This document shows, piece after piece, positions 1 through 64,000 of a DNA stretch of 64,000 bases (positions are counted from its first letter, which is position 1; every line of letters begins with the position of its first letter). The stretch covers positions 77,692-141,691 of the forward strand of contig MTMD02000001.1 in the NCBI GenBank assembly GCA_002010065.2, written 5' to 3'. Source of the DNA: Candidatus Pyrohabitans jungbluthii. Lineage in GTDB: Archaea; Hydrothermarchaeota; Hydrothermarchaeia; Hydrothermarchaeales; BMS3B. The position numbers and the translations under genes are program-made. The notes beneath the pieces were generated by a model. The model worked only from the letters and a program-made list of their open reading frames with translations, was not told the DNA's origin and did not search any database.

Positions 1-227
1 AGCGCCGCCGCTGTCTGCGGAACATAGGCGCCACCAGTAAACTTTGCACCGCACTTTCGGCATGCCCATATCCCTGAAGCCACGCGCTTCACAGCGCGTC
101 GCTGGCACACTGGGCAGGTGTGGCGGAGCCGCTGCTTCCTGTCTATCTCAAGCCACTTCTTTCTCAAGCGCATTCCATAGCGGGGTCCAAATTTACCAGC
201 AGACCCAACTTTCTTTGTCCTTCCCAT
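1..227 (-). CDS. rpl37ae: 50S ribosomal protein L37Ae (partial, C-terminus beyond window)
   Basis: This is a structural protein of the large ribosomal subunit. The 75 visible residues begin MGRTKKVGSAGKFGPRYGMR and carry the zinc ribbon of the L37Ae family: CPVC at about residues 38-41 and CRKC about 15 residues later. It is the last gene seen of the minus-strand run; its ATG lies 5 bases after the rrp42 stop, so the two are almost certainly co-transcribed. The exosome-L37Ae order is the usual archaeal one. Only the last few residues should be missing. Confidence 0.93.
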   Translation of the reverse strand, partial: MGRTKKVGSAGKFGPRYGMRLRKKWLEIDRKQRLRHTCPVCQRRAVKRVASGIWACRKCGAKFTGGAYVPQTAAA

Positions 228-232
228 GAGAA

Positions 233-1027
233 TCACCCGGGTATGTGCTTTCTGAGAAATTCCGCCTTCTCTCTCCCCCGCCTAACGATGTCAAGGATTT
301 CCTCCTGAGTAAAGGTGCCACTCCCACCCTTCTGCATCGCCACTATTTCGCCGCGCTCGTTGTAGCCTATGGTGAGCCTAGCATCGAGCACCTCTTCCTC
401 CTCAAGGCAGGGGTCTACCACTATGTGCCCGCCTATCTTCGCAAAGGTCACCTCCACCGGGGTGTCCACTATTGGAAGCTTCTCCTCCGTCTTGGTCTTG
501 TAATCTATCCTGCCGTTCTCCTCCAGCTTCGGAAAGACCGCATTCTTCAGCGCGGCAATTGCTCCCAAGGTGCAGGCATCGAAGAGGTTGCCGTCGTAGT
601 CAAGGGGGTGGAGGTCTATAAACACTATCCAGACAAGTTCTCCCTCCTTTATGCACAGCTTCTCCATGTCTATGCACTGGGACTCGCGTATTGCGCGGTC
701 AACCACGCGTGCTAATTCAACTGTATCCTCGTCTGGCGGGCCACGCTCAAAGCTAGGGCTTGCCAGGGGTATAAGCTCAGCGTTGGTGGTGAGCACACCC
801 GAGTCTGGCATATCCGGGAAGGGCTCGCCTACCGCAAGTTTAACCCCAACCATTACCTGGGTCTTTCCAAGCTTCACCAAAGCCGAACCCTCAGCGCGCT
901 GGTTTATGCCAACCTCAACGCTTAGCTCGCGATACTCGTCAAAAGCCCTGCCATCCACGCGCTTGCCGCTATTGAGAAGGTTGACAATGTGGTCCCGCTT
1001 AACGTCAGCGATAATCTCCTGTCGCAT
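233..1027 (-). CDS. rrp42: Exosome complex component Rrp42
   Basis: This is the catalytically silent RNase PH-type subunit that pairs with Rrp41 to make the hexameric ring of the archaeal RNA exosome, which degrades and tails RNA 3'-5'. The 264 residues match the family length. Recognisable stretches are GKRVDGRAFDEYRELSVEVG near the N-terminus, GVKLAVGEPFPDMPDSG, the ELARVVDRAIRESQ helix and DLHPLDYDGNLFDACTLGA in the middle. Its ATG overlaps the rrp41 stop codon by one base (TAATG), which suggests translational coupling. It is followed by L37Ae. Confidence 0.96.
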   Translation of the reverse strand: MRQEIIADVKRDHIVNLLNSGKRVDGRAFDEYRELSVEVGINQRAEGSALVKLGKTQVMVGVKLAVGEPFPDMPDSGVLTTNAELIPLASPSFERGPPDEDTVELARVVDRAIRESQCIDMEKLCIKEGELVWIVFIDLHPLDYDGNLFDACTLGAIAALKNAVFPKLEENGRIDYKTKTEEKLPIVDTPVEVTFAKIGGHIVVDPCLEEEEVLDARLTIGYNERGEIVAMQKGGSGTFTQEEILDIVRRGREKAEFLRKHIPG

Positions 1028-1749
1028 TACTCGCTACCTCCATATCTCTTTCTCAGTGCTTCCTTCTGCTTCTCGTAAACCTGCATGCAGCCCTTAACCG
1101 CCAGCTTAAAAGCCTGCTCAAACTCTTCCTGGGTTAAGTTGCCGTCCATCTGAAGCAGGCTCACCTCGCCAGTGCGTGGCACTATAGCTACTGGCAAATC
1201 AGCCTCACCGTAGTTATCCTCGATGTCAAAGAGGTCAAGCACTATGTGTCCACCCACCTTGCCTGCGGCGCACGCTGGCACGAGGTCTTTCATGGGTATT
1301 CCCGCATCGGCTAAAGCAACGCTTGCGGCGGTTATGCCAGCGCACCTAGTGCCTGCCTGCGCTTGAAGGATTTCTATGAACACATCTATGGCAGTCATGG
1401 GATAGAGGTGGGTGAAGACCACGCTCTCCAGAGCCTGCCTTGTCACCTTTGAAATCTCCATGCTTCGCCTATCCGGACCAGGGCGCTTGCGCTCGTAAAC
1501 TGAGAAGGGAGCCATGCTGTAGTATGTGCGCAGCACTGCTCGCTGAGGGTTTGCCTCGTGGCGGGGGTGAATCTCTCTCGGACCGTAGCATGCCGCAAGT
1601 ACCTTATTTCCACCCCACTCAACATAAGCTGAGCCATCTGCGCGCTTGAGCACGCCCGCCTCGATCTTCAAAGGTCTCAGCTCATCAACGCGCCTTCCAT
1701 CCAGGCGCCTTCCATCTATAATAAACTCTTCTGGTTCACCTACCTTCAT
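1027..1749 (-). CDS. rrp41: Exosome complex component Rrp41
   Basis: This is the active phosphorolytic subunit of the archaeal exosome. RNase PH hallmarks are present: [30 protein letters not shown], the Arg-rich phosphate/RNA site in [13 protein letters not shown], and [11 protein letters not shown] near the C-terminal catalytic acid. I chose the ATG at 1749 (240 residues) over an in-frame TTG at 1770 because it follows a purine-rich GAGAGGGAAAAGT stretch and starts where archaeal homologues start. The gene overlaps the end of rrp4 by 14 bases and the start of rrp42 by one base. Confidence 0.95.
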
Positions 1750-2419
1750 ACTTTTCCCTCTCTCTAACAATCATCTCTTTTATCCTGTCGGTTAAGCCTG
1801 AGGTGTGAGCCTCTGCTTCAATCTTCTTCACAGCGCGCTCCACAAGGTCTGCGATCTCCGGCTTAGCCTTTATCCACACCAAGCCATTCTGCCCAACAAG
1901 CATCCTGCACCCCGTCTCTTTAACTATCATAGAAATCATGGAGCGCTTTCTTCCTATCACGCGAGGCACCTTCGCTGGGGAAATCTCCACCAAGCGACCA
2001 CCCTTAATTACACGGCAACCACGCTGGCGCATAGTGATGTAAATCCTCCTGTGAGGCGTAACCTCGCGCACGTAGGCGTAGATCACTGTACCTGGGCTCA
2101 TCACCTGGCGCAGGGGGGTACGGAAGGGGTCAACCTCGCGGTAGTAGTCGCTGGCGTTGAGTATAGCTGAGTATGGGCAGTTTATGTCCACCTCCCATGC
2201 GGTCTCGTAGACGGTGCCCACCACTGTGCCTATTACAAAGTCCCCAACCTTGGGGTAGTACCTTCCCGTGAGGGGGATAACCCTAACCTTTCCCTTTGTG
2301 GTATCCAGAAGTCCAAGAACTGAAGCATAAACCCTGTCGCCGTCGCGATAAACGCCTTCGCCGACCTTCACCTTACCCTGTGCAACTTCTTCACCTGGTA
2401 TCACAAGCTTTCTTTCCAT
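1736..2419 (-). CDS. rrp4: Exosome complex RNA-binding cap protein Rrp4
   Basis: This is a cap subunit that feeds RNA into the Rrp41-Rrp42 ring. The 227 residues hold an N-terminal domain ([20 protein letters not shown]), an S1 domain at about residues 60-135 ([21 protein letters not shown]) and a KH domain at about 145-210 ([20 protein letters not shown], with the GxxG-like IGRKRS loop). Length and domain order are standard. It lies 9 bases after SBDS in the same transcript. Confidence 0.96.
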
Positions 2420-2428
2420 GCGCAGACC

Positions 2429-3121
2429 TCACAACATCCTCGTCTCAAAATCGCCCTTTGTAAGCGCGTTTAGTTCACGGAAAAGCTCGTCCACTGCGCC
2501 AGCGGGGAGCTTCATCACAAACGCCCATGAGCCGTCCTTCAGCCACTCCTCCTTCTCGGGCTTGCCAAATTTTATAACAACTGGATAAGCCTTTGCAGCG
2601 TAATTCGCAGGGATCTTTACGGCGAACCTACGCTCCTCAAATTTTATGGGAAGCAAGGGGCGGAGAGCCTTTATTATCGCAGGTATCTGCTCTTCAGCGC
2701 TCTTGTGGATGTCTATGTTCACCCTCGCCTCTTCCAGCGCCTTCTCAATACGCTGGGGCGGGTGAGGTGTGCCCGTCTGCGGGTTTATCGCATGCCTAGC
2801 GATGTAGTTAACTATCTGCCTGCGCCGCTGCTCCTGCATCTTCCTGCGCTGCTCTGTGGTAAGCTGAATCTCGCCCTTCCTTATAATCTTACGCACAGCT
2901 TCCTCAAAGGAGTTCACCTGCAGCAGCTTAAGCGCATGCTCCAGCGAAGCCTTATCCCCGCGTCTGGCATCCTTAAAAATGGTGTCCACTGCTAAGAGCT
3001 TCTCAAAGTCCACGTCCTTACCCTGCTTCACCTCAAGGGCGAGATCAGGATCAACCAGAATCTCAAAACGCTCGCCCCTCGTCTCGAGGCGAGCTATCAC
3101 CGCCTCATCGAGGCTGACCAT
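2429..3121 (-). CDS. Ribosome maturation protein SDO1 / SBDS family
   Basis: This is the archaeal orthologue of the Shwachman-Bodian-Diamond protein, which acts late in large-subunit maturation with elongation-factor-like GTPases. Its 230 residues fit the three-domain family: the N-terminal FYSH domain ([45 protein letters not shown]), a central helical domain ([30 protein letters not shown]) and a C-terminal ferredoxin-like domain. Its place between psmA and rrp4 is the conserved archaeal arrangement. Confidence 0.95.
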
Positions 3122-3126
3122 TGGCG

Positions 3127-3870
3127 TTACTCCTCTTCTTCCTTCTCTGTCTTCTTAGGTACCTTCTCTATGTACGCCTTAACCTCCTGAGGGGTGAACT
3201 TCCTGAATTCATGCGTTGAAAGCTCAACCACAGCCATGTCAATGGATGTCTCACTCATCTTACCATCGGTGACCTCATTCATTATCTTGAGTGCAAGGTC
3301 TATCGCCTCATCCTTCGTTAAATCATCGCGGTACTCGTTCTCAAATATCTCCATCGCCGTGCTCCTGCCGGCGCCTATCGCCGTTGCCTTGTACTCAATC
3401 AGCGCTCCACTTGGGTCTGTCTCAAAGAGGCGCGGGGCTTCGTTCACGCCTGCGATGAGCAGGGCGATACCAAAGGGTCTAACCCCTCCGTGTTGGGTGT
3501 AAAGTTGCTTGAAGTCGCATATCTTCTTGGCGAGCAGCTCCACATCTATGGGCTCGCCATAGGTTATGCGATGCACCTGGCATTCAACGCGTGCCCTGTC
3601 AACAAGAACACGCGCATCGGCAACCAAACCAGAGGTTGCGGCGGCGATGTTATCATCAATCTGAAAAATCTTCTCTATACTCCTCGCCTCCACGAGCTTG
3701 GAGGTAATGCGCTTATCCACAGCAAGGAGAACGCCGTCGCTGTACCTTATTCCCAGCGAGGTGGTGCCACGCTTCACCGCCTCCCTCGCATACTCTACCT
3801 GAAATAGCCTTCCGTCAGGGCTGAACACAGTGATAGCCCTGTCATAACCCATGCTCGGCATTGGTTGCAT
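3127..3870 (-). CDS. psmA: 20S proteasome alpha subunit
   Basis: This forms the outer gating rings of the archaeal proteasome. The alpha-type N-terminal signature [20 protein letters not shown] is complete, followed by [26 protein letters not shown]. There is no processed N-terminal threonine, as expected for an alpha subunit. The ATG at 3870 (247 residues) is preferred over an upstream GTG because GAGGTGA lies 6 bases before it. The tail is charged and ends KKTEKEEEE. The start overlaps the 3' end of the Pop5 gene by 29 bases. No beta subunit is visible in the window. Confidence 0.96.
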
Positions 3871-4393
3871 CTTCTTCACCTCTCAAATCACTTTTTGTGA
3901 CCCCGATAAACCTCATCTTCTGAAACTTTAACCTCTCAATGAGCTCCTCATCACGAGGCAGGGCATCAACCCTTTCTCCACTTTCCCTAACAACTACAAA
4001 CTCCTTGCCCTTAAACTTTACTGTCCTCTCAGAATTTATAAAGTGTCTCCTCCTATTTAAAAACTTCCTCTTGAGCGCCTTCACTGTACCGCTCACGCCC
4101 AGGCTGCGAAGGTGGACGCGGTCTCCCGAGATTTCCCCCACCAGACTGAGGGCGGCGATCACGTTAGCCACGCTGCGGTGGGAGCATACCACAAAGCCTT
4201 CCTGCGTGGCCTCGTCGAAGTCCAGCACAAAGAGGTTAAACTCCGCCACCTTGGTTTCGCCGAAGAGGGCGAGCGCTGAACTTACTATTGCTCTGGCCAC
4301 TTCCTCCCTGCTGAAGGGGCGGTCGCTCTCCACGCAGAAGGCGACGTAGCGCTTTCTCTCCCTAAGCGCAGGTGGCAAGGCTTTAATCTTCAA
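3842..4393 (-). CDS. rnp2: Ribonuclease P protein component 2 (Pop5)
   Basis: This is a protein subunit of archaeal RNase P, which removes tRNA 5' leaders; Pop5 pairs with Rpp30 to activate the catalytic RNA domain. The first 120 residues (LPPALRERKRYVAFCVESD, FNLFVLDFDEATQEGFVVC) match the Pop5 fold. The protein is 183 residues, longer than the usual 110-130. The extra C-terminal 60 residues (RRRHFINSERTVKFKGKEFV) are basic and of unknown role. It is translated next to rnp3 and overlaps it by 11 bases. Confidence 0.9.
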   Translation of the reverse strand: MKIKALPPALRERKRYVAFCVESDRPFSREEVARAIVSSALALFGETKVAEFNLFVLDFDEATQEGFVVCSHRSVANVIAALSLVGEISGDRVHLRSLGVSGTVKALKRKFLNRRRHFINSERTVKFKGKEFVVVRESGERVDALPRDEELIERLKFQKMRFIGVTKSDLRGEEDATNAEHGL

Positions 4394-5042
4394 CCAACCT
4401 CACCCCCTGCGCAATCTCGCGCTTCGCCAGCTTTTTCTTTTCCAGTATCTCCTCGGGCACCTCCTCAAGGGCGCGCCTCGCCTCTTCGCGGGTGAAGCCT
4501 ATGCTCAGAAGCACCGCCTCCGCTTCCTTTGTGCTCCTGAGCCCATACCTGCTTTTAGCTCCTGAAGTTACCACAATATTGAAGTCGTACTTTCTGCTCA
4601 GCAGGAGTATTCTGTGCACCTTCTGGAGGTGCCTTACCCTCGCAACACCCCTGGCTGCGATTATGCTGCTGAGATCAACCTCAATCGCCACGTGGTTCTG
4701 CGCCGCCTGCCTTGCAATCACAGCATCTACACCCGAGTCACGCCTTCCAAGGTAGGGATGAGCCAATATATCGACACGCGAATCACGAGTGGCAGCGCGA
4801 TTGATCGCTGCCTCGCCACCGTGCACCACCACGTAGTCGAAGTTTCGCCAGCTGGTGCGGAGCGCCTTAATCAGAGCACGCTTACTATCCGCCTTTATCT
4901 CCACGCCTGAGAGAGCGTTGTCATAAGCTATGCCATCGCAGAGTCCCAGCCTTATCCCCAGGGTACGTGCCTCTTCAAGCAGCCTCGCAGGAGAGTCAAC
5001 GCCTTTGGAATTCAGTGAATGAACGCGCAGGTCTATGAACAT
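4383..5042 (-). CDS. rnp3: Ribonuclease P protein component 3 (Rpp30)
   Basis: This is the RNase P subunit with a PHP-like TIM-barrel fold that partners Pop5. The opening MFIDLRVHSLNSKGVDSPAR, the central YVVVHGGEAAINRAA, the repeated Ile/Asp-His pair in VDILAHPYLGRRDSGV and VAIEVDLSSIIAARGVARVR are family features. The ATG at 5042 gives 219 residues and begins exactly at the family start; a GTG two codons upstream overlaps the preceding gene's stop and cannot be excluded. The rnp2-rnp3 pairing mirrors the physical complex. Confidence 0.93.
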   Translation of the reverse strand: MFIDLRVHSLNSKGVDSPARLLEEARTLGIRLGLCDGIAYDNALSGVEIKADSKRALIKALRTSWRNFDYVVVHGGEAAINRAATRDSRVDILAHPYLGRRDSGVDAVIARQAAQNHVAIEVDLSSIIAARGVARVRHLQKVHRILLLSRKYDFNIVVTSGAKSRYGLRSTKEAEAVLLSIGFTREEARRALEEVPEEILEKKKLAKREIAQGVRLVED

Positions 5043-5044
5043 CC

Positions 5045-5464
5045 TCACCGCCCGAGAAGTTTTTTAATCCCCTCCTTTATCTCGTCTTCGTTGTAGGGGT
5101 AGCTTGTAACCACAAGCACAACCTGAAGCCCCTGCCCAAGGCGCAGCTTGCCAAGATATGCCTGCATCTTGTCCAGGCGAATGTAGAACCTGCCCTGCTC
5201 AAAGCGCTGCTCCACCTCTTCGCGCAGCCTCTTAAGCTCCTCCTCAGGTAGAGCTTCTGTTAGCCTCTTCAGAAAGGCGCGAATCTCGCGCTGCCTCGTT
5301 AGTTCTGCTTCCAGAATAGCTATGGGGTTGCCAAACTGACCCCTCGCGTGGCTCTGCTTAACCTCCACCTCTATGGGAAAAATGTTGGTGAGGGCAAGCT
5401 TTACCCTCTCCACCTCTTCGGTTGCGTGGGCGAAGCAGCTTGCCTTAACGCTGAGTACCCTCAT
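5045..5464 (-). CDS. RNA-binding protein, DUF54/COG1325 (predicted exosome-associated)
   Basis: A 139-residue protein of the archaeal DUF54 family, long predicted from gene context to help the exosome or RNase P but not functionally settled. The family pattern is visible: SVKASCFAHATEEVERVKLAL, then GQFGNPIAILEAELTR and RFYIRLDKMQAYLGKLRLG. Its ATG overlaps the L15e stop (TGATG), and its own stop overlaps the rnp3 start region, so it is tightly embedded between ribosomal protein and RNase P genes. An in-frame GTG lies one codon upstream. Confidence 0.86.
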   Translation of the reverse strand: MRVLSVKASCFAHATEEVERVKLALTNIFPIEVEVKQSHARGQFGNPIAILEAELTRQREIRAFLKRLTEALPEEELKRLREEVEQRFEQGRFYIRLDKMQAYLGKLRLGQGLQVVLVVTSYPYNEDEIKEGIKKLLGR

Positions 5465-6048
5465 CACTTTCCTTTGCGCTGATGCGCCCTTATGCTGGGT
5501 CTGACCTTCTCAGCACCCTTACCTTTATTCCTCAGACCGCGGGAACGCTTGCCAGCGCTTGTAAGCCCGCGGAACACTCGCCCGCGGTGAGCCTTGCCAG
5601 CGATCCAGCATAGCTCTTTATCATTGCGCACCGCCGGGTGGTGGGGGTCGACCATGATTACCTCAAAATACTCATACTTTCCGTCCTTACCAACCCAGTA
5701 GGAGTTGAGCACCTCCAGGTTTGGATACCTGCGCTGGGCACGTTCTTCCGCTAACCACTGCAATGACTTTTTAGGGGTGTACTTCACCACACCCATTCGC
5801 TTTGGCCTACGTCCGGCGTTGGGGCGCTCCTTCCTGCGCCCGCCTTTGCGAATCCTAGCGCGAACAACAATTATACCCTGCTTTGCCTTGTAGCCCAGCG
5901 CCCTCGCGCGGTCTAAGCGAAGAGGCGCTGGAACACGCACCACGCTCGCGCCATGGTGCCACTCTGGCAACCGCTGGCGCATTAGCTGGTGAACATAACT
6001 TTCACTGGGTCTCTTCCACGCCTGCGCTATGTACTTGTATGCACCCAT
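5464..6048 (-). CDS. rpl15e: 50S ribosomal protein L15e
   Basis: A large-subunit ribosomal protein of archaea and eukaryotes. It begins [20 protein letters not shown] and contains [20 protein letters not shown], the basic [20 protein letters not shown] stretch and [20 protein letters not shown]. The 194-residue length is standard. The ATG at 6048 is preceded by GAAGGTGA at good spacing; a GTG three codons upstream is less likely. It is the promoter-proximal gene of the run reaching L37Ae. Confidence 0.96.
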
Positions 6049-6109
6049 TTTTTTCACCTTCAGAATTAGAGGATAAAAATCCGAGTCTTTCTAAACTGAT
6101 GCGGTACCG

Positions 6110-6117
6110 TATATAAA
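6110..6117 (-). promoter_or_regulatory. TATA box of the L15e-RNase P-proteasome-exosome operon
   Basis: The minus strand reads TTTATATA here, about 60 bases upstream of the L15e ATG. This would place transcription start near 6088 with a leader of about 40 bases containing the GGTGA site. No better promoter is visible within the following nine genes, which overlap or nearly touch. Confidence 0.65.
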
Positions 6118-6297
6118 GATTATTGAGAGGTGGAGATTGCTGTGATGAGGGTATGAGAATGAAAATATTAAATGGTTTTGGGAGCGGCATTGATGTTCTA
6201 ACCAAAAATCTCCCAATAAAGCGACCTTAGGTGCACTGATAGATAATAGATGGCTAAGATTAATTGAGAGGACTGCAGAGAACAGAACGGTTACAGA

Positions 6298-6584
6298 TTA
6301 CCTCTCTGGTTTTATTTTTGTCGACAAGGATATGGTGATGGTTTTTTGTTTATTTCCCTCTCCACCTAAGTTAAATATCCCTATATTTAGCCCACCAGAA
6401 CCGCTGACTGTAACAGAGCCCCTAATCTCTATGGTTACATCACTTTCAGTTTCAATGCTTGCTTTAATTTCCTTGTTTATTGAGTCTAGAATTTCTCTAA
6501 GTTCAACTGTATTTTTGGTGGTTCTTTTACTTCTTTTCGAATTTCGGAAAAATCGATCGGACCAGTTGCAACATACATTTTCAT
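6298..6584 (-). pseudogene. Small gene broken by a one-base shift in an A-run (trypco2-like C-terminus)
   Basis: Two overlapping minus-strand frames both look coding. The first starts at an ATG (6584) after GGGGGTAAG, reads MKMYVATGPIDFSEIRKEVK and stops soon after. The second, from about 6510 to the TAA at 6298, reads VELREILDSINKEIKASIE and later SGSGGLNIGIFNLGGEGNKQ before a beta-strand-like KTITISLSTKI. One extra A in the five-A run (plus-strand T run 6512-6516) would fuse them into a 95-residue protein. The second half resembles the small trypco2 (trypsin-co-occurring) domain, by memory only. It could be a real frameshift, a sequencing error, or programmed slippage. A TATA box lies upstream. 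Confidence 0.55.
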
Positions 6585-6627
6585 ATACTTACCCCCTATA
6601 TAGTTTCGTTAGATTTGGAATATTATT

Positions 6628-6640
6628 TATACTTATTGTC
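6628..6640 (-). promoter_or_regulatory. TATA box for the frameshifted small gene
   Basis: The minus strand has AGTATAAATAAT followed about 25 bases later by the leader carrying GGGGGTAAG and the ATG at 6584. Spacing fits a short-leader archaeal promoter and supports the view that the split frame is, or recently was, a gene. Confidence 0.5.
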
Positions 6641-6683
6641 TATACTTTACTGTTTGTAGTATCCCACCACGTCACATTGAAAA

Positions 6684-6693
6684 CAAATAAATA
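6684..6693 (+). promoter_or_regulatory. TATA box for nop5-fibrillarin
   Basis: CAAATAAATA sits about 25 bases before the Nop5 ATG at 6715, preceded by a purine-rich TTGAAAA that could serve as BRE. This predicts a leaderless or nearly leaderless transcript. Confidence 0.5.
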
Positions 6694-6714
6694 CCCAGCG
6701 GGAAAGGAATTACC

Positions 6715-7764
6715 ATGCCCACCTACGCTATGCGCACTGTGCTTGGGGTTTTCCTATTCTCCGAGGAGGGGAAGCTTCTTACCTTTGAACCTTTTGCCGA
6801 AGAGGAAGCTGCAGAGAAGATTTCTTCTCCAGAACTTACTGAAGAGGAAAAGAAGCTGAAGGAGAGGTTTCCGGATGCGAGATTTGAGCCCATTGATGAA
6901 TTTCCAACCCCAGGTGGCGAGTTCCTGAGGAGCAATCTGGACGCCATTCTTTCGCAAATTGGGATGAGTAGAAGCGAGTACTACTCCCGCCTGCGCCGCG
7001 TTGCCTTCGCAATTGTCAAGGCGAAGCTTAAACGCTCCCTTGAAAAGCGGGACCTGCTCATAAAGCAGGCTGTGCTTGCCCTCGAGGAGCTGGACGAAGC
7101 CCTGAATGTGCTCTCCGCTCGGCTTAAAGAGTGGTACCTCATCCACTTCCCGGAGATTGAGGATATAGAGGCGGAGAAGCTGGCTGAGCTAATTCATCGC
7201 CACGGCAGAAGGGAAGCTCTTCCCGGTTATGCGGAGCTTGCGCAGCGCTCGGCCGGGGCTGAGCTTACAAACGAGGACATTGAGATGCTCCGCACCTTCG
7301 CCAAAGATGTACACCAGCTTTATAAGCTCAGGGATAAGCTCCAGAGCTACCTGCAGCAGCTGATGGAGACGCTGGCTCCAAATGTTAATTATCTAGTGGG
7401 CGCTACCATAGGCGCAAAGCTTATTGCGCTTGCCGGTGGTATAGCAAAGCTCGCGGGTATGCCGGGTAGCAGAATTCAGGTTCTGGGCGCCGAGAAGGCG
7501 CTGTTCCGCCACCTTCGCGGGCGCGGTAGACCGCCCAAGCACGGGGTGATATTCCAGTACCCAGCGATTAAAGCGGCGCCAAAGTGGCAGCGGGGCAAGA
7601 TTGCGAGAAGCCTCGCAGCGAAGCTTGCAATTGCCGCTCGCCTCGATGCATTTGGCGGAGAGTTCGCTGCAGAGGAGCTGAAAGAGAAGTTTGAGAGGCG
7701 CGTTGAGGAGATTAAGAAAAAGTACCCAGCGCCGCCAAAGCGGAAGAGGAGGCGGAGACGGTGA
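6715..7764 (+). CDS. Nop5/Nop56/Nop58-family C/D box RNP core protein
   Basis: This is the scaffold of archaeal C/D box RNPs: it binds fibrillarin through its N-terminal domain and the L7Ae-RNA complex through its Nop domain, guiding 2'-O-methylation of RNA. The 349 residues have the N-terminal domain, a coiled coil at about residues 110-215, and a Nop domain at about 220-320 with GATIGAKLIALAGGIAKLAG and PGSRIQVLGAEKALFRHLRG. The tail ends in a Lys/Arg run (PPKRKRRRRR). It overlaps the fibrillarin start by 4 bases. Confidence 0.95.
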   Translation: MPTYAMRTVLGVFLFSEEGKLLTFEPFAEEEAAEKISSPELTEEEKKLKERFPDARFEPIDEFPTPGGEFLRSNLDAILSQIGMSRSEYYSRLRRVAFAIVKAKLKRSLEKRDLLIKQAVLALEELDEALNVLSARLKEWYLIHFPEIEDIEAEKLAELIHRHGRREALPGYAELAQRSAGAELTNEDIEMLRTFAKDVHQLYKLRDKLQSYLQQLMETLAPNVNYLVGATIGAKLIALAGGIAKLAGMPGSRIQVLGAEKALFRHLRGRGRPPKHGVIFQYPAIKAAPKWQRGKIARSLAAKLAIAARLDAFGGEFAAEELKEKFERRVEEIKKKYPAPPKRKRRRRR

Positions 7765-8420
7765 AGATTCAGGAGCTCTTCGATGGAGTTTACAGGATTG
7801 GCGAGGACATAGCCACGCTCAATCTCACACCTGGCAAGAGGGTGTACGGGGAGAAGCTGGTGAGATGGGGAGGAAAGGAATACCGCCTGTGGAATCCCTA
7901 CAGGAGCAAGCTCGCCGCCGCTATTCGCCTTGGACTTGAGCAGCTTCCGCTGGGCAAGAGCGCAAAGGTGCTCTATCTAGGCGCCGCTCAGGGCACGACT
8001 GCTTCGCATGTGAGCGACATAGCGCGGGAAGGCGTTGTTTACTGCGTGGAGTTCTCACCCCGAGCAATGCAGTCTCTTCTCGCCTTAGCCGAGGCGAGGG
8101 AGAATATCATACCCATCCTGGCGGACGCCTCAAAGCCCGAGAGCTACTCATACCTTCTAGAGAAGGTGGATGTGGTCTATCAGGACATCGCCCAGGCGAA
8201 ACAGAGCGAGATTTTGCTGAAGAATGTGCGGGCGTACCTGAAGGAAGACGGTCACTTTATGCACGTGATTAAGGCGAGAAGTATAGATGTAACAGCGAAG
8301 CCGGAAGAGGTGTTTGAAAAAGAAGTAAAAAAGCTCAAGGAGGCTGGACTGGAAGTTATTCAGAAGCTGAGGCTCGAGCCCTACGAGAAGGACCACCTCT
8401 TTGTGCTGGGTAGAGCTTAG
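7761..8420 (+). CDS. flpA: Fibrillarin-like rRNA/tRNA 2'-O-methyltransferase
   Basis: This is the SAM-dependent methyltransferase of archaeal C/D box RNPs. The 219 residues start at a GTG overlapping the Nop5 stop. Seen in order: the N-terminal beta-domain (LTPGKRVYGEKLVRWGGKEY, RLWNPYRSKLAAAI), the SAM-binding loop VLYLGAAQGTTASHVSDI at about residues 69-86, the acidic YCVEFSPRA, and DVVYQDIAQ. Length and motifs are standard. Nop5-fibrillarin pairing is the normal archaeal arrangement. Confidence 0.96.
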   Translation: MKIQELFDGVYRIGEDIATLNLTPGKRVYGEKLVRWGGKEYRLWNPYRSKLAAAIRLGLEQLPLGKSAKVLYLGAAQGTTASHVSDIAREGVVYCVEFSPRAMQSLLALAEARENIIPILADASKPESYSYLLEKVDVVYQDIAQAKQSEILLKNVRAYLKEDGHFMHVIKARSIDVTAKPEEVFEKEVKKLKEAGLEVIQKLRLEPYEKDHLFVLGRA

Positions 8421-8605
8421 CGGCGCCACTCAGCGTAAACCGGACAGGTGATGCACTCAGCCGGCGGGGAATTCTTGTCCTCTATCTTCTCGGGGCACTC
8501 AGGATAGCTTCCGGTGCAGTTGGGATACTTCCTGCGTATCTTCTCCCACGCAATCTCAGCCTCAGACTTCCTCCTGGGCATCTTTTTCTGCTGCTTCCTC
8601 GCCAT
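8417..8605 (-). CDS. Small basic four-Cys protein, unknown function
   Basis: A 62-residue protein. The first half is basic (MARKQQKKMPRRKSEAEIAW) and the second has four cysteines, C30, C37, C51 and C54, the last two as CITC, suggesting a zinc site. It has a GGTG ribosome-binding site and a TATA box in the expected places, and its end overlaps the fibrillarin gene tail-to-tail by 4 bases. I do not recognise the family; a nucleic-acid-binding role is only suggested by charge and cysteines. Confidence 0.7.
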   Translation of the reverse strand: MARKQQKKMPRRKSEAEIAWEKIRRKYPNCTGSYPECPEKIEDKNSPPAECITCPVYAEWRR

Positions 8606-8638
8606 TCTTACACCAAAAAAGTGTTGCTGTGCGGAGGG

Positions 8639-8646
8639 TATATAAT
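8639..8646 (-). promoter_or_regulatory. TATA box for the four-Cys small protein
   Basis: The minus strand reads ATTATATA about 38 bases upstream of the ATG at 8605, preceded by CCAAAAGT that could act as BRE. This leaves a short leader containing GGTG. Confidence 0.55.
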
Positions 8647-8659
8647 ACTTTTGGAAATC

Positions 8660-8977
8660 CTAAATAACAACCATCACCTCAAAATGCACTATGGTTACGA
8701 ATTCACTTTCGCTCAGCTTTCCGTAAATTCGGCGCAGCACTCTGAGAAGCTCCTCTCTGCTGGCGAAGCCGTCCCGCCTGGCGTCCTCATCTGTAAGCTC
8801 GGCAATGCGTTTCACCTCGCTCCCTAGCACCCTTGCCTTGGCGAAGGGCTTGTGATTCACTGTAAGCTCTACCACCTCCCCCTTAGCGTACCTTCGCTTT
8901 CCCTTCCTCACTGTCGTGCTCTTCCTGCCCCTGAGAATCAGCCCGACGTACTCAGGGTTGAAGTTTATTCTCCTCAT
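8660..8977 (-). CDS. ASCH/PUA-like domain protein
   Basis: A 105-residue protein of the ASCH type, a PUA-related fold thought to bind RNA or nucleotides. The family pattern is clear: FNPEYVGLILRGRKSTTVRK at the N-terminus, then RYAKGEVVELTVNHKPFAKA, LGSEVKRIAELTDEDARRDG and a C-terminal VTIVHFEVM strand. It starts 26 bases inside the end of tmcA, so the two are co-transcribed and translationally linked; a link to tRNA modification is inferred from that alone. Confidence 0.85.
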   Translation of the reverse strand: MRRINFNPEYVGLILRGRKSTTVRKGKRRYAKGEVVELTVNHKPFAKARVLGSEVKRIAELTDEDARRDGFASREELLRVLRRIYGKLSESEFVTIVHFEVMVVI

Positions 8978-11243
8978 ACCACACCCACACCTTTCTTATC
9001 GCCCTGGTGAGCGTGCCAAAGGCGTTGCCCAGCTCATCCCAGCCCTTGTGCTGAAGGCACTTTCCTATTACAACAAGCTCCTCTTCGGGCGTAAGCTCCG
9101 CTCTCCTTGCTCTTGAGAAGTGGTATCTCATCAGCGGCTTGGCGATGTCACCTATGCTCTCGTAATAGCTCAGGTTGGAGAAGTACTTCTCAAGTCTGGT
9201 TTTGGCTACGCGGTCTAAACTCGGGTCTGGCACCTTCGCATCTATCTTTAGGCTTCTAAGCATAAGCATCGCCACGCTCGTGTTGAGACTCCTCAGTTCG
9301 TCTGCCAAGTACTCTATCAGCCTCTTAACAAACTCCGCATTTATCTCCGCAACCCTCTTCTCAAGGCTGGAGGTAAGAGGTTTGATTACAACTAGGGTAT
9401 GCTCCCCGGAAATCTCATTTCTCTGCGCTGTTATGTGCACCGGCACAAAGGCATTGCGATCCCAGAAGCGCATAAGCTCAGCAGAAACCCCAAAACCAGC
9501 GGCAAGGTAGGCATCGCCCCTCTCCCTTGCCCACTTCTCCAGCTCACGCAGCGCAAAGCTTCCTATACCAAGGTTCATCGCCTTAGGGTGGGTGGCAATC
9601 CTCACTATGCGAAGCCCTCTCAGCTTTGGAAACTCCTCATCGCAGTAGTGCTTGAGTATCACATCGGGCACAATTTGACCCTTAGGTCTGTAACCCTGAG
9701 CCATCGCAGCAATTAGCTCATCCTCAATCTCGCCCTCCTCAGCCACGTGGAGCGAAGCCACCGTTTTCCCGTTCGCCACCACGCGAAAGGCGAAGTGCTT
9801 TGGAATGTCGCCGAGGATGAGCACATCTGAAGGCTTGTTGCGGTAGTGGGCGAGAATATATATCCCGAAGAACTCCCTCAGTAAGCGGTCGTTGGAGTAA
9901 AGCTCGTCCCTGTCGAGGGGCTCAAAGCTAAGCTCCCCAGCTTTAATTGCTTCAAGGTCTCCATCGGTAAGCTGCGCAGGCTTGGCGTCAAGCAAGAGCA
10001 CATCGTATAACCATGCTTCTACGGGGTCGCCAGCAGCATAGCGTATGGGCTCTGAGAGGTTCATCTTTACAACCTCGTACTCACCAGAGGACTCGAATTT
10101 TCTCAGAAAGCGTATGCTGAATCCTCTACCCGCGCCCTCGTAGCCATGAATGGTGCTGGAGAAGATTATGTAATCCGCCTCGCCTCTGGTTAGCTCCCAC
10201 AGTACCTCCACTGCAAGCGCAGCAGCCTCGTCCACAATTATGACATCTGCATAGTCCTTTTCTGTCAGCGCCCTGCGCGGCACCGCATATTCCACGCGGG
10301 CGTACCTGCTGTTTATCAGCGTTATAAGTTCGCCCTTTTTCCTCACAAAAAAATCCGTCATCCCCTGCCTTATCATCGCCTTCTTGAGAAAGAGGAAGTA
10401 GGTCTGCACTGCTCGCGGAGAGGGTGCCACCACGAGCACGCGAACAGCGCGCTTAAGCCTGCGGTTGAGCACAGAGATTAAGTAAGGCGTGAGTATACCC
10501 AGAAGCGCCGTCTTTCCCCTGCCTCTATCAGCAGTGATAACCGCTGCCTTCCGCTTGCCTGCGAGAAAGCCCTCAAACCGGCGAAGCACATCTACCTGGT
10601 CCTGGGTGGCGCACAGCTTATACAGCTTCTTCTTTATCTCACTCTCCTCAGGTAGCCTGAGCTTCTGCTTCTTCTCAGCGGTTTGCTTTAGGTCAAAGCC
10701 CTTGAGCACCTCTCCAGCGTCGCAGTCGAAGAAGATAGCTCCCGCTGCCTGCATGCTCTTCTCTATAAACCTGCGGTAAAAGCGGGGAACAACCTCGCTT
10801 CGCTGAGCTTCGCCAGCGAGGTCTTCATGGAGCCAGGATATTAAGCTGCGCCATGCTTCTGGCTGAGGCGAGAGGGCGAGGATTACTCCACCTTCGGCGA
10901 TGGTTTCAACAGCTATGCCAAGGTCATTGGGGTTGAATCCCTGCGTCAGGTCGATGAGCAGCGCTTCGTAGGTCTCGCCCAACACGCGCTGCGCCTCCCC
11001 GAAGGCTACGAATGCACCAGAGAAGCGCTTCTTTGCAGCGTCTATAAACTCTTCCTTACCTAATACGAGCAGCTTATCCTTCTTACCTGCAATTTTCCTC
11101 CATGCCTTCAAGACACGTGCAGCTAAGGCGAGCGTCTCCGTGTCCACCTCAGAGGTGCACAGGAACACAGCAAAGCGGTGGCGGTTGCGCAGCGAAATAT
11201 TGCTCGCCCGTTTCACCTCAGAAAGAAGAGCCTCCACCGACAT
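8952..11243 (-). CDS. tmcA: tRNA(Met) cytidine acetyltransferase TmcA / Kre33 family
   Basis: This enzyme uses ATP and acetyl-CoA to make N4-acetylcytidine in tRNA and, in some archaea, in many other RNAs. The 763 residues show the N-terminal TmcA_N region (about 1-190), an RNA-helicase-like module with Walker A in ADRGRGKTALLG (about residue 240) and Walker B VIIVDEAAA (about 335), then a GNAT domain with IATHPKAMNLGIGSFALREL (about 545), and a C-terminal tRNA-binding region. Length is standard. Start is the ATG reading MSVEALLSEVKRASNISLRN. Confidence 0.95.
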   Translation of the reverse strand: MSVEALLSEVKRASNISLRNRHRFAVFLCTSEVDTETLALAARVLKAWRKIAGKKDKLLVLGKEEFIDAAKKRFSGAFVAFGEAQRVLGETYEALLIDLTQGFNPNDLGIAVETIAEGGVILALSPQPEAWRSLISWLHEDLAGEAQRSEVVPRFYRRFIEKSMQAAGAIFFDCDAGEVLKGFDLKQTAEKKQKLRLPEESEIKKKLYKLCATQDQVDVLRRFEGFLAGKRKAAVITADRGRGKTALLGILTPYLISVLNRRLKRAVRVLVVAPSPRAVQTYFLFLKKAMIRQGMTDFFVRKKGELITLINSRYARVEYAVPRRALTEKDYADVIIVDEAAALAVEVLWELTRGEADYIIFSSTIHGYEGAGRGFSIRFLRKFESSGEYEVVKMNLSEPIRYAAGDPVEAWLYDVLLLDAKPAQLTDGDLEAIKAGELSFEPLDRDELYSNDRLLREFFGIYILAHYRNKPSDVLILGDIPKHFAFRVVANGKTVASLHVAEEGEIEDELIAAMAQGYRPKGQIVPDVILKHYCDEEFPKLRGLRIVRIATHPKAMNLGIGSFALRELEKWARERGDAYLAAGFGVSAELMRFWDRNAFVPVHITAQRNEISGEHTLVVIKPLTSSLEKRVAEINAEFVKRLIEYLADELRSLNTSVAMLMLRSLKIDAKVPDPSLDRVAKTRLEKYFSNLSYYESIGDIAKPLMRYHFSRARRAELTPEEELVVIGKCLQHKGWDELGNAFGTLTRAIRKVWVWYEENKLQP

Positions 11244-11285
11244 GATACCCCCATCTAATTGCTAAAATAACAACAAAAAGGCTCG

Positions 11286-12368
11286 CTACATCAGGAGGCT
11301 GAGGTACTCTTTAAGTAGCGACGGGTAAAGGCGTGGGTTGAATAGGATGTTGGTTATAAAGTAGCACTCATGAGTGCAGCAGCAGGCATTGCTCTTTATT
11401 TCAGCAACCACCCGCCTCGCGTCCTGCGATGCGAGTAGCTTATTTATGTCGTAGTCATACTCGCGCAGATTTCCCATCTTCTTCTCAAGAAGCTCACACG
11501 GGTAAACGTCGCCGGATTCTGTTACCACCAGGTTGAGCTTGCCAGCGTAGCACGGAATTAGCCTGCGCTTCTCCTTGGCGGTGCGATATATCAGCCTGCG
11601 CTGGAGAATGTCCTGTGCCGCCTTCAGCCTAGCCCCCGGGAAGCGGTACACCTTAGCCTTTCCAGAGCGCAGCTCCTGCTCCATCCTCTCAATAAGTTCG
11701 CGATAGCGTTCCATATCCACGCGTTTCATCTTCTCGCTCACGTCGCCGCGAATGAGCGAGAGGGTGTGGGTTTTTATGCTCTCCATGCGGGAGACGTACT
11801 CGAAGATCTCCTCTATTTTATCCTGGTTGGCGGAGCAGAACACGGTGTTTATGCCAAGCTCGAAGTTCGGGTACTTATCAAGCAGAGGCGAAAGCCTCTC
11901 GTATGTCTCAAGCACCTTCTCAAAGTTGCCCCTGACTCCGCGAATGGTGTCGTGGTCCTCGGCTATGCCGTCCAGGCTTAGTTTCACTGTTACTGTGCTC
12001 TTTCGGCAATGCTTCAGAATCTCTTCAGTCTTTTCTGCGATGCGTTGCGGAAGAAGCCCATTGGTGGGCAGGAGCATAATCACCGGCTTAGTGTGCCTGT
12101 AAAAAACCTTTGCAATCTCAACTATATCTTCGCGGAGGAACACCTCGCCACCCGAGAAAGCCAGCCAGAGAAGTTCAGGCATGCTGGAGGCGAAGCGCTC
12201 AATCTCTCCCAGAGAAAGCTCATCCTCTTGCACTCCTCTTTTCTCTTCATTTAGATAGAAGCAGAACCTGCAGGCGGAGTTGCACCGCCTGGTTACAAAG
12301 AAGGTAAGCTGCACAGGCTTATCCTTGATAAACACCTGCCTCACGTGGCGCAGCGGCGAGTACCTCAT
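11286..12368 (-). CDS. Radical SAM/SPASM-domain protein
   Basis: A 360-residue radical SAM enzyme of unknown substrate. The cluster motif is C29-x3-C33-x2-C36 in RRCNSACRFCFY, followed by LLWLAFSGGEVFLRED for SAM binding. The C-terminal SPASM-type cysteines appear in IPCYAGKLNLVVTESGDVYP-CELLEK and in SNACCCTHEC, enough for auxiliary Fe-S clusters. Its ATG overlaps the stop of the GT2 gene, so it works from the same transcript as a glycosyltransferase. It may modify a lipid, sugar or peptide; nothing in the sequence decides which. Confidence 0.85.
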   Translation of the reverse strand: MRYSPLRHVRQVFIKDKPVQLTFFVTRRCNSACRFCFYLNEEKRGVQEDELSLGEIERFASSMPELLWLAFSGGEVFLREDIVEIAKVFYRHTKPVIMLLPTNGLLPQRIAEKTEEILKHCRKSTVTVKLSLDGIAEDHDTIRGVRGNFEKVLETYERLSPLLDKYPNFELGINTVFCSANQDKIEEIFEYVSRMESIKTHTLSLIRGDVSEKMKRVDMERYRELIERMEQELRSGKAKVYRFPGARLKAAQDILQRRLIYRTAKEKRRLIPCYAGKLNLVVTESGDVYPCELLEKKMGNLREYDYDINKLLASQDARRVVAEIKSNACCCTHECYFITNILFNPRLYPSLLKEYLSLLM

Positions 12369-13369
12369 CGCAAAACCCCCAGCTTCGCTTTGAGTATGTA
12401 GAGTCCTGTGCCTAAAGCGGCGCCTATCGCTACTGCAACGGGGTAAACAAGGAAGAAGTAAGCCGTAGCAGCAATCGCGAAGCCTGCGCCTTTTGCATTA
12501 TAAAAGCTCCTTATGAGATTGCGGCTTACGTAGAGGTTGAGGAACTGCGGGAGAAGGGCAAGAGCTAGGGGAGTGCCAAAGAAAGCCCAGCTTAAGAGCA
12601 GCGCAAGGGTGGCAAAGAACATTGCCACGTTCACCTTGAGCTCCACCGATGCAGCGCCAGAATCAGCGAGCAGATCGCGATTGCGCAGGGAGTAGAGCGT
12701 CCAGTACATGCTCTTTCGCACAGCGTTTCTCAGGGATTTTAAAAGGTTGAAGTTGAAGATATGCCCCACCTGTATCCTGGGATCCAACCTGAGCCTGTAG
12801 CCAGCCCTTTTAAGTCTGTGGCTGAACTCCACATCTTCCACGCTGGTGGTGTGCCCCATGAGATTATCCCTTACAAAACCGCCAGAGCTTTTGAAAAGCT
12901 GCGCATCTATAGCCAGGCAGTGCGTTGCGAGGTAGTCCGCCTCCTCGCGCTTGGTCTCGCAGTAGTTGACGTAGACCGATTGAAAGGTGCTGAAGAACCC
13001 CTGGGAGAAAGGTGGTATCTTGGTGTAGGTGCCGCCCACTATGCGAGAGCCGTTGCTCATGGCACGATTCACAAGCTTCAGCGTGTCCCTTGCGAGCACA
13101 CAGTCCGCGTCTATGAAAAGCAGAACCTCGCCTTTGCTGTGCTCAGCGCCGACGTTTCGCGCCACGCTCGGGCCGAGCTGCCTCTCAAGCTTTATCAGCC
13201 TGCATGGATAGCGCTTTATAATCTCTACCGAGGCGTCTGTCGACGCGTCATCAACCACGATTACCTCGAAGTTGGAGTAATCAGAAGCAAATACGCTCTC
13301 AAGGCACGCTTCCAGCGTAGCAGAGCCATTTCTGTTTGGTATTATCACAGAGATGAACTTCTCCTTCAT
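12365..13369 (-). CDS. Family 2 glycosyltransferase with C-terminal membrane helices
   Basis: This transfers a sugar from an activated donor, probably at the inner face of the membrane. GT-A features are SVIIPNRNGSATLEACLESV, VIVVDDASTDASVEIIKRY and the metal-binding DxD in VLLFIDADCVLARDT; EDVEFSHRLKRAGYRL is the acceptor/catalytic region at about residue 195. The last 90 residues hold about three hydrophobic segments (NVAMFFATLALLLSWAFFG and others). Length 334. It overlaps the radical SAM gene by 4 bases and is divergent from the GT-C-like gene. Confidence 0.88.
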   Translation of the reverse strand: MKEKFISVIIPNRNGSATLEACLESVFASDYSNFEVIVVDDASTDASVEIIKRYPCRLIKLERQLGPSVARNVGAEHSKGEVLLFIDADCVLARDTLKLVNRAMSNGSRIVGGTYTKIPPFSQGFFSTFQSVYVNYCETKREEADYLATHCLAIDAQLFKSSGGFVRDNLMGHTTSVEDVEFSHRLKRAGYRLRLDPRIQVGHIFNFNLLKSLRNAVRKSMYWTLYSLRNRDLLADSGAASVELKVNVAMFFATLALLLSWAFFGTPLALALLPQFLNLYVSRNLIRSFYNAKGAGFAIAATAYFFLVYPVAVAIGAALGTGLYILKAKLGVLR

Positions 13370-13421
13370 TCATTTAAAAGCCACAGGTTAACCTGCCCTG
13401 CGATATTTGTAGGATGTTATC

Positions 13422-13433
13422 TATACTATATAG
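13422..13433 (+). promoter_or_regulatory. TATA box in the divergent GT2 / GT-C intergenic region
   Basis: TATACTATATAG lies so that transcription would start near 13453, just before the TTG start at 13459 and after the GAGAGAGGT site. It argues against the more upstream ATG at 13414 as the start. Confidence 0.5.
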
Positions 13434-13458
13434 GACAATCACGGAGAGAGGTTTTAAA

Positions 13459-15159
13459 TTGCAAACAGATGAGCTTAAAAGTAAGCTGCTGAGCACCCGA
13501 GGCATAGCTGTCGCCTCTCTGGTTATAACCCTCCTGCTCTTCCACTTCCGTAGCTATGATGACAATCGCACTACAAGCTGGCGCTGGGTTTTTGCCAGCG
13601 GCGACACCAGCTTTGCTGTGCTGCTTTGCCTCTTCGCCTTGGGCATTGCCTATATATTCTCCAAAATTGAAGTAAAGGAGCGCCACGAGGGGAAGGTACT
13701 CTTCGCCTTCGCCTTTATCTCAGGCGTCCTTTTTCTCCCAATACCAGAGATTATGATAGACACAGCGCGATACTTCACCTATGCCAAGTACGCCGAGCTT
13801 TATGGCTTGGGCTACTTTGTGAAGGAGTGGGGGTACGCGATAAAGCCCTGGACAGACCTGCCTCTGGTGCCCTTCATCTATGGCATAATTTTCCGCTTTC
13901 TGGGTGAGTCCAGGCTGTACATTCAGGTATTCAATCTGCTCCTCTTCTCGAGCAGTGTGCTGCTAACTATGAGAATTGGTGACGTGCTCTTTGGAAAAGG
14001 TACAGGCTTCTACGCCGGCTTGGCTCTGCTCGCCATGCCCTACTTTCTCATTCAGGTGCCCCAGATGATGGTAGACGTGGCAACGATGTTCTTCCTAACC
14101 TTGGCGGTTTACTCCACAATAAACGCACTGGAAAAGGGCACCCTCGCTGCGGCAGCATTTGCAGGAGTTGCGGTAGCTTTAGCCTTCTTCTCGAAGTACT
14201 CCACCTGGACAATGCTCTCCGTGCTAGCGGTGGTTTTTGTGATATATGCTAGAAAAAACATGGAGAAAGCGCTTAAAATATATACGATAATCGCTGCCCT
14301 TTCTGGCTTGCTAATCGCAGCGGTTATACTGCCAAAGCTTCCTGTGTTTGTAGAGCAAATCGAGCTCTTGAGGAGTTATCAAGCCCCAGGGCTGAGAAGG
14401 TGGAGTGAGAGCTACCTCTCGACCTTCTTCTTTCAGATTCACCCCTTTGTGAGCCTCGCCGCAATTTATGCCCTCTACCTGGCGGTAAAAGAAAGGCGTG
14501 GCGAAGTAGCCATAGCTTTGTGGCCTTTCTTACTGCTTTTTCTCCTGGATGTAAAGAGGATACGCTACACACTGCCCCTGTTCCCCATGCTGGCGCTGCT
14601 TGCGGGCTATGCAATAAGCAGGGTAAAAGACGCTGAGACAAGGAAATTTCTCGCCGGTTACGCAATGAGCTTTTCCATTCTCCTCGCCCTCTTCGCCTTT
14701 CTGCCATTCATTGAATCACTGAGCATTGTAAATCTTCGCGATGCTGGAGAGTTTCTCGACACCCTGAGCGTTGAAGAGGTTGAGGTCCATACGTGGGTAC
14801 CGCCAAAGACTAGCTACAACCCCAGCATAGCCGTTGCAATGCTTGACCTTTTTACGAGCAAAGAGATAATCTATAATCCTGATCCAATAATCCCGCCTGA
14901 GAAAGAAAAAATACTGCGCTCGCCCATAAGATTCACCTGGGAGTATGAGGTTCCCCCCTACTACAGGCGCAACTCCTCCGCAGAGGTCGTGGTTATAATT
15001 CAGAGGCAGTACAATGGCATGCCCGCATATCTTGAGCAGAGAGTTTCCAACCTGACCCTTCTCGCAAGATTCAACTCCACCATAGAGGGGCTATTCCGCT
15101 TCCGCACCCTCATAGATGTATATGGCCCTGCGCAGATTTCGCAGGTAGAGAAAAAATAG
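13459..15159 (+). CDS. Polytopic membrane glycosyltransferase-like protein (GT-C / ArnT-PMT type)
   Basis: A 566-residue membrane protein with roughly a dozen hydrophobic helices and a C-terminal extracellular region of about 150 residues. GT-C-like features are the first loop after helix 2-3 with acidic residues (PEIMIDTARYFTYAKYAELY), WTDLPLVPFIYGIIFRFLGE, and KRIRYTLPLFPMLALLAGYA, typical of dolichyl-phosphate-sugar-using transferases. I chose the TTG at 13459 because GAGAGAGGT lies 7 bases upstream and the TATA box fits; an ATG at 13414 is the alternative. Probably glycosylates lipid or protein outside the cell; substrate unknown. Confidence 0.75.
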   Translation: MQTDELKSKLLSTRGIAVASLVITLLLFHFRSYDDNRTTSWRWVFASGDTSFAVLLCLFALGIAYIFSKIEVKERHEGKVLFAFAFISGVLFLPIPEIMIDTARYFTYAKYAELYGLGYFVKEWGYAIKPWTDLPLVPFIYGIIFRFLGESRLYIQVFNLLLFSSSVLLTMRIGDVLFGKGTGFYAGLALLAMPYFLIQVPQMMVDVATMFFLTLAVYSTINALEKGTLAAAAFAGVAVALAFFSKYSTWTMLSVLAVVFVIYARKNMEKALKIYTIIAALSGLLIAAVILPKLPVFVEQIELLRSYQAPGLRRWSESYLSTFFFQIHPFVSLAAIYALYLAVKERRGEVAIALWPFLLLFLLDVKRIRYTLPLFPMLALLAGYAISRVKDAETRKFLAGYAMSFSILLALFAFLPFIESLSIVNLRDAGEFLDTLSVEEVEVHTWVPPKTSYNPSIAVAMLDLFTSKEIIYNPDPIIPPEKEKILRSPIRFTWEYEVPPYYRRNSSAEVVVIIQRQYNGMPAYLEQRVSNLTLLARFNSTIEGLFRFRTLIDVYGPAQISQVEKK

Positions 15160-15168
15160 GGGGAGAGA

Positions 15169-15357
15169 CTAAATCCTCCTGTTCAACTCCTCAAGCAGCT
15201 TCTCGAGGTCTAACCCGCGGTCCTCAGCAACCTCTCGCAGTGTGCGCTTCATCGTAGTAAAGTCGCACTCACAGATATTGTGCTCCAAGAGGTAATCCAC
15301 AGCTTCCGGATACTCCCTGAAAATCTGGGCTATTTTCATATCAGGCGTTATCGCCAT
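15169..15357 (-). CDS. DUF1858 domain protein
   Basis: A 62-residue helical protein: ITPDMKIAQIFREYPEAVDY, LLEHNICECDF and TLREVAEDRGLDLEKLLEEL match the DUF1858 fold, often fused to or beside hybrid-cluster, sulfur or redox proteins. It has two cysteines as CEC. The ATG at 15357 is preceded by GAGGT at 7 bases; longer reading upstream runs into the USP gene. It is last in the USP-cupredoxin-TusA-YedE group and may sense a redox or sulfur state, by context only. Confidence 0.83.
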   Translation of the reverse strand: MAITPDMKIAQIFREYPEAVDYLLEHNICECDFTTMKRTLREVAEDRGLDLEKLLEELNRRI

Positions 15358-15361
15358 GGCG

Positions 15362-15817
15362 CTACCTCGCCACAAGAACGCTGCACGGCGCGCGCTCCAC
15401 AACCTCCCTACCAACGCTGCCCATCAGCATAGTCCTGCGCTTTGAATGGGGCCCCACAACGATGATGTCAGCGCCCTCCTCTTCGGCGGTCTTTATTATC
15501 TCCTCCGCTGGGTGCCCTATCTTAACTATCTCCTTCGCCACAAGCACACTGCTCTCGAGGCAGGTCTTTGCCGTTTCAAGCACCTTTTTACCACTCTCGG
15601 TGAGAAGGTCTGCAAAGTTCTTACCTTCCTTCTTTAGACTCTCCAGCACCTCAGTAAACTCTGGTTTTCCCAGAAGCTCATAGTCATAAAGGTCACTGAG
15701 GTGAGCTACATATACAAGACAAAGCTCTGCGCCGAACTTCTCGGCAAGTTTCCCCCCCATGTTCAAAGCTTTAACGGAACTCTCGCTCCCATCAAAAGCA
15801 ACAAGCACTTTCTTCAT
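15362..15817 (-). CDS. Universal stress protein, UspA family
   Basis: A 151-residue single-domain USP. It opens MKKVLVAFDGSESSVKALNM and ends with the nucleotide-binding pattern IIVVGPHSKRRTMLMGSVGR followed by PCSVLVAR, the G-2x-G-9x-G-S/T signature in slightly altered form (P-H-S after the first Gly), so ATP binding is probable, not certain. It lies 4 bases before the DUF1858 gene. Confidence 0.93.
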   Translation of the reverse strand: MKKVLVAFDGSESSVKALNMGGKLAEKFGAELCLVYVAHLSDLYDYELLGKPEFTEVLESLKKEGKNFADLLTESGKKVLETAKTCLESSVLVAKEIVKIGHPAEEIIKTAEEEGADIIVVGPHSKRRTMLMGSVGREVVERAPCSVLVAR

Positions 15818-15835
15818 CTAAAATACACCTCCAAT

Positions 15836-15864
15836 ATAAAAAGACGTAGGGAAGTCCCTACGTC
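15836..15864 (-). terminator. Intrinsic-type hairpin with T-run after the cupredoxin gene
   Basis: On the minus strand a perfect 10-bp stem (GACGTAGGGA / TCCCTACGTC, 2-base loop) ends 9 bases after the cupredoxin stop and is followed by TTTTT. It has the shape of an intrinsic terminator and would separate the cupredoxin-TusA-YedE transcript from USP-DUF1858. Archaeal termination usually needs only the T-run, so the hairpin may instead protect the 3' end. Confidence 0.6.
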
Positions 15865-15872
15865 AGTAGCCT

Positions 15873-16526
15873 TCAATAGCCTGCACCGTAGCCAGCGGCT
15901 TCGCCATAGCCAAGCGCTTCTTCTCCGTAACCAGTGGCTTCACCGTAGCCTGCGCCCTCTTCAGCCGCTTGAGCGGGCTGAGCTTCTTCTGCCTTGGGCT
16001 TCACTATCAGCTTGCCTTCCATGCCCTTTTCTCTGTGCCCATTAACCGGGCAGTAGAAGGTGTATTCACCCGCTTTCTCAGCGACAAATTCCACCGTAAC
16101 CGATGCTCCTGGCTGTATCCCTGCCTGCATCTGTGCAGTTTCCTCGCCGTAGCCCGCGGCTTCACCGTAACCAGCGCCATATCCAGCGGCCTCGCCATAT
16201 CCCTCAGCAGCACCCTCCTCAGGCTTCACTGCATACACACCAAGCTCATCTATGGCAAAGTTGTGCACCTGCGAGCCAACGTTCTTGATGGTTATCCTAA
16301 CCACGTCTCCCTCGCTGACGGTTATGCTTGCTGGCTCAAATTTGAACTCCGACGCTTCGATGGTGAATTCCTTTGCTTCAGCGACGCCTTTTGCGGGCGC
16401 TGCCGCAGCAGGAGAGGGTTTTACATCCTCGAGACCTGCTGGTACGCCCGGAGAGAAGCTGTAGCCGACTATGAAGCTAAGCGCCATTGCGGTGACTATT
16501 GCAAGCACCGCTATATCGTCGCGCAT
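15873..16526 (-). CDS. Membrane-anchored cupredoxin with GYGEAA-type repeats
   Basis: A 217-residue exported protein: one N-terminal membrane helix (AVLAIVTAMALSFIVGYSF), then a plastocyanin-like domain. Putative type 1 copper ligands are the His in GSQVHNFAIDE and Cys, His and Met in FYCPVNGHREKGMEG. Between them lies a Gly-Tyr-rich insert of about six imperfect GYGEAA/GYGAGY units, repeated at the C-terminus where the protein ends YGEAAGYGAGY. Start: ATG preceded by GTGATC; a GTG three codons upstream is possible. It lies after tusA in the operon and is probably an extracellular electron carrier. The repeats are not part of known cupredoxins as far as I know. Confidence 0.82.
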   Translation of the reverse strand: MRDDIAVLAIVTAMALSFIVGYSFSPGVPAGLEDVKPSPAAAAPAKGVAEAKEFTIEASEFKFEPASITVSEGDVVRITIKNVGSQVHNFAIDELGVYAVKPEEGAAEGYGEAAGYGAGYGEAAGYGEETAQMQAGIQPGASVTVEFVAEKAGEYTFYCPVNGHREKGMEGKLIVKPKAEEAQPAQAAEEGAGYGEATGYGEEALGYGEAAGYGAGY

Positions 16527-16531
16527 TGCGA

Positions 16532-16786
16532 TCACGCCTTCTTTATCCTGTAGACAAATGTACCGCCGTCGGAGCGCTTCTCTATTATCTCATGCCCTTC
16601 CTTGTCGCAGAGCGCTGTAATACTCTCCTCTGAGGAGGGGTTGTCAAAGAGCACTTCAAGTACATCGCCGCTCTTCAGCTTCTGCAGCGTCTTCATTGTG
16701 TAGAGTTGGGGATGTGGACATACATAGCCCTTGACATCCAGCTGGTATACTCCATCTTCAAGCTTCTTAACTTTCACTTTCTGCAC
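16532..16786 (-). CDS. TusA-family sulfur carrier protein
   Basis: An 84-residue sulfur-relay protein. The catalytic cysteine is C23 in the CPxP motif (DVKGYVCPHPQLYTMKTLQK), followed by the family's L-K-SGDVLEVLFDNPSSEESI and a C-terminal VYRIKKA strand. It sits directly downstream (4 bases) of the YedE-type transporter, the usual TusA/YeeD-YeeE pairing for importing sulfur compounds such as thiosulfate and passing on sulfane sulfur. A copper-protein gene follows. Confidence 0.9.
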   Translation of the reverse strand: MQKVKVKKLEDGVYQLDVKGYVCPHPQLYTMKTLQKLKSGDVLEVLFDNPSSEESITALCDKEGHEIIEKRSDGGTFVYRIKKA

Positions 16787-16790
16787 CTCC

Positions 16791-18182
16791 TTACTCTATC
16801 TCTATGTCAATATCAAAATCCTCTTCCTTAAGCTGGCGCTCAGTCCACCAGTTGAGGAACTTCACGCTTGCCAATGCGCCGCCGCCCATGCCCAAGAAGA
16901 ACAGCCAGCCACCGGGGTCACCGCCAGCAACACGGATGTAGAATGCACCGATGTTGCAGCCCAGTGCTATTCGCGCACCGAGACCCATGAGCGTGCCTCC
17001 GAGGATGCCCCAGACTGCCAGCTCCTTGGTTGGTGCCTTGAACTTGAACTCCTTGTTGAGCAGAGCTATGGCTGCCGCACCAAGGATTATACCTATGGAC
17101 ATGAGCAACGCAGGGTTGTGCCACGGCTCGGGTATGCCGTTCATTACGCCAAAGTATATATTGTCCTTCATGTTCCATCCGAACTTCTCCAGCACCCAGG
17201 CACCCACCTGCGCTTCCTGTGTGGTTATATACCAGTAACCGGGGTCAAACACTGTACCTCTCCTAGAAACTTCTTCCACAAAACCAAGCTTCACCAGAGC
17301 CTGGCCGAAGTTTTCTATACCGAACTTGTCCCTGAGGCTCTGCATCGCCATTACGTGGATGCCTGCTATTATGCCAATTAGAATCCCCGCAAGGGTTGTT
17401 CTTTTCGAAGCAGTTATCATCTGCCAGAAGCCGTAAAGCTCGTCTTTGAGACCCAGCTTAACATCCCCGCCGTCCGCAGGCAGTGTTGCTGCTTTCTTCT
17501 CTATAATGCGCCTGACAATGCCCTTCCTAGCAACAAACCAATACGCGAGGCTGAGGAATATCAGCGTGGGTATTATGGTGTTGATGATCGAATTCGCTAT
17601 AAAGTATTCGCCAAGGCTAAGGCCCTTACCAAAGAATTTCTCTGCCAAGGTGAACTTAGGCTGCGGGAATATGTAGCCCCTCAGAAGCTTGTCGAACCAT
17701 CCCTGCGCATCTACGAATATCGCTTGAGAGAAGGATATCGCGAGCAGAGCAAGCATAGAGGTGCCATTACCCTCGCCGGTTTTGTACAACGTACCAGAAG
17801 CACAGCCACCAGCGAGCACCATACCCAGACCAAATATAAGCCCGCCAACAAGTTCATGTATACCCAGTGGGCCAGGATGGAAGGTGCTCAGCTGGTTTGC
17901 CGCCAGCACTGCCATGATAACGCTGAACACACCCATGGCGACCATTATGCCCACGAACATCCTAGTTACGCCGATGGCGAAGAGGTCGCGCCACGCTGAA
18001 GCGAAACAGAATCTGCCCCACTGCAGAAGTATGCCGTAGGCAAAGCCGAACCATGCGTAGGCAATGATGTACATGTAGATCGGGTTGACTCTATAGTACC
18101 ACAGGCTTATTATCAACATTATGCCAACTACAGAAAAAGCCCAGAATTTCCTCCTTCTATCGGCATCGTCTGCCATATTCAT
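16791..18182 (-). CDS. YeeE/YedE-family sulfur-compound transporter
   Basis: A 463-residue polytopic membrane protein with two internally repeated halves. The family's cysteine-bearing helices are GLGMVLAGGCASGTLYKTGE (first half) and GARIALGCNIGAFYIRVAGG (second half); the first also has GILLQWGRFCFASAWRDLF. Such proteins import thiosulfate or move sulfur-bearing groups with a TusA partner. The ATG at 18182 follows AAGGAGGAAAGG; an upstream GTG-type extension lacks support. It is first in the operon with tusA and the cupredoxin, and divergent from another TusA-like gene. Confidence 0.9.
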   Translation of the reverse strand: MNMADDADRRRKFWAFSVVGIMLIISLWYYRVNPIYMYIIAYAWFGFAYGILLQWGRFCFASAWRDLFAIGVTRMFVGIMVAMGVFSVIMAVLAANQLSTFHPGPLGIHELVGGLIFGLGMVLAGGCASGTLYKTGEGNGTSMLALLAISFSQAIFVDAQGWFDKLLRGYIFPQPKFTLAEKFFGKGLSLGEYFIANSIINTIIPTLIFLSLAYWFVARKGIVRRIIEKKAATLPADGGDVKLGLKDELYGFWQMITASKRTTLAGILIGIIAGIHVMAMQSLRDKFGIENFGQALVKLGFVEEVSRRGTVFDPGYWYITTQEAQVGAWVLEKFGWNMKDNIYFGVMNGIPEPWHNPALLMSIGIILGAAAIALLNKEFKFKAPTKELAVWGILGGTLMGLGARIALGCNIGAFYIRVAGGDPGGWLFFLGMGGGALASVKFLNWWTERQLKEEDFDIDIEIE

Positions 18183-18394
18183 CCTTTCCTCCTTAAGCTT
18201 GTACTGAGCATTCTGGAGTATCTTGTTCCCCATACCTATATTTATATTTTTCGAAAGTGGTTTCAAGATAACCGAAATTTAATTCCTCACACTTTCATAA
18301 AAATCAAAAGTTATAATGTTGGATTAATAAATAATAGAAAAATATTTAAACATCTAGATAAAATAGAAAATTTAGCTTATTGGGTGATTTTATT
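18183..18394. promoter_or_regulatory. AT-rich divergent promoter region, YedE / TusA-like
   Basis: This 212-base region separates the two divergent starts. On plus, AAAATATTTAAAC near 18338-18350 could be a TATA element for the TusA-like gene, whose start has GGTGAT 7 bases upstream. On minus, ATATTTATATT near 18234-18246 is about 55 bases before the YedE ATG. No other gene is visible. Confidence 0.45.
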
Positions 18395-18625
18395 ATGGAG
18401 CATTTGTGCGCAGGCAAGAGCATAAATCTGGATTTAACCTTCTGTCCACCAGCGGCAGTGGTTACGTCCAGCTTGAAAAAGGCTGAAAGTGGAGAAGTTT
18501 TGCTTGTAAAGGCATCAAGGTGTCAGGTTGAAATGGTGGAAGCGATTGCAGAGCGGCTTGGTGCAGAGATAATCCAGAAGGAAAAGAAGGGCTCTGCCAC
18601 AGAACTATGGATAATTAAGAAGTAG
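18395..18625 (+). CDS. TusA-like protein with FCPPAAVV motif (paralogue 1)
   Basis: A 76-residue protein shaped like TusA: NLDLTFCPPAAVVTSSLKKA, SGEVLLVKASRCQVEMVEAI, AERLGAEIIQKEKKGSA and a final LWIIKK strand. The TusA CPxP is altered to CPPA, but the cysteine position and beta-alpha-beta-alpha-beta order are kept. A second cysteine occurs in SRCQ. The ATG at 18395 is supported by GGGTGAT; the in-frame TTG upstream includes that site. It precedes the ABC exporter by about 200 bases. A close paralogue is at 27.3 kb. Confidence 0.78.
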   Translation: MEHLCAGKSINLDLTFCPPAAVVTSSLKKAESGEVLLVKASRCQVEMVEAIAERLGAEIIQKEKKGSATELWIIKK

Positions 18626-18790
18626 CTGCGGTTCTGCTATCAAGCGCACAACTTATAAGTATTTTTGTTTTGTCATCTATAAAATATATGTATCTTAAGA
18701 TAAATTCTTGTGTTTAGACTTCGTATTTATTTAAATAAAAAAGGCCCCCTTATAAATTTTAACGGCGATTTAATCAGGTTTATAGAAAAT

Positions 18791-18798
18791 CTTATAAG
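18791..18798 (+). promoter_or_regulatory. TATA-like element before the ABC exporter
   Basis: CTTATAAG lies about 28 bases before the first permease ATG, predicting a nearly leaderless message; GTGGTGC just before the ATG could aid initiation if the leader is a few bases longer. The rest of 18626-18822 is AT-rich and holds no gene I can support. Confidence 0.5.
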
Positions 18799-18822
18799 CA
18801 CGCGTCTGAATTATAGTGGTGC

Positions 18823-20040
18823 ATGGGAAAGATAAACCTCTTTTACATAGCGAGGCGCAACCTCAAGCGGAAGTGGTTTAGAAGCCTCGCGCTGATTTTA
18901 GCTGTGACAATCGCATCAGGTGCTTTATTTGCCAGTGTTTTGATGATGGAAAGCGTTGGGAGAGGTGCTGAGATAAGTACAAGCATGCTCGGCGCAGATG
19001 TCATGGTCGTACCTGTGGGCTATGAAGCCCAGGCGAGAGCATCTCTGCTTGCAGGCGAGCCAAACAAGTTTTACATGTCGCGAAGCGTTGAGGATGAAGT
19101 CAAAAAGGTGCCGGGAGTGGCGCAGACCTCTGTTCAGGTCTTCGCCGAGACCGCCGCATTTCCGTGCTGTGGGTTTACAAAAAGCTTCCTCATAGGCTTC
19201 GATCCTGAGACAGATTTCACTGTGATGAAGTGGGTGGGTGAGTCGCTTGACCGCCCCTTTGGTAAGGACGACGCAATTCTCGGGTTTTCCCTGGCTGCAC
19301 TACCCGGATTCAAAACCTATGTGCACGGTCACGAGCTGACTGTGTGGGGCAAGCTCAGGCAGAGCGGCATAAAATACTTCGACAACTCTCTTTTTGTGCC
19401 TATAGAGACCCTCTACAACATAGCTGAGGAGAGCAAGAAGAGGGATGAGGTAGCACCTCTGGAAATAGAGAGAGGGCAGATTTCCGTTGTGCTGGTTAAG
19501 GCAGAGGAGGGCGTATCTCCAGACGTGCTGGAGGTCAGGATAGAGGGGCGCGTTCCCGGGGTGATCGCCATACCCATGCCCCGCGTGCTTCATACCGTAA
19601 GAGCACAGATGGCAACCCTATTCGGCAGTCTTACCATTCTCGTTGCCGTGCTGTGGGTTGCGAATACGCTCATGGTTGGGGCGATATTCACAACCATAGT
19701 GAGTGAGCGCAGAAAGGAGCTGGGAATACTCCGCGCTATCGGAGCGAACCGCAGACATGTGTTTAGACTGATTCTCGCAGAAGCTGCTTTCCTCACAGCC
19801 CTTGGTGGGCTTCTGGGCATTGCCGCAGGGGGTGCCCTCTTCTATGCCTACAAGGGCATAGTAACCAGCTCCTTCTCAGCACTTAAGATACCATACATCT
19901 GGCCCACAGCCGCGCACGTAGCCGCGATTTCCATTTTCACCCTTATCTCTGCCCTTGCCATGGGAATAATAGGTGCGCTTTATCCGGCTTACACCTCTGC
20001 GAAGCTCGACCCATACAACGCCATAAGGACGGGTGAGTGA
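18823..20040 (+). CDS. FtsX/MacB-type ABC transporter permease 1
   Basis: A 405-residue permease: one N-terminal helix (FRSLALILAVTIASGALFAS), a large extracytoplasmic domain of about 220 residues, then three C-terminal helices with ERRKELGILRAIGANRRHVF, the coupling region of the FtsX fold. The extracellular domain has an adjacent cysteine pair in AAFPCCGFTKSFLIGFD, matched in the partner permease. The stop directly abuts the ATPase ATG. Such systems export lipids, peptides or small molecules, or work mechanically. The substrate is unknown; the neighbouring TusA-like gene hints at thiol or metal chemistry. Confidence 0.85.
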   Translation: MGKINLFYIARRNLKRKWFRSLALILAVTIASGALFASVLMMESVGRGAEISTSMLGADVMVVPVGYEAQARASLLAGEPNKFYMSRSVEDEVKKVPGVAQTSVQVFAETAAFPCCGFTKSFLIGFDPETDFTVMKWVGESLDRPFGKDDAILGFSLAALPGFKTYVHGHELTVWGKLRQSGIKYFDNSLFVPIETLYNIAEESKKRDEVAPLEIERGQISVVLVKAEEGVSPDVLEVRIEGRVPGVIAIPMPRVLHTVRAQMATLFGSLTILVAVLWVANTLMVGAIFTTIVSERRKELGILRAIGANRRHVFRLILAEAAFLTALGGLLGIAAGGALFYAYKGIVTSSFSALKIPYIWPTAAHVAAISIFTLISALAMGIIGALYPAYTSAKLDPYNAIRTGE

Positions 20041-20724
20041 ATGATTATAAAGACAGAGCACCTCTGCAAAACCTACAAGATAGGAGACCAGGTGATAGAG
20101 GCGGTTAAGGGAGTGGATATTGAAATTGAGCGCGGGAAGTTTGTGAGCATTGTGGGGCACTCAGGCAGCGGGAAGACCACTCTGCTCTCGCTGATAGGGG
20201 GGCTTACGAGACCAACCCACGGTAAGGTGTACATAGATGGCATAAATATATGGAATCTGAGCGACGAGAAGCTATCTGAGCTGAGGAATAAGAAGATAGG
20301 GTTTATGTTCCAGTTTTCGAGTCTAATTCCAACACTCAACGCCATAGAGAATGTGATGTTACCAGTAGCCTTTGGAAAAGGTGCAAGCGGAGACGTGGAG
20401 AAGCGAGCAAAGGAGCTTTTGGAGCTTGTGGGGCTTGGGCACAGGATGCGCAACGTACCCTCGCAGCTCAGCGGCGGAGAGCAGCGCCGCGTTGCGATTG
20501 CGCGTGCCTTAATCAACGACCCAGATATAATACTGGCGGACGAGCCCACTGGCGACCTTGACCGAGAAACCGAAGAGGAGGTTATGGAACTCTTTCTGAA
20601 GATAAACCGCGACTTCGGCAAGACCTTTGTGATGGTTACTCACAATCCCGAGCTTGCCAAGCGAACCGACATAACCCTTAGAATGGAAAACGGCAGCATA
20701 ATTGCGAGAGAAGAGCATGGGTAA
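20041..20724 (+). CDS. ABC transporter ATP-binding protein, MacB/LolD type
   Basis: A 227-residue ATPase for the two flanking permeases. Walker A is GHSGSGKTTLLSLIGG (about residues 39-54), the Q-loop is FMFQFSSLIPTLNAIENVML, the signature LSGGEQRRVAIARALINDP, Walker B IILADEPTGDLDRET, and the switch His is in MVTHNPELAK. EPTGDLD is typical of the MacB/LolD/FtsE group. It lies between the two permease genes and overlaps the second by 8 bases. Confidence 0.93.
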   Translation: MIIKTEHLCKTYKIGDQVIEAVKGVDIEIERGKFVSIVGHSGSGKTTLLSLIGGLTRPTHGKVYIDGINIWNLSDEKLSELRNKKIGFMFQFSSLIPTLNAIENVMLPVAFGKGASGDVEKRAKELLELVGLGHRMRNVPSQLSGGEQRRVAIARALINDPDIILADEPTGDLDRETEEEVMELFLKINRDFGKTFVMVTHNPELAKRTDITLRMENGSIIAREEHG

Positions 20725-21931
20725 GCCGAGCGTAGCCAGGCTGGCCTTTAAAAATTTAAAGCGCAAGCGTTTTAGGGCAATTACACTGATACTTGCCATA
20801 GCAATAGCCACAGCCTCCCTCTTTTCCAGCATTATTATCCTCAGGAGCGTGGAGCAAGGTTTAGAAAGTGCTGTTGCCCGCCTTGGCGCGGATCTGGTGG
20901 TGGTCCCGGAGGGCTACGAGAAGAAGGCAAGCGAGGTTCTGCTGGGAGGCGAACCCTCGACGTTCTACATGGATTCGAGCATTGTGGGAGAGATTAGGAA
21001 AGTGCCTGGCGTCGCAAAGGCATCGCCGCAGATATTTCTGCAGACTTCCTCTTACCTAATATGCTGCGAGGTCATGGAGACGCTCTTCATCGCCTATGAG
21101 CCCGAAACCGATTTTACGGTAACACCCTGGATAGAGTCCAAGCTTCCTTATATTCCCGAGGAATATGTGGTAACCGGGGGAGGAATACCTGTTTATGAGA
21201 ACTTCTCCATGTACATCTACGGCCACTGGTATGTGGTGTATGCAAGGCTCCATAAAACAGGACTGCGCTACTTCGACTCCACTATTTTTATCCCCATGGA
21301 CCTCGCGTATTCCCTTGCTCAGGAGAGCCAACGCAATCCGCGGGTGGCGAACCTCACACTGAAGCTGGGTAAGATCTCTGCGGTACTGGTGCAGGTTAGC
21401 GGTGGCAACGCAACTCAGGTTGCCAGGCAAATTGAAGAGCGCGTGCCGGGAACGAGTGTTGTTATGAGCAGCTCCATGGCGTCAAATGCAAAAACGCAGG
21501 CGGTCTCACTTTTCTCCTCGCTAATAGCTATATCCGCTCTGCTGTGGTTCGCCAACCTCCTGATGATTTCAGCCACTTTCGCAACTATAGCGGGAGAGCG
21601 CCGCCGTGAGTTTGGTCTGCTTCGCGCCATAGGTGCAAAGAGGAGCGATGTGATGAAGCTGATGCTCTATGAGGCAAGTTTCCTCGCCACCATAGGTGCC
21701 ACCCTGGGGCTAACCATCGGCACCGCTATATTCTTTGCTTTCAGGGAGGAGGTTACCAAGTCCTTCGAAAAGCTCCTTATCCCATTTTTCTGGCCCAATC
21801 TGGATACGCTACTCGTCACCGCTGTGGTAGCATTCGCCTCCGCGGTGGTCATGGCTTTTCTGGGCACCTTTTATCCCGCGCTTAGCGCGGCAAAGGAAGA
21901 GCCATACGCAGCTATTCGATACGGGGAGTAA
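20717..21931 (+). CDS. FtsX/MacB-type ABC transporter permease 2
   Basis: A 404-residue permease clearly paralogous to the first: FKNLKRKRFRAITLILAIAI helix, LESAVARLGADLVVVPEGYE, EPETDFTVTPW, and the C-terminal GERRREFGLLRAIGAKRSDV. It also keeps a cysteine pair at the same place (SSYLICCEVMETLFIAYE). The two permeases and one ATPase suggest a heterodimeric exporter. The ATG at 20717 gives a length matching permease 1; an upstream TTG is less likely. Confidence 0.85.
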   Translation: MGKPSVARLAFKNLKRKRFRAITLILAIAIATASLFSSIIILRSVEQGLESAVARLGADLVVVPEGYEKKASEVLLGGEPSTFYMDSSIVGEIRKVPGVAKASPQIFLQTSSYLICCEVMETLFIAYEPETDFTVTPWIESKLPYIPEEYVVTGGGIPVYENFSMYIYGHWYVVYARLHKTGLRYFDSTIFIPMDLAYSLAQESQRNPRVANLTLKLGKISAVLVQVSGGNATQVARQIEERVPGTSVVMSSSMASNAKTQAVSLFSSLIAISALLWFANLLMISATFATIAGERRREFGLLRAIGAKRSDVMKLMLYEASFLATIGATLGLTIGTAIFFAFREEVTKSFEKLLIPFFWPNLDTLLVTAVVAFASAVVMAFLGTFYPALSAAKEEPYAAIRYGE

Positions 21932-22146
21932 TGATATTAAACCCCGCGTTCACCCGTGGCTACCTATGCTTTATACTCTAAATATACTCTAAATTTATAA
22001 ATTTTTTATATACCGTCTCACGCACCAGAATTATATATCAAGAAAAAAATACTTATAAATCAAAACTTTTACATTAGTATTACATGCAGATTATAGGTTA
22101 ATTATCAGTTGTGCATTTTTATGAATAATCATACTATTTGGGAAAA
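21932..22146. other. AT-rich intergenic region without a supported gene
   Basis: About 215 bases, strongly AT-rich with several TATA-like words (TTTATAAATTTTTTATATA, ATTATATATC). I see no open frame with a ribosome site. It may hold transcription termination for the ABC operon. Confidence 0.5.
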
Positions 22147-22147
22147 A

Positions 22148-22156
22148 CTTTATAAG
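22148..22156 (+). promoter_or_regulatory. Strong TATA box for the structured RNA
   Basis: GGGAAAAACTTTATAAG combines a BRE-like purine stretch with CTTTATAAG. The centre is about 25 bases before 22177, where a long base-paired element begins, so the RNA seems to start exactly at its own stem. Confidence 0.65.
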
Positions 22157-22175
22157 TTATTATGTAGATGTAGCA

Positions 22176-22260
22176 ATCGCCCAGGAGCTCCCATCTTCTG
22201 GCAGGCTGACCCAACGCTGCCGGAGTCTTAGGCTTTGCCCACCCTTCCTGGGCGACCTCC
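22176..22260 (+). ncRNA. Unidentified structured RNA, about 85 nt
   Basis: A 10-bp perfect outer stem pairs 22177-22186 (TCGCCCAGGA) with 22246-22255 (TCCTGGGCGA). Inside, 22196-22204 (TTCTGGCAG) pairs with 22217-22225 (CTGCCGGAG) using two G-U pairs, enclosing the 12-base loop GCTGACCCAACG. A small GGC-TTT-GCC hairpin fits the 3' side. The region is GC-rich inside an AT-rich background and has its own promoter, followed by a pyrimidine-rich tail and CCTTTTATG. It has no open frame. It is not a tRNA or 5S RNA and I do not see SRP, C/D or H/ACA features that hold up. Function unknown. Confidence 0.6.
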
Positions 22261-22322
22261 TTCTTCCTTTCAATAACCTTTTATGTAGTCCCCTTTGTGT
22301 TTCTTCATCGACTACTTTTAAC

Positions 22323-22396
22323 GCCTCGGTAGCTCAGCCTGGTAGAGCGTGTGCTTGGTAAGCACAAGGCCGCGGGTTCAAACCCCGCCCGAGGCT
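22323..22396 (+). tRNA. tRNA-Thr (anticodon GGT)
   Basis: The cloverleaf is complete: acceptor GCCTCGG with CCGAGGC, D-arm GCTC...GAGC, anticodon stem TGTGC/GCACA around TTGGTAA (anticodon GGT), T-arm GCGGG-TTCAAAC-CCCGC, discriminator T as in archaeal tRNA-Thr. No intron and no encoded CCA (TTTC follows). Confidence 0.96.
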
Positions 22397-22511
22397 TTCT
22401 TTACCAAAATTATAAGCCCCACATTGTTTGGACAATCTTTTCTTTCTTTTGACACACTTTTCCAATGCTCTCACGAAGCTCATAGATACTATATACACCT
22501 CTTATCCACCC

Positions 22512-22637
22512 ATGGCAAGCCATTACTGCATTTCCTGTGGTGCTCCTCTTGCCCAGGGAAAATATCTCTGCCAAGCCTGTGAGGCCTCGCTTCTGGAAAA
22601 ACTTTGCGAGGCGCAACGATATCGAACGAGGCAGTGA
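22512..22637 (+). CDS. 41-residue zinc-ribbon peptide
   Basis: MASHYCISCGAPLAQGKYLC begins a 41-residue protein with two CxxC knuckles (CISC, CQAC) spaced for one zinc ion. ACTATATACACC sits about 20 bases before the ATG, predicting a leaderless message; longer in-frame readings upstream lack a ribosome site. It lies between tRNA-Thr and the DUF362 gene. Similar ribbons occur in many small archaeal proteins; no specific role can be given. Confidence 0.62.
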   Translation: MASHYCISCGAPLAQGKYLCQACEASLLEKLCEAQRYRTRQ

Positions 22638-22707
22638 AACAACATTCGCCTCAGCAAGTTCATGAAGCCTGAGACTGGGCTAAAAAGCTTAATATCATTA
22701 CCTACAA

Positions 22708-23766
22708 ATGGGAGATATGGACATAAAAAGAAGGGCGCTGCTTACCATTGTCGCCATGCTCGGCTCGGCACTGACTTACAAGTATCTGTACCCTCTGCGC
22801 TACTTCTTCCTCGCGCCGCGGGATGTCGAAAGGGTGGTGAGTGTGAGAACAAAGCAAAATGTTTTCACGCATAGCAACAGGTCGCTTGTCTCAGTTGTGG
22901 AGGTGGGGGACGTCAAGGAGGCGGTTGAGAATGCTGTAAAACTAATCGGCGGCTTCAAGAAGCTCAGGCTTAAAGGGAAGGAGGTGCTTGTAAAGCCAAA
23001 TGTAAACAGCGACGACCCCCATCCGGCGACCACAAACCCCGAGGTGGTGCGCGCCACTGTCGAGCTTCTGTATGAAGCGGGTGCTCGCAGAGTTGTTGTG
23101 GGAGACATGAGCGGTATATACTGGCTGCCAACTAAGCAGAGCATGGAGAAAACCGGCATAGCTAAGGCTGCTCTACAAGCTGGTGCAGAGCTTGCCTTCT
23201 TCGAGGAGGAAGAGTGGGTGGCTATGGCGCCACCGCAGGCTAACTACCTGAAGAGCTTTTCAATCCCACGCCGGGTGTACGAGGCTGAAGTATTGATTTC
23301 GCTACCTGTGATTAAGACCCATAAGTACGCGACCTACTCCATGAGTCTGAAAAACTTCGTGGGCATAATCTCCAACGCTGACAGGCGCAAACTACACACC
23401 TCTCGCTACATGGAGGAGATGATCGCAGAGATCAACCTCGCAGCAACGCCGGATTTAATAATAATGGACGGAACGCGAAGTATGGTGGCAGGAGGGCCCA
23501 CAAGCGGGAGTGTGAAGGAGACTAACGTAATTCTTGCCAGTGGGGATAGGGTGGCAATAGATGTGGTAGGGCTGAGCATAGTTAAGAGCTTCAATGAGTG
23601 GGAGCGGGTGGCTGAGATTGGGATATGGGAGCAGAGGCAGATAAAACGCGCTGTTGAGCTCGAGCTAGGAGCAAATAGCTGTGAGGATATAGAGGTTGTC
23701 AGCGCTGGCGATAGCCCGGCGTTTATGCGGCTTGTGGAGTTTATTAAGAGAGCAATAACTGAGTAG
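22708..23766 (+). CDS. DUF362 domain protein with N-terminal membrane/signal segment
   Basis: A 352-residue protein. The N-terminus (KRRALLTIVAMLGSALTYKY) looks like a signal or anchor, with a KRR pair reminiscent of a weak Tat signal. The DUF362 body has GKEVLVKPNVNSDDPHPATT, GARRVVVGDMSGIYWLPTK, VLISLPVIKTHKYATYSMSL and LIIMDGTRSMVAGGPTSG. DUF362 proteins often come with Fe-S domains; none is present. The activity of the family is not established. Start could also be the ATG three codons in. Confidence 0.85.
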   Translation: MGDMDIKRRALLTIVAMLGSALTYKYLYPLRYFFLAPRDVERVVSVRTKQNVFTHSNRSLVSVVEVGDVKEAVENAVKLIGGFKKLRLKGKEVLVKPNVNSDDPHPATTNPEVVRATVELLYEAGARRVVVGDMSGIYWLPTKQSMEKTGIAKAALQAGAELAFFEEEEWVAMAPPQANYLKSFSIPRRVYEAEVLISLPVIKTHKYATYSMSLKNFVGIISNADRRKLHTSRYMEEMIAEINLAATPDLIIMDGTRSMVAGGPTSGSVKETNVILASGDRVAIDVVGLSIVKSFNEWERVAEIGIWEQRQIKRAVELELGANSCEDIEVVSAGDSPAFMRLVEFIKRAITE

Positions 23767-23908
23767 TTTATTTTCAGGCTTCTCTGGAAACATCGCAAAG
23801 ATGGTTGCCCACTACTTGAGAGCATACGCACCAAAATTTTTATTATAAGCAGACCATATCTTATCCTCAGAAAATTGGATGTATCCCGTCCCAGAAGGGA
23901 GCCTGAAA

Positions 23909-24847
23909 ATGAATAAGATACTCGGCTGCATCTTGATTGTTGCCTCAGGCGTAGCAGCCTATGCCATAAGCAGCATATATCCTGCTCTAAACGCCCTGTT
24001 CATCGCCCTTATTTTCGGCATAGCCTTCGGGAGTATCCTCGAAAGCAAAGAGATGAAAGCCCTGGCAGAGAGGTCTCTCGTGGTAACCCTCCCTGTGGGC
24101 ATAATATTATACGGGGCAAACATAAAGTTCCCTCTTCCATGGGACTTTCCAACACAGGTTATTATCCTCACCTTCCTCTCAGCCACGCTGATGGGCACTG
24201 CCGTTTATCTATTTGCGAAGATACTTAGGGTGAGGGAGAAGCTTGCATTACTTTTAGCATGCGGTACTGCGATATGCGGCGTCTCCGCCATAGCTATACT
24301 CTCCCCAATAATCAAACCGAAAAAGGAGGAGTTCTCGGCCGCTATTATAATAATAACTGTTGTGGGGCTGACAGGGGCTCTGCTCTACCCCTTCCTGGGC
24401 TACATTTTAGGAATGAGCAGCAAGATTTACGCGTTTATGAGCGGAGCCACACTGCACCAGACTGGTTTAGTCGTGATAGCTTCAAAACCCTTTGGCAGCG
24501 GGGTTCTCCAGGACGGTCTTGCTGTGAAGGGAATACGCATAGCCATGATAGCCTTGGTGGCCCTCTTGGTCTCTTTCGTTTATGCTGAACACAGGTTCTA
24601 CATCCCGTGGTATGTGGTTATCTTCCTGCTTGTGGCTTTTCTCACCAGCTTTGTTCTTCCACATTATATTGTTAATATGCTCAAACCCTTCTCCACAATA
24701 GCCTTTTCCATAACCCTCGCATCAATAGGATTCTCTGTGAATATAAGAGATATTCAGAATATACGTTTGAGCCCACTTATCGCAGCTTATTTGGGCTGGT
24801 TCTGCGCAATAGGCATATTTATTTTTATTATGGGGTGGGTACTATGA
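23909..24847 (+). CDS. YeiH-family putative sulfate/anion exporter
   Basis: A 312-residue protein with about ten helices of the YeiH (UPF0324, putative sulfate exporter) family. Characteristic stretches are YPALNALFIALIFGIAFGSI, LACGTAICGVSAIAILSPII, SGATLHQTGLVVIASKPFG and a C-terminal SITLASIGFSVNIRDI. I chose the ATG with GGGAG upstream; another ATG ten codons earlier is possible. Its stop overlaps the start of the PAS sensor, suggesting the sensor controls or senses the transported anion. Real substrate unproven for the family. Confidence 0.88.
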   Translation: MNKILGCILIVASGVAAYAISSIYPALNALFIALIFGIAFGSILESKEMKALAERSLVVTLPVGIILYGANIKFPLPWDFPTQVIILTFLSATLMGTAVYLFAKILRVREKLALLLACGTAICGVSAIAILSPIIKPKKEEFSAAIIIITVVGLTGALLYPFLGYILGMSSKIYAFMSGATLHQTGLVVIASKPFGSGVLQDGLAVKGIRIAMIALVALLVSFVYAEHRFYIPWYVVIFLLVAFLTSFVLPHYIVNMLKPFSTIAFSITLASIGFSVNIRDIQNIRLSPLIAAYLGWFCAIGIFIFIMGWVL

Positions 24848-27030
24848 GGATGCCGATATTTTTTAAAATAGTCACCATCTCGCTCCTGTTTTCAATGTTA
24901 TCTCTTGGGCTCTTCACTGTCAGCTTTGCGACCCCTGGAGGGTTTACCCCAGCTTATTTCCTCTATATGGTGATAATCATCCTGGGAATCTCTCTTTTTG
25001 TCGCCGGTAGCATAACAGAGCCTCTGGAAAGGCTGAAGGTTGGCTTTGAGAGAATTATGAGAGGGGGCAACGCCCATGTGGAGATAAATACTGGAGACGA
25101 GTTTGAAGACCTCGCCCATGCGTTTAATCACATGGCGGGGGAGTTGACAAGGCAGAGGGAGATGCTGAAGAGGAGTGAGGAGAAGTACAGACTTCTAATA
25201 GAGGACATCAACGACTGGGTATTTGAGCTGGACGAAAACTGGGTTTACACCTATTCCAGCCCCAAGGTCAGGGAAATTCTGGGCTATGAGCCTGAGGAGG
25301 TTCTGGGAAAGACGCCGCTGGATTTCATGCCCGAGGAAGAGAGAGCATTAGCTATTAAAAAAATTAAAGAAATCAGAGAAAAGCAAACTTCGTTTTCGGG
25401 GCAGGAAAATGTTTTCATGAAAAAGGATGGGAGTTTTGTAGTACTGGAGACCAGCGGCAGGCCATTTTTTGATGAAAATGGAAGTTTAAAGGGTTACAGA
25501 GCTGTTAGTAGAGATATAACTGCAAGAAAGCGGGCTGAGGAGAGATTAGCCTACCTCGCAGGAATTGCTGAGCATTCTATAGATGCGATAATCTCTCTGG
25601 ACCTTGAGGGGAGGATAGTCTCCTGGAACAAGGGTGCGGAGATGATGTTTGGGTATAAAGAAGCAGAGGTAATAGGGAATCTAATGAATAGCATTGTGCC
25701 AGAAGAGCTCTGGGATTCCTGTGGGAAGAATTTTAAAAAGGCGATTATGGAGGGCTACGCCAGGGATATAGAGACCATAAGGCTCGCGAAGGATGGGAGA
25801 AGGGTGCTGGTGGACCAGACGCTTACCACAATTTACAACCCCAAGGGTGAGCTTATAGGCTTTGTTGCAATAATGCGAGATATAACCAAGCGAAAGGAGG
25901 CTGAAGAAGAGCTTAAAAGGGCGTACAGGCAACTGGAGGAGAGAACCAAAGAGTTGCTGAAATCCCAGAAGGAGCTGGAATACTTTGCAAACATCGTTGA
26001 AAATTCCAACGATGCTATCTACTCTGTAAACCTAGATGGAATTATTACCAGCTGGAATAAAACCGCTGAAAAGATGTTCGGCTGGAGAAAAAATGAAGCT
26101 ATAGGTATGCAGGCAGGCAAACTACTGCCAGATGAAATTAAGAATGAAACACCCTTCCTTATTCAGAAGGTAAAGCAGGGAGTGAAGTTCATATCCTACG
26201 AGACCAAAAGGGTGAGCAAGGACGGCGCTATAATAGATGTGGATGTGACCATCTCACCAATCTTGGACGAAAGTGGTAATCCAGCGGGATTTTCTGTGAT
26301 AGCGAGGGACATATCTTCCAAGGTTAAAGCCGAAGAAGGGATGCTCAAGAGGATTTTGAAGTACGATGTTAGCAGGGGCAGGATTTACCTGATAGAGGAG
26401 CCCTTTCCAGACCTTGCCAAAGATGTACTCCTTGACCTAGTAAAATGTGGTTATGCAGGCACAGTGATAACAAGGAGGCTCGCAGAGGAGATAGGTGTAC
26501 GTGGTGTGGTGTATTTCTGGCTCTCTGAGAAGAGAGGAAAAGATACTCTCTCACCTGAGATTTCTGAGGTGGAGTCTACGATAATGAACCTGCCAAACTG
26601 GAACAATGCCGTGCTTTTAGAGCTGGACTACCTCATCCTTAAAAATGGATTTGAGAAGGTGTTTGAATTCGTCCAGAGAATGAAAGAGGCATTTTATTTC
26701 CTGAAAAAGGGTGTGCTGCTTCTTTCATTAGACCCTGAGATTCTGACACAGAGGCAGGCAAAGCTTCTCAGGAAGGAATGTGGCATTATAAAGCCAAAGC
26801 AGCATGAACTCCCGCCTGAGGTTTTTGAGATTTTAAGGCATGTTTACATGGAGAACAGGGTAGGGAAGAAACCGTCTATTAAGGAGATTATGCAGAAGTT
26901 CAACATTGCGAGAAATACAGCCAAAAAACGCATACGGTACCTCGAAGGTAAGGAATTGGTGAATGTGGTCAGGGTGGGTAGGCTGAAGTTACTTGAGGTC
27001 ACAGAGAAGGGTAAAGAGCTATTCTATTAG
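24844..27030 (+). CDS. Membrane PAS-DUF835-winged-helix regulator
   Basis: A 728-residue protein. Two N-terminal helices (residues about 7-27 and 35-57) enclose a very short outside loop, then HAMP (EPLERLKVGFERIMRGGNAH, about 58-110), three PAS domains (about 115-235, 240-360, 375-500; note EKYRLLIEDINDWVFELDEN, IDAIISLDLEGRIVSWNKGA, NSNDAIYSVNLDGIITSWNK), a DUF835 domain (about 505-640) and a C-terminal winged helix (SIKEIMQKFNIARNTAKKRI, about 665-728). There is no histidine kinase. A membrane one-component regulator is the simplest reading. The ATG overlaps the YeiH stop; GGGTGGG precedes it. Confidence 0.85.
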   Translation: MRMPIFFKIVTISLLFSMLSLGLFTVSFATPGGFTPAYFLYMVIIILGISLFVAGSITEPLERLKVGFERIMRGGNAHVEINTGDEFEDLAHAFNHMAGELTRQREMLKRSEEKYRLLIEDINDWVFELDENWVYTYSSPKVREILGYEPEEVLGKTPLDFMPEEERALAIKKIKEIREKQTSFSGQENVFMKKDGSFVVLETSGRPFFDENGSLKGYRAVSRDITARKRAEERLAYLAGIAEHSIDAIISLDLEGRIVSWNKGAEMMFGYKEAEVIGNLMNSIVPEELWDSCGKNFKKAIMEGYARDIETIRLAKDGRRVLVDQTLTTIYNPKGELIGFVAIMRDITKRKEAEEELKRAYRQLEERTKELLKSQKELEYFANIVENSNDAIYSVNLDGIITSWNKTAEKMFGWRKNEAIGMQAGKLLPDEIKNETPFLIQKVKQGVKFISYETKRVSKDGAIIDVDVTISPILDESGNPAGFSVIARDISSKVKAEEGMLKRILKYDVSRGRIYLIEEPFPDLAKDVLLDLVKCGYAGTVITRRLAEEIGVRGVVYFWLSEKRGKDTLSPEISEVESTIMNLPNWNNAVLLELDYLILKNGFEKVFEFVQRMKEAFYFLKKGVLLLSLDPEILTQRQAKLLRKECGIIKPKQHELPPEVFEILRHVYMENRVGKKPSIKEIMQKFNIARNTAKKRIRYLEGKELVNVVRVGRLKLLEVTEKGKELFY

Positions 27031-27129
27031 GCGCAGGTATATTGAAAATATTGACACTTTTTTTGACGATATTGATAAGCAAACTGTCACCCCTAGTTTT
27101 TCTAGCGGCGCAGAAAAGGTGGGTAGGAA

Positions 27130-27297
27130 GTGAGCCAGGGCATTAAAGTTGGAGTGGGAAAGGAGTGGAGCAAGCTGTGGAACACCGAAGAGTGGTGGGC
27201 CGTGTGGGAGGCATTGCTTAAACTCTCTGGCTATGGAAACAGAAAAGATGCGCAGATAGAGAAGGTCTTGAGATACAGCAAAAGCAGCAGGAGATAA
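27130..27297 (+). CDS. 55-residue peptide resembling the N-terminus of a putative sulfate exporter
   Basis: From a GTG with GGTGGGTAGG upstream: GIKVGVGKEWSKLWNTEEWW then AVWEALLKLSGYG and a basic end. The LWxTEEWWAVW pattern is what longer YeiH/PSE-type transporters carry before their first helix, and the YeiH protein 2.2 kb upstream lacks it. Here it stands alone, without a membrane helix. It is either a detached subunit-like segment or a remnant of a lost transporter. The resemblance is from memory and needs a search. Confidence 0.5.
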   Translation: MSQGIKVGVGKEWSKLWNTEEWWAVWEALLKLSGYGNRKDAQIEKVLRYSKSSRR

Positions 27298-27323
27298 TCA
27301 CTAAAACTCCATAAACAAAGCTC

Positions 27324-27566
27324 ATGGGTATTCCGATGAAACAGATACATGCCAATAAAATCATAGTGCTTAACAAAACCTTCTGTCCACCTGCAGCGGT
27401 GGTGCTCTCCAGCCTAAAGAAGGCAAAGGCAGGAGAGGTGCTCCACATCAAGGCTTCAGCGTGCCATGCCCAGCTTGTAGCTGACTTAGCTGAGCGCGTA
27501 GGGGCCGAGGTGATATTTAAGGATAAAAATGGCACCTGCACCAGCTTCTGGATTTTGAAAAAGTAG
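27324..27566 (+). CDS. TusA-like protein with FCPPAAVV motif (paralogue 2)
   Basis: An 80-residue paralogue of the protein at 18.4 kb: NKTFCPPAAVVLSSLKKAKA, GEVLHIKASACHAQLVADLA, ERVGAEVIFKDKNGTCTSFW. The CPPA cysteine, the second Cys (SACH versus SRCQ) and the domain order are conserved, with a third Cys near the end. It lies after the YeiH-PAS pair and the transporter-like peptide and converges on ccdA. Probably a sulfur- or thiol-handling protein. Confidence 0.78.
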   Translation: MGIPMKQIHANKIIVLNKTFCPPAAVVLSSLKKAKAGEVLHIKASACHAQLVADLAERVGAEVIFKDKNGTCTSFWILKK

Positions 27567-27567
27567 G

Positions 27568-28278
27568 TTAGCGGAGGTACTCAGCCAGCCTGCTCTCAAG
27601 CTCAGGCATATACGGTGCCAGCATCGCCTGAAGCACGCGGTCTAGGTTAAAGAAGAAAGCTACTCCTGCGATTATCAGCACCCAGCCTGCGATTTTTTTT
27701 GCATAGACGTTGTACCTGCTGACGCTCGCCACCCTGCTGGTGGCAAACTTCCCGAGATAAGCCACAGCAAGCATTGGTATGCCCAGACCTATTGAATATG
27801 CAAAGAGGGAAACCCCACCCGTAACCACATCGCTGGTTACAAGCATCAGCACCGGGCCAAGCACCGGTCCGACGCAGGGTATCCACACTATACCGAGGGA
27901 TAGGCCAAGAAGGAGTGCCCCTAAATAACCTTCTCTCTGCTTTGATGTGAAGCCAGGGATACTGAGCTTGTTGAGGAGCATAGTGGAGTACATCACAAAG
28001 TAGCTGTTCAGCCTCTCGCTAACAAGCATAGCACCCATGAGTATTATGAGGATGATTCCAAATATGCGCAATCCCCCAGAGATGGGTCCCATAGCTTCTC
28101 TGAAAATAGAGGTGAGCACGCCCATGACGGTGAATGTTATGCTCATCCCGGCGACGATTATAAGGGGACGAAGCTTAGAGCCAGCGCCACCAGCCATCAC
28201 CACCGGCACAAGGGGGAAAACGCAGGGTGAGGTGATACTCACTATGCCAGCGAGAAAGGACATGAGCACCAACTTCAT
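27568..28278 (-). CDS. CcdA/DsbD-type thiol-disulfide transmembrane transporter
   Basis: A 236-residue protein with six predicted helices that moves reducing equivalents across the membrane. The two conserved cysteines lie in SITSPCVFPLVPVVMAGG (helix 1) and GIVWIPCVGPVLGPVLML (helix 4), the symmetrical CcdA pattern. It ends one base from the stop of the convergent TusA-like gene. With the cupredoxin, YedE and molybdoenzyme elsewhere in the window it fits extracytoplasmic thiol maintenance. Confidence 0.92.
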   Translation of the reverse strand: MKLVLMSFLAGIVSITSPCVFPLVPVVMAGGAGSKLRPLIIVAGMSITFTVMGVLTSIFREAMGPISGGLRIFGIILIILMGAMLVSERLNSYFVMYSTMLLNKLSIPGFTSKQREGYLGALLLGLSLGIVWIPCVGPVLGPVLMLVTSDVVTGGVSLFAYSIGLGIPMLAVAYLGKFATSRVASVSRYNVYAKKIAGWVLIIAGVAFFFNLDRVLQAMLAPYMPELESRLAEYLR

Positions 28279-28356
28279 TCAGAACACCTTCATAGCTTGC
28301 CAAAACTACCGAGGCAAAAACCTTTAAAAATTGCAGGGTAATAATTACTGGGGTAG

Positions 28357-29276
<920 letters not shown>

Positions 29277-29277
<1 letters not shown>

Positions 29278-29738
29278 TGGAGAGAGACATACGGGTGAGG
29301 AAGATCAAGGACGGTACCGTCATAGACCACATCACCGCCGGGCAGGCGCTCAATGTGCTGAAGATAATAGGCATAACCCGGGAATTTCCGAAGACAACTG
29401 TAACCGTGGCGATAAATGTGCCTTCCCGGAAAGCGGGGCTGAAGGACATAGTGAAGGTCGAGGGGAAGGAGCTGAGAAGCGAAGAGGTGGACAAGATTGC
29501 GCTTATCGCCCCCAAGGCGACAATAAACATAATTCGCAACTACCAGGTGGTGGAGAAGAAGGAGGTCTCTATACCGCCAAAGCTTGAGGGCGTGCTGAAG
29601 TGCGCCAACCCTAACTGCATAACCCACTTTGAGCCTGTTAAAACTAAGTTTCATGTGGAGAAGAAGGAGCCCATAAAGCTTCGGTGCCATTACTGCGAGC
29701 GAGTAATGAGTGAGGCAGAGATAGTGAGGCAGTTCTAG
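29277..29738 (+). CDS. pyrI: Aspartate carbamoyltransferase regulatory subunit
   Basis: The allosteric partner of PyrB. The 153 residues have the nucleotide-binding domain (VRKIKDGTVIDHITAGQALN, GKELRSEEVDKIALIAPKAT) and the C-terminal zinc domain with four cysteines: CANPNC, then CHYCERVM. Overlap with pyrB assures coupled synthesis. Confidence 0.97.
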
Positions 29739-29743
29739 CGCAT

Positions 29744-30679
29744 ATGGACGTAGCAGAAATCCGCCAGAGGTTTGCAGAGATCAACCCGAAATTCGTGAAG
29801 AGGTACGCAAAGATAGACGATACTGACGAGTTTTACATATACTCAGCAAAGCCTCTGCGACCAAGCATACGGGTTAATACTCTAAAAGCAGATGTCGAAG
29901 AGGTTGTGGAGAGGCTCAGCGAGAGGTTTGAGCTTGAGCCTGTGCCCTGGTGTCCCGAGGGCTTCTGGGTGAGAGGGGAAGAGAAAGTGAGTACTACCAT
30001 GGAGCATGCTCTGGGCTTAATTTTTGTTCAGGAAGCGGCGTCCATGCTTCCCCCAGTGGTTTTAGACGTGGAGCCGGGCATGCTTGTGCTGGATGTTGCC
30101 GCCTCGCCTGGAGCGAAAAGCACGCAGATAGCCCAGTACATGCGCAACCAGGGCTGTCTCATTGCCAATGACGTTAGGATGGAGCGAGCAAGGATACTCG
30201 CCTCCAACCTGCAGCGCTGCGGAGTGCTCATCGCAAAGGTTACCCTTAGCGATGGGCGGAGCTTTTCCAGGTATCGCGAAACCTTTGACCGCGTGCTTCT
30301 AGACGCACCATGCAGCAACGCTGGCATGGTGCGCAAGAACTACAAGTACCTCAAAATATGGGGACAGCGCCGCCCTAAAAAGTACTCCAAGCTTCAGAAG
30401 GAACTTATAAGCGCTGCCTATGAGGCGTTAAAGCCGGGTGGGGTGCTGGTCTACTCCACCTGCACCCTTGACCCGGTGGAGAATGAGGGGGTGGTTGACC
30501 ACCTGCTGATGAACACAGATGCAGAGATTGAGGAGCCAAAGCTTCCTGTTAAGAGGCATCCTGCGTTTTTAGAGTTTGAGGGCAAGAGCTACACCAGCGA
30601 GGTGCGCAAGTGCCTGCGCCTGCATCCCCAGGACAATGACACCGAGGGTTTCTTCGTGGCGAAGGTGGTGAAGCCATGA
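29744..30679 (+). CDS. RsmB/NSUN-family RNA 5-methylcytosine methyltransferase
   Basis: A 311-residue SAM-dependent enzyme, probably acting on tRNA or rRNA. Motif I is MLVLDVAASPGAKSTQIAQY, the product-release Cys is in LLDAPCSNAGMVRKNYKYL, and the catalytic Cys is in VLVYSTCTLDPVENEGV. The N-terminal part (PLRPSIRVNTLKADVEEVVE) is the usual RNA-binding region. There is no PUA domain in the chain; the next gene supplies one separately. Closest by memory to archaeal NSUN6-like tRNA enzymes. Confidence 0.92.
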   Translation: MDVAEIRQRFAEINPKFVKRYAKIDDTDEFYIYSAKPLRPSIRVNTLKADVEEVVERLSERFELEPVPWCPEGFWVRGEEKVSTTMEHALGLIFVQEAASMLPPVVLDVEPGMLVLDVAASPGAKSTQIAQYMRNQGCLIANDVRMERARILASNLQRCGVLIAKVTLSDGRSFSRYRETFDRVLLDAPCSNAGMVRKNYKYLKIWGQRRPKKYSKLQKELISAAYEALKPGGVLVYSTCTLDPVENEGVVDHLLMNTDAEIEEPKLPVKRHPAFLEFEGKSYTSEVRKCLRLHPQDNDTEGFFVAKVVKP

Positions 30680-31077
30680 GCGTTACAATGGTACTTGAAC
30701 TCCTCAAGGAGCAGTTCGGTGTCGAGAGCATTGACTTCAAGCTGCGCGAAGGCGGAAGCGGGCGTTATTACGCCTACAGGGAATGCGAGCTTGAGATTGA
30801 GGAGTTCGCCTCTGGGGTATACTTCGGAAAGCTGGAGAAAGATGGTCTTCGCCTCTCTGTGGAAGGGTGCTATCTTGTGGGGAGGAATGCTACAAAGGGT
30901 ATGGTGGAGGTGAGCAGAGAGCAGGCGGAGCAATGGATGCGCGGCGAAGACCTGGAGATTGAGGCTAGGGGCTATGTGATTCTCCGCTGGGGGAGCTACT
31001 TCTTAGGATGCGGAAAGGGCAAAGGTGGGAAGATTCTGAACTACCTGCCAAAGGAGAGGAGGGTGCCTTCACCGTAA
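30676..31077 (+). CDS. Stand-alone PUA-like protein (RsmF C-terminal domain type, COG3270)
   Basis: A 133-residue protein with RREG-type beta structure: FKLREGGSGRYYAYRECELE, LSVEGCYLVGRNATKGMVEV and the PUA ending GYVILRWGSYFLGCGKGKGG-KILNYLPKERR. In bacteria this domain is fused to the RsmF methyltransferase; here it is encoded separately but overlaps the methyltransferase gene by 4 bases, so the two probably form one RNA-binding enzyme complex. Confidence 0.82.
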   Translation: MSVTMVLELLKEQFGVESIDFKLREGGSGRYYAYRECELEIEEFASGVYFGKLEKDGLRLSVEGCYLVGRNATKGMVEVSREQAEQWMRGEDLEIEARGYVILRWGSYFLGCGKGKGGKILNYLPKERRVPSP

Positions 31078-31079
31078 CC

Positions 31080-31087
31080 TTTATATA
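31080..31087 (+). promoter_or_regulatory. TATA box for ADTH synthase
   Basis: TTTATATA in CCTTTATATACC, about 55 bases before the ATG, placing the transcription start near 31110, inside the palindromic element. Confidence 0.65.
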
Positions 31088-31093
31088 CCTAAT

Positions 31094-31127
31094 CATGCTA
31101 CTATGTAGCATGCTAACAAATAGCATG
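31094..31127 (+). promoter_or_regulatory. Triple half-site palindromic operator
   Basis: CATGCTAC-TAT-GTAGCATG is a perfect 8-bp inverted repeat (31094-31112). Its right arm overlaps a second palindrome, CATGCTA-ACAAA-TAGCATG (31109-31127). Three half-sites thus span the expected transcription start, directly after the TATA box. A repressor bound here would block polymerase. The controlled genes make aromatic amino acid precursors. Confidence 0.7.
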
Positions 31128-31138
31128 AAGGTGGAAAG

Positions 31139-31936
31139 ATGAGCGAGATTGGCAAGCGCGTCAGACTTGAGAGGATAATAAACCGCGAGACGAGAAAGAC
31201 AATAATAGTTCCCATGGACCATGGCGTGAGCTCAGGACCAATCGCGGGCTTAATAGACATGCCTGCAGCGGTGAACAGCGTTGCTGAGGGTGGAGCGAAT
31301 GCGGTGCTTCTCCATAAGGGCATAATCAAACATGGACACCGCGGCTATGGGCGAGATATTGGTCTAATAATGCATCTCTCCGGAAGCACCTCGCTTTCAC
31401 CTGACCCCAACAACAAGGTGCTCGTCGCAACAGTAGAGGAGGCGATAAAACTCGGAGCAGACGCTGTAAGCATCCATGTCAATGTAGGCGCGGACGACGA
31501 AGCTGAGATGCTCACCCAGCTTGGCGAGATAAGCGCAAAGTGCATGGAGTGGGGCATACCTCTCCTAGCTATGATGTACCCCAGGGGAAGGAAAATTGAG
31601 AGCGAGCACGACGTTGAGGTGGTTAAGCACGCTGCCCGCGTGGGTGCAGAGCTGGGCGCAGATATAGTTAAGACGAACTACACAGGAGACGTGGATACCT
31701 TCAAAGAGGTTGTCAAGGGCTGCCCGGTGCCGGTGGTTATTGCAGGTGGCCCCAAGATGAGCACCGACCGCGAAGTGCTTGAGATGGTAGCAGGCGCAAT
31801 AGAGGCTGGCGCTGCGGGAACGAGCATAGGCAGAAACATTTTCCAGCACACCTCGCCAACTAAAATGGTGCGCGCCATCGCGGCGATAGTGCATGAAGGT
31901 AAAAGTGTGGATGAGGCTATGAAGCTTCTCCAGTAG
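31139..31936 (+). CDS. 2-amino-3,7-dideoxy-D-threo-hept-6-ulosonate synthase (ADTH synthase)
   Basis: First step of the archaeal DHQ pathway: condenses a 6-deoxy-5-ketofructose phosphate-type donor with aspartate semialdehyde. The 265 residues match the archaeal aldolase/ADTH-synthase family: [40 protein letters not shown], the Schiff-base Lys region [20 protein letters not shown], and [21 protein letters not shown] plain class I fructose-bisphosphate aldolase is the alternative, but the adjacent DHQ synthase II favours ADTH synthase. GGTGG precedes the ATG. Confidence 0.88.
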
Positions 31937-31939
31937 CGA

Positions 31940-32006
31940 AACTTCGTCACCCTATCGCTTCGCGAGACGGGTAACTTCGTCACCCTATCGCCTGACGGCG
32001 AAACGG
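31940..32006 (+). repeat. Short tandem repeat between ADTH synthase and DHQ synthase II
   Basis: AACTTCGTCACCCTATCGC occurs at 31940-31958 and 31973-31991, each followed by a CG-rich stretch ending ACGGGT. Each GGGTAACTTCGTCACCC can form a small hairpin. The repeat fills the space after the first stop and may be a transcript-processing or pausing site. Confidence 0.65.
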
Positions 32007-32053
32007 GTAACCCTTATTACCTCTTCATGCAAAGATTATGCAAAGGTGGTGCA

Positions 32054-33166
32054 ATGAAGTTTTTCTGGGTAGATGCAACCTCTGGCGAAAGCTGGGATGA
32101 GCGTAAGGCAGTAATAACCACCAGCCTTGAATCAGGCGCCGCTGGCGTGGTGGTGCGCAGCGAGGACGCAGAGAAGGCTGCCAAGCTGGGCAAGGTGAAG
32201 CTGGTCTGCGAGGGCGATGGATGCGATTGTACGCTGGTGCGCTTCGCCGATAAGGAGCTTCCCTCAAGGCTGGAAGAACTGGAGGATATGGCTCTGGTCA
32301 GAGAACTAAAGGAGAAGGGCAGGGAAGTCGCTGCCTACGTTGAGATTCTCAGCAAAGCCCACGAGAGGTTGGCGGCGCAATTAGCAAGGCTCGCCGATTA
32401 TATAATCGTTGTGGGGAAGGACTGGAAGGTAATCCCCCTTGAGAACCTCATAGCAGAGCTTCAGAAGGAAGATGTGAAGGTAATCGCTGGCGTTAAAAAC
32501 GCGGAGGATGCAAAGCTAGCGCTTGAGACCCTCGAGGTGGGTACAGATGGCGTGCTCTTAGAGAGCGATGACGTTAATGAAATAAAGCGCGTCTCAAGCA
32601 TAGTTTCGCGCAGTGCGGAGAGGCTTGAGCTAACCTGCGCGAAGGTTGTGAATCTCAGGCAGGTGGGCATGGGCGACCGCGTGTGTATAGACACTGCCTC
32701 GCTGCTAAAGATAGGAGAGGGTATGCTGGTTGGAAGCCAGGCGGCTGGGCTCTTTCTTATCCACTCAGAAACTCTGGAGAGCGAGTATGTTGCCTCTCGC
32801 CCATTCCGCGTGAATGCAGGGGCAGTGCACGCTTATGTTCTTGCCCCGGGAGGAAAGACGCGCTACCTGAGCGAACTTAAGGCAGGGGACGAGGTTTTAG
32901 CAGTCGATGCTGAAGGAAACACCCGCAGGGTTATTGTGGGCAGGGTGAAGATAGAGCGTCGCCCTCTAATGCTGGTTGAAGCGGAGGTGGATGGCAGAGT
33001 TTACAAGACACTGCTCCAGAACGCTGAGACCATCAACCTAGTCACCAAGGACGGAAAGCCCATCTCTGTGGCGAAACTCAAGGTTGGGGATGAGGTGCTG
33101 ATTTACTGCGCCAGCGAGGGCAGGCACTTCGGCATGGAAGTGGAGGAGACGGTAATAGAGCGGTGA
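32054..33166 (+). CDS. aroB': 3-dehydroquinate synthase II
   Basis: Converts the ADTH product by oxidative deamination and cyclisation to 3-dehydroquinate. The 370 residues resemble the MJ1249 family: MKFFWVDATSGESWDERKAV at the start, VGMGDRVCIDTASLLKIGEG-MLVGSQAAGLFLIHSE in the middle and SRPFRVNAGAVHAYVLAPGG. The ATG at 32054 has GGTGG just upstream. Length is standard. Confidence 0.93.
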   Translation: MKFFWVDATSGESWDERKAVITTSLESGAAGVVVRSEDAEKAAKLGKVKLVCEGDGCDCTLVRFADKELPSRLEELEDMALVRELKEKGREVAAYVEILSKAHERLAAQLARLADYIIVVGKDWKVIPLENLIAELQKEDVKVIAGVKNAEDAKLALETLEVGTDGVLLESDDVNEIKRVSSIVSRSAERLELTCAKVVNLRQVGMGDRVCIDTASLLKIGEGMLVGSQAAGLFLIHSETLESEYVASRPFRVNAGAVHAYVLAPGGKTRYLSELKAGDEVLAVDAEGNTRRVIVGRVKIERRPLMLVEAEVDGRVYKTLLQNAETINLVTKDGKPISVAKLKVGDEVLIYCASEGRHFGMEVEETVIER

Positions 33167-33781
33167 TTATCGCCCTTTCTCTAATGCTTTTTTAAACGCG
33201 GCGATGTGCACCTCACCGGCGAAGTGCAGCGGAGCCTTTTTACCCTGAGCAACTTCATACCCGGCGGCGGCTCTGCATATGAACTGCACCTCAAGGGCAA
33301 ATCGCTGCACAGCCTTTTCCACAGGCATGCCCACTATTTTCTCTGCCGCTTCCCAGGTGGCGCCGCAGGGTGCACCCTTCTTCACCCTTACGTTGGCGAC
33401 CTTTCCCTCGCGTACCTCAACCTCAAGCTCCGGCGTGCCAAAGCGCCGAGCGTATTCCCCTGCTTCCTTCACCTCGCCCAGACCGCAGCACGTGGGCGGG
33501 GTTATTGCGCCGGCGATGCGCCTCCCTGGAGAGATAACTGGTATCCCCTTGCGTTTCGCAACTTCGGCGAGAAACTCACTCAGGTCAGGATGATAAAGGT
33601 AGTCAAGCACAAGCTCAGCCTCGAAATCGCTGGAAATGTAATCCTCGGGCTCATCTATAATCTCCGGCAGCACCTCAGGTACTGTAAAAATCTTTGTTAT
33701 CTCAATATCTCTGCCATACTTTTCAATACCAGCTATTTTGTGGATTCCTCGCCCACCCCTCTGAAAAACAACAATCCTCAT
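33167..33781 (-). CDS. DUF166 family protein
   Basis: A 204-residue archaeal protein of the DUF166 family: RIVVFQRGGRGIHKIAGIEK, ISPGRRIAGAITPPTCCGLG and VRVKKGAPCGATWEAAEKIV. Conserved cysteines (TCC, APC, FIC) suggest a metal or redox site. The family has been annotated as thymidylate-synthase-like without firm proof. Its ATG overlaps the stop of a 46-residue Cys protein (TGATG). Confidence 0.85.
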   Translation of the reverse strand: MRIVVFQRGGRGIHKIAGIEKYGRDIEITKIFTVPEVLPEIIDEPEDYISSDFEAELVLDYLYHPDLSEFLAEVAKRKGIPVISPGRRIAGAITPPTCCGLGEVKEAGEYARRFGTPELEVEVREGKVANVRVKKGAPCGATWEAAEKIVGMPVEKAVQRFALEVQFICRAAAGYEVAQGKKAPLHFAGEVHIAAFKKALEKGR

Positions 33782-33921
33782 CACGGACCCGGCTGAAAAT
33801 CTGGGCAGCTCCTGTTTTTCTCTATATTCAAATTCCAGCGGTTATGCATAAGGCACCTGTACCGCATGTTGTAGTCAGTTATCAAATTCTCCAGCAGGGC
33901 ACAGTCCTCGCACCTTACCAT
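33781..33921 (-). CDS. 46-residue Cys/His small protein upstream of DUF166
   Basis: MVRCEDCALLENLITDYNMR opens a 46-residue protein with C4, C7, C23 and C39 and a His in CLMHNR, a possible zinc site. GGTGGTG lies 2 bases before the ATG, a TATA box lies 50 bases upstream, and the stop overlaps the DUF166 start. All three make it a real gene and operon leader. I do not recognise the family. Confidence 0.72.
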   Translation of the reverse strand: MVRCEDCALLENLITDYNMRYRCLMHNRWNLNIEKNRSCPDFQPGP

Positions 33922-33968
33922 GGCACCACCATAGCTGCTGGGATTTAGGGTTTTTGTGGGTTGTTGTG

Positions 33969-33976
33969 TATATAAA
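33969..33976 (-). promoter_or_regulatory. TATA box for the small Cys protein-DUF166 operon
   Basis: TTTATATA on the minus strand, with the predicted start near 33948 and a leader of about 27 bases. The remainder of 33922-34025 shows nothing else. Confidence 0.55.
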
Positions 33977-34025
33977 TGTTTCCCTTAATTTCTATTTTTT
34001 TCTACCCTAACTCCTGCCTTCCAAG

Positions 34026-34352
34026 CTATTCATTATTTTTATTATAATGCTCAACCTCCACGTCCAGAGTAATTACCAGACCCTCGCCCAGCATTTCCTT
34101 TATTTTTGGAAGCACGCTCTCTATTGCACCGCTCTCTGCTATGGTGTCAATAACCACAGGCAGGTCCATGCTGAATCTTAAAATGTCAACTGAGTGTTCG
34201 CCACTCTTTGGACCATAGCTCTCTATCCCTCTGAGCACAGTTGCTCCAGGTATGCCGCTCCTCTTTAAAAGCTCCAGCACCGCCTTGTAGGCAGGCTTCC
34301 CTTTGTATTTATAACTTTCACCTATGTAAATTCTAAGCCATTTAGCTTTCAC
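34026..34352 (-). CDS. DUF190 (PII-like) protein
   Basis: A 108-residue protein: AKWLRIYIGESYKYKGKPAY, KRSGIPGATVLRGIESYGP and PVVIDTIAESGAIESVLPKI are the DUF190 pattern, a PII-like fold often encoded with CrcB/FluC. It overlaps the first FluC by 4 bases and is the last gene of the fluoride operon; it may regulate the channels. Confidence 0.92.
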   Translation of the reverse strand: MKAKWLRIYIGESYKYKGKPAYKAVLELLKRSGIPGATVLRGIESYGPKSGEHSVDILRFSMDLPVVIDTIAESGAIESVLPKIKEMLGEGLVITLDVEVEHYNKNNE

Positions 34353-34696
34353 AGAATCCCTCCTGACAGTTTTTTGCCCAAGGCAAAGGCTATAGCACCA
34401 AGGAACAGGTTAAGAGTTATATTTAAAAGAAAACCCTTAAAGTTTCCCCTTTCCGCTAACCTGAAGCTCTCATAGCTCAGAGTTGAGAAGGTTGTGAGGG
34501 AGCCAGAAAAACCCACGGCAAAGAAGAAGTATACTTCATTCCTACCTTCTATGAAAAAGGGGAGAAGAAAGCAGCCCAGAGTGTTCACTGTGAGAGTACC
34601 TAGGGGTATTTCCTTGAATCCAGGAATTCTGTAGAGGTAGTAGCGCAGCGCTGCACCTAAAGAGCCTCCCAGGGCAACGAGAATAGCGCTTTCCAT
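34349..34696 (-). CDS. crcB: Fluoride ion channel FluC/CrcB (copy 1)
   Basis: A 115-residue dual-topology fluoride channel with four helices: ILVALGGSLGAALRYYLYRI, LGTLTVNTLGCFLLPFFIEG and VGFSGSLTTFSTLSYESFRL carry the conserved G, R, N, and STFS-type residues. The neighbouring copy suggests an antiparallel heterodimer. Confidence 0.94.
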   Translation of the reverse strand: MESAILVALGGSLGAALRYYLYRIPGFKEIPLGTLTVNTLGCFLLPFFIEGRNEVYFFFAVGFSGSLTTFSTLSYESFRLAERGNFKGFLLNITLNLFLGAIAFALGKKLSGGIL

Positions 34697-34700
34697 TCAC

Positions 34701-35090
34701 TCAATCCCTCCTGGCAAGGTACAGAGCGAAAGCTCTGCCTGAGTAAACTGAAGCAAGACCCAGAATAAAGTTTGAGGTGATATAGATAAAGCTCTGAAGG
34801 AAAGGAAGGTTGAAAGCATCGTAAATAAAAGTAGAAAAGGTGGTGAAGCTTCCCAAGATGCCTGCTGCTATAAGAACTCTGCTCTGCGCTGACAGGGCAC
34901 CAATATATATCTCCTCGTACATGAGAAAGCCCAGCAAAAGGCACCCGAGGATATTAACAGCCAGAGTTGAGTAGGGCTGGGGTATTGCGCCGGAGAAGAT
35001 ATAGCGGAGGGTTGCTCCAGCACCACCCCCAAGGGCCACAAGAATGTAGGGCTCGACAGCTACAAGCTTGTAATAGGCTGAGTTCTTCAA
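34701..35090 (-). CDS. crcB: Fluoride ion channel FluC/CrcB (copy 2)
   Basis: A 129-residue FluC: PYILVALGGGAGATLRYIFS, LAVNILGCLLLGFLMYEEIY and GILGSFTTFSTFIYDAFNLP. I set the start at the TTG at 35090 because GGAGGT lies 7 bases before it and because the next in-frame ATG upstream (35138) lies inside the fluoride riboswitch. It is the first gene after the riboswitch. Confidence 0.9.
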   Translation of the reverse strand: MKNSAYYKLVAVEPYILVALGGGAGATLRYIFSGAIPQPYSTLAVNILGCLLLGFLMYEEIYIGALSAQSRVLIAAGILGSFTTFSTFIYDAFNLPFLQSFIYITSNFILGLASVYSGRAFALYLARRD

Positions 35091-35129
35091 GAAGTGAACC
35101 TCCTGATGAAGCCTCGTCAGCTCAATAAA

Positions 35130-35182
35130 AGGAGTCATCAGCCCTCAGTAGGCTTTGGTGCAGGTGGACGACTCCATCACCC
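35130..35182 (-). promoter_or_regulatory. Fluoride (crcB) riboswitch
   Basis: On the minus strand GGGTGATGGAGTCGTCCACC, then CACCAAAGCC and GGGCTGATGACTCCT, match the conserved core of the crcB motif (GGNGAUGGNGU at the 5' side, CUGAUGRCUCCU at the 3' side), with the GUCGUCCACC and AAAGCC/GGGCU pairings. It ends about 27 bases before the GGAGGT ribosome site of FluC copy 2. Promoter-like CATTTATGC lies near 35207-35217. Confidence 0.92.
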
Positions 35183-35320
35183 TCTCTTCCATCATCTGAT
35201 AACAGCATAAATGTTTTTTATTCACTATTTATTACTCAGCCCAATCAGTTTAAGGAATAACCCACAGCACCAACCTCAATATTTTTAACTCCCAAGAGCA
35301 ATACAAAGCGTGTGGTGGAT

Positions 35321-36346
35321 ATGAAGACAATTGAGCTTAAAGGCGAAAAGGTTGTAATGATAGACCAGACGCTTCTCCCGCGGGAAGTTAAGCTTATAGA
35401 GTGCATCGACACAGAGTGCATCGCCGAGGCGATAGAAAACCTGAGAATACGCGGCGCACCCGCGCTGGGCGTTGCCGCCGCCTTCGCCCTCGCCCAGACG
35501 GCGCTGAAGTATGCGAACTCGCCGAGAGAGGTTGTACTTTCCGAGCTGGAGAAGACCTACAAGCGCATAAAGGCTACCCGCCCCACTGCGGTAAACCTGC
35601 ACCTAGCTCTCGAGAGGGTTATGAGCAGGGCAAGGGAAAGTGAAAACCCGGCTGAAGCTGCGTATAAAGAGGCTCTCAGGATTTACGATGAGGATTTCGA
35701 GGCGAACAAGAGGCTGGGCGAGTACGGAGCTGAGCTTCTCGAAGATGGCGACGTCGTGCTTACGCACTGCAACACCGGTGCCCTTGCCACAGCCAGCTAC
35801 GGCACCGCATTGGGTGTTATAATCACAGCATGGCATCAGGGCAAGAAGCTTAAGGTGTTTGCCGACGAAACGCGACCACTACTCCAGGGGGCTCGTCTCA
35901 CAGCCTGGGAGCTGGTCCAGGAGGATATACCGGTGACGGTTATCACAGACAGCAGCGCCGCCTATGTGATGCGCACCCAGGGGGTGAGCAAGGTTATAGT
36001 GGGCGCTGACAGAATCGCTGCCAACGGCGATACCGCCAACAAGATAGGAACCTATTCCCTTGCGATACTCGCAAAGGAACACGGGATACCATTCTACGTC
36101 GCCGCTCCCCTCTCAACGATAGACCTGGCGACGCCCAGCGGTGAGCACATACCCGTGGAATACAGGAAGCGCGAGGAGATTGAGTTCTTCAACGGCCAGC
36201 GCATTGTGCCTGCGGAAGCAGAAATACTCAACCCGGCGTTCGACGTTACACCTGCGGAGTACATCTCCGGCATAATAACAGAAGCCGGTGTGCTCACCCC
36301 ACCCTACGAGGAGAGCATACGAAGAGCTTTCGAGAGAAAGCGCTAA
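35321..36346 (+). CDS. mtnA: S-methyl-5-thioribose-1-phosphate isomerase (eIF2B-like)
   Basis: A 341-residue sugar-phosphate isomerase of methionine salvage. Family patterns: NLRIRGAPALGVAAAFALAQ, VVLTHCNTGALATASYGTAL with the catalytic Cys, GVSKVIVGADRIAANGDTAN with the catalytic Asp and PVEYRKREEIEFFNGQRIVP. The related ribose-1,5-bisphosphate isomerase lacks this exact HCNTG context, so MtnA is preferred. Start: ATG at 35321 with GGTGG close upstream; the GTG codons at 35312 and 35315 are alternatives. Confidence 0.9.
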   Translation: MKTIELKGEKVVMIDQTLLPREVKLIECIDTECIAEAIENLRIRGAPALGVAAAFALAQTALKYANSPREVVLSELEKTYKRIKATRPTAVNLHLALERVMSRARESENPAEAAYKEALRIYDEDFEANKRLGEYGAELLEDGDVVLTHCNTGALATASYGTALGVIITAWHQGKKLKVFADETRPLLQGARLTAWELVQEDIPVTVITDSSAAYVMRTQGVSKVIVGADRIAANGDTANKIGTYSLAILAKEHGIPFYVAAPLSTIDLATPSGEHIPVEYRKREEIEFFNGQRIVPAEAEILNPAFDVTPAEYISGIITEAGVLTPPYEESIRRAFERKR

Positions 36347-36379
36347 GTTATTTATATAAACCAGGGGTTTAATGCTATT

Positions 36380-37783
36380 ATGCGCCTCTACATCCTTCTT
36401 CTGCTGCTTGTCCCTCTCGCTCATGCAGAAACACAGCTCAGCGCTGTAGAGCACAACATAACCTACTTTCTTGGCAAGGAGAACGTCTCGGTAAAGGAGG
36501 ACATAATCCTCAAAAACAGGCCCTTCTCAGTAACCTCGCCCATATATTACTACCTCGGGACAGATGCAGAGAGTATAAGTGTGGAGGTCACCGGCGGGGC
36601 TGATTATAAGATCGACGAGACCTATGGAGGGGTGATATTTAATTTTAGAAATGCCTACGCCACAAAGGTGAAGATTAAGCTACTCTACTCCTATCCCCAA
36701 AGCCTGCGCAGAAGCGATGGGAGTTACCTGCTCGCAGGCGAAGCTCTAAAGCGGGTGTACCCCTGGGGAATTAATGTGGTGAACCTGCGCTTTGTTCTTC
36801 CGCCAGGGTTCACCTTCGGAGAGGTCTCGCCCGAGCCACAGGAGAGGGGAGAGAGCTACCTTCTCTACAGGATAACCTACCTCGATGCTCGCGCATATGA
36901 GGGATTCCCGGTAAGCATCGAATATGCCAACTACCGCGAACTTGCAGAGAAAAGCCTGAGCCTGGCAAAAGCGAGAGAGCATGACACCTTCCTCGCTGTG
37001 AAGGACGCAAACCAGAGCATCGAGAATGCTCGAAGCTACGGGGCAAACCAGTCGCAAGCGTTGGCAAGCTTCAACGAGGCACTTACCCACCTCCAGAACT
37101 ACTTCCAGCTTGTGAAGCAGGCAGAGCTTATCCTTGAGAAGAACAGTTATGAGGCTTATAGAAAGGCATCCTCAGCGGTAGAGGAGCTTGAGCTCGCGGG
37201 CATAAAGGCGAGGGAGGCCTACAGCAGAGCGAACTTTGCAATTCAGCTCACCCTTGAGAAGAGGCTTGCTACCTTTGAGGAGAACTTAACTAGCTTGAGC
37301 AAAGAGGAGCCGGAAGTGCAGCGCGTTGTCGTGGTAGAGCAGCCCGCGAAAGGCATAAACCTGTACAAGTACGCCTTTTTTGCTCTTGCAGTGCTCTTTA
37401 TAATATTCATCGCAAGCGAGGCTTACCGCATCCTAACACCAAAAAGCTACCGCAGAAGAAGCAGCGTAAAGGATTTCAGGGTGATTGGCGACCTGAAGAG
37501 AAAGACTTTCAACGGATTTGAGAAGAAGGTGGCTAAGGTCAAGCGGGGCGTTGACCTTGCGCAGGAGATTCGAAACCTGAGAAAACGAAGGGAGAAGCTG
37601 AAGCTGGGTATAGAGAACGCCCGAAAGAAGTTCACCTCTGGCGAGATAACCGCTGAGCTGTATGAGCTGGAGAGAGGGAAGTTTGAGAGGGAGATAGAGG
37701 AGATAGACCGCAGGATTGCGCTGCTGGAGAAGGAGCTTAGTGAGATTAAGAGGCATGGGCATGAGGAAGGTAAGGCAGATTGA
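36380..37783 (+). CDS. Secreted-domain membrane protein with cytoplasmic coiled coil, unknown
   Basis: A 467-residue type I-like membrane protein. A signal peptide (LYILLLLLVPLAHA) leads to an outside domain of about 320 residues, beta-rich at first and then helical (SLAKAREHDTFLAVKDANQS), one membrane helix at about 332-354 (YAFFALAVLFIIFIASEAYR), and a basic cytoplasmic coiled coil of about 110 residues including ARKKFTSGEITAELYELERG, which resembles a SHOCT-type hairpin. Family not recognised. It overlaps the deoxyhypusine synthase gene by 23 bases. Confidence 0.75.
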   Translation: MRLYILLLLLVPLAHAETQLSAVEHNITYFLGKENVSVKEDIILKNRPFSVTSPIYYYLGTDAESISVEVTGGADYKIDETYGGVIFNFRNAYATKVKIKLLYSYPQSLRRSDGSYLLAGEALKRVYPWGINVVNLRFVLPPGFTFGEVSPEPQERGESYLLYRITYLDARAYEGFPVSIEYANYRELAEKSLSLAKAREHDTFLAVKDANQSIENARSYGANQSQALASFNEALTHLQNYFQLVKQAELILEKNSYEAYRKASSAVEELELAGIKAREAYSRANFAIQLTLEKRLATFEENLTSLSKEEPEVQRVVVVEQPAKGINLYKYAFFALAVLFIIFIASEAYRILTPKSYRRRSSVKDFRVIGDLKRKTFNGFEKKVAKVKRGVDLAQEIRNLRKRREKLKLGIENARKKFTSGEITAELYELERGKFEREIEEIDRRIALLEKELSEIKRHGHEEGKAD

Positions 37784-38693
37784 GGTTACCAGTGGAATGA
37801 GCGTTGACGAACTCATGCGCCAGTACAGCGAGGCTGGCGTGCTCGGAGCTGGCGCTTTGGGTAGGGCATGCGACATCCTGGAGGAGATGGTCAGAGCAAG
37901 GGCGACCATATTCCTGGGCTTAGCCGGACCCCTCATCGCCGCAGGGATGAGGAACATAGTTACTGAGCTTATAAAAATGGGTGCAGTAAGCGCCATCGTA
38001 ACCAACGGAGCAAATGTTGTGCACGACGTCCTCGAAGCAATAGGCGGTGCGCACTACGTGGGCAGCTTTCGCAGCGACGACGCACAGCTGCACAGCGCTG
38101 AGATGGGCAGGATAGGCAACGTCTACACCCGGGTTAAAGACTTTGTTGCCTTTGAGGATTACGTCCAGGAGCTTCTCTCTGGTATCCCCGAAGAGAGGAG
38201 GAAGAACCTCTCAATAAGGGAGCTGCTCTCAGAGATAGGGAAGAGCATAAGCGACGCTAACTCGTTCCTCAGGGCTGCATATGAGCGGCGCATACCCGTG
38301 TTCTCCCCGGCGGTGGTGGATTCAATGCTGGGGTTGCAGCTTTTCTTCTTCGCAGAGAGGAACCACATTGTGTTAAACGCTGTTAAGGATATGAAGGAGC
38401 TTGCCCAGATGGTTTTCGACGCCTCCGAGGTGGGGGCACTCTTCCTCGGTGGAGGCGTGCCCAAGCATTACATACTGGGAGCTAACTTGCTTCGCGGCGG
38501 TATAGACTACGGGATTCAGGTTACGATGGACCGCGAAGAATCCGGCTCGCTAAGCGGTGCAAAGCTGGAGGAGGGGATAAGCTGGGGCAAGACAAGAGAG
38601 GAAGGCAAGGTGGTGACGGTGGTGGGCGACGTAACGATAATCTTCCCTCTGCTGGTGGCGAGCCTTAAAGAACGCCTGGGAGGCAGGGAATGA
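37761..38693 (+). CDS. dys: Deoxyhypusine synthase
   Basis: Transfers the aminobutyl group of spermidine to a lysine of aIF5A. The 310 residues have MVRARATIFLGLAGPLIAAG, ATIVTNGANVVHD-type NAD binding (SAIVTNGANVVHDVLEAIGG), FLGGGVPKHYILGANLLRGG and the active-site region GAKLEEGISWGKTREEGKVV with the catalytic Lys. The ATG at 37761 follows GAGG at 7 bases. It overlaps pyrF by 4 bases. Confidence 0.94.
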   Translation: MRKVRQIEVTSGMSVDELMRQYSEAGVLGAGALGRACDILEEMVRARATIFLGLAGPLIAAGMRNIVTELIKMGAVSAIVTNGANVVHDVLEAIGGAHYVGSFRSDDAQLHSAEMGRIGNVYTRVKDFVAFEDYVQELLSGIPEERRKNLSIRELLSEIGKSISDANSFLRAAYERRIPVFSPAVVDSMLGLQLFFFAERNHIVLNAVKDMKELAQMVFDASEVGALFLGGGVPKHYILGANLLRGGIDYGIQVTMDREESGSLSGAKLEEGISWGKTREEGKVVTVVGDVTIIFPLLVASLKERLGGRE

Positions 38694-39346
38694 GGCTGCA
38701 AAGGGAGCACGGGCTCATTTTAGCTCTGGATGTAACCTCGCGCACAAAAGCGCTCAGCGTTGCGGAGAGCGTGGTGGATTACATAGACGCGGTGAAGGTG
38801 GGCTACCCTCTGGTGCTCTCCTGCGGTCTCGAGATTATAAGCGAGCTTAGCGATTTGGGCAAGCCTGTAATCGCAGATTTTAAAGTGGCTGACATACCCT
38901 ATACCTCACGCCTCATCTGCGAGCAGGCGAAGCAGGCGGGAGCAAGCTTTGCAATCGTCCACGGCTTTGTGGGCGAAGACGTGGTCAAAGCATGCGCTGA
39001 GGTGCTCGACATCTTCATCGTGGCGGAGATGAGCCATCCTGGGGCAAAGGAGTTCATTCAACCTGTCGCAGAGAGGATAGCGGAGCTTGCAAGAAGTTAC
39101 GCCTTTGGGATAGTTGCTCCCGCTACAAGGCCAGAGAGAATTGCGAGGCTGCGCTCTATTGTGGGAGAGCTTGTTATAATTTCCCCTGGCGTTAAGGCGC
39201 AGGGCGCTCGTCCAGGAGATGCGATACGCGCGGGCGCTGACTTCGAGATCGTCGGGAGAGGAATTTACGCCTCTGCTGAGCCACGCAGAAGCGCTGCGGA
39301 AATTGCGGCCGAGCTTAAGGCAGCGATGAAGGAGCACGAAGGTTAG
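38690..39346 (+). CDS. pyrF: Orotidine 5'-phosphate decarboxylase
   Basis: Last step of UMP synthesis. The 218 residues contain HGLILALDVTSRTKALSVAE, the catalytic KPVIADFKVADIPYT (D-x-K-x-x-D), VAPATRPERIARLR and VISPGVKAQGARPGDAIRAG. Archaeal-type length. It ends tail-to-tail with the SpoIIM-like gene, overlapping by 4 bases. Confidence 0.95.
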   Translation: MRLQREHGLILALDVTSRTKALSVAESVVDYIDAVKVGYPLVLSCGLEIISELSDLGKPVIADFKVADIPYTSRLICEQAKQAGASFAIVHGFVGEDVVKACAEVLDIFIVAEMSHPGAKEFIQPVAERIAELARSYAFGIVAPATRPERIARLRSIVGELVIISPGVKAQGARPGDAIRAGADFEIVGRGIYASAEPRRSAAEIAAELKAAMKEHEG

Positions 39347-39969
39347 CCTGACTCGAGCATAGCCGCGAAGTAGAGGAGCACAAGGATTAAAAGCATGCCA
39401 AGCGCATATCCGGGTTTGCGAACGAGTGCGCGGATTTCCCTTTCAAAGGTTTCAACATCCCCGCGCATTGCCACGCCTCTTAGCTTGTTGGCTATTGCCA
39501 AGCCCAGCGCAATGCTGCCGAGCATTGCTGGTATCTCTAAAAGGGCGTGGGGCATTAGATAGGAGATAAACTGAGAAATACCCTCGGGGGCAAAACTCCA
39601 GAAAAATGCGCTTATCGCAGTGAGGTTGGCAAAGAGGCTCAGCAAAGGGACAAAGTACAGGTAGAAGAGGCAAGCTCTGAGTGGCGAGGCTATGCGAAAG
39701 GTGGCAAATCGGGAGAGCACTGCGTAAAGCGGCTCTGTCAGCCTGTCCAGCATCGAGTATGTTTTTTCAGAGGTTCGCCTGTAAATCAGCAGTTCAAGAT
39801 AGCTTAAAATAGTGCCCAGATAAACTGTAACAATGGCGGCTAGCGCATTTTTAAAGAATATGCTGCCAGCAAACGTTGCAGGAATGGCGAAAAGCACATA
39901 GGTATAACTCTTGAGCAGATAACCTGCGAGCACAGCAATTACAACGAGCGCAGCAATGCTTTTCCTCAT
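39343..39969 (-). CDS. SpoIIM/DUF95-family membrane protein
   Basis: A 208-residue protein with about five helices. SpoIIM-type features are IFFKNALAAIVTVYLGTILS and the conserved MPHALLEIPAMLGSIALGLA. Archaeal members have no known sporulation role. It overlaps the upstream wHTH gene by 4 bases, so the two work together or share control. Confidence 0.8.
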   Translation of the reverse strand: MRKSIAALVVIAVLAGYLLKSYTYVLFAIPATFAGSIFFKNALAAIVTVYLGTILSYLELLIYRRTSEKTYSMLDRLTEPLYAVLSRFATFRIASPLRACLFYLYFVPLLSLFANLTAISAFFWSFAPEGISQFISYLMPHALLEIPAMLGSIALGLAIANKLRGVAMRGDVETFEREIRALVRKPGYALGMLLILVLLYFAAMLESG

Positions 39970-40259
39970 TTCAACAGCGCAAAGAAGAGCTTCCCCTTTT
40001 CCGTGATCTTAATAAACCTACGCGGTCTATCGCCGCGCAGCTTTGTCTCCCTCACCTTAACGAGACCCTTCTTTTTAGCCTCGTCCAGCGTGGCGTCTAT
40101 CTCCTCACGAGGCTTGCCCAGCGCCTTTGCTAAGCGAATCTGGCACACCTCGTCGTAGGCACACAGGTTCAGCCCGAGCATTCTACACTTACCGCATATG
40201 TCGTCCTCTTTTATGGGCAGAACCTCAGAAGCAGGGATAAAGCTTATTTTTGTCTTCAT
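39966..40259 (-). CDS. Small winged-helix protein with four-Cys cluster
   Basis: A 97-residue protein: an N-terminal Cys cluster in DDICGKCRMLGLNLCAYDEVC (C22, C25, C33, C39), then a winged helix (IRLAKALGKPREEIDATLDE, AKKKGLVKVRETKLRGDRPR, RFIKITEKGKLFFALL). The cysteines could hold zinc or an Fe-S cluster, which would make this a redox- or metal-sensing transcription regulator. Family not recognised by name. Confidence 0.72.
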   Translation of the reverse strand: MKTKISFIPASEVLPIKEDDICGKCRMLGLNLCAYDEVCQIRLAKALGKPREEIDATLDEAKKKGLVKVRETKLRGDRPRRFIKITEKGKLFFALLK

Positions 40260-40310
40260 CTTCCTACCTGAATTAAGTTCTGTTTTTCCAGCTATTTAAA
40301 ATTTCGCTGC

Positions 40311-41111
40311 TCAGCCCCTCAGAATCTTTACTATCTCCCCATGCATCTCCATGCTGTGCGCTGCCACTATATTAAGCCTCTCTATCCTCAAAAGTGACGC
40401 TTCGAGAGGAGCGCCCTGCATGTTGGTGACAGCGCCGCCCGCTTCTTCCACCACAAGCTTAGCCGCGGCTATGTCGATGTTGCGCAGATATGTACGCACG
40501 TCAACGAAGGCGTCAAAATCTCCTCTAGCAACGTGGCACAGCTCCAGAGCAGCGCTGCCCAGGGTGCGCACCCGCTTTATGCGCTTGAGCAGAGGCATAA
40601 GCGTCCCAACGCTTTGTGGCGTGGAATAGATGCAAACAGTGGCTTTGCTCAGCTTTCTTGCTTCTACGCTTCTTATCCTCCGCCCATTATACCACGCCCC
40701 CTTCCCGCGCTCTGCCGTGAATTCATCCCCAGAGTAGAGGTTGAGCACATATGCAACGCTCACATCAGCGAGACTCGCACCCTCGCGATAGGGTGCAAAG
40801 GCAATGGAAAGGGCGTAGAAGGGCAAGTTGTGAAGCGCATTGTAGGAGCCGTCGATCGGGTCAACCACGGCGATGTACTCTGGCTCCTCTGTAAGAGCCA
40901 CGCTGCCTGCTTCCTCACTGAGCACAAAGAAGGCTTCTTTCTCGCTGAGACGCTTCATCACCACATTTTCAGCTATCTTATCTATCGCCTCTGTGGGCGT
41001 GCCATCTGCGCCAATACCAACCTCACGAGAAGCTTCACCGCTCTCAAGCGCCTCTCTCACTACGCTGCGCAGCTCTGCGCCCACCTTACGGGCAAGATTA
41101 AGCAGATTCAC
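40311..41111 (-). CDS. Inositol monophosphatase / fructose-1,6-bisphosphatase family
   Basis: A Li-sensitive metal-dependent phosphatase; archaeal members act on both inositol phosphate and fructose bisphosphate. The metal sites are FVLSEEAGS (E), YIAVVDPIDGSYNALHNLPF (DPIDGS) and RNIDIAAAKLVVEEAGGAVT (second D). Start: the GTG at 41111 (266 residues) is preferred since ATTATAAAG is centred 25 bases upstream, giving a leaderless message, and the length then matches the family; in-frame ATGs further upstream would cross the promoter. Confidence 0.9.
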   Translation of the reverse strand: MNLLNLARKVGAELRSVVREALESGEASREVGIGADGTPTEAIDKIAENVVMKRLSEKEAFFVLSEEAGSVALTEEPEYIAVVDPIDGSYNALHNLPFYALSIAFAPYREGASLADVSVAYVLNLYSGDEFTAERGKGAWYNGRRIRSVEARKLSKATVCIYSTPQSVGTLMPLLKRIKRVRTLGSAALELCHVARGDFDAFVDVRTYLRNIDIAAAKLVVEEAGGAVTNMQGAPLEASLLRIERLNIVAAHSMEMHGEIVKILRG

Positions 41112-41130
41112 GAGCTTAGATTGGTGGCGC

Positions 41131-41139
41131 ACTTTATAA
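41131..41139 (-). promoter_or_regulatory. TATA box for inositol monophosphatase
   Basis: Minus-strand ATTATAAAG inside the longer reading frame, centred about 25 bases from the GTG start. It decides the start codon. Confidence 0.55.
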
Positions 41140-41182
41140 TTTTTAGCCCGGAAGCACCTGCTCATGGTGAACCTGCGCAAAG

Positions 41183-41190
41183 TTTAAATA
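41183..41190 (+). promoter_or_regulatory. TATA box for the Sm-like protein gene
   Basis: TTTAAATA in AAAGTTTAAATATCCCC, predicted start near 41212, followed by AAAGGAGTGA just before the ATG. Confidence 0.6.
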
Positions 41191-41218
41191 TCCCCACGGT
41201 GAACTCATAATCCTCTAA

Positions 41219-41452
<234 letters not shown>

Positions 41453-41540
41453 AATTCTGGTAAACAAGGGGCTTATAGAATAAAAAGAAGGTAGCTGGTT
41501 TTGCTCTGATAGCTATGCTAATAAATTAAAATGGGGTAAA

Positions 41541-41720
41541 TCACCCCTTATAGAAACATGTCCCCGCAAGGAAGTGCTCGCAGGTGCGCCAGACCTCGCG
41601 GGTTCGCCAGCCGTGTTCGCATACGTGGTATATACAGCACATTCTGCACGAGTCGCGCTCACGCTGGCAGTTGACCTTTGCGTAGTCCTCATCGTTAGCG
41701 GTGCATAGCAGCTTTTCCAT
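41541..41720 (-). CDS. 59-residue Cys/His-rich protein downstream of DUF35
   Basis: MEKLLCTANDEDYAKVNCQR begins a 59-residue protein rich in cysteine and histidine (C6, C18, C25, C28, C29, C34, C46, C54; His at 32, 36, 48). GGAGGAGTGA lies 3 bases before the ATG, 3 bases after the DUF35 stop, so it is the last gene of the mevalonate-entry operon. It probably binds zinc or an Fe-S cluster. Family not recognised. Confidence 0.72.
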   Translation of the reverse strand: MEKLLCTANDEDYAKVNCQRERDSCRMCCIYHVCEHGWRTREVWRTCEHFLAGTCFYKG

Positions 41721-41723
41721 TTC

Positions 41724-42128
41724 TCACTCCTCCTTAGCTGGTCTGAATTTGAAGCCGTAGTAGATTAAGCCTGCCTCTCCATCCTCCTGAATCTTCCTGA
41801 ATACGCTCTCCACGCGCATTCCTATCTCAACCTCTTCCGGACTAACGTCAACTATCTGCGTTGTCACCATCACACCCTCGTCGAGCTTCACCAGCGCCAT
41901 TACATAGGGCGCCTGCCTCTCAAAGCCCTCTGGAGGCGTGCGAATTACAGTGTAGCTCACCACCTCGCCCTTGCCACTGAGCTGAACCTCCTCAAGCTCG
42001 CCTCTTCTGCGGCAGTTTGGGCAGAAGTTGCGCGGGGGAAAGTATATCTCGCCGCAGCGCGTGCAGCGCTTACCTATGAGATTGTACCTGCTCTTCATGT
42101 TGCGCCAGAAGCGTGGTATGCTGCTCAT
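41724..42128 (-). CDS. DUF35 OB-fold/zinc-ribbon scaffold protein (mevalonate entry)
   Basis: A 134-residue protein with a rubredoxin-like knuckle (CTRCGEIYFPPRNFCPNC) and an OB fold (GEVVSYTVIRTPPEGFERQA, PYVMALVKLDEGVMVTTQIV). In archaea this protein bridges thiolase and HMG-CoA synthase and holds CoA for channelling. The three genes are here in that operon order. Confidence 0.94.
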   Translation of the reverse strand: MSSIPRFWRNMKSRYNLIGKRCTRCGEIYFPPRNFCPNCRRRGELEEVQLSGKGEVVSYTVIRTPPEGFERQAPYVMALVKLDEGVMVTTQIVDVSPEEVEIGMRVESVFRKIQEDGEAGLIYYGFKFRPAKEE

Positions 42129-42137
42129 TATATCACC

Positions 42138-43292
42138 TCACTTCTCAAGGATATGAACCACCGCTGTGCCGCCGCTCCCACCAACGTTGTGAGTCAAGCC
42201 CACGTCTGCATCAACCTGGCGCTTGCCTGCTTCGCCTCTGAGCTGTAGCACAATCTCCACCACCTGCGCAACGCCTGTCGCACCCACAGGATGCCCCTTT
42301 GCCTTAAGCCCGCCGGAGGTGTTCACAGGTATACGCCCGCCTATGGCGGTTTCTCCCTCCTCTGTGGCCTTGCCTCCCTTGCCAATTTCCACGAAACCCA
42401 GCCCTTCAATGGCAAGAATCTCACCTATTGTAAAAGCGTCGTGAACCTCCGCAACCTGAATATCGCGTGGCTCGCGCTTTGCCCTCGCGTAGGCTTCTTT
42501 GGCGGCGTTAACCGTGGCGTCAGTGACGGTTATCTTCTTCCTGTCGTGGAGCGCGATTGTGCTCGAGGCTTGGCCGCTGCCAGTGATGTAAACAGGGTTG
42601 TCCACAAATTCGCGCGCCTTCTCCTCGCTAGCTAAAACAACGCACGCGGCGCCGTCGGTTATAGGAGAGCAGTCCAGCAGACGCAGAGGGTCGGCGACGA
42701 GAGGCGAGCGCAGCACATCTTCGACGGTAATCTTGGAGTGGAACTGCGCATAGGGGTTGTGTATGGCATTCTCGTGGTTCTTCACTGCCACCATGGCGAG
42801 CTGCTCTCTGGTTGTGCCGTACTCATGCATATGCCGCCTTGCGATGAGCGCATATAAGCCAGGGAAGGTCATCCCCATGAAGGCCTCCCACTCGCTGTCG
42901 CTGGCTGTAGCTAGAGTCTGAGTGGTCTTCTCAGTAACCACATCGGTCATCTTTTCTACGCCTCCCACAACCACGATGTCGTGGAAGCCTGAAAGTATGG
43001 ACATAACTCCCTGGCGTATCGCTAATCCGCCTGAGGCGCACGCAGCTTCGACACGCGTCGCAGGAATTGGCGTTAAGCCAGCGTGGTCAGCAATTAAGCA
43101 GGAGATGTGCTCCTGATCCACGAAGCGCCCGCCTGACATGTTGCCCACGTAGATCGCCTCGACATCTTTGCCATCTATGCCAGCGTCATTAATCGCCATA
43201 GCGCCAGCTTCAACAAACAGCTGGGAGAAGCTGGTCTCCCAGAGTTCACCGAACTTTGTCAGCCCTACCCCTATAACAGCAACTCTCTTCAT
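42138..43292 (-). CDS. Acetyl-CoA C-acetyltransferase (archaeal thiolase of the HMG-CoA synthase complex)
   Basis: Condenses two acetyl-CoA to acetoacetyl-CoA. The 384 residues carry the nucleophile region [59 protein letters not shown] with the catalytic His, and [14 protein letters not shown] at the end. Classed as thiolase rather than SCP2 lipid carrier because of the operon. Confidence 0.94.
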
Positions 43293-43295
43293 ACT

Positions 43296-44336
43296 CTACA
43301 CCTTTATCTTCTTCCTGAGCTTTACATATGTCGCGTAGTCAATGTACTCCTTGCGTGCGATGAATTCCTCAACGCCCGGCGCCAGGCTTCGCTTCTCCTC
43401 TATCGCGTCCTCGACCACTACGGCGAAGGCATCGCTGCCTGCGCCTGAACCGAAGGAGGTTACCAGGATTCTATCCCCTGGCTTTGCTATATCCAGCACC
43501 TTCGCAAACCCGAGCAGGGAAGAACCTGAGTAGGTGTTGCCTATCCTGTCCACGAGTATACCTGGCTCCACCTGCTCAGAGGTGAAGCCCAGCTTCTTCG
43601 CCACAACGCGGGGAAACTTACCGTTGGGCTGGTGGAAAACGGCGTAATCAAAATCCTTGGGCTCGAGTCCAAGCTGTGCCATAAGCCCATGGGCAGCGCT
43701 GTAAACGTGCTTGAAGTAAGCGGGCAAACCCGTGAAACGCCCTCCATGTCGGGGGTATGCCTGCCCCTCGCGACGCCAGAAGTCGGGCGTATCTGTGGTG
43801 TAGGAGTAGGTAGCCTCTATGCTCGCAACAAGCTTATCCCTGCCTATAACGAATGCAGCACCACCAGCGGCGGCGGTGTACTCGAGTGGATCTCCCGGCG
43901 CTCCCTGCGCAGTGTCGGCACCTATGGCCAAGCCGTAGTCTATCATGCCAGAAGCAACAAGACCCATGCACGTCTGCACGCCGGCGGTGCCAGCCTTGCA
44001 TGCGAACTCATAGTCGGCGGCGGTTAGGTCAGGCGTAGCCTGTATCGCCGCCGCAACAATAGTTGCAGTCGGCTTAACCACATATGGGTGGCTCTCCGAG
44101 CCGACGTATATCGCCCCTAGCTTCTTAGCATCTATCTGCGCTCGCTTTAGCGCATTTCGCGCAGCTTCTACGGCGATAGTGGCGGCATCTTCATCCAGGG
44201 CTGGGACAGCCTTCTCGGCAATCTTGAGAGAGGCTTTTATAACCTCGGCGTTGCCACCCCAAACTCGGGCTATCTCCTCAACCTTTATCCTGTACCTTGG
44301 GATGTAAACCCCATAACCTGTAATACCAACCTTCAC
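43296..44336 (-). CDS. Hydroxymethylglutaryl-CoA synthase
   Basis: Makes HMG-CoA for archaeal lipid synthesis. The 346 residues match archaeal [24 protein letters not shown], the catalytic Cys in [32 protein letters not shown]-type His in [20 protein letters not shown] and [16 protein letters not shown]. It is followed 3 bases later by the thiolase. HMG-CoA reductase is not in the window. Confidence 0.96.
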
Positions 44337-44350
44337 GCTGCCTCACCTTC

Positions 44351-45058
44351 TCAGCTTGTCTTTCTTCTAAGCTCTCTTATTAACTCATCGCTGCTCTCAT
44401 GATGGGAGAGTATCACGGGTATGCGCTCCTTCTCGGCTATTTTAACGCCCAGCGCGTCGACGCTCTTCAGCCCGTGGAGCACTACCACGCCTGGCTTTAT
44501 TGTGGATACGCGTATTGCTATGAAGGGCGACCTGCCGCTGCTAACGCGGGTAAACACCAGCGCCCGCTCAGAGGTTAGCCCGTATATCTTCAGGAACTCT
44601 TCCGCTGAAAGCTCGAGTATAGCGCGGGGAGAGTCGAGGACTGTGTAGCCGTAGATGTACTTGTCCAGAAGCTCTTTGTTGGCGACCACCTCGCCCGCTA
44701 CCACATCTACGAGTTGAGAAGCGCGCATAGGCGTGGCAAACTCGCGTATGTCGAGAATTGCGTCGGTTTTAATTTCGTTGCCCAGCATGCGCTCATACGC
44801 GCGGAGCACCTTGGAGCCGCGCTGCTCGTCAAGCGTAACAAGTGCCTCCACTATGCGCTTCACCACCGCTACGCCAGGAGAACGGCGACGCCCGCTCTCA
44901 TAGTCGCTTATTACAGAGGTACTGACCCCGAGTGCCTCTGCAAGCTCCTTCTGGGTGACGCCAAACACTTCGCGCCACTTCTTTAGGGTCATCGCCGGCT
45001 TTGAGGAGAGCACTACCTCGCCAGCGATTTTCACAGAAAGTTCCTCGCGCACACCCAT
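44351..45058 (-). CDS. XRE-type HTH regulator (COG1709-like)
   Basis: A 235-residue regulator. The HTH is at about residues 25-75: LKKWREVFGVTQKELAEALG, VSTSVISDYESGRRRSPG. The C-terminal 150 residues (YTVLDSPRAILELSAEEFLK, GRSPFIAIRVSTIKPGVVVL-HGLKSVD) are an archaeal ligand-binding-like domain. It lies 14 bases before HMG-CoA synthase, and in archaea this family often accompanies that gene, so it may control isoprenoid precursor supply. Confidence 0.88.
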   Translation of the reverse strand: MGVREELSVKIAGEVVLSSKPAMTLKKWREVFGVTQKELAEALGVSTSVISDYESGRRRSPGVAVVKRIVEALVTLDEQRGSKVLRAYERMLGNEIKTDAILDIREFATPMRASQLVDVVAGEVVANKELLDKYIYGYTVLDSPRAILELSAEEFLKIYGLTSERALVFTRVSSGRSPFIAIRVSTIKPGVVVLHGLKSVDALGVKIAEKERIPVILSHHESSDELIRELRRKTS

Positions 45059-45088
45059 GTCATCGCCTTGCTTTCATTGCTCATTCGC

Positions 45089-45096
45089 CTATATAA
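45089..45096 (-). promoter_or_regulatory. TATA box of the regulator-HMGS-thiolase-DUF35 operon
   Basis: Minus strand CCGAAATTGTTATATAGG gives a BRE-like CCGAAA and a TTATATAG box about 35 bases before the ATG. Confidence 0.6.
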
Positions 45097-45196
45097 CAAT
45101 TTCGGCAAAAGGAATATGCTAGAACGGCGATTGCCTTACTTGCAGAAAATGAGGGTTATATTTATGTTGTTAACTTTCAAGATTTTTCAGCTTTTC

Positions 45197-45270
45197 GGGG
45201 CTGTAGGGTAGCCTGGTCATCCTCGCGGCTTCGGGAGCCGTGGACCCCAGTTCAAATCTGGGCAGCCCCA
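45197..45270 (+). tRNA. tRNA-Pro (anticodon CGG)
   Basis: Acceptor GGGGCTG pairs with CAGCCCC, discriminator A; anticodon arm GCGGC-TTCGGGA-GCCGT gives CGG; T-arm CCCAG-TTCAAAT-CTGGG. No intron, CCA not encoded. GGTTATATTTATG about 40 bases upstream is a possible TATA element. Confidence 0.95.
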
Positions 45271-45274
45271 TCCA

Positions 45275-45296
45275 GGGGAGGGGAATACCCCTCCCC
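45275..45296 (+). other. Perfect 9-bp hairpin after tRNA-Pro
   Basis: GGGGAGGGG-AATA-CCCCTCCCC begins four bases after the tRNA and is only weakly followed by T (TTAGG), so it does not look like an ordinary intrinsic terminator. It may be a processing or stabilising structure. The rest of 45297-45406 shows no gene I can support. Confidence 0.5.
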
Positions 45297-45406
45297 TTAG
45301 GTTAACCCCACCCCGACAGGGATACGTGGGAAAATCACTATGGAAACATGGCGGTATCGTAAGATAGTCTCGTCATGCAACCCGAGAGCAACTGACCGCA
45401 CTGCCC

Positions 45407-45724
45407 TTACTTATAATACCCCCACTCCCTCTTGGGTCCAAAGCTGCGGATTCCAAACTTCAACAGCTGTATTCTGAGGCGCAGAGCATAGTCAGAGCTT
45501 ATCTCGCCGCGCTTCTCCAGGTATCTTATAATCTCCATGCCCTCCTCTTCGGTGCTGCACCTGTTCAAAAAGTCGATTACACCCGGGTTATAACCTTTAA
45601 ATCTGTCCTTTACTTCCTCATTCTGAGACTCTCTTTCAACCTTTATCCTGATAAAATTGCTCTCCTCTATCTCCTTGGCCAGGTTTGGATACTTCCTCTT
45701 AAACTCCTCATTGTACTCTATCAT
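45407..45724 (-). CDS. DUF2095 family protein
   Basis: A 105-residue archaeal protein of unknown function: MIEYNEEFKRKYPNLAKEIE, GYNPGVIDFLNRCSTEEEGM and EIIRYLEKRGEISSDYALRL-RIQLLKFGIRSFGPKREWGY match my memory of DUF2095. Helical, soluble. No operon partner: the next gene upstream is a surface protein read in the same direction 26 bases away. Confidence 0.78.
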   Translation of the reverse strand: MIEYNEEFKRKYPNLAKEIEESNFIRIKVERESQNEEVKDRFKGYNPGVIDFLNRCSTEEEGMEIIRYLEKRGEISSDYALRLRIQLLKFGIRSFGPKREWGYYK

Positions 45725-45750
45725 CCCTTACACCACAAACTTACTGCCAT

Positions 45751-47604
45751 TCATCTCCTCGTAATAGATTCCTCCAATTCCTCCCTGGGAAGGCGCATGC
45801 GCTGCTTTAAAGCTTTTGCTATTTTATAAATAAGAAAGGCTGCAACACTCATCGCAATTAAGACCACGAAGAAAAAGATCGCCGGCGATAGACCAAAGAT
45901 CCTCTTTATCAGCTTCGCCTCCACGCTTGTGCTTCGCCCTGAGAAAACCTCAACCTCGGTTTCGTAGGGCATGTAACCAGCCTTCTCCAGCCTCACCCTG
46001 TACCTTCTAGGCGGAAGGTAAAGCTCCGCGTCTGTGGTTGCGACACGCTCACCATCGATATAGACTTCAGCACCTGTAGGGATGGAGCTAACCACAAGAA
46101 GACCCTTTTCCACCTCCTCCCTGTAAACATCAAAAGTAACCTCATCGCTGGCGGTGCTCTTCCCATCACTAACCTCGGCGCGTAGCATGTAGCTCCCAGC
46201 CTCAAAGGATGAGACATCCAGCCTGTAGCTTCCTTCAGCTTCGCTCCCCTGGTAGAGTGTGGTTACTCCCTTAGTGGAAATAAGCTCTATCCTCACAGTG
46301 AGAGGGTCTCCATCAGCATCCTGAGCAACCCACCTCACCTCAACCTCGCCCGAAGCTTTTGCTCCATTAGCTGGTGAGACTATCTCAACCTCGGGGGGAG
46401 TGTTCTTTCTCTCTTCTTCCTCACGTACCTCCTGCTTCTGCGGCTGTTGTGTAACGTCGACACGCCAGCTCACCACCACCTCACTGAAAGGCGCTGAGAC
46501 AATGCACTCCACAACGCCAGAACCAAGCTTCGCTGTATAGGTGAATTCGCTATCCCGCGAAACGTCTATGCCATTGAAACGCCAAAGGTAGCTCACCTTC
46601 AGCTCGTCGGTGTGCTCCGCCTCAACGCCAAAACGAACCTCCTCACCCGGCTTTACTGTGAGCTTCTCAGAGGTTGGATGCCGGGAGAGCACCTTAAGTG
46701 CGCTATCCACATTGCCCAGAAAAATCATTGGTTCAATCTTGTAGTGGCGAAGCACATCTTGGGTGCGCAGCCCCTGAGTGGTGCCGTATGTATAGCCTGG
46801 CTCATACCTCATTAACCTGAGTCTGGTCTCGTAGTAGGCGTACTCCACCCCAACAAGCTCGTCCCTGCCATCGCCGTCAACATCTCCAGCGAGCAAGGCT
46901 GCAAAAGGCTGTGTATATTTTGCCTCCCCTATTTTGTTAAGCTTCTCTGTCAAATCGCGGATGTAGGAGGTGTCGTAAAGAAAGATGGTTAGCCTCGTCT
47001 CATATGGCAAAGCCTGGATGGCGATGAGTTCATCTATACCATCACCGTTAATGTCGCCAGCGAGCCAGTTCTCAAGGGACTCGCGGTACTTGAGCATGTC
47101 CAGCTGGCGCAGCTTCTCTGTTATCCCCCGGGAATACTCAGGATCATAGGTGTAAAGGTAGATCTCTGTCCATGCAACCTTGGGCTGAATAAGGATAAGC
47201 TCATCCACACCATCGCCATTGACGTCGCCGGCTAGCCACCTTCCTGCTTCGCTACCATGGCGTGCAACGTCGAGGCGTAGCAGCTTATTTTCATCCCTGT
47301 CGTAGCGGTATATCTCAAGCTTGGAGCCCTGCGCCTCCCTCACCACCTTTATAAGCTCGTCTATGCTATCTCCGTCAACATCACCTGTGAAAAAGTTCGC
47401 CCAGTATGGCAACTCCACCACTGCCTTCTTCTCTAAACCATAGTTGTTGCCATAGGCATAGCCACTTTTGTACTGGAAAAATGAAAGCTCCATTCCCGTG
47501 GTGGTGTTAACCGCGATTACAACCTCATCCACAGGGTAGGAGGGAAGCGCATGGAGATGCGCGAAGGTGAGCAGTATCGCCAGTGTCACTATGAGCCAGC
47601 GCAT
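45751..47604 (-). CDS. Surface protein with FG-GAP/VCBS-like repeats, Ig-like and PEGA domains
   Basis: A 617-residue cell-surface protein. Signal peptide (WLIVTLAILLTFAHLHALP), five FG-GAP-like repeats with Ca-binding loops (GDVDGDSIDELIK, GDVNGDGVDELIL, GDINGDGIDELIA, GDVDGDGRDELVG), two Ig-like regions (about 320-400 and 410-500), a PEGA domain (GLLVVSSIPTGAEVYIDGER, about 505-575) and a C-terminal anchor (AIFFFVVLIAMSVAAFLIYK). The ATG at 47604 suits a TATA box 25 bases upstream (leaderless). Role probably adhesion or sensing. Confidence 0.82.
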   Translation of the reverse strand: MRWLIVTLAILLTFAHLHALPSYPVDEVVIAVNTTTGMELSFFQYKSGYAYGNNYGLEKKAVVELPYWANFFTGDVDGDSIDELIKVVREAQGSKLEIYRYDRDENKLLRLDVARHGSEAGRWLAGDVNGDGVDELILIQPKVAWTEIYLYTYDPEYSRGITEKLRQLDMLKYRESLENWLAGDINGDGIDELIAIQALPYETRLTIFLYDTSYIRDLTEKLNKIGEAKYTQPFAALLAGDVDGDGRDELVGVEYAYYETRLRLMRYEPGYTYGTTQGLRTQDVLRHYKIEPMIFLGNVDSALKVLSRHPTSEKLTVKPGEEVRFGVEAEHTDELKVSYLWRFNGIDVSRDSEFTYTAKLGSGVVECIVSAPFSEVVVSWRVDVTQQPQKQEVREEEERKNTPPEVEIVSPANGAKASGEVEVRWVAQDADGDPLTVRIELISTKGVTTLYQGSEAEGSYRLDVSSFEAGSYMLRAEVSDGKSTASDEVTFDVYREEVEKGLLVVSSIPTGAEVYIDGERVATTDAELYLPPRRYRVRLEKAGYMPYETEVEVFSGRSTSVEAKLIKRIFGLSPAIFFFVVLIAMSVAAFLIYKIAKALKQRMRLPREELEESITRR

Positions 47605-47626
47605 AATTAAAGTAGAGCCGGACACA

Positions 47627-47668
47627 TATATAAGGTTTGACGGTTTATCTGACGGTTAAACTTAAATA
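47627..47668. promoter_or_regulatory. Divergent TATA boxes: surface protein (minus) and MoxR operon (plus)
   Basis: Minus: TTATATA at 47627-47633, 25 bases from the leaderless ATG. Plus: TTAAATA at 47662-47668, start expected near 47690. Between them GACGGTTTATCTGACGGTTAAA repeats GACGGTT twice at 11-base spacing, a possible regulator site. Confidence 0.5.
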
Positions 47669-47744
47669 TCCCTTTGAACCATTTTGATGACGGTGGTTTT
47701 AGTGCTGCGTCTTGGCACACCTGAGCAAAACTGGAGGTATAGCC

Positions 47745-48560
47745 ATGGTTGAGAGTAAGACACTCAAGGTTGAGGAGTACATAATAACAGAAGAGCCCTA
47801 CTACGAGCCCGTGGGCAATGAGATTGAGATTTTTGAAGCCGCTTACAAGAACAAGCTCCCTGTTATGCTTAAAGGTCCCACCGGCTGCGGTAAGACCCGC
47901 TTCATGCAGTACATGGCATGGAAGCTTAAGCGCCCCCTAATTACCGTATCCTGTCACGACGACCTGACCTCGAGCGACCTGGTGGGACGCTACCTTGTTA
48001 AAGGCGGAGAGACCGAGTGGGTGGACGGCCCGCTTACCCGTGCGGTTAAGGTTGGTGCTATCTGCTACCTCGACGAGATTGTAGAGGCAAGAAAGGACAC
48101 CACCGTTGTGATTCACCCGCTCACCGACGACAGGCGAATTTTACCAATAGAGAAGAGGGGCGAGATAATTAAGGCGCCGGATGAGTTCCTTCTCGCTATC
48201 TCCTACAACCCGGGTTACCAGAGCGTGCTTAAAGATCTGAAGCACTCCACCAGGCAGCGCTTCGTAAGCATAAACTTCGACTACCCGCCCAAGGAGCTGG
48301 AGAAGAAGATAGTCATGAAGGAGAGCGGAGTAGATGAAGAAACTGCTGAGGCGCTGGTAACGCTTGGCGAGAAGATACGCAACCTCAAGGACAAAGGCTT
48401 AGAAGAAGGCGCAGGTACCAGACTGCTCATCTACGCGGGTCAGCTAATAAAGGAAGGCATCGAGCCAGCACAAGCGGCGGAAATAGCGATGGCAAACCCG
48501 ATTACAGACGACGCCGACATGCTCCGCGCTATTAGAGAGCTCATAACCACTGTATTCTAG
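47745..48560 (+). CDS. MoxR-type AAA+ ATPase (CbbQ/NirQ/NorQ group)
   Basis: A 271-residue AAA+ ATPase of the CbbQ/NorQ type that, with a VWA partner, remodels or activates enzymes. Walker A is [12 protein letters not shown] (K50), pore/sensor motifs [20 protein letters not shown], Walker [21 protein letters not shown], and the C-terminal [20 protein letters not shown] with the Arg finger typical of CbbQ. GGAGGT precedes the ATG at 47745. Directly followed by the VWA gene and a thermosome gene. Confidence 0.92.
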
Positions 48561-48570
48561 GGTAGCGAAT

Positions 48571-50934
48571 ATGGCGAGCTTTGAAGACGTACGGAGCAAT
48601 CTGTTCAAGATTCTGGGGCAGACATCCTTTGGCGAGGACGTAATGGATGTGCGCTTCACGGGCTTTCACTATGCCCGTGGGCTGCGCAGCATAGACGAGG
48701 CAGTGCCAGCGCTGATGGAGCTGCCCAACGACGTGCTGAGGGAGATCTACAGGCAAGGGGAGAAGCTGGCGAAGCGCGACAAGGAGATGGCATTCAACTT
48801 CTTCATGACCGCCCCGGACGCGGTGACCCACTTTAGCCTCGAGGACCTCAAAAAGTGGGTGGAGATGGGCTTAGAGCTGGCGGACGCGTACGGCGTCGTA
48901 CCAGCGCGCAACTTCTTCAAGGGTATTACCAGGGAGACCATTGAGAAGATCCACTCCCATGGACTTGAGTTTAAAGATGTGGCAAGGATAATGGAGATAT
49001 ACATCAACGCGCTGAGCGGTGACCAGCTGGCGGTGCAGGAGGACGTCACAAGCTACACAGATACGCGCGTAGTTTACCTGCCCCAGAAGGTGGAAGAATT
49101 TGAGAACAATGAGCTCAACTTTAAGGTTTACAAGGTGATAGCGGCGCATCGCTACGCTCAGAAGCGCTACCGCAGCCTTGAGCCAAATCTGAAGCGCATT
49201 GAGGATGTTGTAAACGAAATTCAGCAGAAGTACGGGCGCAGCATCTCCGACACCCGCGAGGGGCTGGAGAACTTTATATACCTCTTCCCGGAGGAGCAGC
49301 TTGCTTTAGATATTTTCAGCATAGTGGAGAATGCACGGGTGGAGAGAAATCTGCGCAAGGAGTTTAAAGGCATAGCCCGAGACATGGACATGCTTTTAGA
49401 GCGGGAGTGGGAGCGCCGTCCCAGCTTTTCAAAGCTGAGCGATAAGGAGGCGGTGCTGGAAGCGCTGATGCAGCTCCTGACCTACGGGAAGCTTAAAGAG
49501 GGTCTAAACCCCAGCTTAGAGGAGATAGCGCGTAAAGCCTACGAGATAGTAAAGGAGATGCTGGAAAAGGAGCGCCCGACCGTTGAGGACAGCTGCATCG
49601 CCACCTATAAGATTTACGAGCTTATTGAGGAAAAGCTCTTCGGCACACCATACAACCGCTTCAACGACATAGCATTTAGAGGCGTTATTAAGCCAGAGCA
49701 GGTAACCGCAGGCTTGAGAAAGACCAAGAAGGAGATGGCAGAGAAGCTGGAGTCGCTGCTGGAGGATCTGAATATAGAGAAGCCTCCAGATATAGACAGC
49801 ATGATTCAGCATGCAATGAATGAGGTGCCCGATCCCCTCGCCTATGGCGCGCCTCTCGATTTTCTCTTCCGCCTTGGCTTGGAGATCCCCGAGGAGATAC
49901 AGGAGGAGATCCTGCGCGAGATAGAGAAGATACTCGGCGAGCTGGGTGAGATCGACGCCAGCATGCTGATGAAGGTTCTGGACAGCGCTGGCAGGAAGAT
50001 AAGGGCAAACATCCAGGCTAAGGTTACCGAGTTCCAGGTGGAGCTTACTGAGGAGGACAAGCAGGGGGCCTTCCTCTACGACGAGTGGGATTACAAGGTG
50101 GGGAACTACCGCGCTGCGTGGTGTGCCCTGAAGGAGAAAATGATGCACAAGGGCAGCGATAAGTTCGTGGAGAAGACGCTGCAGAAGCACGCAGGCTTGG
50201 TGTCGCTTATAAAGCGTCAGTTTGAGATGATGCGCCCCGACTACAAACGGCTCTTCAAGCAGATGTACGGCGAGGAGATAGACCTGGACGCCTTCGTCGA
50301 AGCTTTTGCTGACATTAAGGCAGGCGTAACACCCAGCGACAAGCTGTACATAAAGATCGACAAGAAGGAGCGCGATATCGCTGTTGCCTTCCTCGTGGAC
50401 TTGAGTGGCTCAACCACCGGCTGGGTTATTGAGACTGAGAAGGAAGCTCTCGTGTTGATGTGCGAGGCGCTTGAAATTCTCGATGACAAGTATGCGATCT
50501 TCGGCTTCTCAGGTAAAACGCGCAAGCAGTGCGACTTTTACATAATAAAGCGCTTCGATGAGCCATACGACGAAGAAGTTAAGCAACGTATCGCCGGCAT
50601 GGATGCCTTTGACTACACGCGAATGGGGCCGCCGATACGCCACGTTACCAAAATACTCGAGGAGACGCCGGCTAAGATCAAGCTGCTTATAGTGCTCAGC
50701 GACGGCAAACCCGAGGACTTCGATGAATACAAGGGGGACCACGGCATAGAGGATACAAAGAAGGCGCTCATCGAAGCAAAGAGGAAGCACATCCGCCCCT
50801 TCTGCATCACCATAGACACCGAGGCGAGGGACTATATACAGCGCATGTTTGGTGAGATTGGCTACATTATTCTCGACGACGTTGCAAAGCTGCCCAGAAA
50901 GCTTCCGGAGATATACAGGAGGCTCACCACCTGA
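48571..50934 (+). CDS. VWA-domain protein, CbbO/NorD-like partner of the MoxR ATPase
   Basis: A 787-residue protein: about 580 helical, charged residues and a C-terminal von Willebrand A domain with an intact metal site (D610-L-S612-G-S614 in FLVDLSGSTTGW; the distal acid in LIVLSDGKPEDFDEYKGDHG). The N-terminal region has SIVENARVERNLRKEFKGIA, similar to NorD/CbbO. It should dock on the MoxR ring and recruit a client. Client unknown; the operon's chaperonin suggests a folding or activation pathway. Confidence 0.88.
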   Translation: MASFEDVRSNLFKILGQTSFGEDVMDVRFTGFHYARGLRSIDEAVPALMELPNDVLREIYRQGEKLAKRDKEMAFNFFMTAPDAVTHFSLEDLKKWVEMGLELADAYGVVPARNFFKGITRETIEKIHSHGLEFKDVARIMEIYINALSGDQLAVQEDVTSYTDTRVVYLPQKVEEFENNELNFKVYKVIAAHRYAQKRYRSLEPNLKRIEDVVNEIQQKYGRSISDTREGLENFIYLFPEEQLALDIFSIVENARVERNLRKEFKGIARDMDMLLEREWERRPSFSKLSDKEAVLEALMQLLTYGKLKEGLNPSLEEIARKAYEIVKEMLEKERPTVEDSCIATYKIYELIEEKLFGTPYNRFNDIAFRGVIKPEQVTAGLRKTKKEMAEKLESLLEDLNIEKPPDIDSMIQHAMNEVPDPLAYGAPLDFLFRLGLEIPEEIQEEILREIEKILGELGEIDASMLMKVLDSAGRKIRANIQAKVTEFQVELTEEDKQGAFLYDEWDYKVGNYRAAWCALKEKMMHKGSDKFVEKTLQKHAGLVSLIKRQFEMMRPDYKRLFKQMYGEEIDLDAFVEAFADIKAGVTPSDKLYIKIDKKERDIAVAFLVDLSGSTTGWVIETEKEALVLMCEALEILDDKYAIFGFSGKTRKQCDFYIIKRFDEPYDEEVKQRIAGMDAFDYTRMGPPIRHVTKILEETPAKIKLLIVLSDGKPEDFDEYKGDHGIEDTKKALIEAKRKHIRPFCITIDTEARDYIQRMFGEIGYIILDDVAKLPRKLPEIYRRLTT

Positions 50935-50942
50935 ATGGGGAG

Positions 50943-52604
50943 GTGATGCCATTGCAGAATAACAACCAGGGGAAACTTGGTCCCCGGGACATCGAAGCTC
51001 TTATTGCCAATGAGCGCTATATTGGTAAGGACGCTGTGCGCGGTAATATCGTCGCTGCCCTCGCTGTGGCTGAGACGCTTAAGACGACGCTCGGTCCTCG
51101 CGGTTTGGACAAAATGCTCATGGTGGAAGGGGGAGAGGTGGCGATTACAGACAGCGGGGGTACAATACTCAAGCTTATAGACCTGGTGCACCCTGCGGCG
51201 AAGATGATGCAGAGTCTGGGTTTAACAATGGGCGAGCGCTACGGTGATGGCGCAACAAGCAGCGTAGTCTTTGCCGGGGAACTTCTGAAGCGGGCTTTGA
51301 ATTTGATGGAACTTGGACTGCATCCCACCACAATAATCAACGGATACCGCATGGCGCTGGAAGAGACGCTTAAGGTGATGCATAAGCTCTCACGGAAGGT
51401 CACCCCCGGAATAATAAAGGATGTAGGGATAACCATATTCAAGGGCAGACTCGGCGAGAGAGATGCCGAGTTTATGGCGCAGGTTGTCGCGTCAGCACTA
51501 GACTTCGCGGGCGGGGAGAAGGATAATGTTTATGTGAACTACCGCCCCGGAGGCAAGCTCCGCGACACCACCCTCTACGAGGGGATCTATATAGACCTGG
51601 GAAAGCGCGTTCATCCAGCAATGCCCAAGAAGGTGGAGCACGCGCGCATCCTGCTAATAGATACAGAGTTCGATGTGCGAAAGGTTGAGAATGCGAAATA
51701 TGAGATTGGCGACCCGCGCAGAATGCGCGAGTTCATGGAGTACAAGCGCAAGGTGCTTCGCGTCGCCGTGGAGATGATAGCTCGCTCCGGTGCAAATGTG
51801 GTGTTCTGCCAGAAGAACATAGCCGACGTGGCGATGTACTACATGGCAATGAAGGGCATCCTGGGCGTGCGCGACGTGGAGAAGAAGGTGATGCACCTTC
51901 TCGAGAGGGCCACAGGTGCGCAGATAGTGAGCCACGTTAAAGAGGTTACGCCAGAAGTGCTGGGCTACGCGGGTTATGTGGAGGAGGATAAAATTGGCTT
52001 AGAGGAGATAATGTATGTGCGCAAGTGCAAGAATCCCGGTGTGGCCTCGATACTCGTTCGCGGGGGGAATGAGAAGTTTGTGCTGGAGTTGAAGCGTCAG
52101 ATTGAAGATTTAATCGACGTATTTGCGGCGCTTCGTGAACATGGCAGGGTTGTGCCTGGTGGCGGTGCTGTAGAGGGTGAAGCCGCGAAGAGGCTGCGCA
52201 GGTTTGCACGCAGCGTCGAAAGTAAGGAGCAGCTCGCCATAGAGGCGTTTGCAGATGCACTTGAGGAGCTTCCTCGCGCGATAGCAGCGAACGCGGGCAT
52301 GGACGCAACGTATGCGGTGCTGAAAATACGCGAGTGGCACCACAGGGGTAAGAAGGGCTATGGCGTCGACGCGATGCGCCGCGGGATGGGCGACGCCTAC
52401 GTTAAGGCTATCCTCGACTCCTACGAGGTGCGCAGGAATGCCCTAAGCTCTGCGGTAGAGGTGACGTGCTCTATTCTGAGAATAGACGACGTGCTCATAA
52501 AGCGCAAAAAGAAGGCTAAGCCAAAGAAGCCCGAACCAGTGGATTCGCCGGTACGCAAGGATGGCAAGATAGACCTGAGGTATGCGTTCAAGGGGTTAAG
52601 GTAG
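50943..52604 (+). CDS. Divergent thermosome (group II chaperonin) subunit
   Basis: A 553-residue chaperonin. Equatorial ATP motifs are largely kept: TTLGPRGLDKMLMVEGGEVA-ITDSGGTILK and GDGATSSVVFAGELLKRALN (GDG with the Asp but A-T-S-S for the usual T-T-T); the late VVPGGGAVEGEAAKRL is present. Departures: the region usually reading G-I-D...G is GKKGYGVDAMRRGMGDAYVK, the C-terminus lacks the Gly-Gly-Met tail and ends in a basic, proline-rich RKKKAKPKKPEP segment. Co-transcribed with MoxR and VWA. It may be a specialised paralogue; no other thermosome gene is visible here. Confidence 0.88.
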   Translation: MMPLQNNNQGKLGPRDIEALIANERYIGKDAVRGNIVAALAVAETLKTTLGPRGLDKMLMVEGGEVAITDSGGTILKLIDLVHPAAKMMQSLGLTMGERYGDGATSSVVFAGELLKRALNLMELGLHPTTIINGYRMALEETLKVMHKLSRKVTPGIIKDVGITIFKGRLGERDAEFMAQVVASALDFAGGEKDNVYVNYRPGGKLRDTTLYEGIYIDLGKRVHPAMPKKVEHARILLIDTEFDVRKVENAKYEIGDPRRMREFMEYKRKVLRVAVEMIARSGANVVFCQKNIADVAMYYMAMKGILGVRDVEKKVMHLLERATGAQIVSHVKEVTPEVLGYAGYVEEDKIGLEEIMYVRKCKNPGVASILVRGGNEKFVLELKRQIEDLIDVFAALREHGRVVPGGGAVEGEAAKRLRRFARSVESKEQLAIEAFADALEELPRAIAANAGMDATYAVLKIREWHHRGKKGYGVDAMRRGMGDAYVKAILDSYEVRRNALSSAVEVTCSILRIDDVLIKRKKKAKPKKPEPVDSPVRKDGKIDLRYAFKGLR

Positions 52605-52621
52605 GGCAATAAATAAAGCTT

Positions 52622-52630
52622 TTTATATTT
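52622..52630 (+). promoter_or_regulatory. TATA box for the CARF-wHTH gene
   Basis: TTTATATTT is centred about 26 bases before the ATG at 52652, implying a leaderless transcript separate from the thermosome operon. Confidence 0.55.
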
Positions 52631-52651
52631 TCTATCAAAAATATTAGTTGG

Positions 52652-53338
52652 ATGAATGTCCATATTGCTCCAATCGGGACTCAAAGTGACGAGCATATCC
52701 GGAGGGCTGTTCATGGAAAAACGCCAGTGGATAAACTCTACCTAATACCAACGAAAGAGTCTTATGAAAAAGCAATTAAGTTGAAAGAAGACCTTGAAAA
52801 CACGCTTTCTTCTTTGAAAATAGAGATAAAGATGCTTGAAGAACAAGGTAGAAAACGTTTTATCGATCCATTTAATCTCAACGACATCGTTGCAGCAATA
52901 TTACAAATTGCAAACGCGGAGAAAGGAAATAAACTATTTGTAAACATAACTGGCGGAACAAACCTAATGGCAGGAGGTGCAACAACTGCAGCATATCTCA
53001 CGGGTGCAACCATATACTATATTAAGAAACAACAGGAGAATGAAAGACTTGAAGACATTATAATAAAAATCCCCGTTCCAAAAATACCGCTTTACAAATA
53101 CGGAGAAATTAGAGTAAAGATTTTAAAGATTATTGCAGAAAAAGGAGGAAGAATTAACAAAGCAAAAGAACTTGCAAGAGAATTGGACATAGCTCCGCAA
53201 ACGGTAAGCTACCATCTCAAAGAGTTAGAAAAGTCAGGACTCGTAAAAGTGATCATGGATGAAAACAACAGGCGACAGAAGCAATATGAGATAACAGAGA
53301 ACGGCAAATTAATAGCTACATTATTTGAGGTTGATTAG
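52652..53338 (+). CDS. CARF-domain winged-helix protein (HFX_2341/DUF6293-like)
   Basis: A 228-residue protein. The N-terminal 140 residues form a Rossmann-like CARF domain: MNVHIAPIGTQSDEHIRRAV, DKLYLIPTK and the ligand-loop motif FVNITGGTNLMAGGATTAAY (TGGTN at 100-104). The C-terminus (about 150-228) is a winged helix: ARELDIAPQTVSYHLKELEK, then an EITENGKL wing. CARF domains bind cyclic oligonucleotides; with a DNA-binding domain this is a likely transcription regulator of a defence locus (compare Csa3). No CRISPR array or cas gene is present. The A+T-rich codon use differs from neighbours. It converges on a HEPN-motif gene, overlapping by 23 bases. Confidence 0.82.
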   Translation: MNVHIAPIGTQSDEHIRRAVHGKTPVDKLYLIPTKESYEKAIKLKEDLENTLSSLKIEIKMLEEQGRKRFIDPFNLNDIVAAILQIANAEKGNKLFVNITGGTNLMAGGATTAAYLTGATIYYIKKQQENERLEDIIIKIPVPKIPLYKYGEIRVKILKIIAEKGGRINKAKELARELDIAPQTVSYHLKELEKSGLVKVIMDENNRRQKQYEITENGKLIATLFEVD

Positions 53339-54293
53339 TCTGTTCTAACGGGAACTTTGCAAAAATGTTAAGGATACCGAAGGTTAGATCTCGTGCTTTT
53401 TCTACATTTTCCTTGTGCATTGAGTCAGAGATATTCGCACATGTCCTATGTTCATATTTATTTCGTAAAGCTTGTATAACAATTAATTTTTCTGTAAGAC
53501 ATTTTAATTCATCATATGATAATGAATGGCCGATGTAATTCAAAAATTCTTCCATTATATCATTGTATATAATAATCATACAAAAAATTGGTATTAAATT
53601 TTTTATTTCACATGTTCCTTTATAGCAAACATCAAATTCTTTAATTTCTGGATCGGTGATTACATCCATTTTTTGTCTACTGCTTTTGAGATAATCTATA
53701 ATTTTATTTTCAATCTTATTTCGTTCTAGCTCTTTACAAATTTTATCTAATTTTTGTAAATATTTCATATTGTTATCTGATATAATTTTTTGAATTATAG
53801 TTTTGTCTTTAACTAAATAATTTGGATATTTATTTTTAGTATTATAATCAAAATCTTTTTCTTTTTCAAAAATTTTGTCTTCATATTTACAATCGAATAT
53901 TATGTTTTTAATTTCACTATTATTTAAAAATGAATTGAGTATAATTCTTAAATTATTTATTAATGAATCAGAATCTCCTAACACCTGATCATAATATCCA
54001 TATTTTATGATATCTCTGGCTTTGATAAAGTCGATATCAGATTCTTTGACTTTAATTTCTAAATCTTTAAGTTTTGATTTTATATACTGATATTCCGGAA
54101 TAATTTTCAAATTTTTAGATAATTTATTTTCTATTTCCCTTTCATAGGTTTTATCAGACGCTTGATTTAGTATTTTTCTAATTTGCCGCCGAATTTCGAC
54201 CATAGATACCCCAGATAAAAATGCAACTAAAATTCTCCAATTTTGTTTTAGAATTTTTTGAATATCTTCTATATCTACTTTTTTTAATTCCAT
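53316..54293 (-). CDS. AT-rich unknown protein with C-terminal HEPN-type R-x4-H motif
   Basis: A 325-residue mostly helical, Lys/Asn/Ile-rich protein whose base composition is far below the neighbours' GC content, suggesting recent transfer. Near the C-terminus, IVIQALRNKYEHRTCAN carries R277-N-K-Y-E-H282, the R-x4-6-H signature of HEPN RNases with the usual polar residue after Arg, flanked by long helices (EEFLNYIGHSLSYDELKCLT before, VEKARDLTFGILNIFAKF after) as in HEPN folds. The first 220 residues are unrecognised. ATTTAAAT about 30 bases upstream suggests a nearly leaderless promoter. A toxin/effector RNase role is inferred from motif and partner only. Confidence 0.65.
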   Translation of the reverse strand: MELKKVDIEDIQKILKQNWRILVAFLSGVSMVEIRRQIRKILNQASDKTYEREIENKLSKNLKIIPEYQYIKSKLKDLEIKVKESDIDFIKARDIIKYGYYDQVLGDSDSLINNLRIILNSFLNNSEIKNIIFDCKYEDKIFEKEKDFDYNTKNKYPNYLVKDKTIIQKIISDNNMKYLQKLDKICKELERNKIENKIIDYLKSSRQKMDVITDPEIKEFDVCYKGTCEIKNLIPIFCMIIIYNDIMEEFLNYIGHSLSYDELKCLTEKLIVIQALRNKYEHRTCANISDSMHKENVEKARDLTFGILNIFAKFPLEQTNQPQIM

Positions 54294-54415
54294 ATATGAA
54301 GAGTCTTAGAAAATAAATTATTTAAATGTTTTCTCAAACAATTCGACAAAACATCGAACAATCATAGGCAAGGCTAATTAAGTATAACGGAAAATCTGAG
54401 GACTGAGGTGATGTC

Positions 54416-54718
54416 ATGAAGATGAACACACTAAGCAAAAAGATAAAAACCAAAATTGAGTATGGCGCTTTATTGCTTGCCGATGAGCTATGGAACAGCA
54501 GTAAGCACATTCTCAGAGAAATATCTGCGGCAGTTGATTTCATAGCTTTTCTAAAGTTTATGAGAGATAAGAAGGTTGGAATCAGAGAAAAATTTGGACC
54601 ATTGGTTTTGGCTGTTATCACACGCAGTAAGATAGTTGCCAGCATGACTGTTGAATACTATAGAAGAAGGATAAAGGCCTATAGAAAGGACGCAGAGAGG
54701 ACGCTTAGCGGAGCATGA
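54416..54718 (+). CDS. 100-residue helical basic protein, unknown
   Basis: From the ATG after GGTGATG: KMNTLSKKIKTKIEYGALLL, ADELWNSSKHILREISAAVD, FIAFLKFMRDKKVGIREKFG and a basic end YYRRRIKAYRKDAERTLSGA. Helical, no cysteines, one mildly hydrophobic helix. Composition is between island and chromosome. I do not recognise it; position divergent to the HEPN-motif gene suggests it belongs to the same island. Confidence 0.58.
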   Translation: MKMNTLSKKIKTKIEYGALLLADELWNSSKHILREISAAVDFIAFLKFMRDKKVGIREKFGPLVLAVITRSKIVASMTVEYYRRRIKAYRKDAERTLSGA

Positions 54719-54770
54719 CGTCATAGATTTTTATCCATTGTCTGATGTCCATCAAATTTGCTCAATCTAA

Positions 54771-54896
54771 ACCTCAACCAATTTTAATCCAAAACTTTTT
54801 AGCGTTTTGGAAGACTTCGGTATAGTCAGAAAGAAAAAAAGAGGTAGAGAGGTAGAAGTAGAACTCGCTGTAAAGAAGATTGTGATTTTCAAGTGA
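54771..54896 (+). pseudogene. Possible remnant of a winged-helix gene (3' end only)
   Basis: An open stretch without a start codon reads NPKLFSVLEDFGIVRKKKRG then REVEVELAVKKIVIFK and a stop, like the wing and end of an HTH protein (GR..VEVEL after a helix). Nothing upstream in frame continues it, as a TAA lies just before. It may be what remains of a deleted gene in the island. The remaining bases of 54719-54901 show nothing else. Confidence 0.35.
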
Positions 54897-54901
54897 CGTG
54901 C

Positions 54902-55246
54902 TTAAAACAACGGCGGCGAATGCGTCGCGAGGAGAATTAATTCCTCGCTACCAGTGTTTTCAATCCCATGCTCCTCCCCCGGCGGAACAAAGATATAGTC
55001 ACCTTCCCTTATGCCAACCCACTCCCCATTCACATAAGCTTTTCCCATACCCTTTAAAATGTAGATGGAGTCCACCTCCTTTTCATGGAGGTGCACGCTG
55101 GCGGAGCTTCCAGGGGATATTTTCAGTACAGAAACGCTCACCTCAGAGTTTTTCTCGCTCGTTATGAGCTTCGCAATCTCTACTCCAGCGAACTTGGGGT
55201 GAGGCTCAAACCTAATATCAGCGCTTTTTATTAAAATGCTGCCCAT
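54902..55246 (-). CDS. Single-domain cupin protein
   Basis: A 114-residue beta-barrel protein with a metal-type cupin pattern: ASVHLHEKEVDSIYILKGMG (H-x-H-x4-E-like) and YIFVPPGEEHGIENTGSEEL (G-D-Y...P-x-G-E-x-H). It is last in the molybdoenzyme operon. The ATG has GGAGTGA upstream; a GTG two codons earlier overlaps the TorD stop. Substrate unknown. Confidence 0.85.
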   Translation of the reverse strand: MGSILIKSADIRFEPHPKFAGVEIAKLITSEKNSEVSVSVLKISPGSSASVHLHEKEVDSIYILKGMGKAYVNGEWVGIREGDYIFVPPGEEHGIENTGSEELILLATHSPPLF

Positions 55247-55248
55247 GC

Positions 55249-56322
55249 TCACTCCGCCCTGAGGAAGTAGGTGCTCTCCCCGGAGGTGTCTATTTTATTC
55301 ACAGAGGCAAACTCGGCACCAAGCTCCTCTCCGCTCAGATTGCTCGCCGCGTTCAGCATCTCCTCCACTTGCTTATACTCGTGCTCAAGGAAAAGCTTGG
55401 CTATCTTCGCCATAGCTCTGTAAAAGTCCATCTCCACTATCTCTTCGCTCTTGTATTTCTCAACGTCGCGCACGTCGCCATGATACTTGAGCGCTATGCC
55501 CACCTTGAACTCGTCGGTGGCTACATCGTCGAAGAGGTAGGGCAGCCAGAGAATCATATGCTCATGGATGAACTTCTTCTGGCGCTCCAAAGCGAGGAGT
55601 GCCTTTTCCCTGTCGCCAGCTTTCCACGCTTCTATCTCATCCTCCAGCAGGCGGAAGGCAAACTCAAGCTCAAGTTTGGCTTCGTCCGGCGGGAGGTTTC
55701 CGCGTGATTTATCAAGAATATAACCTGCCTCACGGTACAGGTTCTTAACCTCAGCCGTCAAATCGCCCATTATCTGCTTCTCGCTTCTATACACAGACTC
55801 GTGCCCCGAGATGTATGGCATGAGGTCGTCGTCGAAAATTGTAAACCGCTCCGCCTCAAGCTCACGCCGGAACTTCTTTGGCTTCATGTCAGCGAAGGCG
55901 TTACGGAATCGCTCAAGCGCCTGGAAGTGCTCCTCAAGCAGGTTCTCAGGGATAATCTTACCTAGAGCGGAGCGGAGCTTTTCCATGTACTCCCCGCTCA
56001 GAATCTCCTCTGCCAGAGCAGGAGAAATCTCTGTAAAAGCGCGGAAAATCTGGAAGTATGCGTCTCGCCTGGCAACGGCGAGCTCAACATAACTCTTCGC
56101 ATCGTGAGGCGTCGCAGGAGTGCGCTGAATGTTGGGCTTCCTATTCTCTACTAAAGCGATCCAGTGGTCTTTATCTTTAATATTCATGGAGTGAATCCAG
56201 AACAGATAGTTATACTTCTTGAGCAGATTCTTCCAGTCCTTTGCCAATTCGGGATCAAAGTACCACTTTACGTAATCGTTCCTCTCAAATATATCCTTGG
56301 GCTCTCTCGGCAAGGTTAACAC
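55249..56322 (-). CDS. TorD/DmsD-family molybdoenzyme chaperone
   Basis: A 357-residue helical protein. The chaperone core is the C-terminal half: HESVYRSEKQIMGDLTAEVK, PPDEAKLELEFAFRLLEDEI and LALERQKKFIHEHMILWLPY are the conserved acidic/His patches that hold the immature catalytic subunit. The N-terminal 150 residues are extra compared with the usual 200-residue TorD. It should help insert the Mo cofactor into the catalytic subunit four genes upstream in the operon. Confidence 0.85.
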   Translation of the reverse strand: MLTLPREPKDIFERNDYVKWYFDPELAKDWKNLLKKYNYLFWIHSMNIKDKDHWIALVENRKPNIQRTPATPHDAKSYVELAVARRDAYFQIFRAFTEISPALAEEILSGEYMEKLRSALGKIIPENLLEEHFQALERFRNAFADMKPKKFRRELEAERFTIFDDDLMPYISGHESVYRSEKQIMGDLTAEVKNLYREAGYILDKSRGNLPPDEAKLELEFAFRLLEDEIEAWKAGDREKALLALERQKKFIHEHMILWLPYLFDDVATDEFKVGIALKYHGDVRDVEKYKSEEIVEMDFYRAMAKIAKLFLEHEYKQVEEMLNAASNLSGEELGAEFASVNKIDTSGESTYFLRAE

Positions 56323-56367
56323 CTCTTCTCAAATTATAAACTAAAAACGAGGGAAAGGAAAACTGAA

Positions 56368-57204
56368 TCAGTGCCTCTCCTCTGGCGCAGGGAATGGGAA
56401 GTCATCTCCGGGTAAAGCATAGTATACAGAGCCCACACGTATAATACGCCTGTTCTCTGCCTTCTTTTCAATGACCTTCTTCACATCCTTGTAGTACCCG
56501 AAGGTCATGGCTTCGGTGGAGCACTTGGTTGCACAGGCACTCCACAAACCCTCGTAGGTAATGCTCTCAACCCCACGACCAACCTCTGCAAGCTTCTTCC
56601 CAGATAGGGGTTCGCCCTTCTCATCGACGAGCCTGCCCTTGTTGTCCCGCTTTATGTTGCCAACCTCATCCGCCACTGGCAGGCGTACCTCTCCGCCATG
56701 CTTGTATGTATAGCGGTAGATCTTCTGAAGCTCTTCTTTAGTGTAAGTCCTGCGATAGTCCACACGCTGCATGCAGAAGTTGCACTTTACCACTCTGCCA
56801 GTGCGGGAATCGTACTGGGGGGCGCCATAGGGGCAGGCTTGCATGCAGCGCTTGCAGCCTATGCAAGCCTCGCTGTCCACAAAGACAATGCCATCCTTGG
56901 CGCGCTTCTGCATTGCTCCGGTCGGGCATGCCTCGACACAGGGCGCGGGGTTGCAGTGGTAGCACAGCATGGGGATATAGAGGGTCTTAACCCTGCCGAG
57001 TACCTTCCTTGGTCCAACCTGGATAACGCGTATAAGACGGGGACCCATGCTCAGGTCATGTTCAAGTTTGCATGAAGTTTCACAGGAAAAGCAGCCTATA
57101 CAGCGCTTTAAATCGATAAGCATAACAACAGTATTATCACTCGGCTCACGCTGGTCAACCTCGTACATGCTAAAAGCTTCGTCAAAAACCTCTACGCTGA
57201 CCAT
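56368..57204 (-). CDS. 4Fe-4S ferredoxin-type electron-transfer subunit (DmsB/PsrB-like), copy 2
   Basis: A 278-residue iron-sulfur protein with four clusters: CIGCFSCETSCKLEHD, CYHCNPAPCVEACPTGAMQK, CIGCKRCMQACPYGAPQYDS and CNFC paired with the late CATKCSTEA. An insert of about 50 residues (YTYKHGGEVRLPVADEVGNI) lies before the last Cys pair, absent from copy 1. No signal peptide. Its ATG overlaps the stop of the 90-residue tail-like protein by one base. Confidence 0.92.
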   Translation of the reverse strand: MVSVEVFDEAFSMYEVDQREPSDNTVVMLIDLKRCIGCFSCETSCKLEHDLSMGPRLIRVIQVGPRKVLGRVKTLYIPMLCYHCNPAPCVEACPTGAMQKRAKDGIVFVDSEACIGCKRCMQACPYGAPQYDSRTGRVVKCNFCMQRVDYRRTYTKEELQKIYRYTYKHGGEVRLPVADEVGNIKRDNKGRLVDEKGEPLSGKKLAEVGRGVESITYEGLWSACATKCSTEAMTFGYYKDVKKVIEKKAENRRIIRVGSVYYALPGDDFPFPAPEERH

Positions 57205-57476
57205 TACTCCTTCCTCCTGGGTTTAAGCATATCCTCCGGCAGAACATTGTGACGTTCGGGATAAGCTGAAGCCGGGGAGACCATTATCTCATCCTTATCT
57301 CCCCAGAAATAAGCATACACAGTCTCAAGGGCACGAATCTCTCTCACAGCGGTAAGACCATACTTCCAGTTGGGATTCTTGATAAAACTCTTCTTAATTT
57401 CGGGAGGAACAACACCTTCAAGAGCCTTCTTCTGAGCCTCGTCAAGCTCTCCACGATAACCCTTCGTTTTTGCCAA
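57204..57476 (-). CDS. 90-residue protein resembling the C-terminal tail of the ferredoxin subunit
   Basis: From a TTG 8 bases after GGAGG: AKTKGYRGELDEAQKKALEG, ALETVYAYFWGDKDEIMVSP-ASAYPERHNVLPEDMLKP. The second half lines up with the tail of ferredoxin copy 1 (ADTDLLTSPAYSFPERALFI-PRIRLKP), which copy 2 lacks. So this looks like a detached C-terminal domain serving copy 2. It has no cysteines. Function unknown. Confidence 0.7.
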   Translation of the reverse strand: MAKTKGYRGELDEAQKKALEGVVPPEIKKSFIKNPNWKYGLTAVREIRALETVYAYFWGDKDEIMVSPASAYPERHNVLPEDMLKPRRKE

Positions 57477-57525
57477 TTTAGTATCCTCCTGTTGTGAAAA
57501 GTAAACAAAAATCAAAAACAAAAGG

Positions 57526-57543
57526 GTAGGGGAAAGCCCCTAC
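57526..57543 (-). terminator. Hairpin and T-rich run between ferredoxin copy 1 and the tail-like gene
   Basis: On the minus strand GTAGGGG-CTTT-CCCCTAC includes the ferredoxin stop codon and is followed by CCTTTTGTTTTTG. This may be a partial terminator that lowers expression of the downstream tail protein, ferredoxin 2, TorD and cupin. Confidence 0.5.
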
Positions 57544-58325
57544 TTCTGCTGCTTCAGGAACACCGGCTTTGTCACTTCGGTTACGCGCTCAGGCAGCTTG
57601 CCCGGCTTGAGGCGTATCCTGGGTATGAAAAGCGCGCGCTCCGGGAAGGAGTACGCCGGCGAGGTGAGCAGATCGGTGTCTGCCTTGTCGTTGAAGAACA
57701 CTCTCGCGAGGCGGATCGCGTCCTTCTCGCGGAAGTAGGTCATTATGTCGGCGGGGTTGCCGATGTACAGGCAGTGAGTGGAGCACTTGGTCACACAGGC
57801 TGGCTGCAGACCCTTGTCGATGCGGTGCATGCAGTAGTCGCACTTTATTACCTTGCCGGTGCGGGAATCCCACTGGGGCGCACCGAATGGGCAAGCCTGC
57901 ATGCAGCGCTTGCAACCTATGCACTTCTCGCTGTCTACGAAGACAATACCGTCCTTGGCGCGCTTTGTCATTGCTCCAGTCGGGCACGCCTCAACGCACG
58001 CTGCGTGGCCGCACATGAAGCAGTTCATGGGTATGTACATTGCCTTGGTGTGGCGACCCACCTTCTTGGGCCCCACCTGGATGACGCGCATCCTGCGCGG
58101 ACCCATGGGGTCGTCATGCTCCAGCTTGCACGCGGTCTCGCAGGCGAAGCAGCCTATGCAGCGCTTGAGGTCAACAAACATGGTAATGTGGTCTGGGGGG
58201 ATACCCCAGACGCGGGCAGCCTGAACCTCGTAGAGACCAATCTTCTCGTTCCTCTGCAGACCTTGTCGAGCGGTCTCCTGATCAAGGTTGAGAAGGGGAC
58301 CCTTGTCTGAGAATACCTCATCCAT
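57540..58325 (-). CDS. 4Fe-4S ferredoxin-type electron-transfer subunit (DmsB/PsrB-like), copy 1
   Basis: A 261-residue protein carrying four 4Fe-4S motifs: CIGCFACETACKLEHDDPMG, CFMCGHAACVEACPTGAMTK, CIGCKRCMQACPFGAPQWDS and CDYC with CVTKCSTHC. It passes electrons to or from the Mo subunit encoded 10 bases upstream. The ATG at 58325 follows GAGGTGATTAAG. There is no Tat or membrane signal. Confidence 0.94.
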   Translation of the reverse strand: MDEVFSDKGPLLNLDQETARQGLQRNEKIGLYEVQAARVWGIPPDHITMFVDLKRCIGCFACETACKLEHDDPMGPRRMRVIQVGPKKVGRHTKAMYIPMNCFMCGHAACVEACPTGAMTKRAKDGIVFVDSEKCIGCKRCMQACPFGAPQWDSRTGKVIKCDYCMHRIDKGLQPACVTKCSTHCLYIGNPADIMTYFREKDAIRLARVFFNDKADTDLLTSPAYSFPERALFIPRIRLKPGKLPERVTEVTKPVFLKQQK

Positions 58326-58335
58326 CTTAATCACC

Positions 58336-60831
58336 TCACTTGGTCTCCCACTTCTCACGCGGCACGCCTACATAGTAAATGCCGCTGCCCTTCTGGATGA
58401 ACCTGGTGTAGGTACCCAGGTTGACAGTGGGCTCCTTCTCTGGGTCGAGGTAGTCCTTGGGTGTGCGCTTGACCTTGGCAAGGAACTCCTTGGTCTTCTC
58501 CACAGCCTTGTCAGGATCGTCGCCCAGGCGGTACACTCTGACGAGGTTGCACTTGTATTGAGCCTGGGTGTAGAATGGATCCTTCACAGTGTCGTCCACG
58601 AGTTCATTAATGTTGCTGTACGGATAGAAGGGCTGATACTTGTCGAAGCCTTCTGGACCCCAGACCTCGCCCTCGTCAACCATCTCGTTGACCCAGGCGG
58701 GGCCGATCACCTTGCCGTAGTCGTTCTCGCACACCACAGTGTCACCGTCGCGTATTCCGAGGGCCTTCGCAAGCTCGGTGTGGATGTTTATGAACCTGTG
58801 AGGCTCAAGCTCAACCATCCACGGCCACCAGTGACCCATCTCGTGGAAGTGCGCCACAAGGCGGCCGGTGCAGAGGATGAGCGGGTACTTTTCCCACAGG
58901 TCAGGCCTTGCAACTGGAGCATTGCTGGGCTCGATGTGTATGGGCAGTGGATACCAGCCGATCTGCTCCAGAGCCTGAGAGTATATCTCCACCTTGCCGC
59001 TCGGTGTTGGGAAGCGCTTGTCTGTGCCTGGGTAGTTCACACCCTCCTTGTACATTATCCACTGAGCACCGCGTATCGTCGCCTCGGGGTCGGAGTACAT
59101 CATGGCCTCGTCCTTGGTCTCGGCAGGCCACATCACACCGCCCTTCGGGGACATCTCGGGATCCATGAGCTCTACGGTTATACCGGCAACAAAGCTCTCC
59201 TGGGAGTGGAACCAGTTCTGGCACACGCGCTCGTCGATCTCGTGGGTGGTGCCCGGATACTTGGGATCCTCAGGCAAGGGGTTGCCGAACACGTCCTTCT
59301 TCGCCCACCAACTCTTGCCATCAGGAGCATAATACGCCTCGGCGAACTCGAAGCGCTTGGCTAAGCCCGCCCAGAAGTCTATATCGGCGCGGCACTCCCA
59401 CTGGCGCTCTATAATCTGGTTGTGCCACTGCACGTGGCGGTTGTTGCCGTGGTGGACAACGCCTTCATGCTCGAAGAAGCTGGTTATCGGGAACGCGGCG
59501 TGCATCCAGCTCATGGTCTCGTTGGGATGGAAGCTCAGGTGTACACCGCAGTACAGGTTCTTCATGTACTCGCGAACCTTGTTGTTGTTTGGCCACTGCA
59601 CTATGTGGTTTCCATTCCAGATGAGACCCTTAACAGGGTAGGGCTTGCCGGTGTAGCCGGGGTTAATTGTGCACGCGCTTGAGGTGTCGCCCCACGGGAT
59701 TATCTTGTCAGCAAGCTGGGGCTCCTTTATCTTCGCAACGTACTCCTTCAGGTCCTTACCAGCGCTGAGCACTGGGCGGCAGTTGTGGAGCCAGTTCCAG
59801 CCTCCTCCCTTAACGCCCACGTTACCGGTTATTGCGACGAGTATCTGGTAGGCGGCATTGCCATTACCAGCGTTGTACTGCTGCGCAGTACCTAAGCAAC
59901 CAGTGAAGTGGGTCCTCCTCGGGTAGGCGATCCACTCAGCGGCTTTGCGTATGTCCTCAGCCGGCACCCAGGTGATGTTCTCAGCCTTCTCAGGTGTATA
60001 GTCCTTCACGAGCTCGGCGTACTTCTCAAATCCCACGGTCCAGCGCTCAATGAAGTCCTTGTCAATTCCATCAATCTCGTATATGAGCACGTGGGCGAGC
60101 GCATTCGCCAGGTAAGCATCAGTGGTCGGGCGCAGGCGTAGCGCCAGGTCAGCCTTAGCCATGGTGGCGTTAAAGCGCGGGTCTATGACTATCATCTTGG
60201 CGCCGTTGCGATCCTGGGCCTCGATGAACCACTTCATGGTTATTACTTCCAGCGCCGCAGCGTTGGCACCGGAGATGAATATGGTGTCGCTGTTCATGGC
60301 ATCCTGACAGGGGTTCATCAGGCGCAGGAACTCCTTGGCGCCGAATACATACTGACCCCTCGCCCCAGGTGACTCACAGCAAAGTGGACCCTGACCGTAG
60401 ATGTTCGGGGTACCGTACATGGCAAGGAATCTTGAGCCACCAAGCTTGTTACCGTAGCTGCTCCTTCCTGTGCGGTGGCACGCTACGGTGTGGGCACCCC
60501 ACTTCTCACGGATGTACTTCAGGCGGTCTGCGACGAAGTCGAGAGCTTCGTCCCAGGTGACGCGCCTGAACTTGCCGTTTACGTTGTCCTCTCTAATAAC
60601 AGGATACTTGGCGCGCAGGGGGTTATATGCATGCTGGTAGTTAGCCGTTCCCTTCGGGCAAAGAGAGCCGTAGTTCTGTGGATGCTCGTCGTCACCCCAG
60701 ATGTCGACTATTCTGCCATCCTTGAGGTACACCTTCATCCCGCAACCGCTTTCGCACATGTTGTCGCAGGTGGTGTACCTGATGGTATCGTAGTCCTTTA
60801 CGGACTCCGACACTCTCCTCAATACTACCAC
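58336..60831 (-). CDS. Molybdopterin oxidoreductase catalytic subunit, DMSO-reductase family
   Basis: An 831-residue enzyme with an N-terminal 4Fe-4S motif C22-x3-C26-x3-C30-x27-C58 and all MGD-binding regions, ending in the molybdopterin-binding fold (HRFINIHTELAKALGIRDGD). The region normally supplying the metal ligand reads GQGPLCCESPGARGQYVFG, with two adjacent Cys (151, 152), suggesting a Cys ligand as in polysulfide/thiosulfate-type enzymes. There is no Tat signal, so it appears cytoplasmic. GGAGGTGA precedes the GTG start. The substrate cannot be decided; sulfur compounds are favoured by other genes in the window. Confidence 0.88.
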   Translation of the reverse strand: MVVLRRVSESVKDYDTIRYTTCDNMCESGCGMKVYLKDGRIVDIWGDDEHPQNYGSLCPKGTANYQHAYNPLRAKYPVIREDNVNGKFRRVTWDEALDFVADRLKYIREKWGAHTVACHRTGRSSYGNKLGGSRFLAMYGTPNIYGQGPLCCESPGARGQYVFGAKEFLRLMNPCQDAMNSDTIFISGANAAALEVITMKWFIEAQDRNGAKMIVIDPRFNATMAKADLALRLRPTTDAYLANALAHVLIYEIDGIDKDFIERWTVGFEKYAELVKDYTPEKAENITWVPAEDIRKAAEWIAYPRRTHFTGCLGTAQQYNAGNGNAAYQILVAITGNVGVKGGGWNWLHNCRPVLSAGKDLKEYVAKIKEPQLADKIIPWGDTSSACTINPGYTGKPYPVKGLIWNGNHIVQWPNNNKVREYMKNLYCGVHLSFHPNETMSWMHAAFPITSFFEHEGVVHHGNNRHVQWHNQIIERQWECRADIDFWAGLAKRFEFAEAYYAPDGKSWWAKKDVFGNPLPEDPKYPGTTHEIDERVCQNWFHSQESFVAGITVELMDPEMSPKGGVMWPAETKDEAMMYSDPEATIRGAQWIMYKEGVNYPGTDKRFPTPSGKVEIYSQALEQIGWYPLPIHIEPSNAPVARPDLWEKYPLILCTGRLVAHFHEMGHWWPWMVELEPHRFINIHTELAKALGIRDGDTVVCENDYGKVIGPAWVNEMVDEGEVWGPEGFDKYQPFYPYSNINELVDDTVKDPFYTQAQYKCNLVRVYRLGDDPDKAVEKTKEFLAKVKRTPKDYLDPEKEPTVNLGTYTRFIQKGSGIYYVGVPREKWETK

Positions 60832-60866
60832 TTTTTCACCTCCAACCTTTCCGTTGTTACCTTACT

Positions 60867-60894
60867 GCGTGGGCTTGTAAAAACTACCCCACGC
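60867..60894 (-). promoter_or_regulatory. Hairpin in the molybdoenzyme 5' leader
   Basis: GCGTGGG (60888-60894 on minus as first arm) pairs with CCCACGC (60867-60873), 14-base loop rich in A/T. It lies in an 80-base leader between the TATA box and the GGAGGTGA site. Could be a regulatory RNA element; it does not match the Moco riboswitch as I know it. Confidence 0.45.
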
Positions 60895-60932
60895 GACTTC
60901 GCTGTAACCTCTTATTGATTAATACTTCACCC

Positions 60933-60940
60933 TATATATA
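60933..60940. promoter_or_regulatory. Shared TATA element between the molybdoenzyme operon and mobA
   Basis: The self-complementary TATATATA could serve both directions: about 25-30 bases before the mobA start on plus, and about 100 bases before the molybdoenzyme GTG on minus. Confidence 0.5.
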
Positions 60941-60966
60941 CTTTTTTATCCGGGGCGAAATTGAGC

Positions 60967-61593
60967 ATGAAAATGCACAACCGTAATGAAAAAATGCGAT
61001 GCACCGCGGTTATACTCGCCGGCGGGCAAAGCAGGAGGATGGGAAGAGACAAGAGGTTTTTAACACTTGAGGGGGAAAGCTTTATTGAACGCATGCTCAG
61101 GCTCGCATCAGGCTTTGCCCGGGAGGTTATCATATCCCTTGCCACTGAGGAGCAGACATCGCAGATAAGCGCTGTGGGTAATTTCAAGGTGGTGCTGGAC
61201 GAAAACCCTGGAGAAGGCCCTGCTTATGCGCTAATTTCAGCCGCCAGGCATGCGAGTTATGAGTACCTTGCTGTCATGCCAGTAGATTCCCCTCTGCTTG
61301 AACCCGAGGTATACCGCCTCCTTATGCGAGAGGTTAAAGGTTACGATGCTGCTGTGCCCGTGGTGAATCGCATGCCCGAGCCTCTGCATGCCGTCTACTC
61401 GAGGCAAGGCCTCCTCGCACGCGCCTCAGAGGCAGAGCCTGGAAGTATGCATGCACTTCTAAGCCTGCTCAATGTTAACTTTGTGGAGGAAGAGAAGCTC
61501 CGCATCGCTGACCCTGAGATGCTGAGCTTTCTTAACATAAATACGCCTGAGGACTACAAAAAGCTCAGAGAAAGGGTGGAAACATGCAAGTGA
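60967..61593 (+). CDS. mobA: Molybdenum cofactor guanylyltransferase
   Basis: Attaches GMP to molybdopterin to make the MGD cofactor used by the adjacent enzyme. The 208 residues have the nucleotidyltransferase loop AVILAGGQSRRMGRDKRFL, NPGEGPAYALISAARH, and MPVDSPLLEPEV. Start: ATG at 60967 fits a leaderless message; a TTG at 60961 and later ATGs are possible. It overlaps moeA by 10 bases. Confidence 0.93.
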   Translation: MKMHNRNEKMRCTAVILAGGQSRRMGRDKRFLTLEGESFIERMLRLASGFAREVIISLATEEQTSQISAVGNFKVVLDENPGEGPAYALISAARHASYEYLAVMPVDSPLLEPEVYRLLMREVKGYDAAVPVVNRMPEPLHAVYSRQGLLARASEAEPGSMHALLSLLNVNFVEEEKLRIADPEMLSFLNINTPEDYKKLRERVETCK

Positions 61594-62855
61594 GAGGTAA
61601 GGGTTTTTACCGCCTTACCCCCGTAGGTGAGGCGCTGGAGAAGCTGCTTTCAGGGATTCGCGTAATGGGAGAGGAGGAGGTTCTTCTCGAGGAAGCGCTT
61701 GGTAGAGTGCTCGCTCGTGATGTTGTAGCGGAGAGGGACAATCCACCCTTCGACCGCGCTGCAATGGATGGCTTTGCGGTGCGGGGGGAGAACACCTTCG
61801 GCGCAGGTCAGGCAAACCCTATATATTTTAGAATTATAGGAGAGGTACTCACAGGGCAGAGCTTTAACGGCGAGGTAAGTGACTTCGAGGCGGTGCGGAT
61901 AACCACCGGCGCACCTTTACCCCGAGGTGCAGACGCTGTAGTGATGCTGGAGCATGTGAATGAACTTGGCGGCGAGATTGAAGTAATTAAAGCGGTACCC
62001 CCTGGCAAAAACGTCTCACTGCGTGGAGAAGATTATAAAAAGGGTGAGGTACTCTTGAAGCGCGGGCGAGTGCTAAACCCTCAGGAAATCGCGATTCTCG
62101 CCTCGCTGGGAATGCGCAGGGTTAAGGTTTTTCGCAAGCCGAGGGTGGGGATAATCTCAACTGGCGACGAAATTAAAGAGCCTGGTGAAGAGTTGAAAGA
62201 AGGGCAGGTTTATGATACCAACAGCTTTGCTCTGGCTGCGCTTTGCAGGGCAACTGGCGCAGAGGCAAGCCGCCTGGGAGTTGTGAAGGATGAGTATGAG
62301 GCAATGAAGCATGCGGTAGAAGCCGGGTTAGGCTACGACGTCCTGCTGATAAGCGGCGCAACCTCCGTTGGTAAGCGTGACGTGGTGCCTGAGATAGTGC
62401 GCGAACTTGGTGAAGTTGTGGTGCACGGCGTGGCCATGCGCCCCGGCGAACCTACAGGCTTTGGTTACGTAGGCGATACCCTGGTATTCATGCTTCCCGG
62501 CTACCCGGTGGCTAGCATAGTTGCCTTTGAAACCTTTGTGCGCCCAGCGCTTCAGGTGATGCAGGGGCTTTCGCCTGCGATACCCTACCCCGCGATAAAA
62601 GCAAGGCTGCGCAGGAAGATACCCTCCGAGCTGGGCAGGCGGGATTTTGTTCGTGTTAAGGTGGAGCACACACCGCGAGGTTATGAGGCTGAGCCAGTGC
62701 GTACCTCGGGCTCTGGGATAGTCTCAAGCCTGGTGCGTGCAGATGGCTTTGTTATTGTGCCAGAAAACACCGAAGGTATAGAGAAGGGCGAGATCGTTGA
62801 AGTGAGGCTTTTCAGAGGCTTGAGTGAGCAGAAAAACAATCTTGCCGCAACCTGA
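61584..62855 (+). CDS. moeA: Molybdopterin molybdenumtransferase
   Basis: Inserts molybdate into adenylylated molybdopterin. The 423 residues include NPPFDRAAMDGFAVRGENTF, RITTGAPLPRGADAVVMLEH, PRVGIISTGDEIKEPGEELK and the MoeA ending domain IV region VHGVAMRPGEPTGFGYVGDT and LPGYPVASIVAFETFVRPAL. Standard length. mobA-moeA divergent from a MGD enzyme makes a self-contained unit. Confidence 0.95.
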   Translation: MQVRGKGFYRLTPVGEALEKLLSGIRVMGEEEVLLEEALGRVLARDVVAERDNPPFDRAAMDGFAVRGENTFGAGQANPIYFRIIGEVLTGQSFNGEVSDFEAVRITTGAPLPRGADAVVMLEHVNELGGEIEVIKAVPPGKNVSLRGEDYKKGEVLLKRGRVLNPQEIAILASLGMRRVKVFRKPRVGIISTGDEIKEPGEELKEGQVYDTNSFALAALCRATGAEASRLGVVKDEYEAMKHAVEAGLGYDVLLISGATSVGKRDVVPEIVRELGEVVVHGVAMRPGEPTGFGYVGDTLVFMLPGYPVASIVAFETFVRPALQVMQGLSPAIPYPAIKARLRRKIPSELGRRDFVRVKVEHTPRGYEAEPVRTSGSGIVSSLVRADGFVIVPENTEGIEKGEIVEVRLFRGLSEQKNNLAAT

Positions 62856-62922
62856 ATCAGTCACTGCAATAAATAGTAAAGAAGAACGAGTAGGAAGCGG
62901 GAAAAAGGCACTGATTCAGGTT
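62849..62922. repeat. 13-bp perfect inverted repeat flanking a 48-base spacer after moeA
   Basis: AACCTGAATCAGT (62849-62861, ending moeA) and ACTGATTCAGGTT (62910-62922). Each arm contains the near-palindrome CTGAWTCAG. The same CTGAATCAGTGCC string occurs at the other end of the locus, across the ferredoxin copy 2 stop near 56362. Could be terminator stem, regulator site or footprint of a small mobile element. 62923-63036 holds a TATA-like AATTTTTAAG and no gene. Confidence 0.55.
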
Positions 62923-63036
62923 CATGATTAACTAGGACCCATTCCGTCTTTCATTTTCTGATATAATTTCTGAAAAATAAAATTTTTAAGTTCGGGGTAA
63001 TTACTTTGATTTGTGAATTATTAAATGGTGAGTTAA

Positions 63037-64000
63037 ATGAGGCTGCAGCTCAAATTAGGATTAAAGAGTAAAATAAACTTGGGATTAGCCGCAATCTTTG
63101 TGGTTGTGGCTGTTCTAGGTTTTATCATACTGAATTCAGCAGAAATAAATAGAAAACTGATTTTCGGCCTTACCCTCTTTGCTACAGGTATTATAGCGGC
63201 AATGACATACAACCTGAACATGAACATCGTGAGACCCATACAGAAACTGTCAGAATGGTCAAAAAAAGTCTCAGAGGGAGATCACTACAGTACCCTAGAT
63301 TTAGATGTTTCTGAGAAAGAGATCGGGCAGCTAATTGAGTCCTGCAAGAAGATGGTGACTAACTTAACGGAGTACAGGCGGAAGATGGAGTCTATAATCA
63401 GTGGAGTCGGAGCGGCGGTATATGTAACCGACAACAACATGAGGATAATAGAGTTTAACCCCGCGGCTGAGGAGTTATTGGGCTATAAAAGAGAGGAGGT
63501 TATTGGCAAGCACTGCTACGATATCACCACCTATGTGGGTGTAACCCCTGCATGCCATACCAAAAGATGCTCCTCTGTGGTTGTGATGGAAGGTAGGGAC
63601 GACTTTGTGAGCAGGGAGGTTGTGCTGAGAAGCAAGCAGGGTGAGGAGATTCCTGTCAAGATATACACTTCACCTCTGTTCAACTCCAAAGGAGAGAGGA
63701 TAGGGGCGATAAAAACAGCAGTTGACCTCAGTGAGATGAAGCAGAAAGAGAATGACCTCCTTATAATGCGAGAGTATCTGGAGAGCGAAATCAAACGCTT
63801 CCTGCCAGTGATTGAGGCTGCCGCTGCAGGAGACATGACAAAGAGTATAGAGGCGACCAATCCCAGTGACGAGATTGGCAAGGTAATAAATACATTCAGC
63901 AGGATGAAGGATAACCTTCGCTCGCTTATTCTTACCGTGAAGTCTGCATCTGAGCGAGTTGCTGCTACTGCAGAGGAGCAGGCGGCTTCGTCGGAGCAGT
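63037..64000 (+). CDS. Methyl-accepting chemotaxis protein with PAS domain (partial)
   Basis: The 321 visible residues begin MRLQLKLGLKSKINLGLAAI: two membrane helices (about 15-32 and 42-58) with almost no outside loop, HAMP (NMNIVRPIQKLSEWSKKVSE), a PAS domain at about 118-240 (GAAVYVTDNNMRIIEFNPAA), a second HAMP-like segment (AAGDMTKSIEATNPSDEIGK) and the start of the signalling coil (SASERVAATAEEQAASSEQ). The PAS holds three Cys (KHCYDIT, TPACHTKRCS), suggesting a redox or heme/cluster sensor. The kinase-control tip lies beyond the window. Confidence 0.88.
   Translation, partial: MRLQLKLGLKSKINLGLAAIFVVVAVLGFIILNSAEINRKLIFGLTLFATGIIAAMTYNLNMNIVRPIQKLSEWSKKVSEGDHYSTLDLDVSEKEIGQLIESCKKMVTNLTEYRRKMESIISGVGAAVYVTDNNMRIIEFNPAAEELLGYKREEVIGKHCYDITTYVGVTPACHTKRCSSVVVMEGRDDFVSREVVLRSKQGEEIPVKIYTSPLFNSKGERIGAIKTAVDLSEMKQKENDLLIMREYLESEIKRFLPVIEAAAAGDMTKSIEATNPSDEIGKVINTFSRMKDNLRSLILTVKSASERVAATAEEQAASSEQ

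Follow-up and report, generated by a model that had tools for sequence, protein, structure and literature searches.

A divergent group II chaperonin encoded with a NorQ/NorD-like MoxR-VWA pair in Hydrothermarchaeota, with a molybdoenzyme as possible client

Within the window (the whole stretch of 64,000 nt that was analysed), three consecutive open reading frames on the plus strand encode a MoxR ATPase, a VWA protein and a group II chaperonin, separated by 10 bases (MoxR/VWA) and 8 bases (VWA/chaperonin). The first-pass annotation had described this region as a CbbQ/NorQ-type ATPase, a CbbO/NorD-like VWA protein and a group II chaperonin in succession, with gaps of 8-10 bases, and the reading frames, domains and gaps all agreed with that description. 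The chaperonin, here named Cpn-V, starts with either a GTG codon at 50943 or an ATG codon at 50946. The triad and its candidate promoter are arranged as follows:

47662..47669, + strand: TATA-like box TTAAATAT, candidate promoter, read in the sequence
47745..48560, + strand: MoxR AAA+ ATPase of the CbbQ/NorQ type (P0001), 271 aa
48571..50934, + strand: NorD/CbbO-type VWA protein (P0002), 787 aa
50943..52604, + strand: divergent group II chaperonin Cpn-V (P0003), 553 aa

The TATA-like box is located ~80 bases upstream of the MoxR gene and is retained in genomes G009 and G007, and a single promoter for the whole triad is plausible, with this box as the candidate. Just 5′ of the box lies a direct repeat, TGACGGTT-TATC-TGACGGTT (47638-47657), which is partly retained in the same two genomes and may possibly function as an operator. 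An operator common to the triad and the molybdoenzyme cluster described below was rejected, as the repeat occurs once in the window and is at best weakly unusual. Directly 3′ of the triad, a Csa3-like CARF/HTH regulator is encoded (52652-53338, TIGR01884 above cut-off), adjoining an unknown gene (53316-54293), and this place is occupied by other genes in G009. The gene divergent from MoxR encodes an FG-GAP/PEGA-repeat protein (45751-47625) in the genus of the window, and a conserved protein of ~230 aa with a weak UPF0147 match in G010, G013, G015 and G019 (L104 10075-10767, L114 11016-11711, L110 3-491 and L117 3745-4395).

The MoxR protein matched both AAA_5 (PF07728) and CbbQ_C (PF08406), aligned end to end with solved CbbQ/NorQ proteins (E 1e-100 to 1e-107), and has intact Walker A (GPTGCGKT), Walker B (CYLDEI) and sensor 1 motifs, and is hence a member of the NorQ/CbbQ group. 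The VWA protein has the features of a NorD/CbbO partner, with a C-terminal VWA domain, an intact MIDAS (DLSGS...T...D) and a gene paired with that of MoxR. Its residues 493-785 aligned with solved NorD (E 7e-49). The structure predicted for it has a mean pLDDT of 71, with lower confidence in the linker and finger regions, and its best structural match was the NorD of NorQD complexes. The N-terminal ~490 aa gave no sequence match to NorD, with the fold match also confined to the C-terminal 300 residues, and the protein lacked the NorD-related N-terminal domain and, at the inspected loci, the nor gene cluster, both of which define NorD proper. The pair resembles NorQ/NorD and CbbQ/CbbO in the MoxR subfamily over its full length, the VWA domain, the finger region, the C-terminal end and the tight gene pairing, but differs in this N-terminal half, in having a chaperonin as third gene, and in not being located beside nor or cbb genes, with RuBisCO in G013 as the one exception. 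A second VWA protein, shorter than this one (~616 aa; L164 7147-8976, L165 6498-8351, L170-L171), 44% identical in its C-terminal part, has a conserved neighbourhood of its own with no MoxR adjoining.

Cpn-V scored 460 bits against PF00118 and passed the thermosome_alpha/beta models, with a score below the curated cut-off of TIGR02339 (490 vs 671 bits). Its alignment with thermosomes covers the full length, and the predicted model is that of a plain group II chaperonin with the built-in lid region, which together identify it as a group II chaperonin. It is not the sole copy, as the same genome encodes three other, ordinary chaperonins with 626-662 bits against PF00118, and the second, normal thermosome for which the first-pass annotation had proposed to look is thus present in triplicate. 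The phylogenetic placement that it had likewise proposed gave a separate clade: in a maximum-likelihood tree of Cpn-V with 46 ordinary thermosomes from the phylum Hydrothermarchaeota and others (a quick, unrooted tree with long branches), Cpn-V formed one side of a branch with an SH-aLRT of 100 and a length of ~1.0, outside the ordinary thermosomes. Full or near-full members are encoded in 13 genomes (G000, G001, G003, G004, G007, G008, G009, G010, G015, G019, G020, G021 and G022), with a fragment in G005, and the closest genomes with a name are MAGs of Candidatus Hydrothermarchaeota, which are deep-sea archaea not yet in culture, with a chaperonin up to 98% identical. A profile built from 12 members gave scores of 833-948 bits for members and 599 for the highest-scoring non-member among 394 archaeal genomes, with at most three candidates scored per genome, and no Cpn-V was found by this search in the 371 genomes outside the phylum. 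A scan for close relatives in GTDB species genomes also gave no Cpn-V outside the phylum, with the one non-phylum hit being a 26% partial match.

The chaperonin had initially been noted to depart from normal in its nucleotide loop and tail, and these alterations were consistent across the Cpn-V members. The Asp of the NDG motif, which we take to be the equivalent of GroEL D52, was lost in 13/13 Cpn-V and kept in 25/26 ordinary thermosomes in the corresponding alignment columns, with replacement by Ser (10/13, including Ser71 of the window copy), Asn (2/13) or Arg (1/13). The GDG Asp was kept in all 13 (Asp102 in the window), and the third catalytic Asp, presumably equivalent to Mm-Cpn D386 and GroEL D398, was lost in five (G001, G010, G015, G021 and G022) and kept in the window copy (Asp389). 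The complete set of catalytic Asp residues of ordinary thermosomes (NDG, GDG and D386 equivalent) is therefore lacking in Cpn-V. All 13 members also share a one-residue insertion, resulting in IDLGKRVHP, and lack three residues ahead of the nucleotide-sensing region. In most members the GGM tail, which is missing from the window copy, is replaced by a linker and a GKIDL-like motif. The dN/dS values between relatives (0.02-0.11) indicate strong purifying selection, which rules out a pseudogene and shows that the gene is maintained. In Mm-Cpn, the D386A mutant binds ATP without hydrolysing it (PMC5019054). Judged by these residues, Cpn-V is predicted to retain ATP-binding features next to a damaged hydrolysis site and is probably an ATPase-impaired chaperonin, with the loss of one Asp perhaps slowing hydrolysis rather than abolishing it; such a combination would fit a role in holding or assembly.

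The same gene order was found in other genomes with gaps of 1-13 bases, which rules out the linkage being an accident of one contig. The three genes stay together in relatives, as the full triad is adjacent in eight genomes of two families, seven of them in one family (G000, G009, G007, G008, G003, G004 and G001) and one in another (G015, with a VWA protein of 60% identity). The chaperonin gene is located away from MoxR-VWA in G010, G019 and G020, and in the latter two the MoxR and VWA genes are also apart from each other, with the separated genes of G020 sitting among housekeeping genes. Near Cpn-V in G020, the ribonucleotide reductase contains an intein with a LAGLIDADG domain (L108 13128-16493). 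The unlinked Cpn-V and MoxR-VWA genes still share presence and absence: in the 23 genomes examined, Cpn-V and the VWA protein occur together in 14 (with the VWA call in G022 being a weak partial match), eight have neither, one (G013, 57% complete) has the MoxR-VWA pair only, and none has Cpn-V only (Fisher p 2e-5, which is too small as the genomes are related). Among the genomes that are ≥88% complete, which are likewise related, 12 have both and four have neither, with no exception. Outside the phylum, MoxR-VWA pairs are present in some other archaea, such as family f36, and no chaperonin adjoined these pairs at the loci inspected.

It is likely that MoxR, VWA and Cpn-V genes make up a single functional unit, with the housekeeping neighbours of the separated G020 genes and the MoxR-VWA pairs of other archaea that lack Cpn-V counting against it. 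The alternative that survives best is a general role for Cpn-V, for instance in mixed rings or during stress, as a thermosome subunit that evolves rapidly, with the operon reflecting co-regulation and not a joint machine. This would agree with the plain group II fold predicted for Cpn-V, with the unlinked triad genes in several families, and with the capacity of both chaperonins and MoxR-VWA proteins to act as general chaperones, but we regard it as unlikely, given that presence and absence are shared even between unlinked genes, that Cpn-V was never seen without a MoxR-VWA pair in the 23 genomes, that it occupies a separate deep clade, and that an otherwise invariant catalytic Asp is lost in every member. 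The suggestion of the first-pass annotation that the chaperonin is a dedicated partner for a client handled by the MoxR-VWA pair was thus upheld in part: the dedicated partnership follows from the three coexisting ordinary thermosomes, the separate clade, the presence and absence shared when unlinked, and the altered nucleotide site and tail, while joint physical action on one client, left unnamed in that annotation, is conjectural.

A candidate client is encoded in the region between 2.3 and 10 kb past the operon, where the following genes are located:

54902..55252, - strand: small cupin protein (weak cupin matches), at the 3′ end of the molybdoenzyme cluster
55249..56322, - strand: NarJ/TorD-type molybdoenzyme chaperone (PF02613), putative client cluster
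56368..57204, - strand: DmsB-like Fe-S subunit, putative client cluster
57540..58358, - strand: DmsB-like Fe-S subunit, putative client cluster
58336..60831, - strand: DMSO-reductase-family molybdopterin oxidoreductase (MoE), proposed client
60961..61593, + strand: MobA-like nucleotidyltransferase (molybdenum cofactor)
61584..62855, + strand: MoeA molybdenum insertase

The MoE subunit is encoded 5.7 kb downstream of the operon. The same cluster is also located ~5-14 kb from the MoxR-VWA pair of G010, where its orientation relative to the pair differs. In this genome the Cpn-V gene, which is not linked to the pair, abuts genes for a molybdate transporter (convergent), MoaA, an Fe-S protein, a MoCF_biosynth protein and MoaC. 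The Moa set (MoaA/MoaC/MoCF_biosynth) is likewise present in G001 and G015 on the contigs with the triad, and two f36 genomes have a MobA homologue directly before MoxR-VWA. These gene neighbours, seen in four arrangements, point to a molybdoenzyme client or a cofactor step. MoE was present in 13/15 pair-bearing genomes versus 2/8 others (p 0.006, rising to 0.02 when the G019 fragment is left out, in genomes that are related), with an identity of 77-100% among bearers and 69% for the fragment, and gave no match at E 1e-100 in the genome sample from outside the phylum. The association is incomplete, with the unit but no close MoE in G004 and G022, and MoE but no unit in G002 (96% complete) and G006 (82% complete), and the molybdoenzyme already has a NarJ-type chaperone, which argues against it being the client of the Cpn-V unit. 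The gene neighbours and co-occurrence together suggest a DMSO-reductase-family molybdoenzyme as tentative client, at a little under even odds.

Two other clients were considered. A unit inserting non-heme iron into nitric oxide reductase or another heme-copper enzyme, in the manner of NorQD, would be consistent with NorQ and NorD being the closest solved relatives of both motor proteins, and with the nor genes reported in some Hydrothermarchaeota MAGs (PMC6759336), but is distinctly improbable, since no nor gene adjoined any inspected copy of the unit and the gene neighbours suggest molybdenum instead. Service to RuBisCO by a CbbQO-type activase and a folding chaperonin is very unlikely despite the CbbQ/NorQ family of the MoxR, a form III-like RuBisCO on the MoxR-VWA contig of G013 (L117 4378-5442) and a RuBisCO ~3.4 kb from a VWA gene in G302, as RuBisCO in G013 is set apart from MoxR by a gene of divergent orientation, RuBisCO presence does not follow that of the unit (12/15 vs 6/8, p=1), and RuBisCO is missing from G001 and G021, both near-complete and bearing the unit, a presence profile which rules it out as universal client.

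Our overall reading, with a rough probability of 0.45, is that of a dedicated chaperonin with a degenerate ATPase acting with a NorQD/CbbQO-type motor, with a molybdoenzyme as the most likely client. By analogy with work on NorQD (PMC13036017), the MoxR hexamer would turn the VWA domain, and the VWA protein would grip the folded client and open it for the insertion of a cofactor or metal, with client specificity proposed to be seated in the N-terminal part that lacks a NorD match. Cpn-V would be a paralogue dedicated to the MoxR-VWA unit, most likely holding or assembling the apo-client, either as a chamber that cycles slowly or not at all or as a specialised subunit that joins ordinary thermosome subunits in mixed rings, both proposals being drawn from sequence alone. 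The client would most likely be a DMSO-reductase-family molybdo- or tungsto-enzyme, chiefly the MoE of the window, or else the unit may act on the cofactor-loading step. It is doubtful that the MoxR-VWA motor works directly on a client within a catalytically degenerate chaperonin ring devoted to molybdoenzymes; such a machine would couple a chaperonin and a MoxR motor in a way without earlier description.

A precedent for MoxR and VWA proteins in molybdoenzyme maturation is given by CoxD and CoxE of CO dehydrogenase (PMC4240915), where the Mo of the already folded enzyme receives sulphur and copper. The unit described here shares with CoxD/CoxE the MoxR-VWA pair and, as proposed, a molybdoenzyme client, but has a different MoxR subfamily and client family, and the CoxD/CoxE system has no chaperonin. 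Similarly, Cpn-V has the full-length homology and fold of the archaeal thermosome, but differs from it by its separate clade, the loss of the NDG Asp, the altered tail and the three coexisting ordinary copies. The eukaryotic MKKS/BBS10/BBS12 chaperonin-like proteins are also group II paralogues with degraded hydrolysis sites and a dedicated role (PMC2846930); the likeness to Cpn-V is one of working only, as Cpn-V is archaeal, apparently of independent origin, and encoded in an operon with MoxR-VWA.

The MoxR-VWA motor and the chaperonin fold are already known kinds, and a chaperonin that is degenerate and dedicated to a MoxR-VWA pair seems to be undescribed in the literature searched. A search of titles and abstracts gave no chaperonin described as MoxR-VWA partner, no paper in this literature combined thermosome, MoxR and von Willebrand, and a review from 2023 on how molybdoenzymes mature mentions neither MoxR nor chaperonins. 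If our reading is correct, Cpn-V would to our knowledge be the first prokaryotic group II chaperonin paralogue to give up part of its ATPase for one assembly pathway, a change paralleled in eukaryotes by the BBS chaperonin-like proteins, and client delivery to MoxR-VWA motors would become testable with three genes. Two further thermosomes of G013 (L200 = G013:C26 and L201 = G013:C76), 34% identical to Cpn-V and on very long branches, are another divergent chaperonin kind.

Follow-up and report, generated by a model that had tools for sequence, protein, structure and literature searches.

To our knowledge, nearly all that has been described of CARF domains concerns their sensing of the cyclic oligoadenylate made by Cas10. 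One established architecture is that of Csa3 (TIGR01884; Csa3a of Saccharolobus solfataricus), in which an N-terminal CARF domain is joined to a C-terminal winged helix; this protein binds cA4 and acts as a transcriptional regulator (PMC8699464, PMC8844856). A second is that of the haloarchaeal HFX_2341/DUF6293 regulators (PF19810): HFX_2341 is vertically inherited, was described as a global regulator, and, in a haloarchaeon with no type III cyclase (Cas10), acts to repress CRISPR-associated genes, its ligand having been left open by its authors (PMC11434293). In the effectors Csm6 and Csx1, one chain unites the CARF sensor with a HEPN ribonuclease (PMC9704534), and the HEPN active site is an Rx4-6H motif with a polar residue after the arginine (PMC3710099). 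In bacteria, the BrxR/CapW regulators combine a WYL ligand domain with a winged helix-turn-helix (wHTH) and are co-localized with many defense systems, and BrxR acts as a repressor (PMC9122601).

Here we describe an island in the archaeon Candidatus Pyrohabitans jungbluthii that carries a CARF-wHTH gene converging on a gene for a candidate HEPN effector. The window analyzed is a stretch of 64,000 nucleotides from an archaeal assembly of 15 contigs that is 99.95% complete. The window regulator resembles Csa3 in domain order and length, but it stands in a genome with no Cas1 or Cas10 match, as part of a lone cassette in which its companion may be a HEPN gene, and it does not show the linkage to CRISPR-cas genes by which a CRISPR-associated Csa3 is strictly recognized. 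With HFX_2341 it shares the N-terminal CARF family and a genome that has no type III cyclase, but it lies on a mobile island. The pair as a whole recalls the two halves of Csm6 and Csx1, except that sensor and candidate HEPN half are encoded by two genes, the sensor has a wHTH, and no type III CRISPR system accompanies them. Its likeness to BrxR/CapW, given the CARF in place of the WYL domain, is one of working and not of family membership.

A CARF-winged-helix regulator on a laterally variable island

The regulator gene (52652..53338, forward strand) encodes a protein of 228 aa. Its CARF domain (residues 3-131, 52658..53044, forward strand) matched PF19810 (5e-17), PF09651 (Cas_APE2256; 3e-8) and PF23400 (the Card1 CARF; 5e-6), and the alignment placed an NITGGTN loop at residues 98-104. 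The winged helix-turn-helix (residues 152-219, 53105..53308, forward strand) matched HTH_5 (1.6e-10), HTH_20, MarR and many other HTH models. Over its whole length, the protein scored 68.9 bits against the NCBIfam Csa3 model TIGR01884, above the curated cut-off of 60.2, and the PADLOC CARF3 model matched at 1e-51. The protein is thus firmly identified as a CARF-wHTH regulator of the Csa3/HFX_2341/CARF3 type. The first-pass annotation had read a CARF-like domain with a TGGTN loop fused to a winged helix, which these profiles bear out; it had also raised the possibility of a module not yet described, wording that is too strong for a regulator that belongs to the Csa3/HFX_2341 type.

The regulator lies on an AT-rich island (52631..54895) whose limits were set by breaks in nucleotide matching and by a drop in GC. 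The closest genome, whose thermosome is 98% identical to that of the window, aligns with both flanks at 88-90% nucleotide identity; the match is lost at 52630 and picked up again at 54896. Outside the island GC is about 0.53, and within it 0.20-0.35. The CARF-wHTH gene has a GC of 0.37 and a GC3 of 0.33, and the 325-aa gene that converges on it has values of 0.24 and 0.18, as against a GC3 of 0.66-0.72 in most flanking genes. The island is therefore compositionally foreign, as first suggested from its base composition.

In the closest genome, the corresponding slot (L159:3886-5326) holds a UPF0175 gene (2e-27) and a gene for a DUF3368/PIN protein (1e-15), a toxin-antitoxin-type pair flanked by the same thermosome and cupin genes. 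Because a different toxin-antitoxin pair occupies the slot between flanks common to both genomes, the site is an insertion hotspot behind the thermosome gene, and the CARF island is one of its contents. An unidentified 114-aa ORF is also present in that slot. A search for att-like repeats around the island returned just short AT-rich repeats that were not convincing, and no tRNA or RNA family was found at the island.

A T/A-rich, box A-like stretch (52614..52631, forward strand) lies about 25-35 bases upstream of the CARF start codon, and a similar sequence stands at the same distance ahead of the start codon of the 325-aa gene; this placement suggests that both genes may give rise to leaderless transcripts. 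Divergent from the 325-aa gene is a 100-aa gene (54416..54718, forward strand) with no assigned function, no Pfam match and no relative among 61 genomes. It had been picked out at the start as an unknown gene, which still describes it, and it may represent a third component of the cassette. An open tail of 41 codons (54771..54896, forward strand), which ends at the right boundary of the island, looks like the last part of a winged helix and is possibly an HTH remnant; its last 32 residues had no Pfam match.

An orphan convergent protein with a candidate HEPN motif

The second main gene (53316..54293, reverse strand) encodes a Lys/Asn/Ile-rich protein of 325 aa and meets the regulator gene tail to tail, with a convergent overlap of 23 bases (53316..53338); this arrangement was confirmed as originally read. 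At the local composition, 325 open codons have a chance probability of about 1e-15, so the ORF is not a product of chance. The protein had no match in Pfam, NCBIfam, PADLOC, PHROGs or PDB sequences. No believable homologue was found in its own genome, in 394 archaeal relatives or in 389 genomes from the phylum to which the best CARF relatives belong (about 780 archaeal genomes in total), nor in genome contigs, viral contigs, plasmids or phages. Matches with E values of 1e-4 to 1e-2 were dismissed: they were short, often stop-bearing, or lay in ORFs laid out differently. As the 325-aa protein is an orphan, its pairing with a CARF-wHTH gene was seen once in the genomes searched.

Near the C-terminus, the protein carries R277-N-K-Y-E-H282 (53448..53465, reverse strand), the motif that had suggested a HEPN protein in the first place and that fits the HEPN active-site pattern as R277-N278-x3-H282. 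An R-x(4,6)-H motif by itself is weak, since 28% of shuffles of the protein contain one; a hydrophobic residue followed by R-N-x3-H within the last 110 residues occurred in 0.1% of shuffles. We also scanned the CARF neighborhoods, 441 proteins of 150-600 aa in all, with the looser pattern [LIVMF]R[NHDQ]x3H, placed 30-110 residues from the end. It picked out 11 proteins, none of them a known non-HEPN protein: six had independent HEPN, HepT or Csx1 matches (one of these weak), four came from a single partner family (L054, L107, L110 and L098), and one had no identity.

AlphaFold2 models built without an alignment were mostly helical and of low confidence (pLDDT of 36 for the whole protein and 55 for the C-terminal 147 residues). 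With these models, Foldseek returned no match with an E value below 2, and VIA-align scored unrelated helical proteins with a Z of at most 5.4. The models are too poor to judge a HEPN fold, and none appeared in them. Comparison by hhalign with four partner families gave probabilities no higher than 1%, inside the spread of 250 decoy proteins, and neither the LA2681-like (PF18733) nor the Swt1-like (PF18731) HEPN profile matched. The motif and its placement fit a HEPN protein, and the fold has gained no support from models or profile comparison. Judged on its motif and where the motif sits, the 325-aa protein is plausibly, and we think probably, a HEPN protein.

The same data bear on a different reading, in which the two genes are chance neighbors in a hotspot: the CARF-wHTH protein would be a stand-alone regulator that, like HFX_2341, acts elsewhere in the genome, and its neighbor of 325 aa would be an unrelated viral or plasmid orphan and not a HEPN protein. 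The orphan status of the protein agrees with this, as do the difference in GC between the two genes (24% versus 37%), the missing HEPN profile match, the fact that convergent genes need not be co-regulated, and the description of HFX_2341 as a global regulator (PMC11434293). It fits poorly with a motif and placement that arise in 0.1% of shuffles, and with the vertical inheritance of HFX_2341 (PMC11434293), as the family model of the window regulator finds no match in any other genome of the same genus or family. It also sits uneasily with the repeated occurrence of HEPN-type genes beside related regulators, described below. We regard chance adjacency as a possibility to be taken seriously, though not as the likely state of affairs.

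Related regulators keep company with HEPN and other defense genes

A profile built from the nearest CARF-wHTH proteins led to 27 named loci, and the neighbors of the regulators in three genomes (G278, G063 and G066) were also examined. Five kinds of company were found, in which the HEPN-type or viperin gene lay no more than two genes from the regulator. In the first, an LA2681-like HEPN gene adjoins the regulator, with Pfam-confirmed HEPN_LA2681 matches at L052 (2.7e-44) and L096 (7.7e-12), and L104 has a truncated relative; LA2681 members carry a C-terminal [LI]R[NH]x3H motif. The L096 locus (L096:7306-8759), from a Thermoplasmata MAG, has a PemK/MazF-like toxin gene beside the regulator as well as the LA2681 HEPN gene. 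In the second kind, the neighbor of a CARF-wHTH pair is an SF1 helicase that bears a Swt1-like HEPN domain at its N-terminus (L053, L099 and L102). The first of these loci (L053:2-18987, in G063) is also near apparent type I cas genes, a repeat array and a Cas9-like gene.

The third and fourth kinds are associated with restriction-modification (R-M). In Nitrososphaerota and a Methanomassiliicoccus MAG, the regulator is accompanied by a protein family with an [LI]R[NH]x3H motif, together with type I HsdM, HsdS or HsdR (L054, L107, L110 and L098). In haloarchaea (L089-L093 and L097), the gene of an R-x(4,5)-H family overlaps the start of the regulator by 1-4 bases and comes after a fused N6-methyltransferase/specificity gene (for example L089:5076-8660); at most of these loci, further genes reading like type I R-M come next. 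The haloarchaeal arrangement, an operon as yet without a name, is associated with type I R-M. In the fifth kind, the CARF-wHTH gene stands next to an SF1 helicase and a gene for a prokaryotic viperin (pVip, 2e-83) at L095:3246-8636; other radical SAM genes adjoin it at L106 and L109 (Heimdallarchaeota), and L094 has a similar helicase.

Proteins with a C-terminal hydrophobic-R[NHDQ]x3H motif made up 8 of the 81 encoded within two genes of the regulators and 1 of the 89 further away (Fisher p = 0.012), a comparison that rests on related, non-independent loci, those of the third kind among them. In a tree of CARF proteins, the window regulator lay on its own unplaced branch and no donor could be named; the nearest rows by path were L098, of the third kind, and the haloarchaeal kind. 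No relatives of the CARF protein were found among viral contigs. The conserved feature is the regulator's company: HEPN and other defense genes recurrently stand beside related CARF-wHTH genes. The initial proposal that regulators of this type keep company with HEPN proteins outside type III CRISPR was borne out by these neighborhoods.

That the partner genes vary among lineages and the regulator stays suggests control at the DNA and not through a conserved protein contact. This bears on the idea that the pair is a split Csm6- or Csx1-like effector, or a toxin-antitoxin pair working at the protein level, in which the CARF-wHTH protein would touch the HEPN protein and hold or activate it allosterically. 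The union of CARF and HEPN in one chain in Csm6 and Csx1 (PMC9704534), set against their side-by-side placement here, lends it some appeal, but the regulator retains a complete wHTH resembling those of DNA binders, and the partners of its relatives come from several unrelated HEPN-type families, which fits promoter control better than a protein interface. We consider a direct contact of this kind very improbable.

A genome without detectable Cas10

Searches of the 99.95% complete genome for Cas1 and for the palm domain of Cas10 gave no match, and no cas gene lies within the island, in keeping with the first-pass annotation, which had reported neither cas genes nor a CRISPR array. A cyclic oligoadenylate made by the cell's own type III system is therefore unlikely as the signal. 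The regulator might still be the solo remnant of a type III set, either a Csa3 that has lost its CRISPR locus or one that reads cyclic oligoadenylate from the Cas10 of a plasmid or sister strain. Cas10 was indeed found in one genome of the same genus and two of the same family, Csa3-type proteins bind cA4 (PMC8699464, PMC8844856), and apparent CRISPR genes stand beside some relatives (L053, with its repeat array, and L055). Against this are the absence of Cas1 and Cas10 from so complete a genome and the neighborhoods of the nearest relatives by sequence, which in the stretches read are linked to R-M and HEPN genes. On balance, we think a type III remnant unlikely.

A proposed mobile cassette

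Taken together, the explanation that we favor, by a modest measure of confidence, is a mobile defense cassette in which a ligand-responsive local regulator, likely a repressor, controls a toxic HEPN RNase effector. We infer that the 325-aa protein has the fold and activity of a HEPN enzyme, that the regulator represses, that a ligand governs it and that the cassette serves in defense; it might work as follows. The island would be a small, laterally moving defense or toxin-antitoxin-like cassette. The CARF-wHTH protein would act as a local transcription regulator that binds promoter DNA through its wHTH, most likely repressing the neighboring gene and perhaps itself too. A nucleotide-type signal arising from infection or stress would enter the CARF pocket and alter DNA binding. 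The 325-aa protein, most likely a HEPN ribonuclease, would be the effector, and its expression would stop growth or degrade viral RNA. A search for an operator common to the promoters found none. Transcriptional interference through the 23-base convergent overlap may add to this control; for Csa3-type proteins, regulation at the promoter is the better grounded of the two.

Every part of this cassette is of a known kind, and the links of such regulators to R-M or HEPN genes may already be contained in the CARF superfamily classification (NAR 2020). What is new is their combination, a lone, mobile CARF-wHTH gene accompanied by a candidate HEPN effector in a genome where no Cas10 was detected. 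More speculatively, the archaeal CARF-wHTH class could be a counterpart of BrxR, a set of ligand-gated switches placed before interchangeable effectors (HEPN RNases, type I R-M and viperins) in cells that have no Cas10. The CARF signal would then be a nucleotide from a source other than type III CRISPR, and the window would hold a minimal two-gene form with an unrecognized HEPN family; we advance this generalization tentatively, as something that we do not expect to hold in full.

What does the CARF domain of a mobile regulator bind when it lies beside a likely RNase and no Cas10 can be detected in the genome? The neighborhoods with LA2681-like HEPN proteins, Swt1-like HEPN helicases, R-x(4,5)-H proteins with type I R-M, and viperins suggest that this clade of regulators marks archaeal defense cassettes, and the clade could serve to discover new ones.
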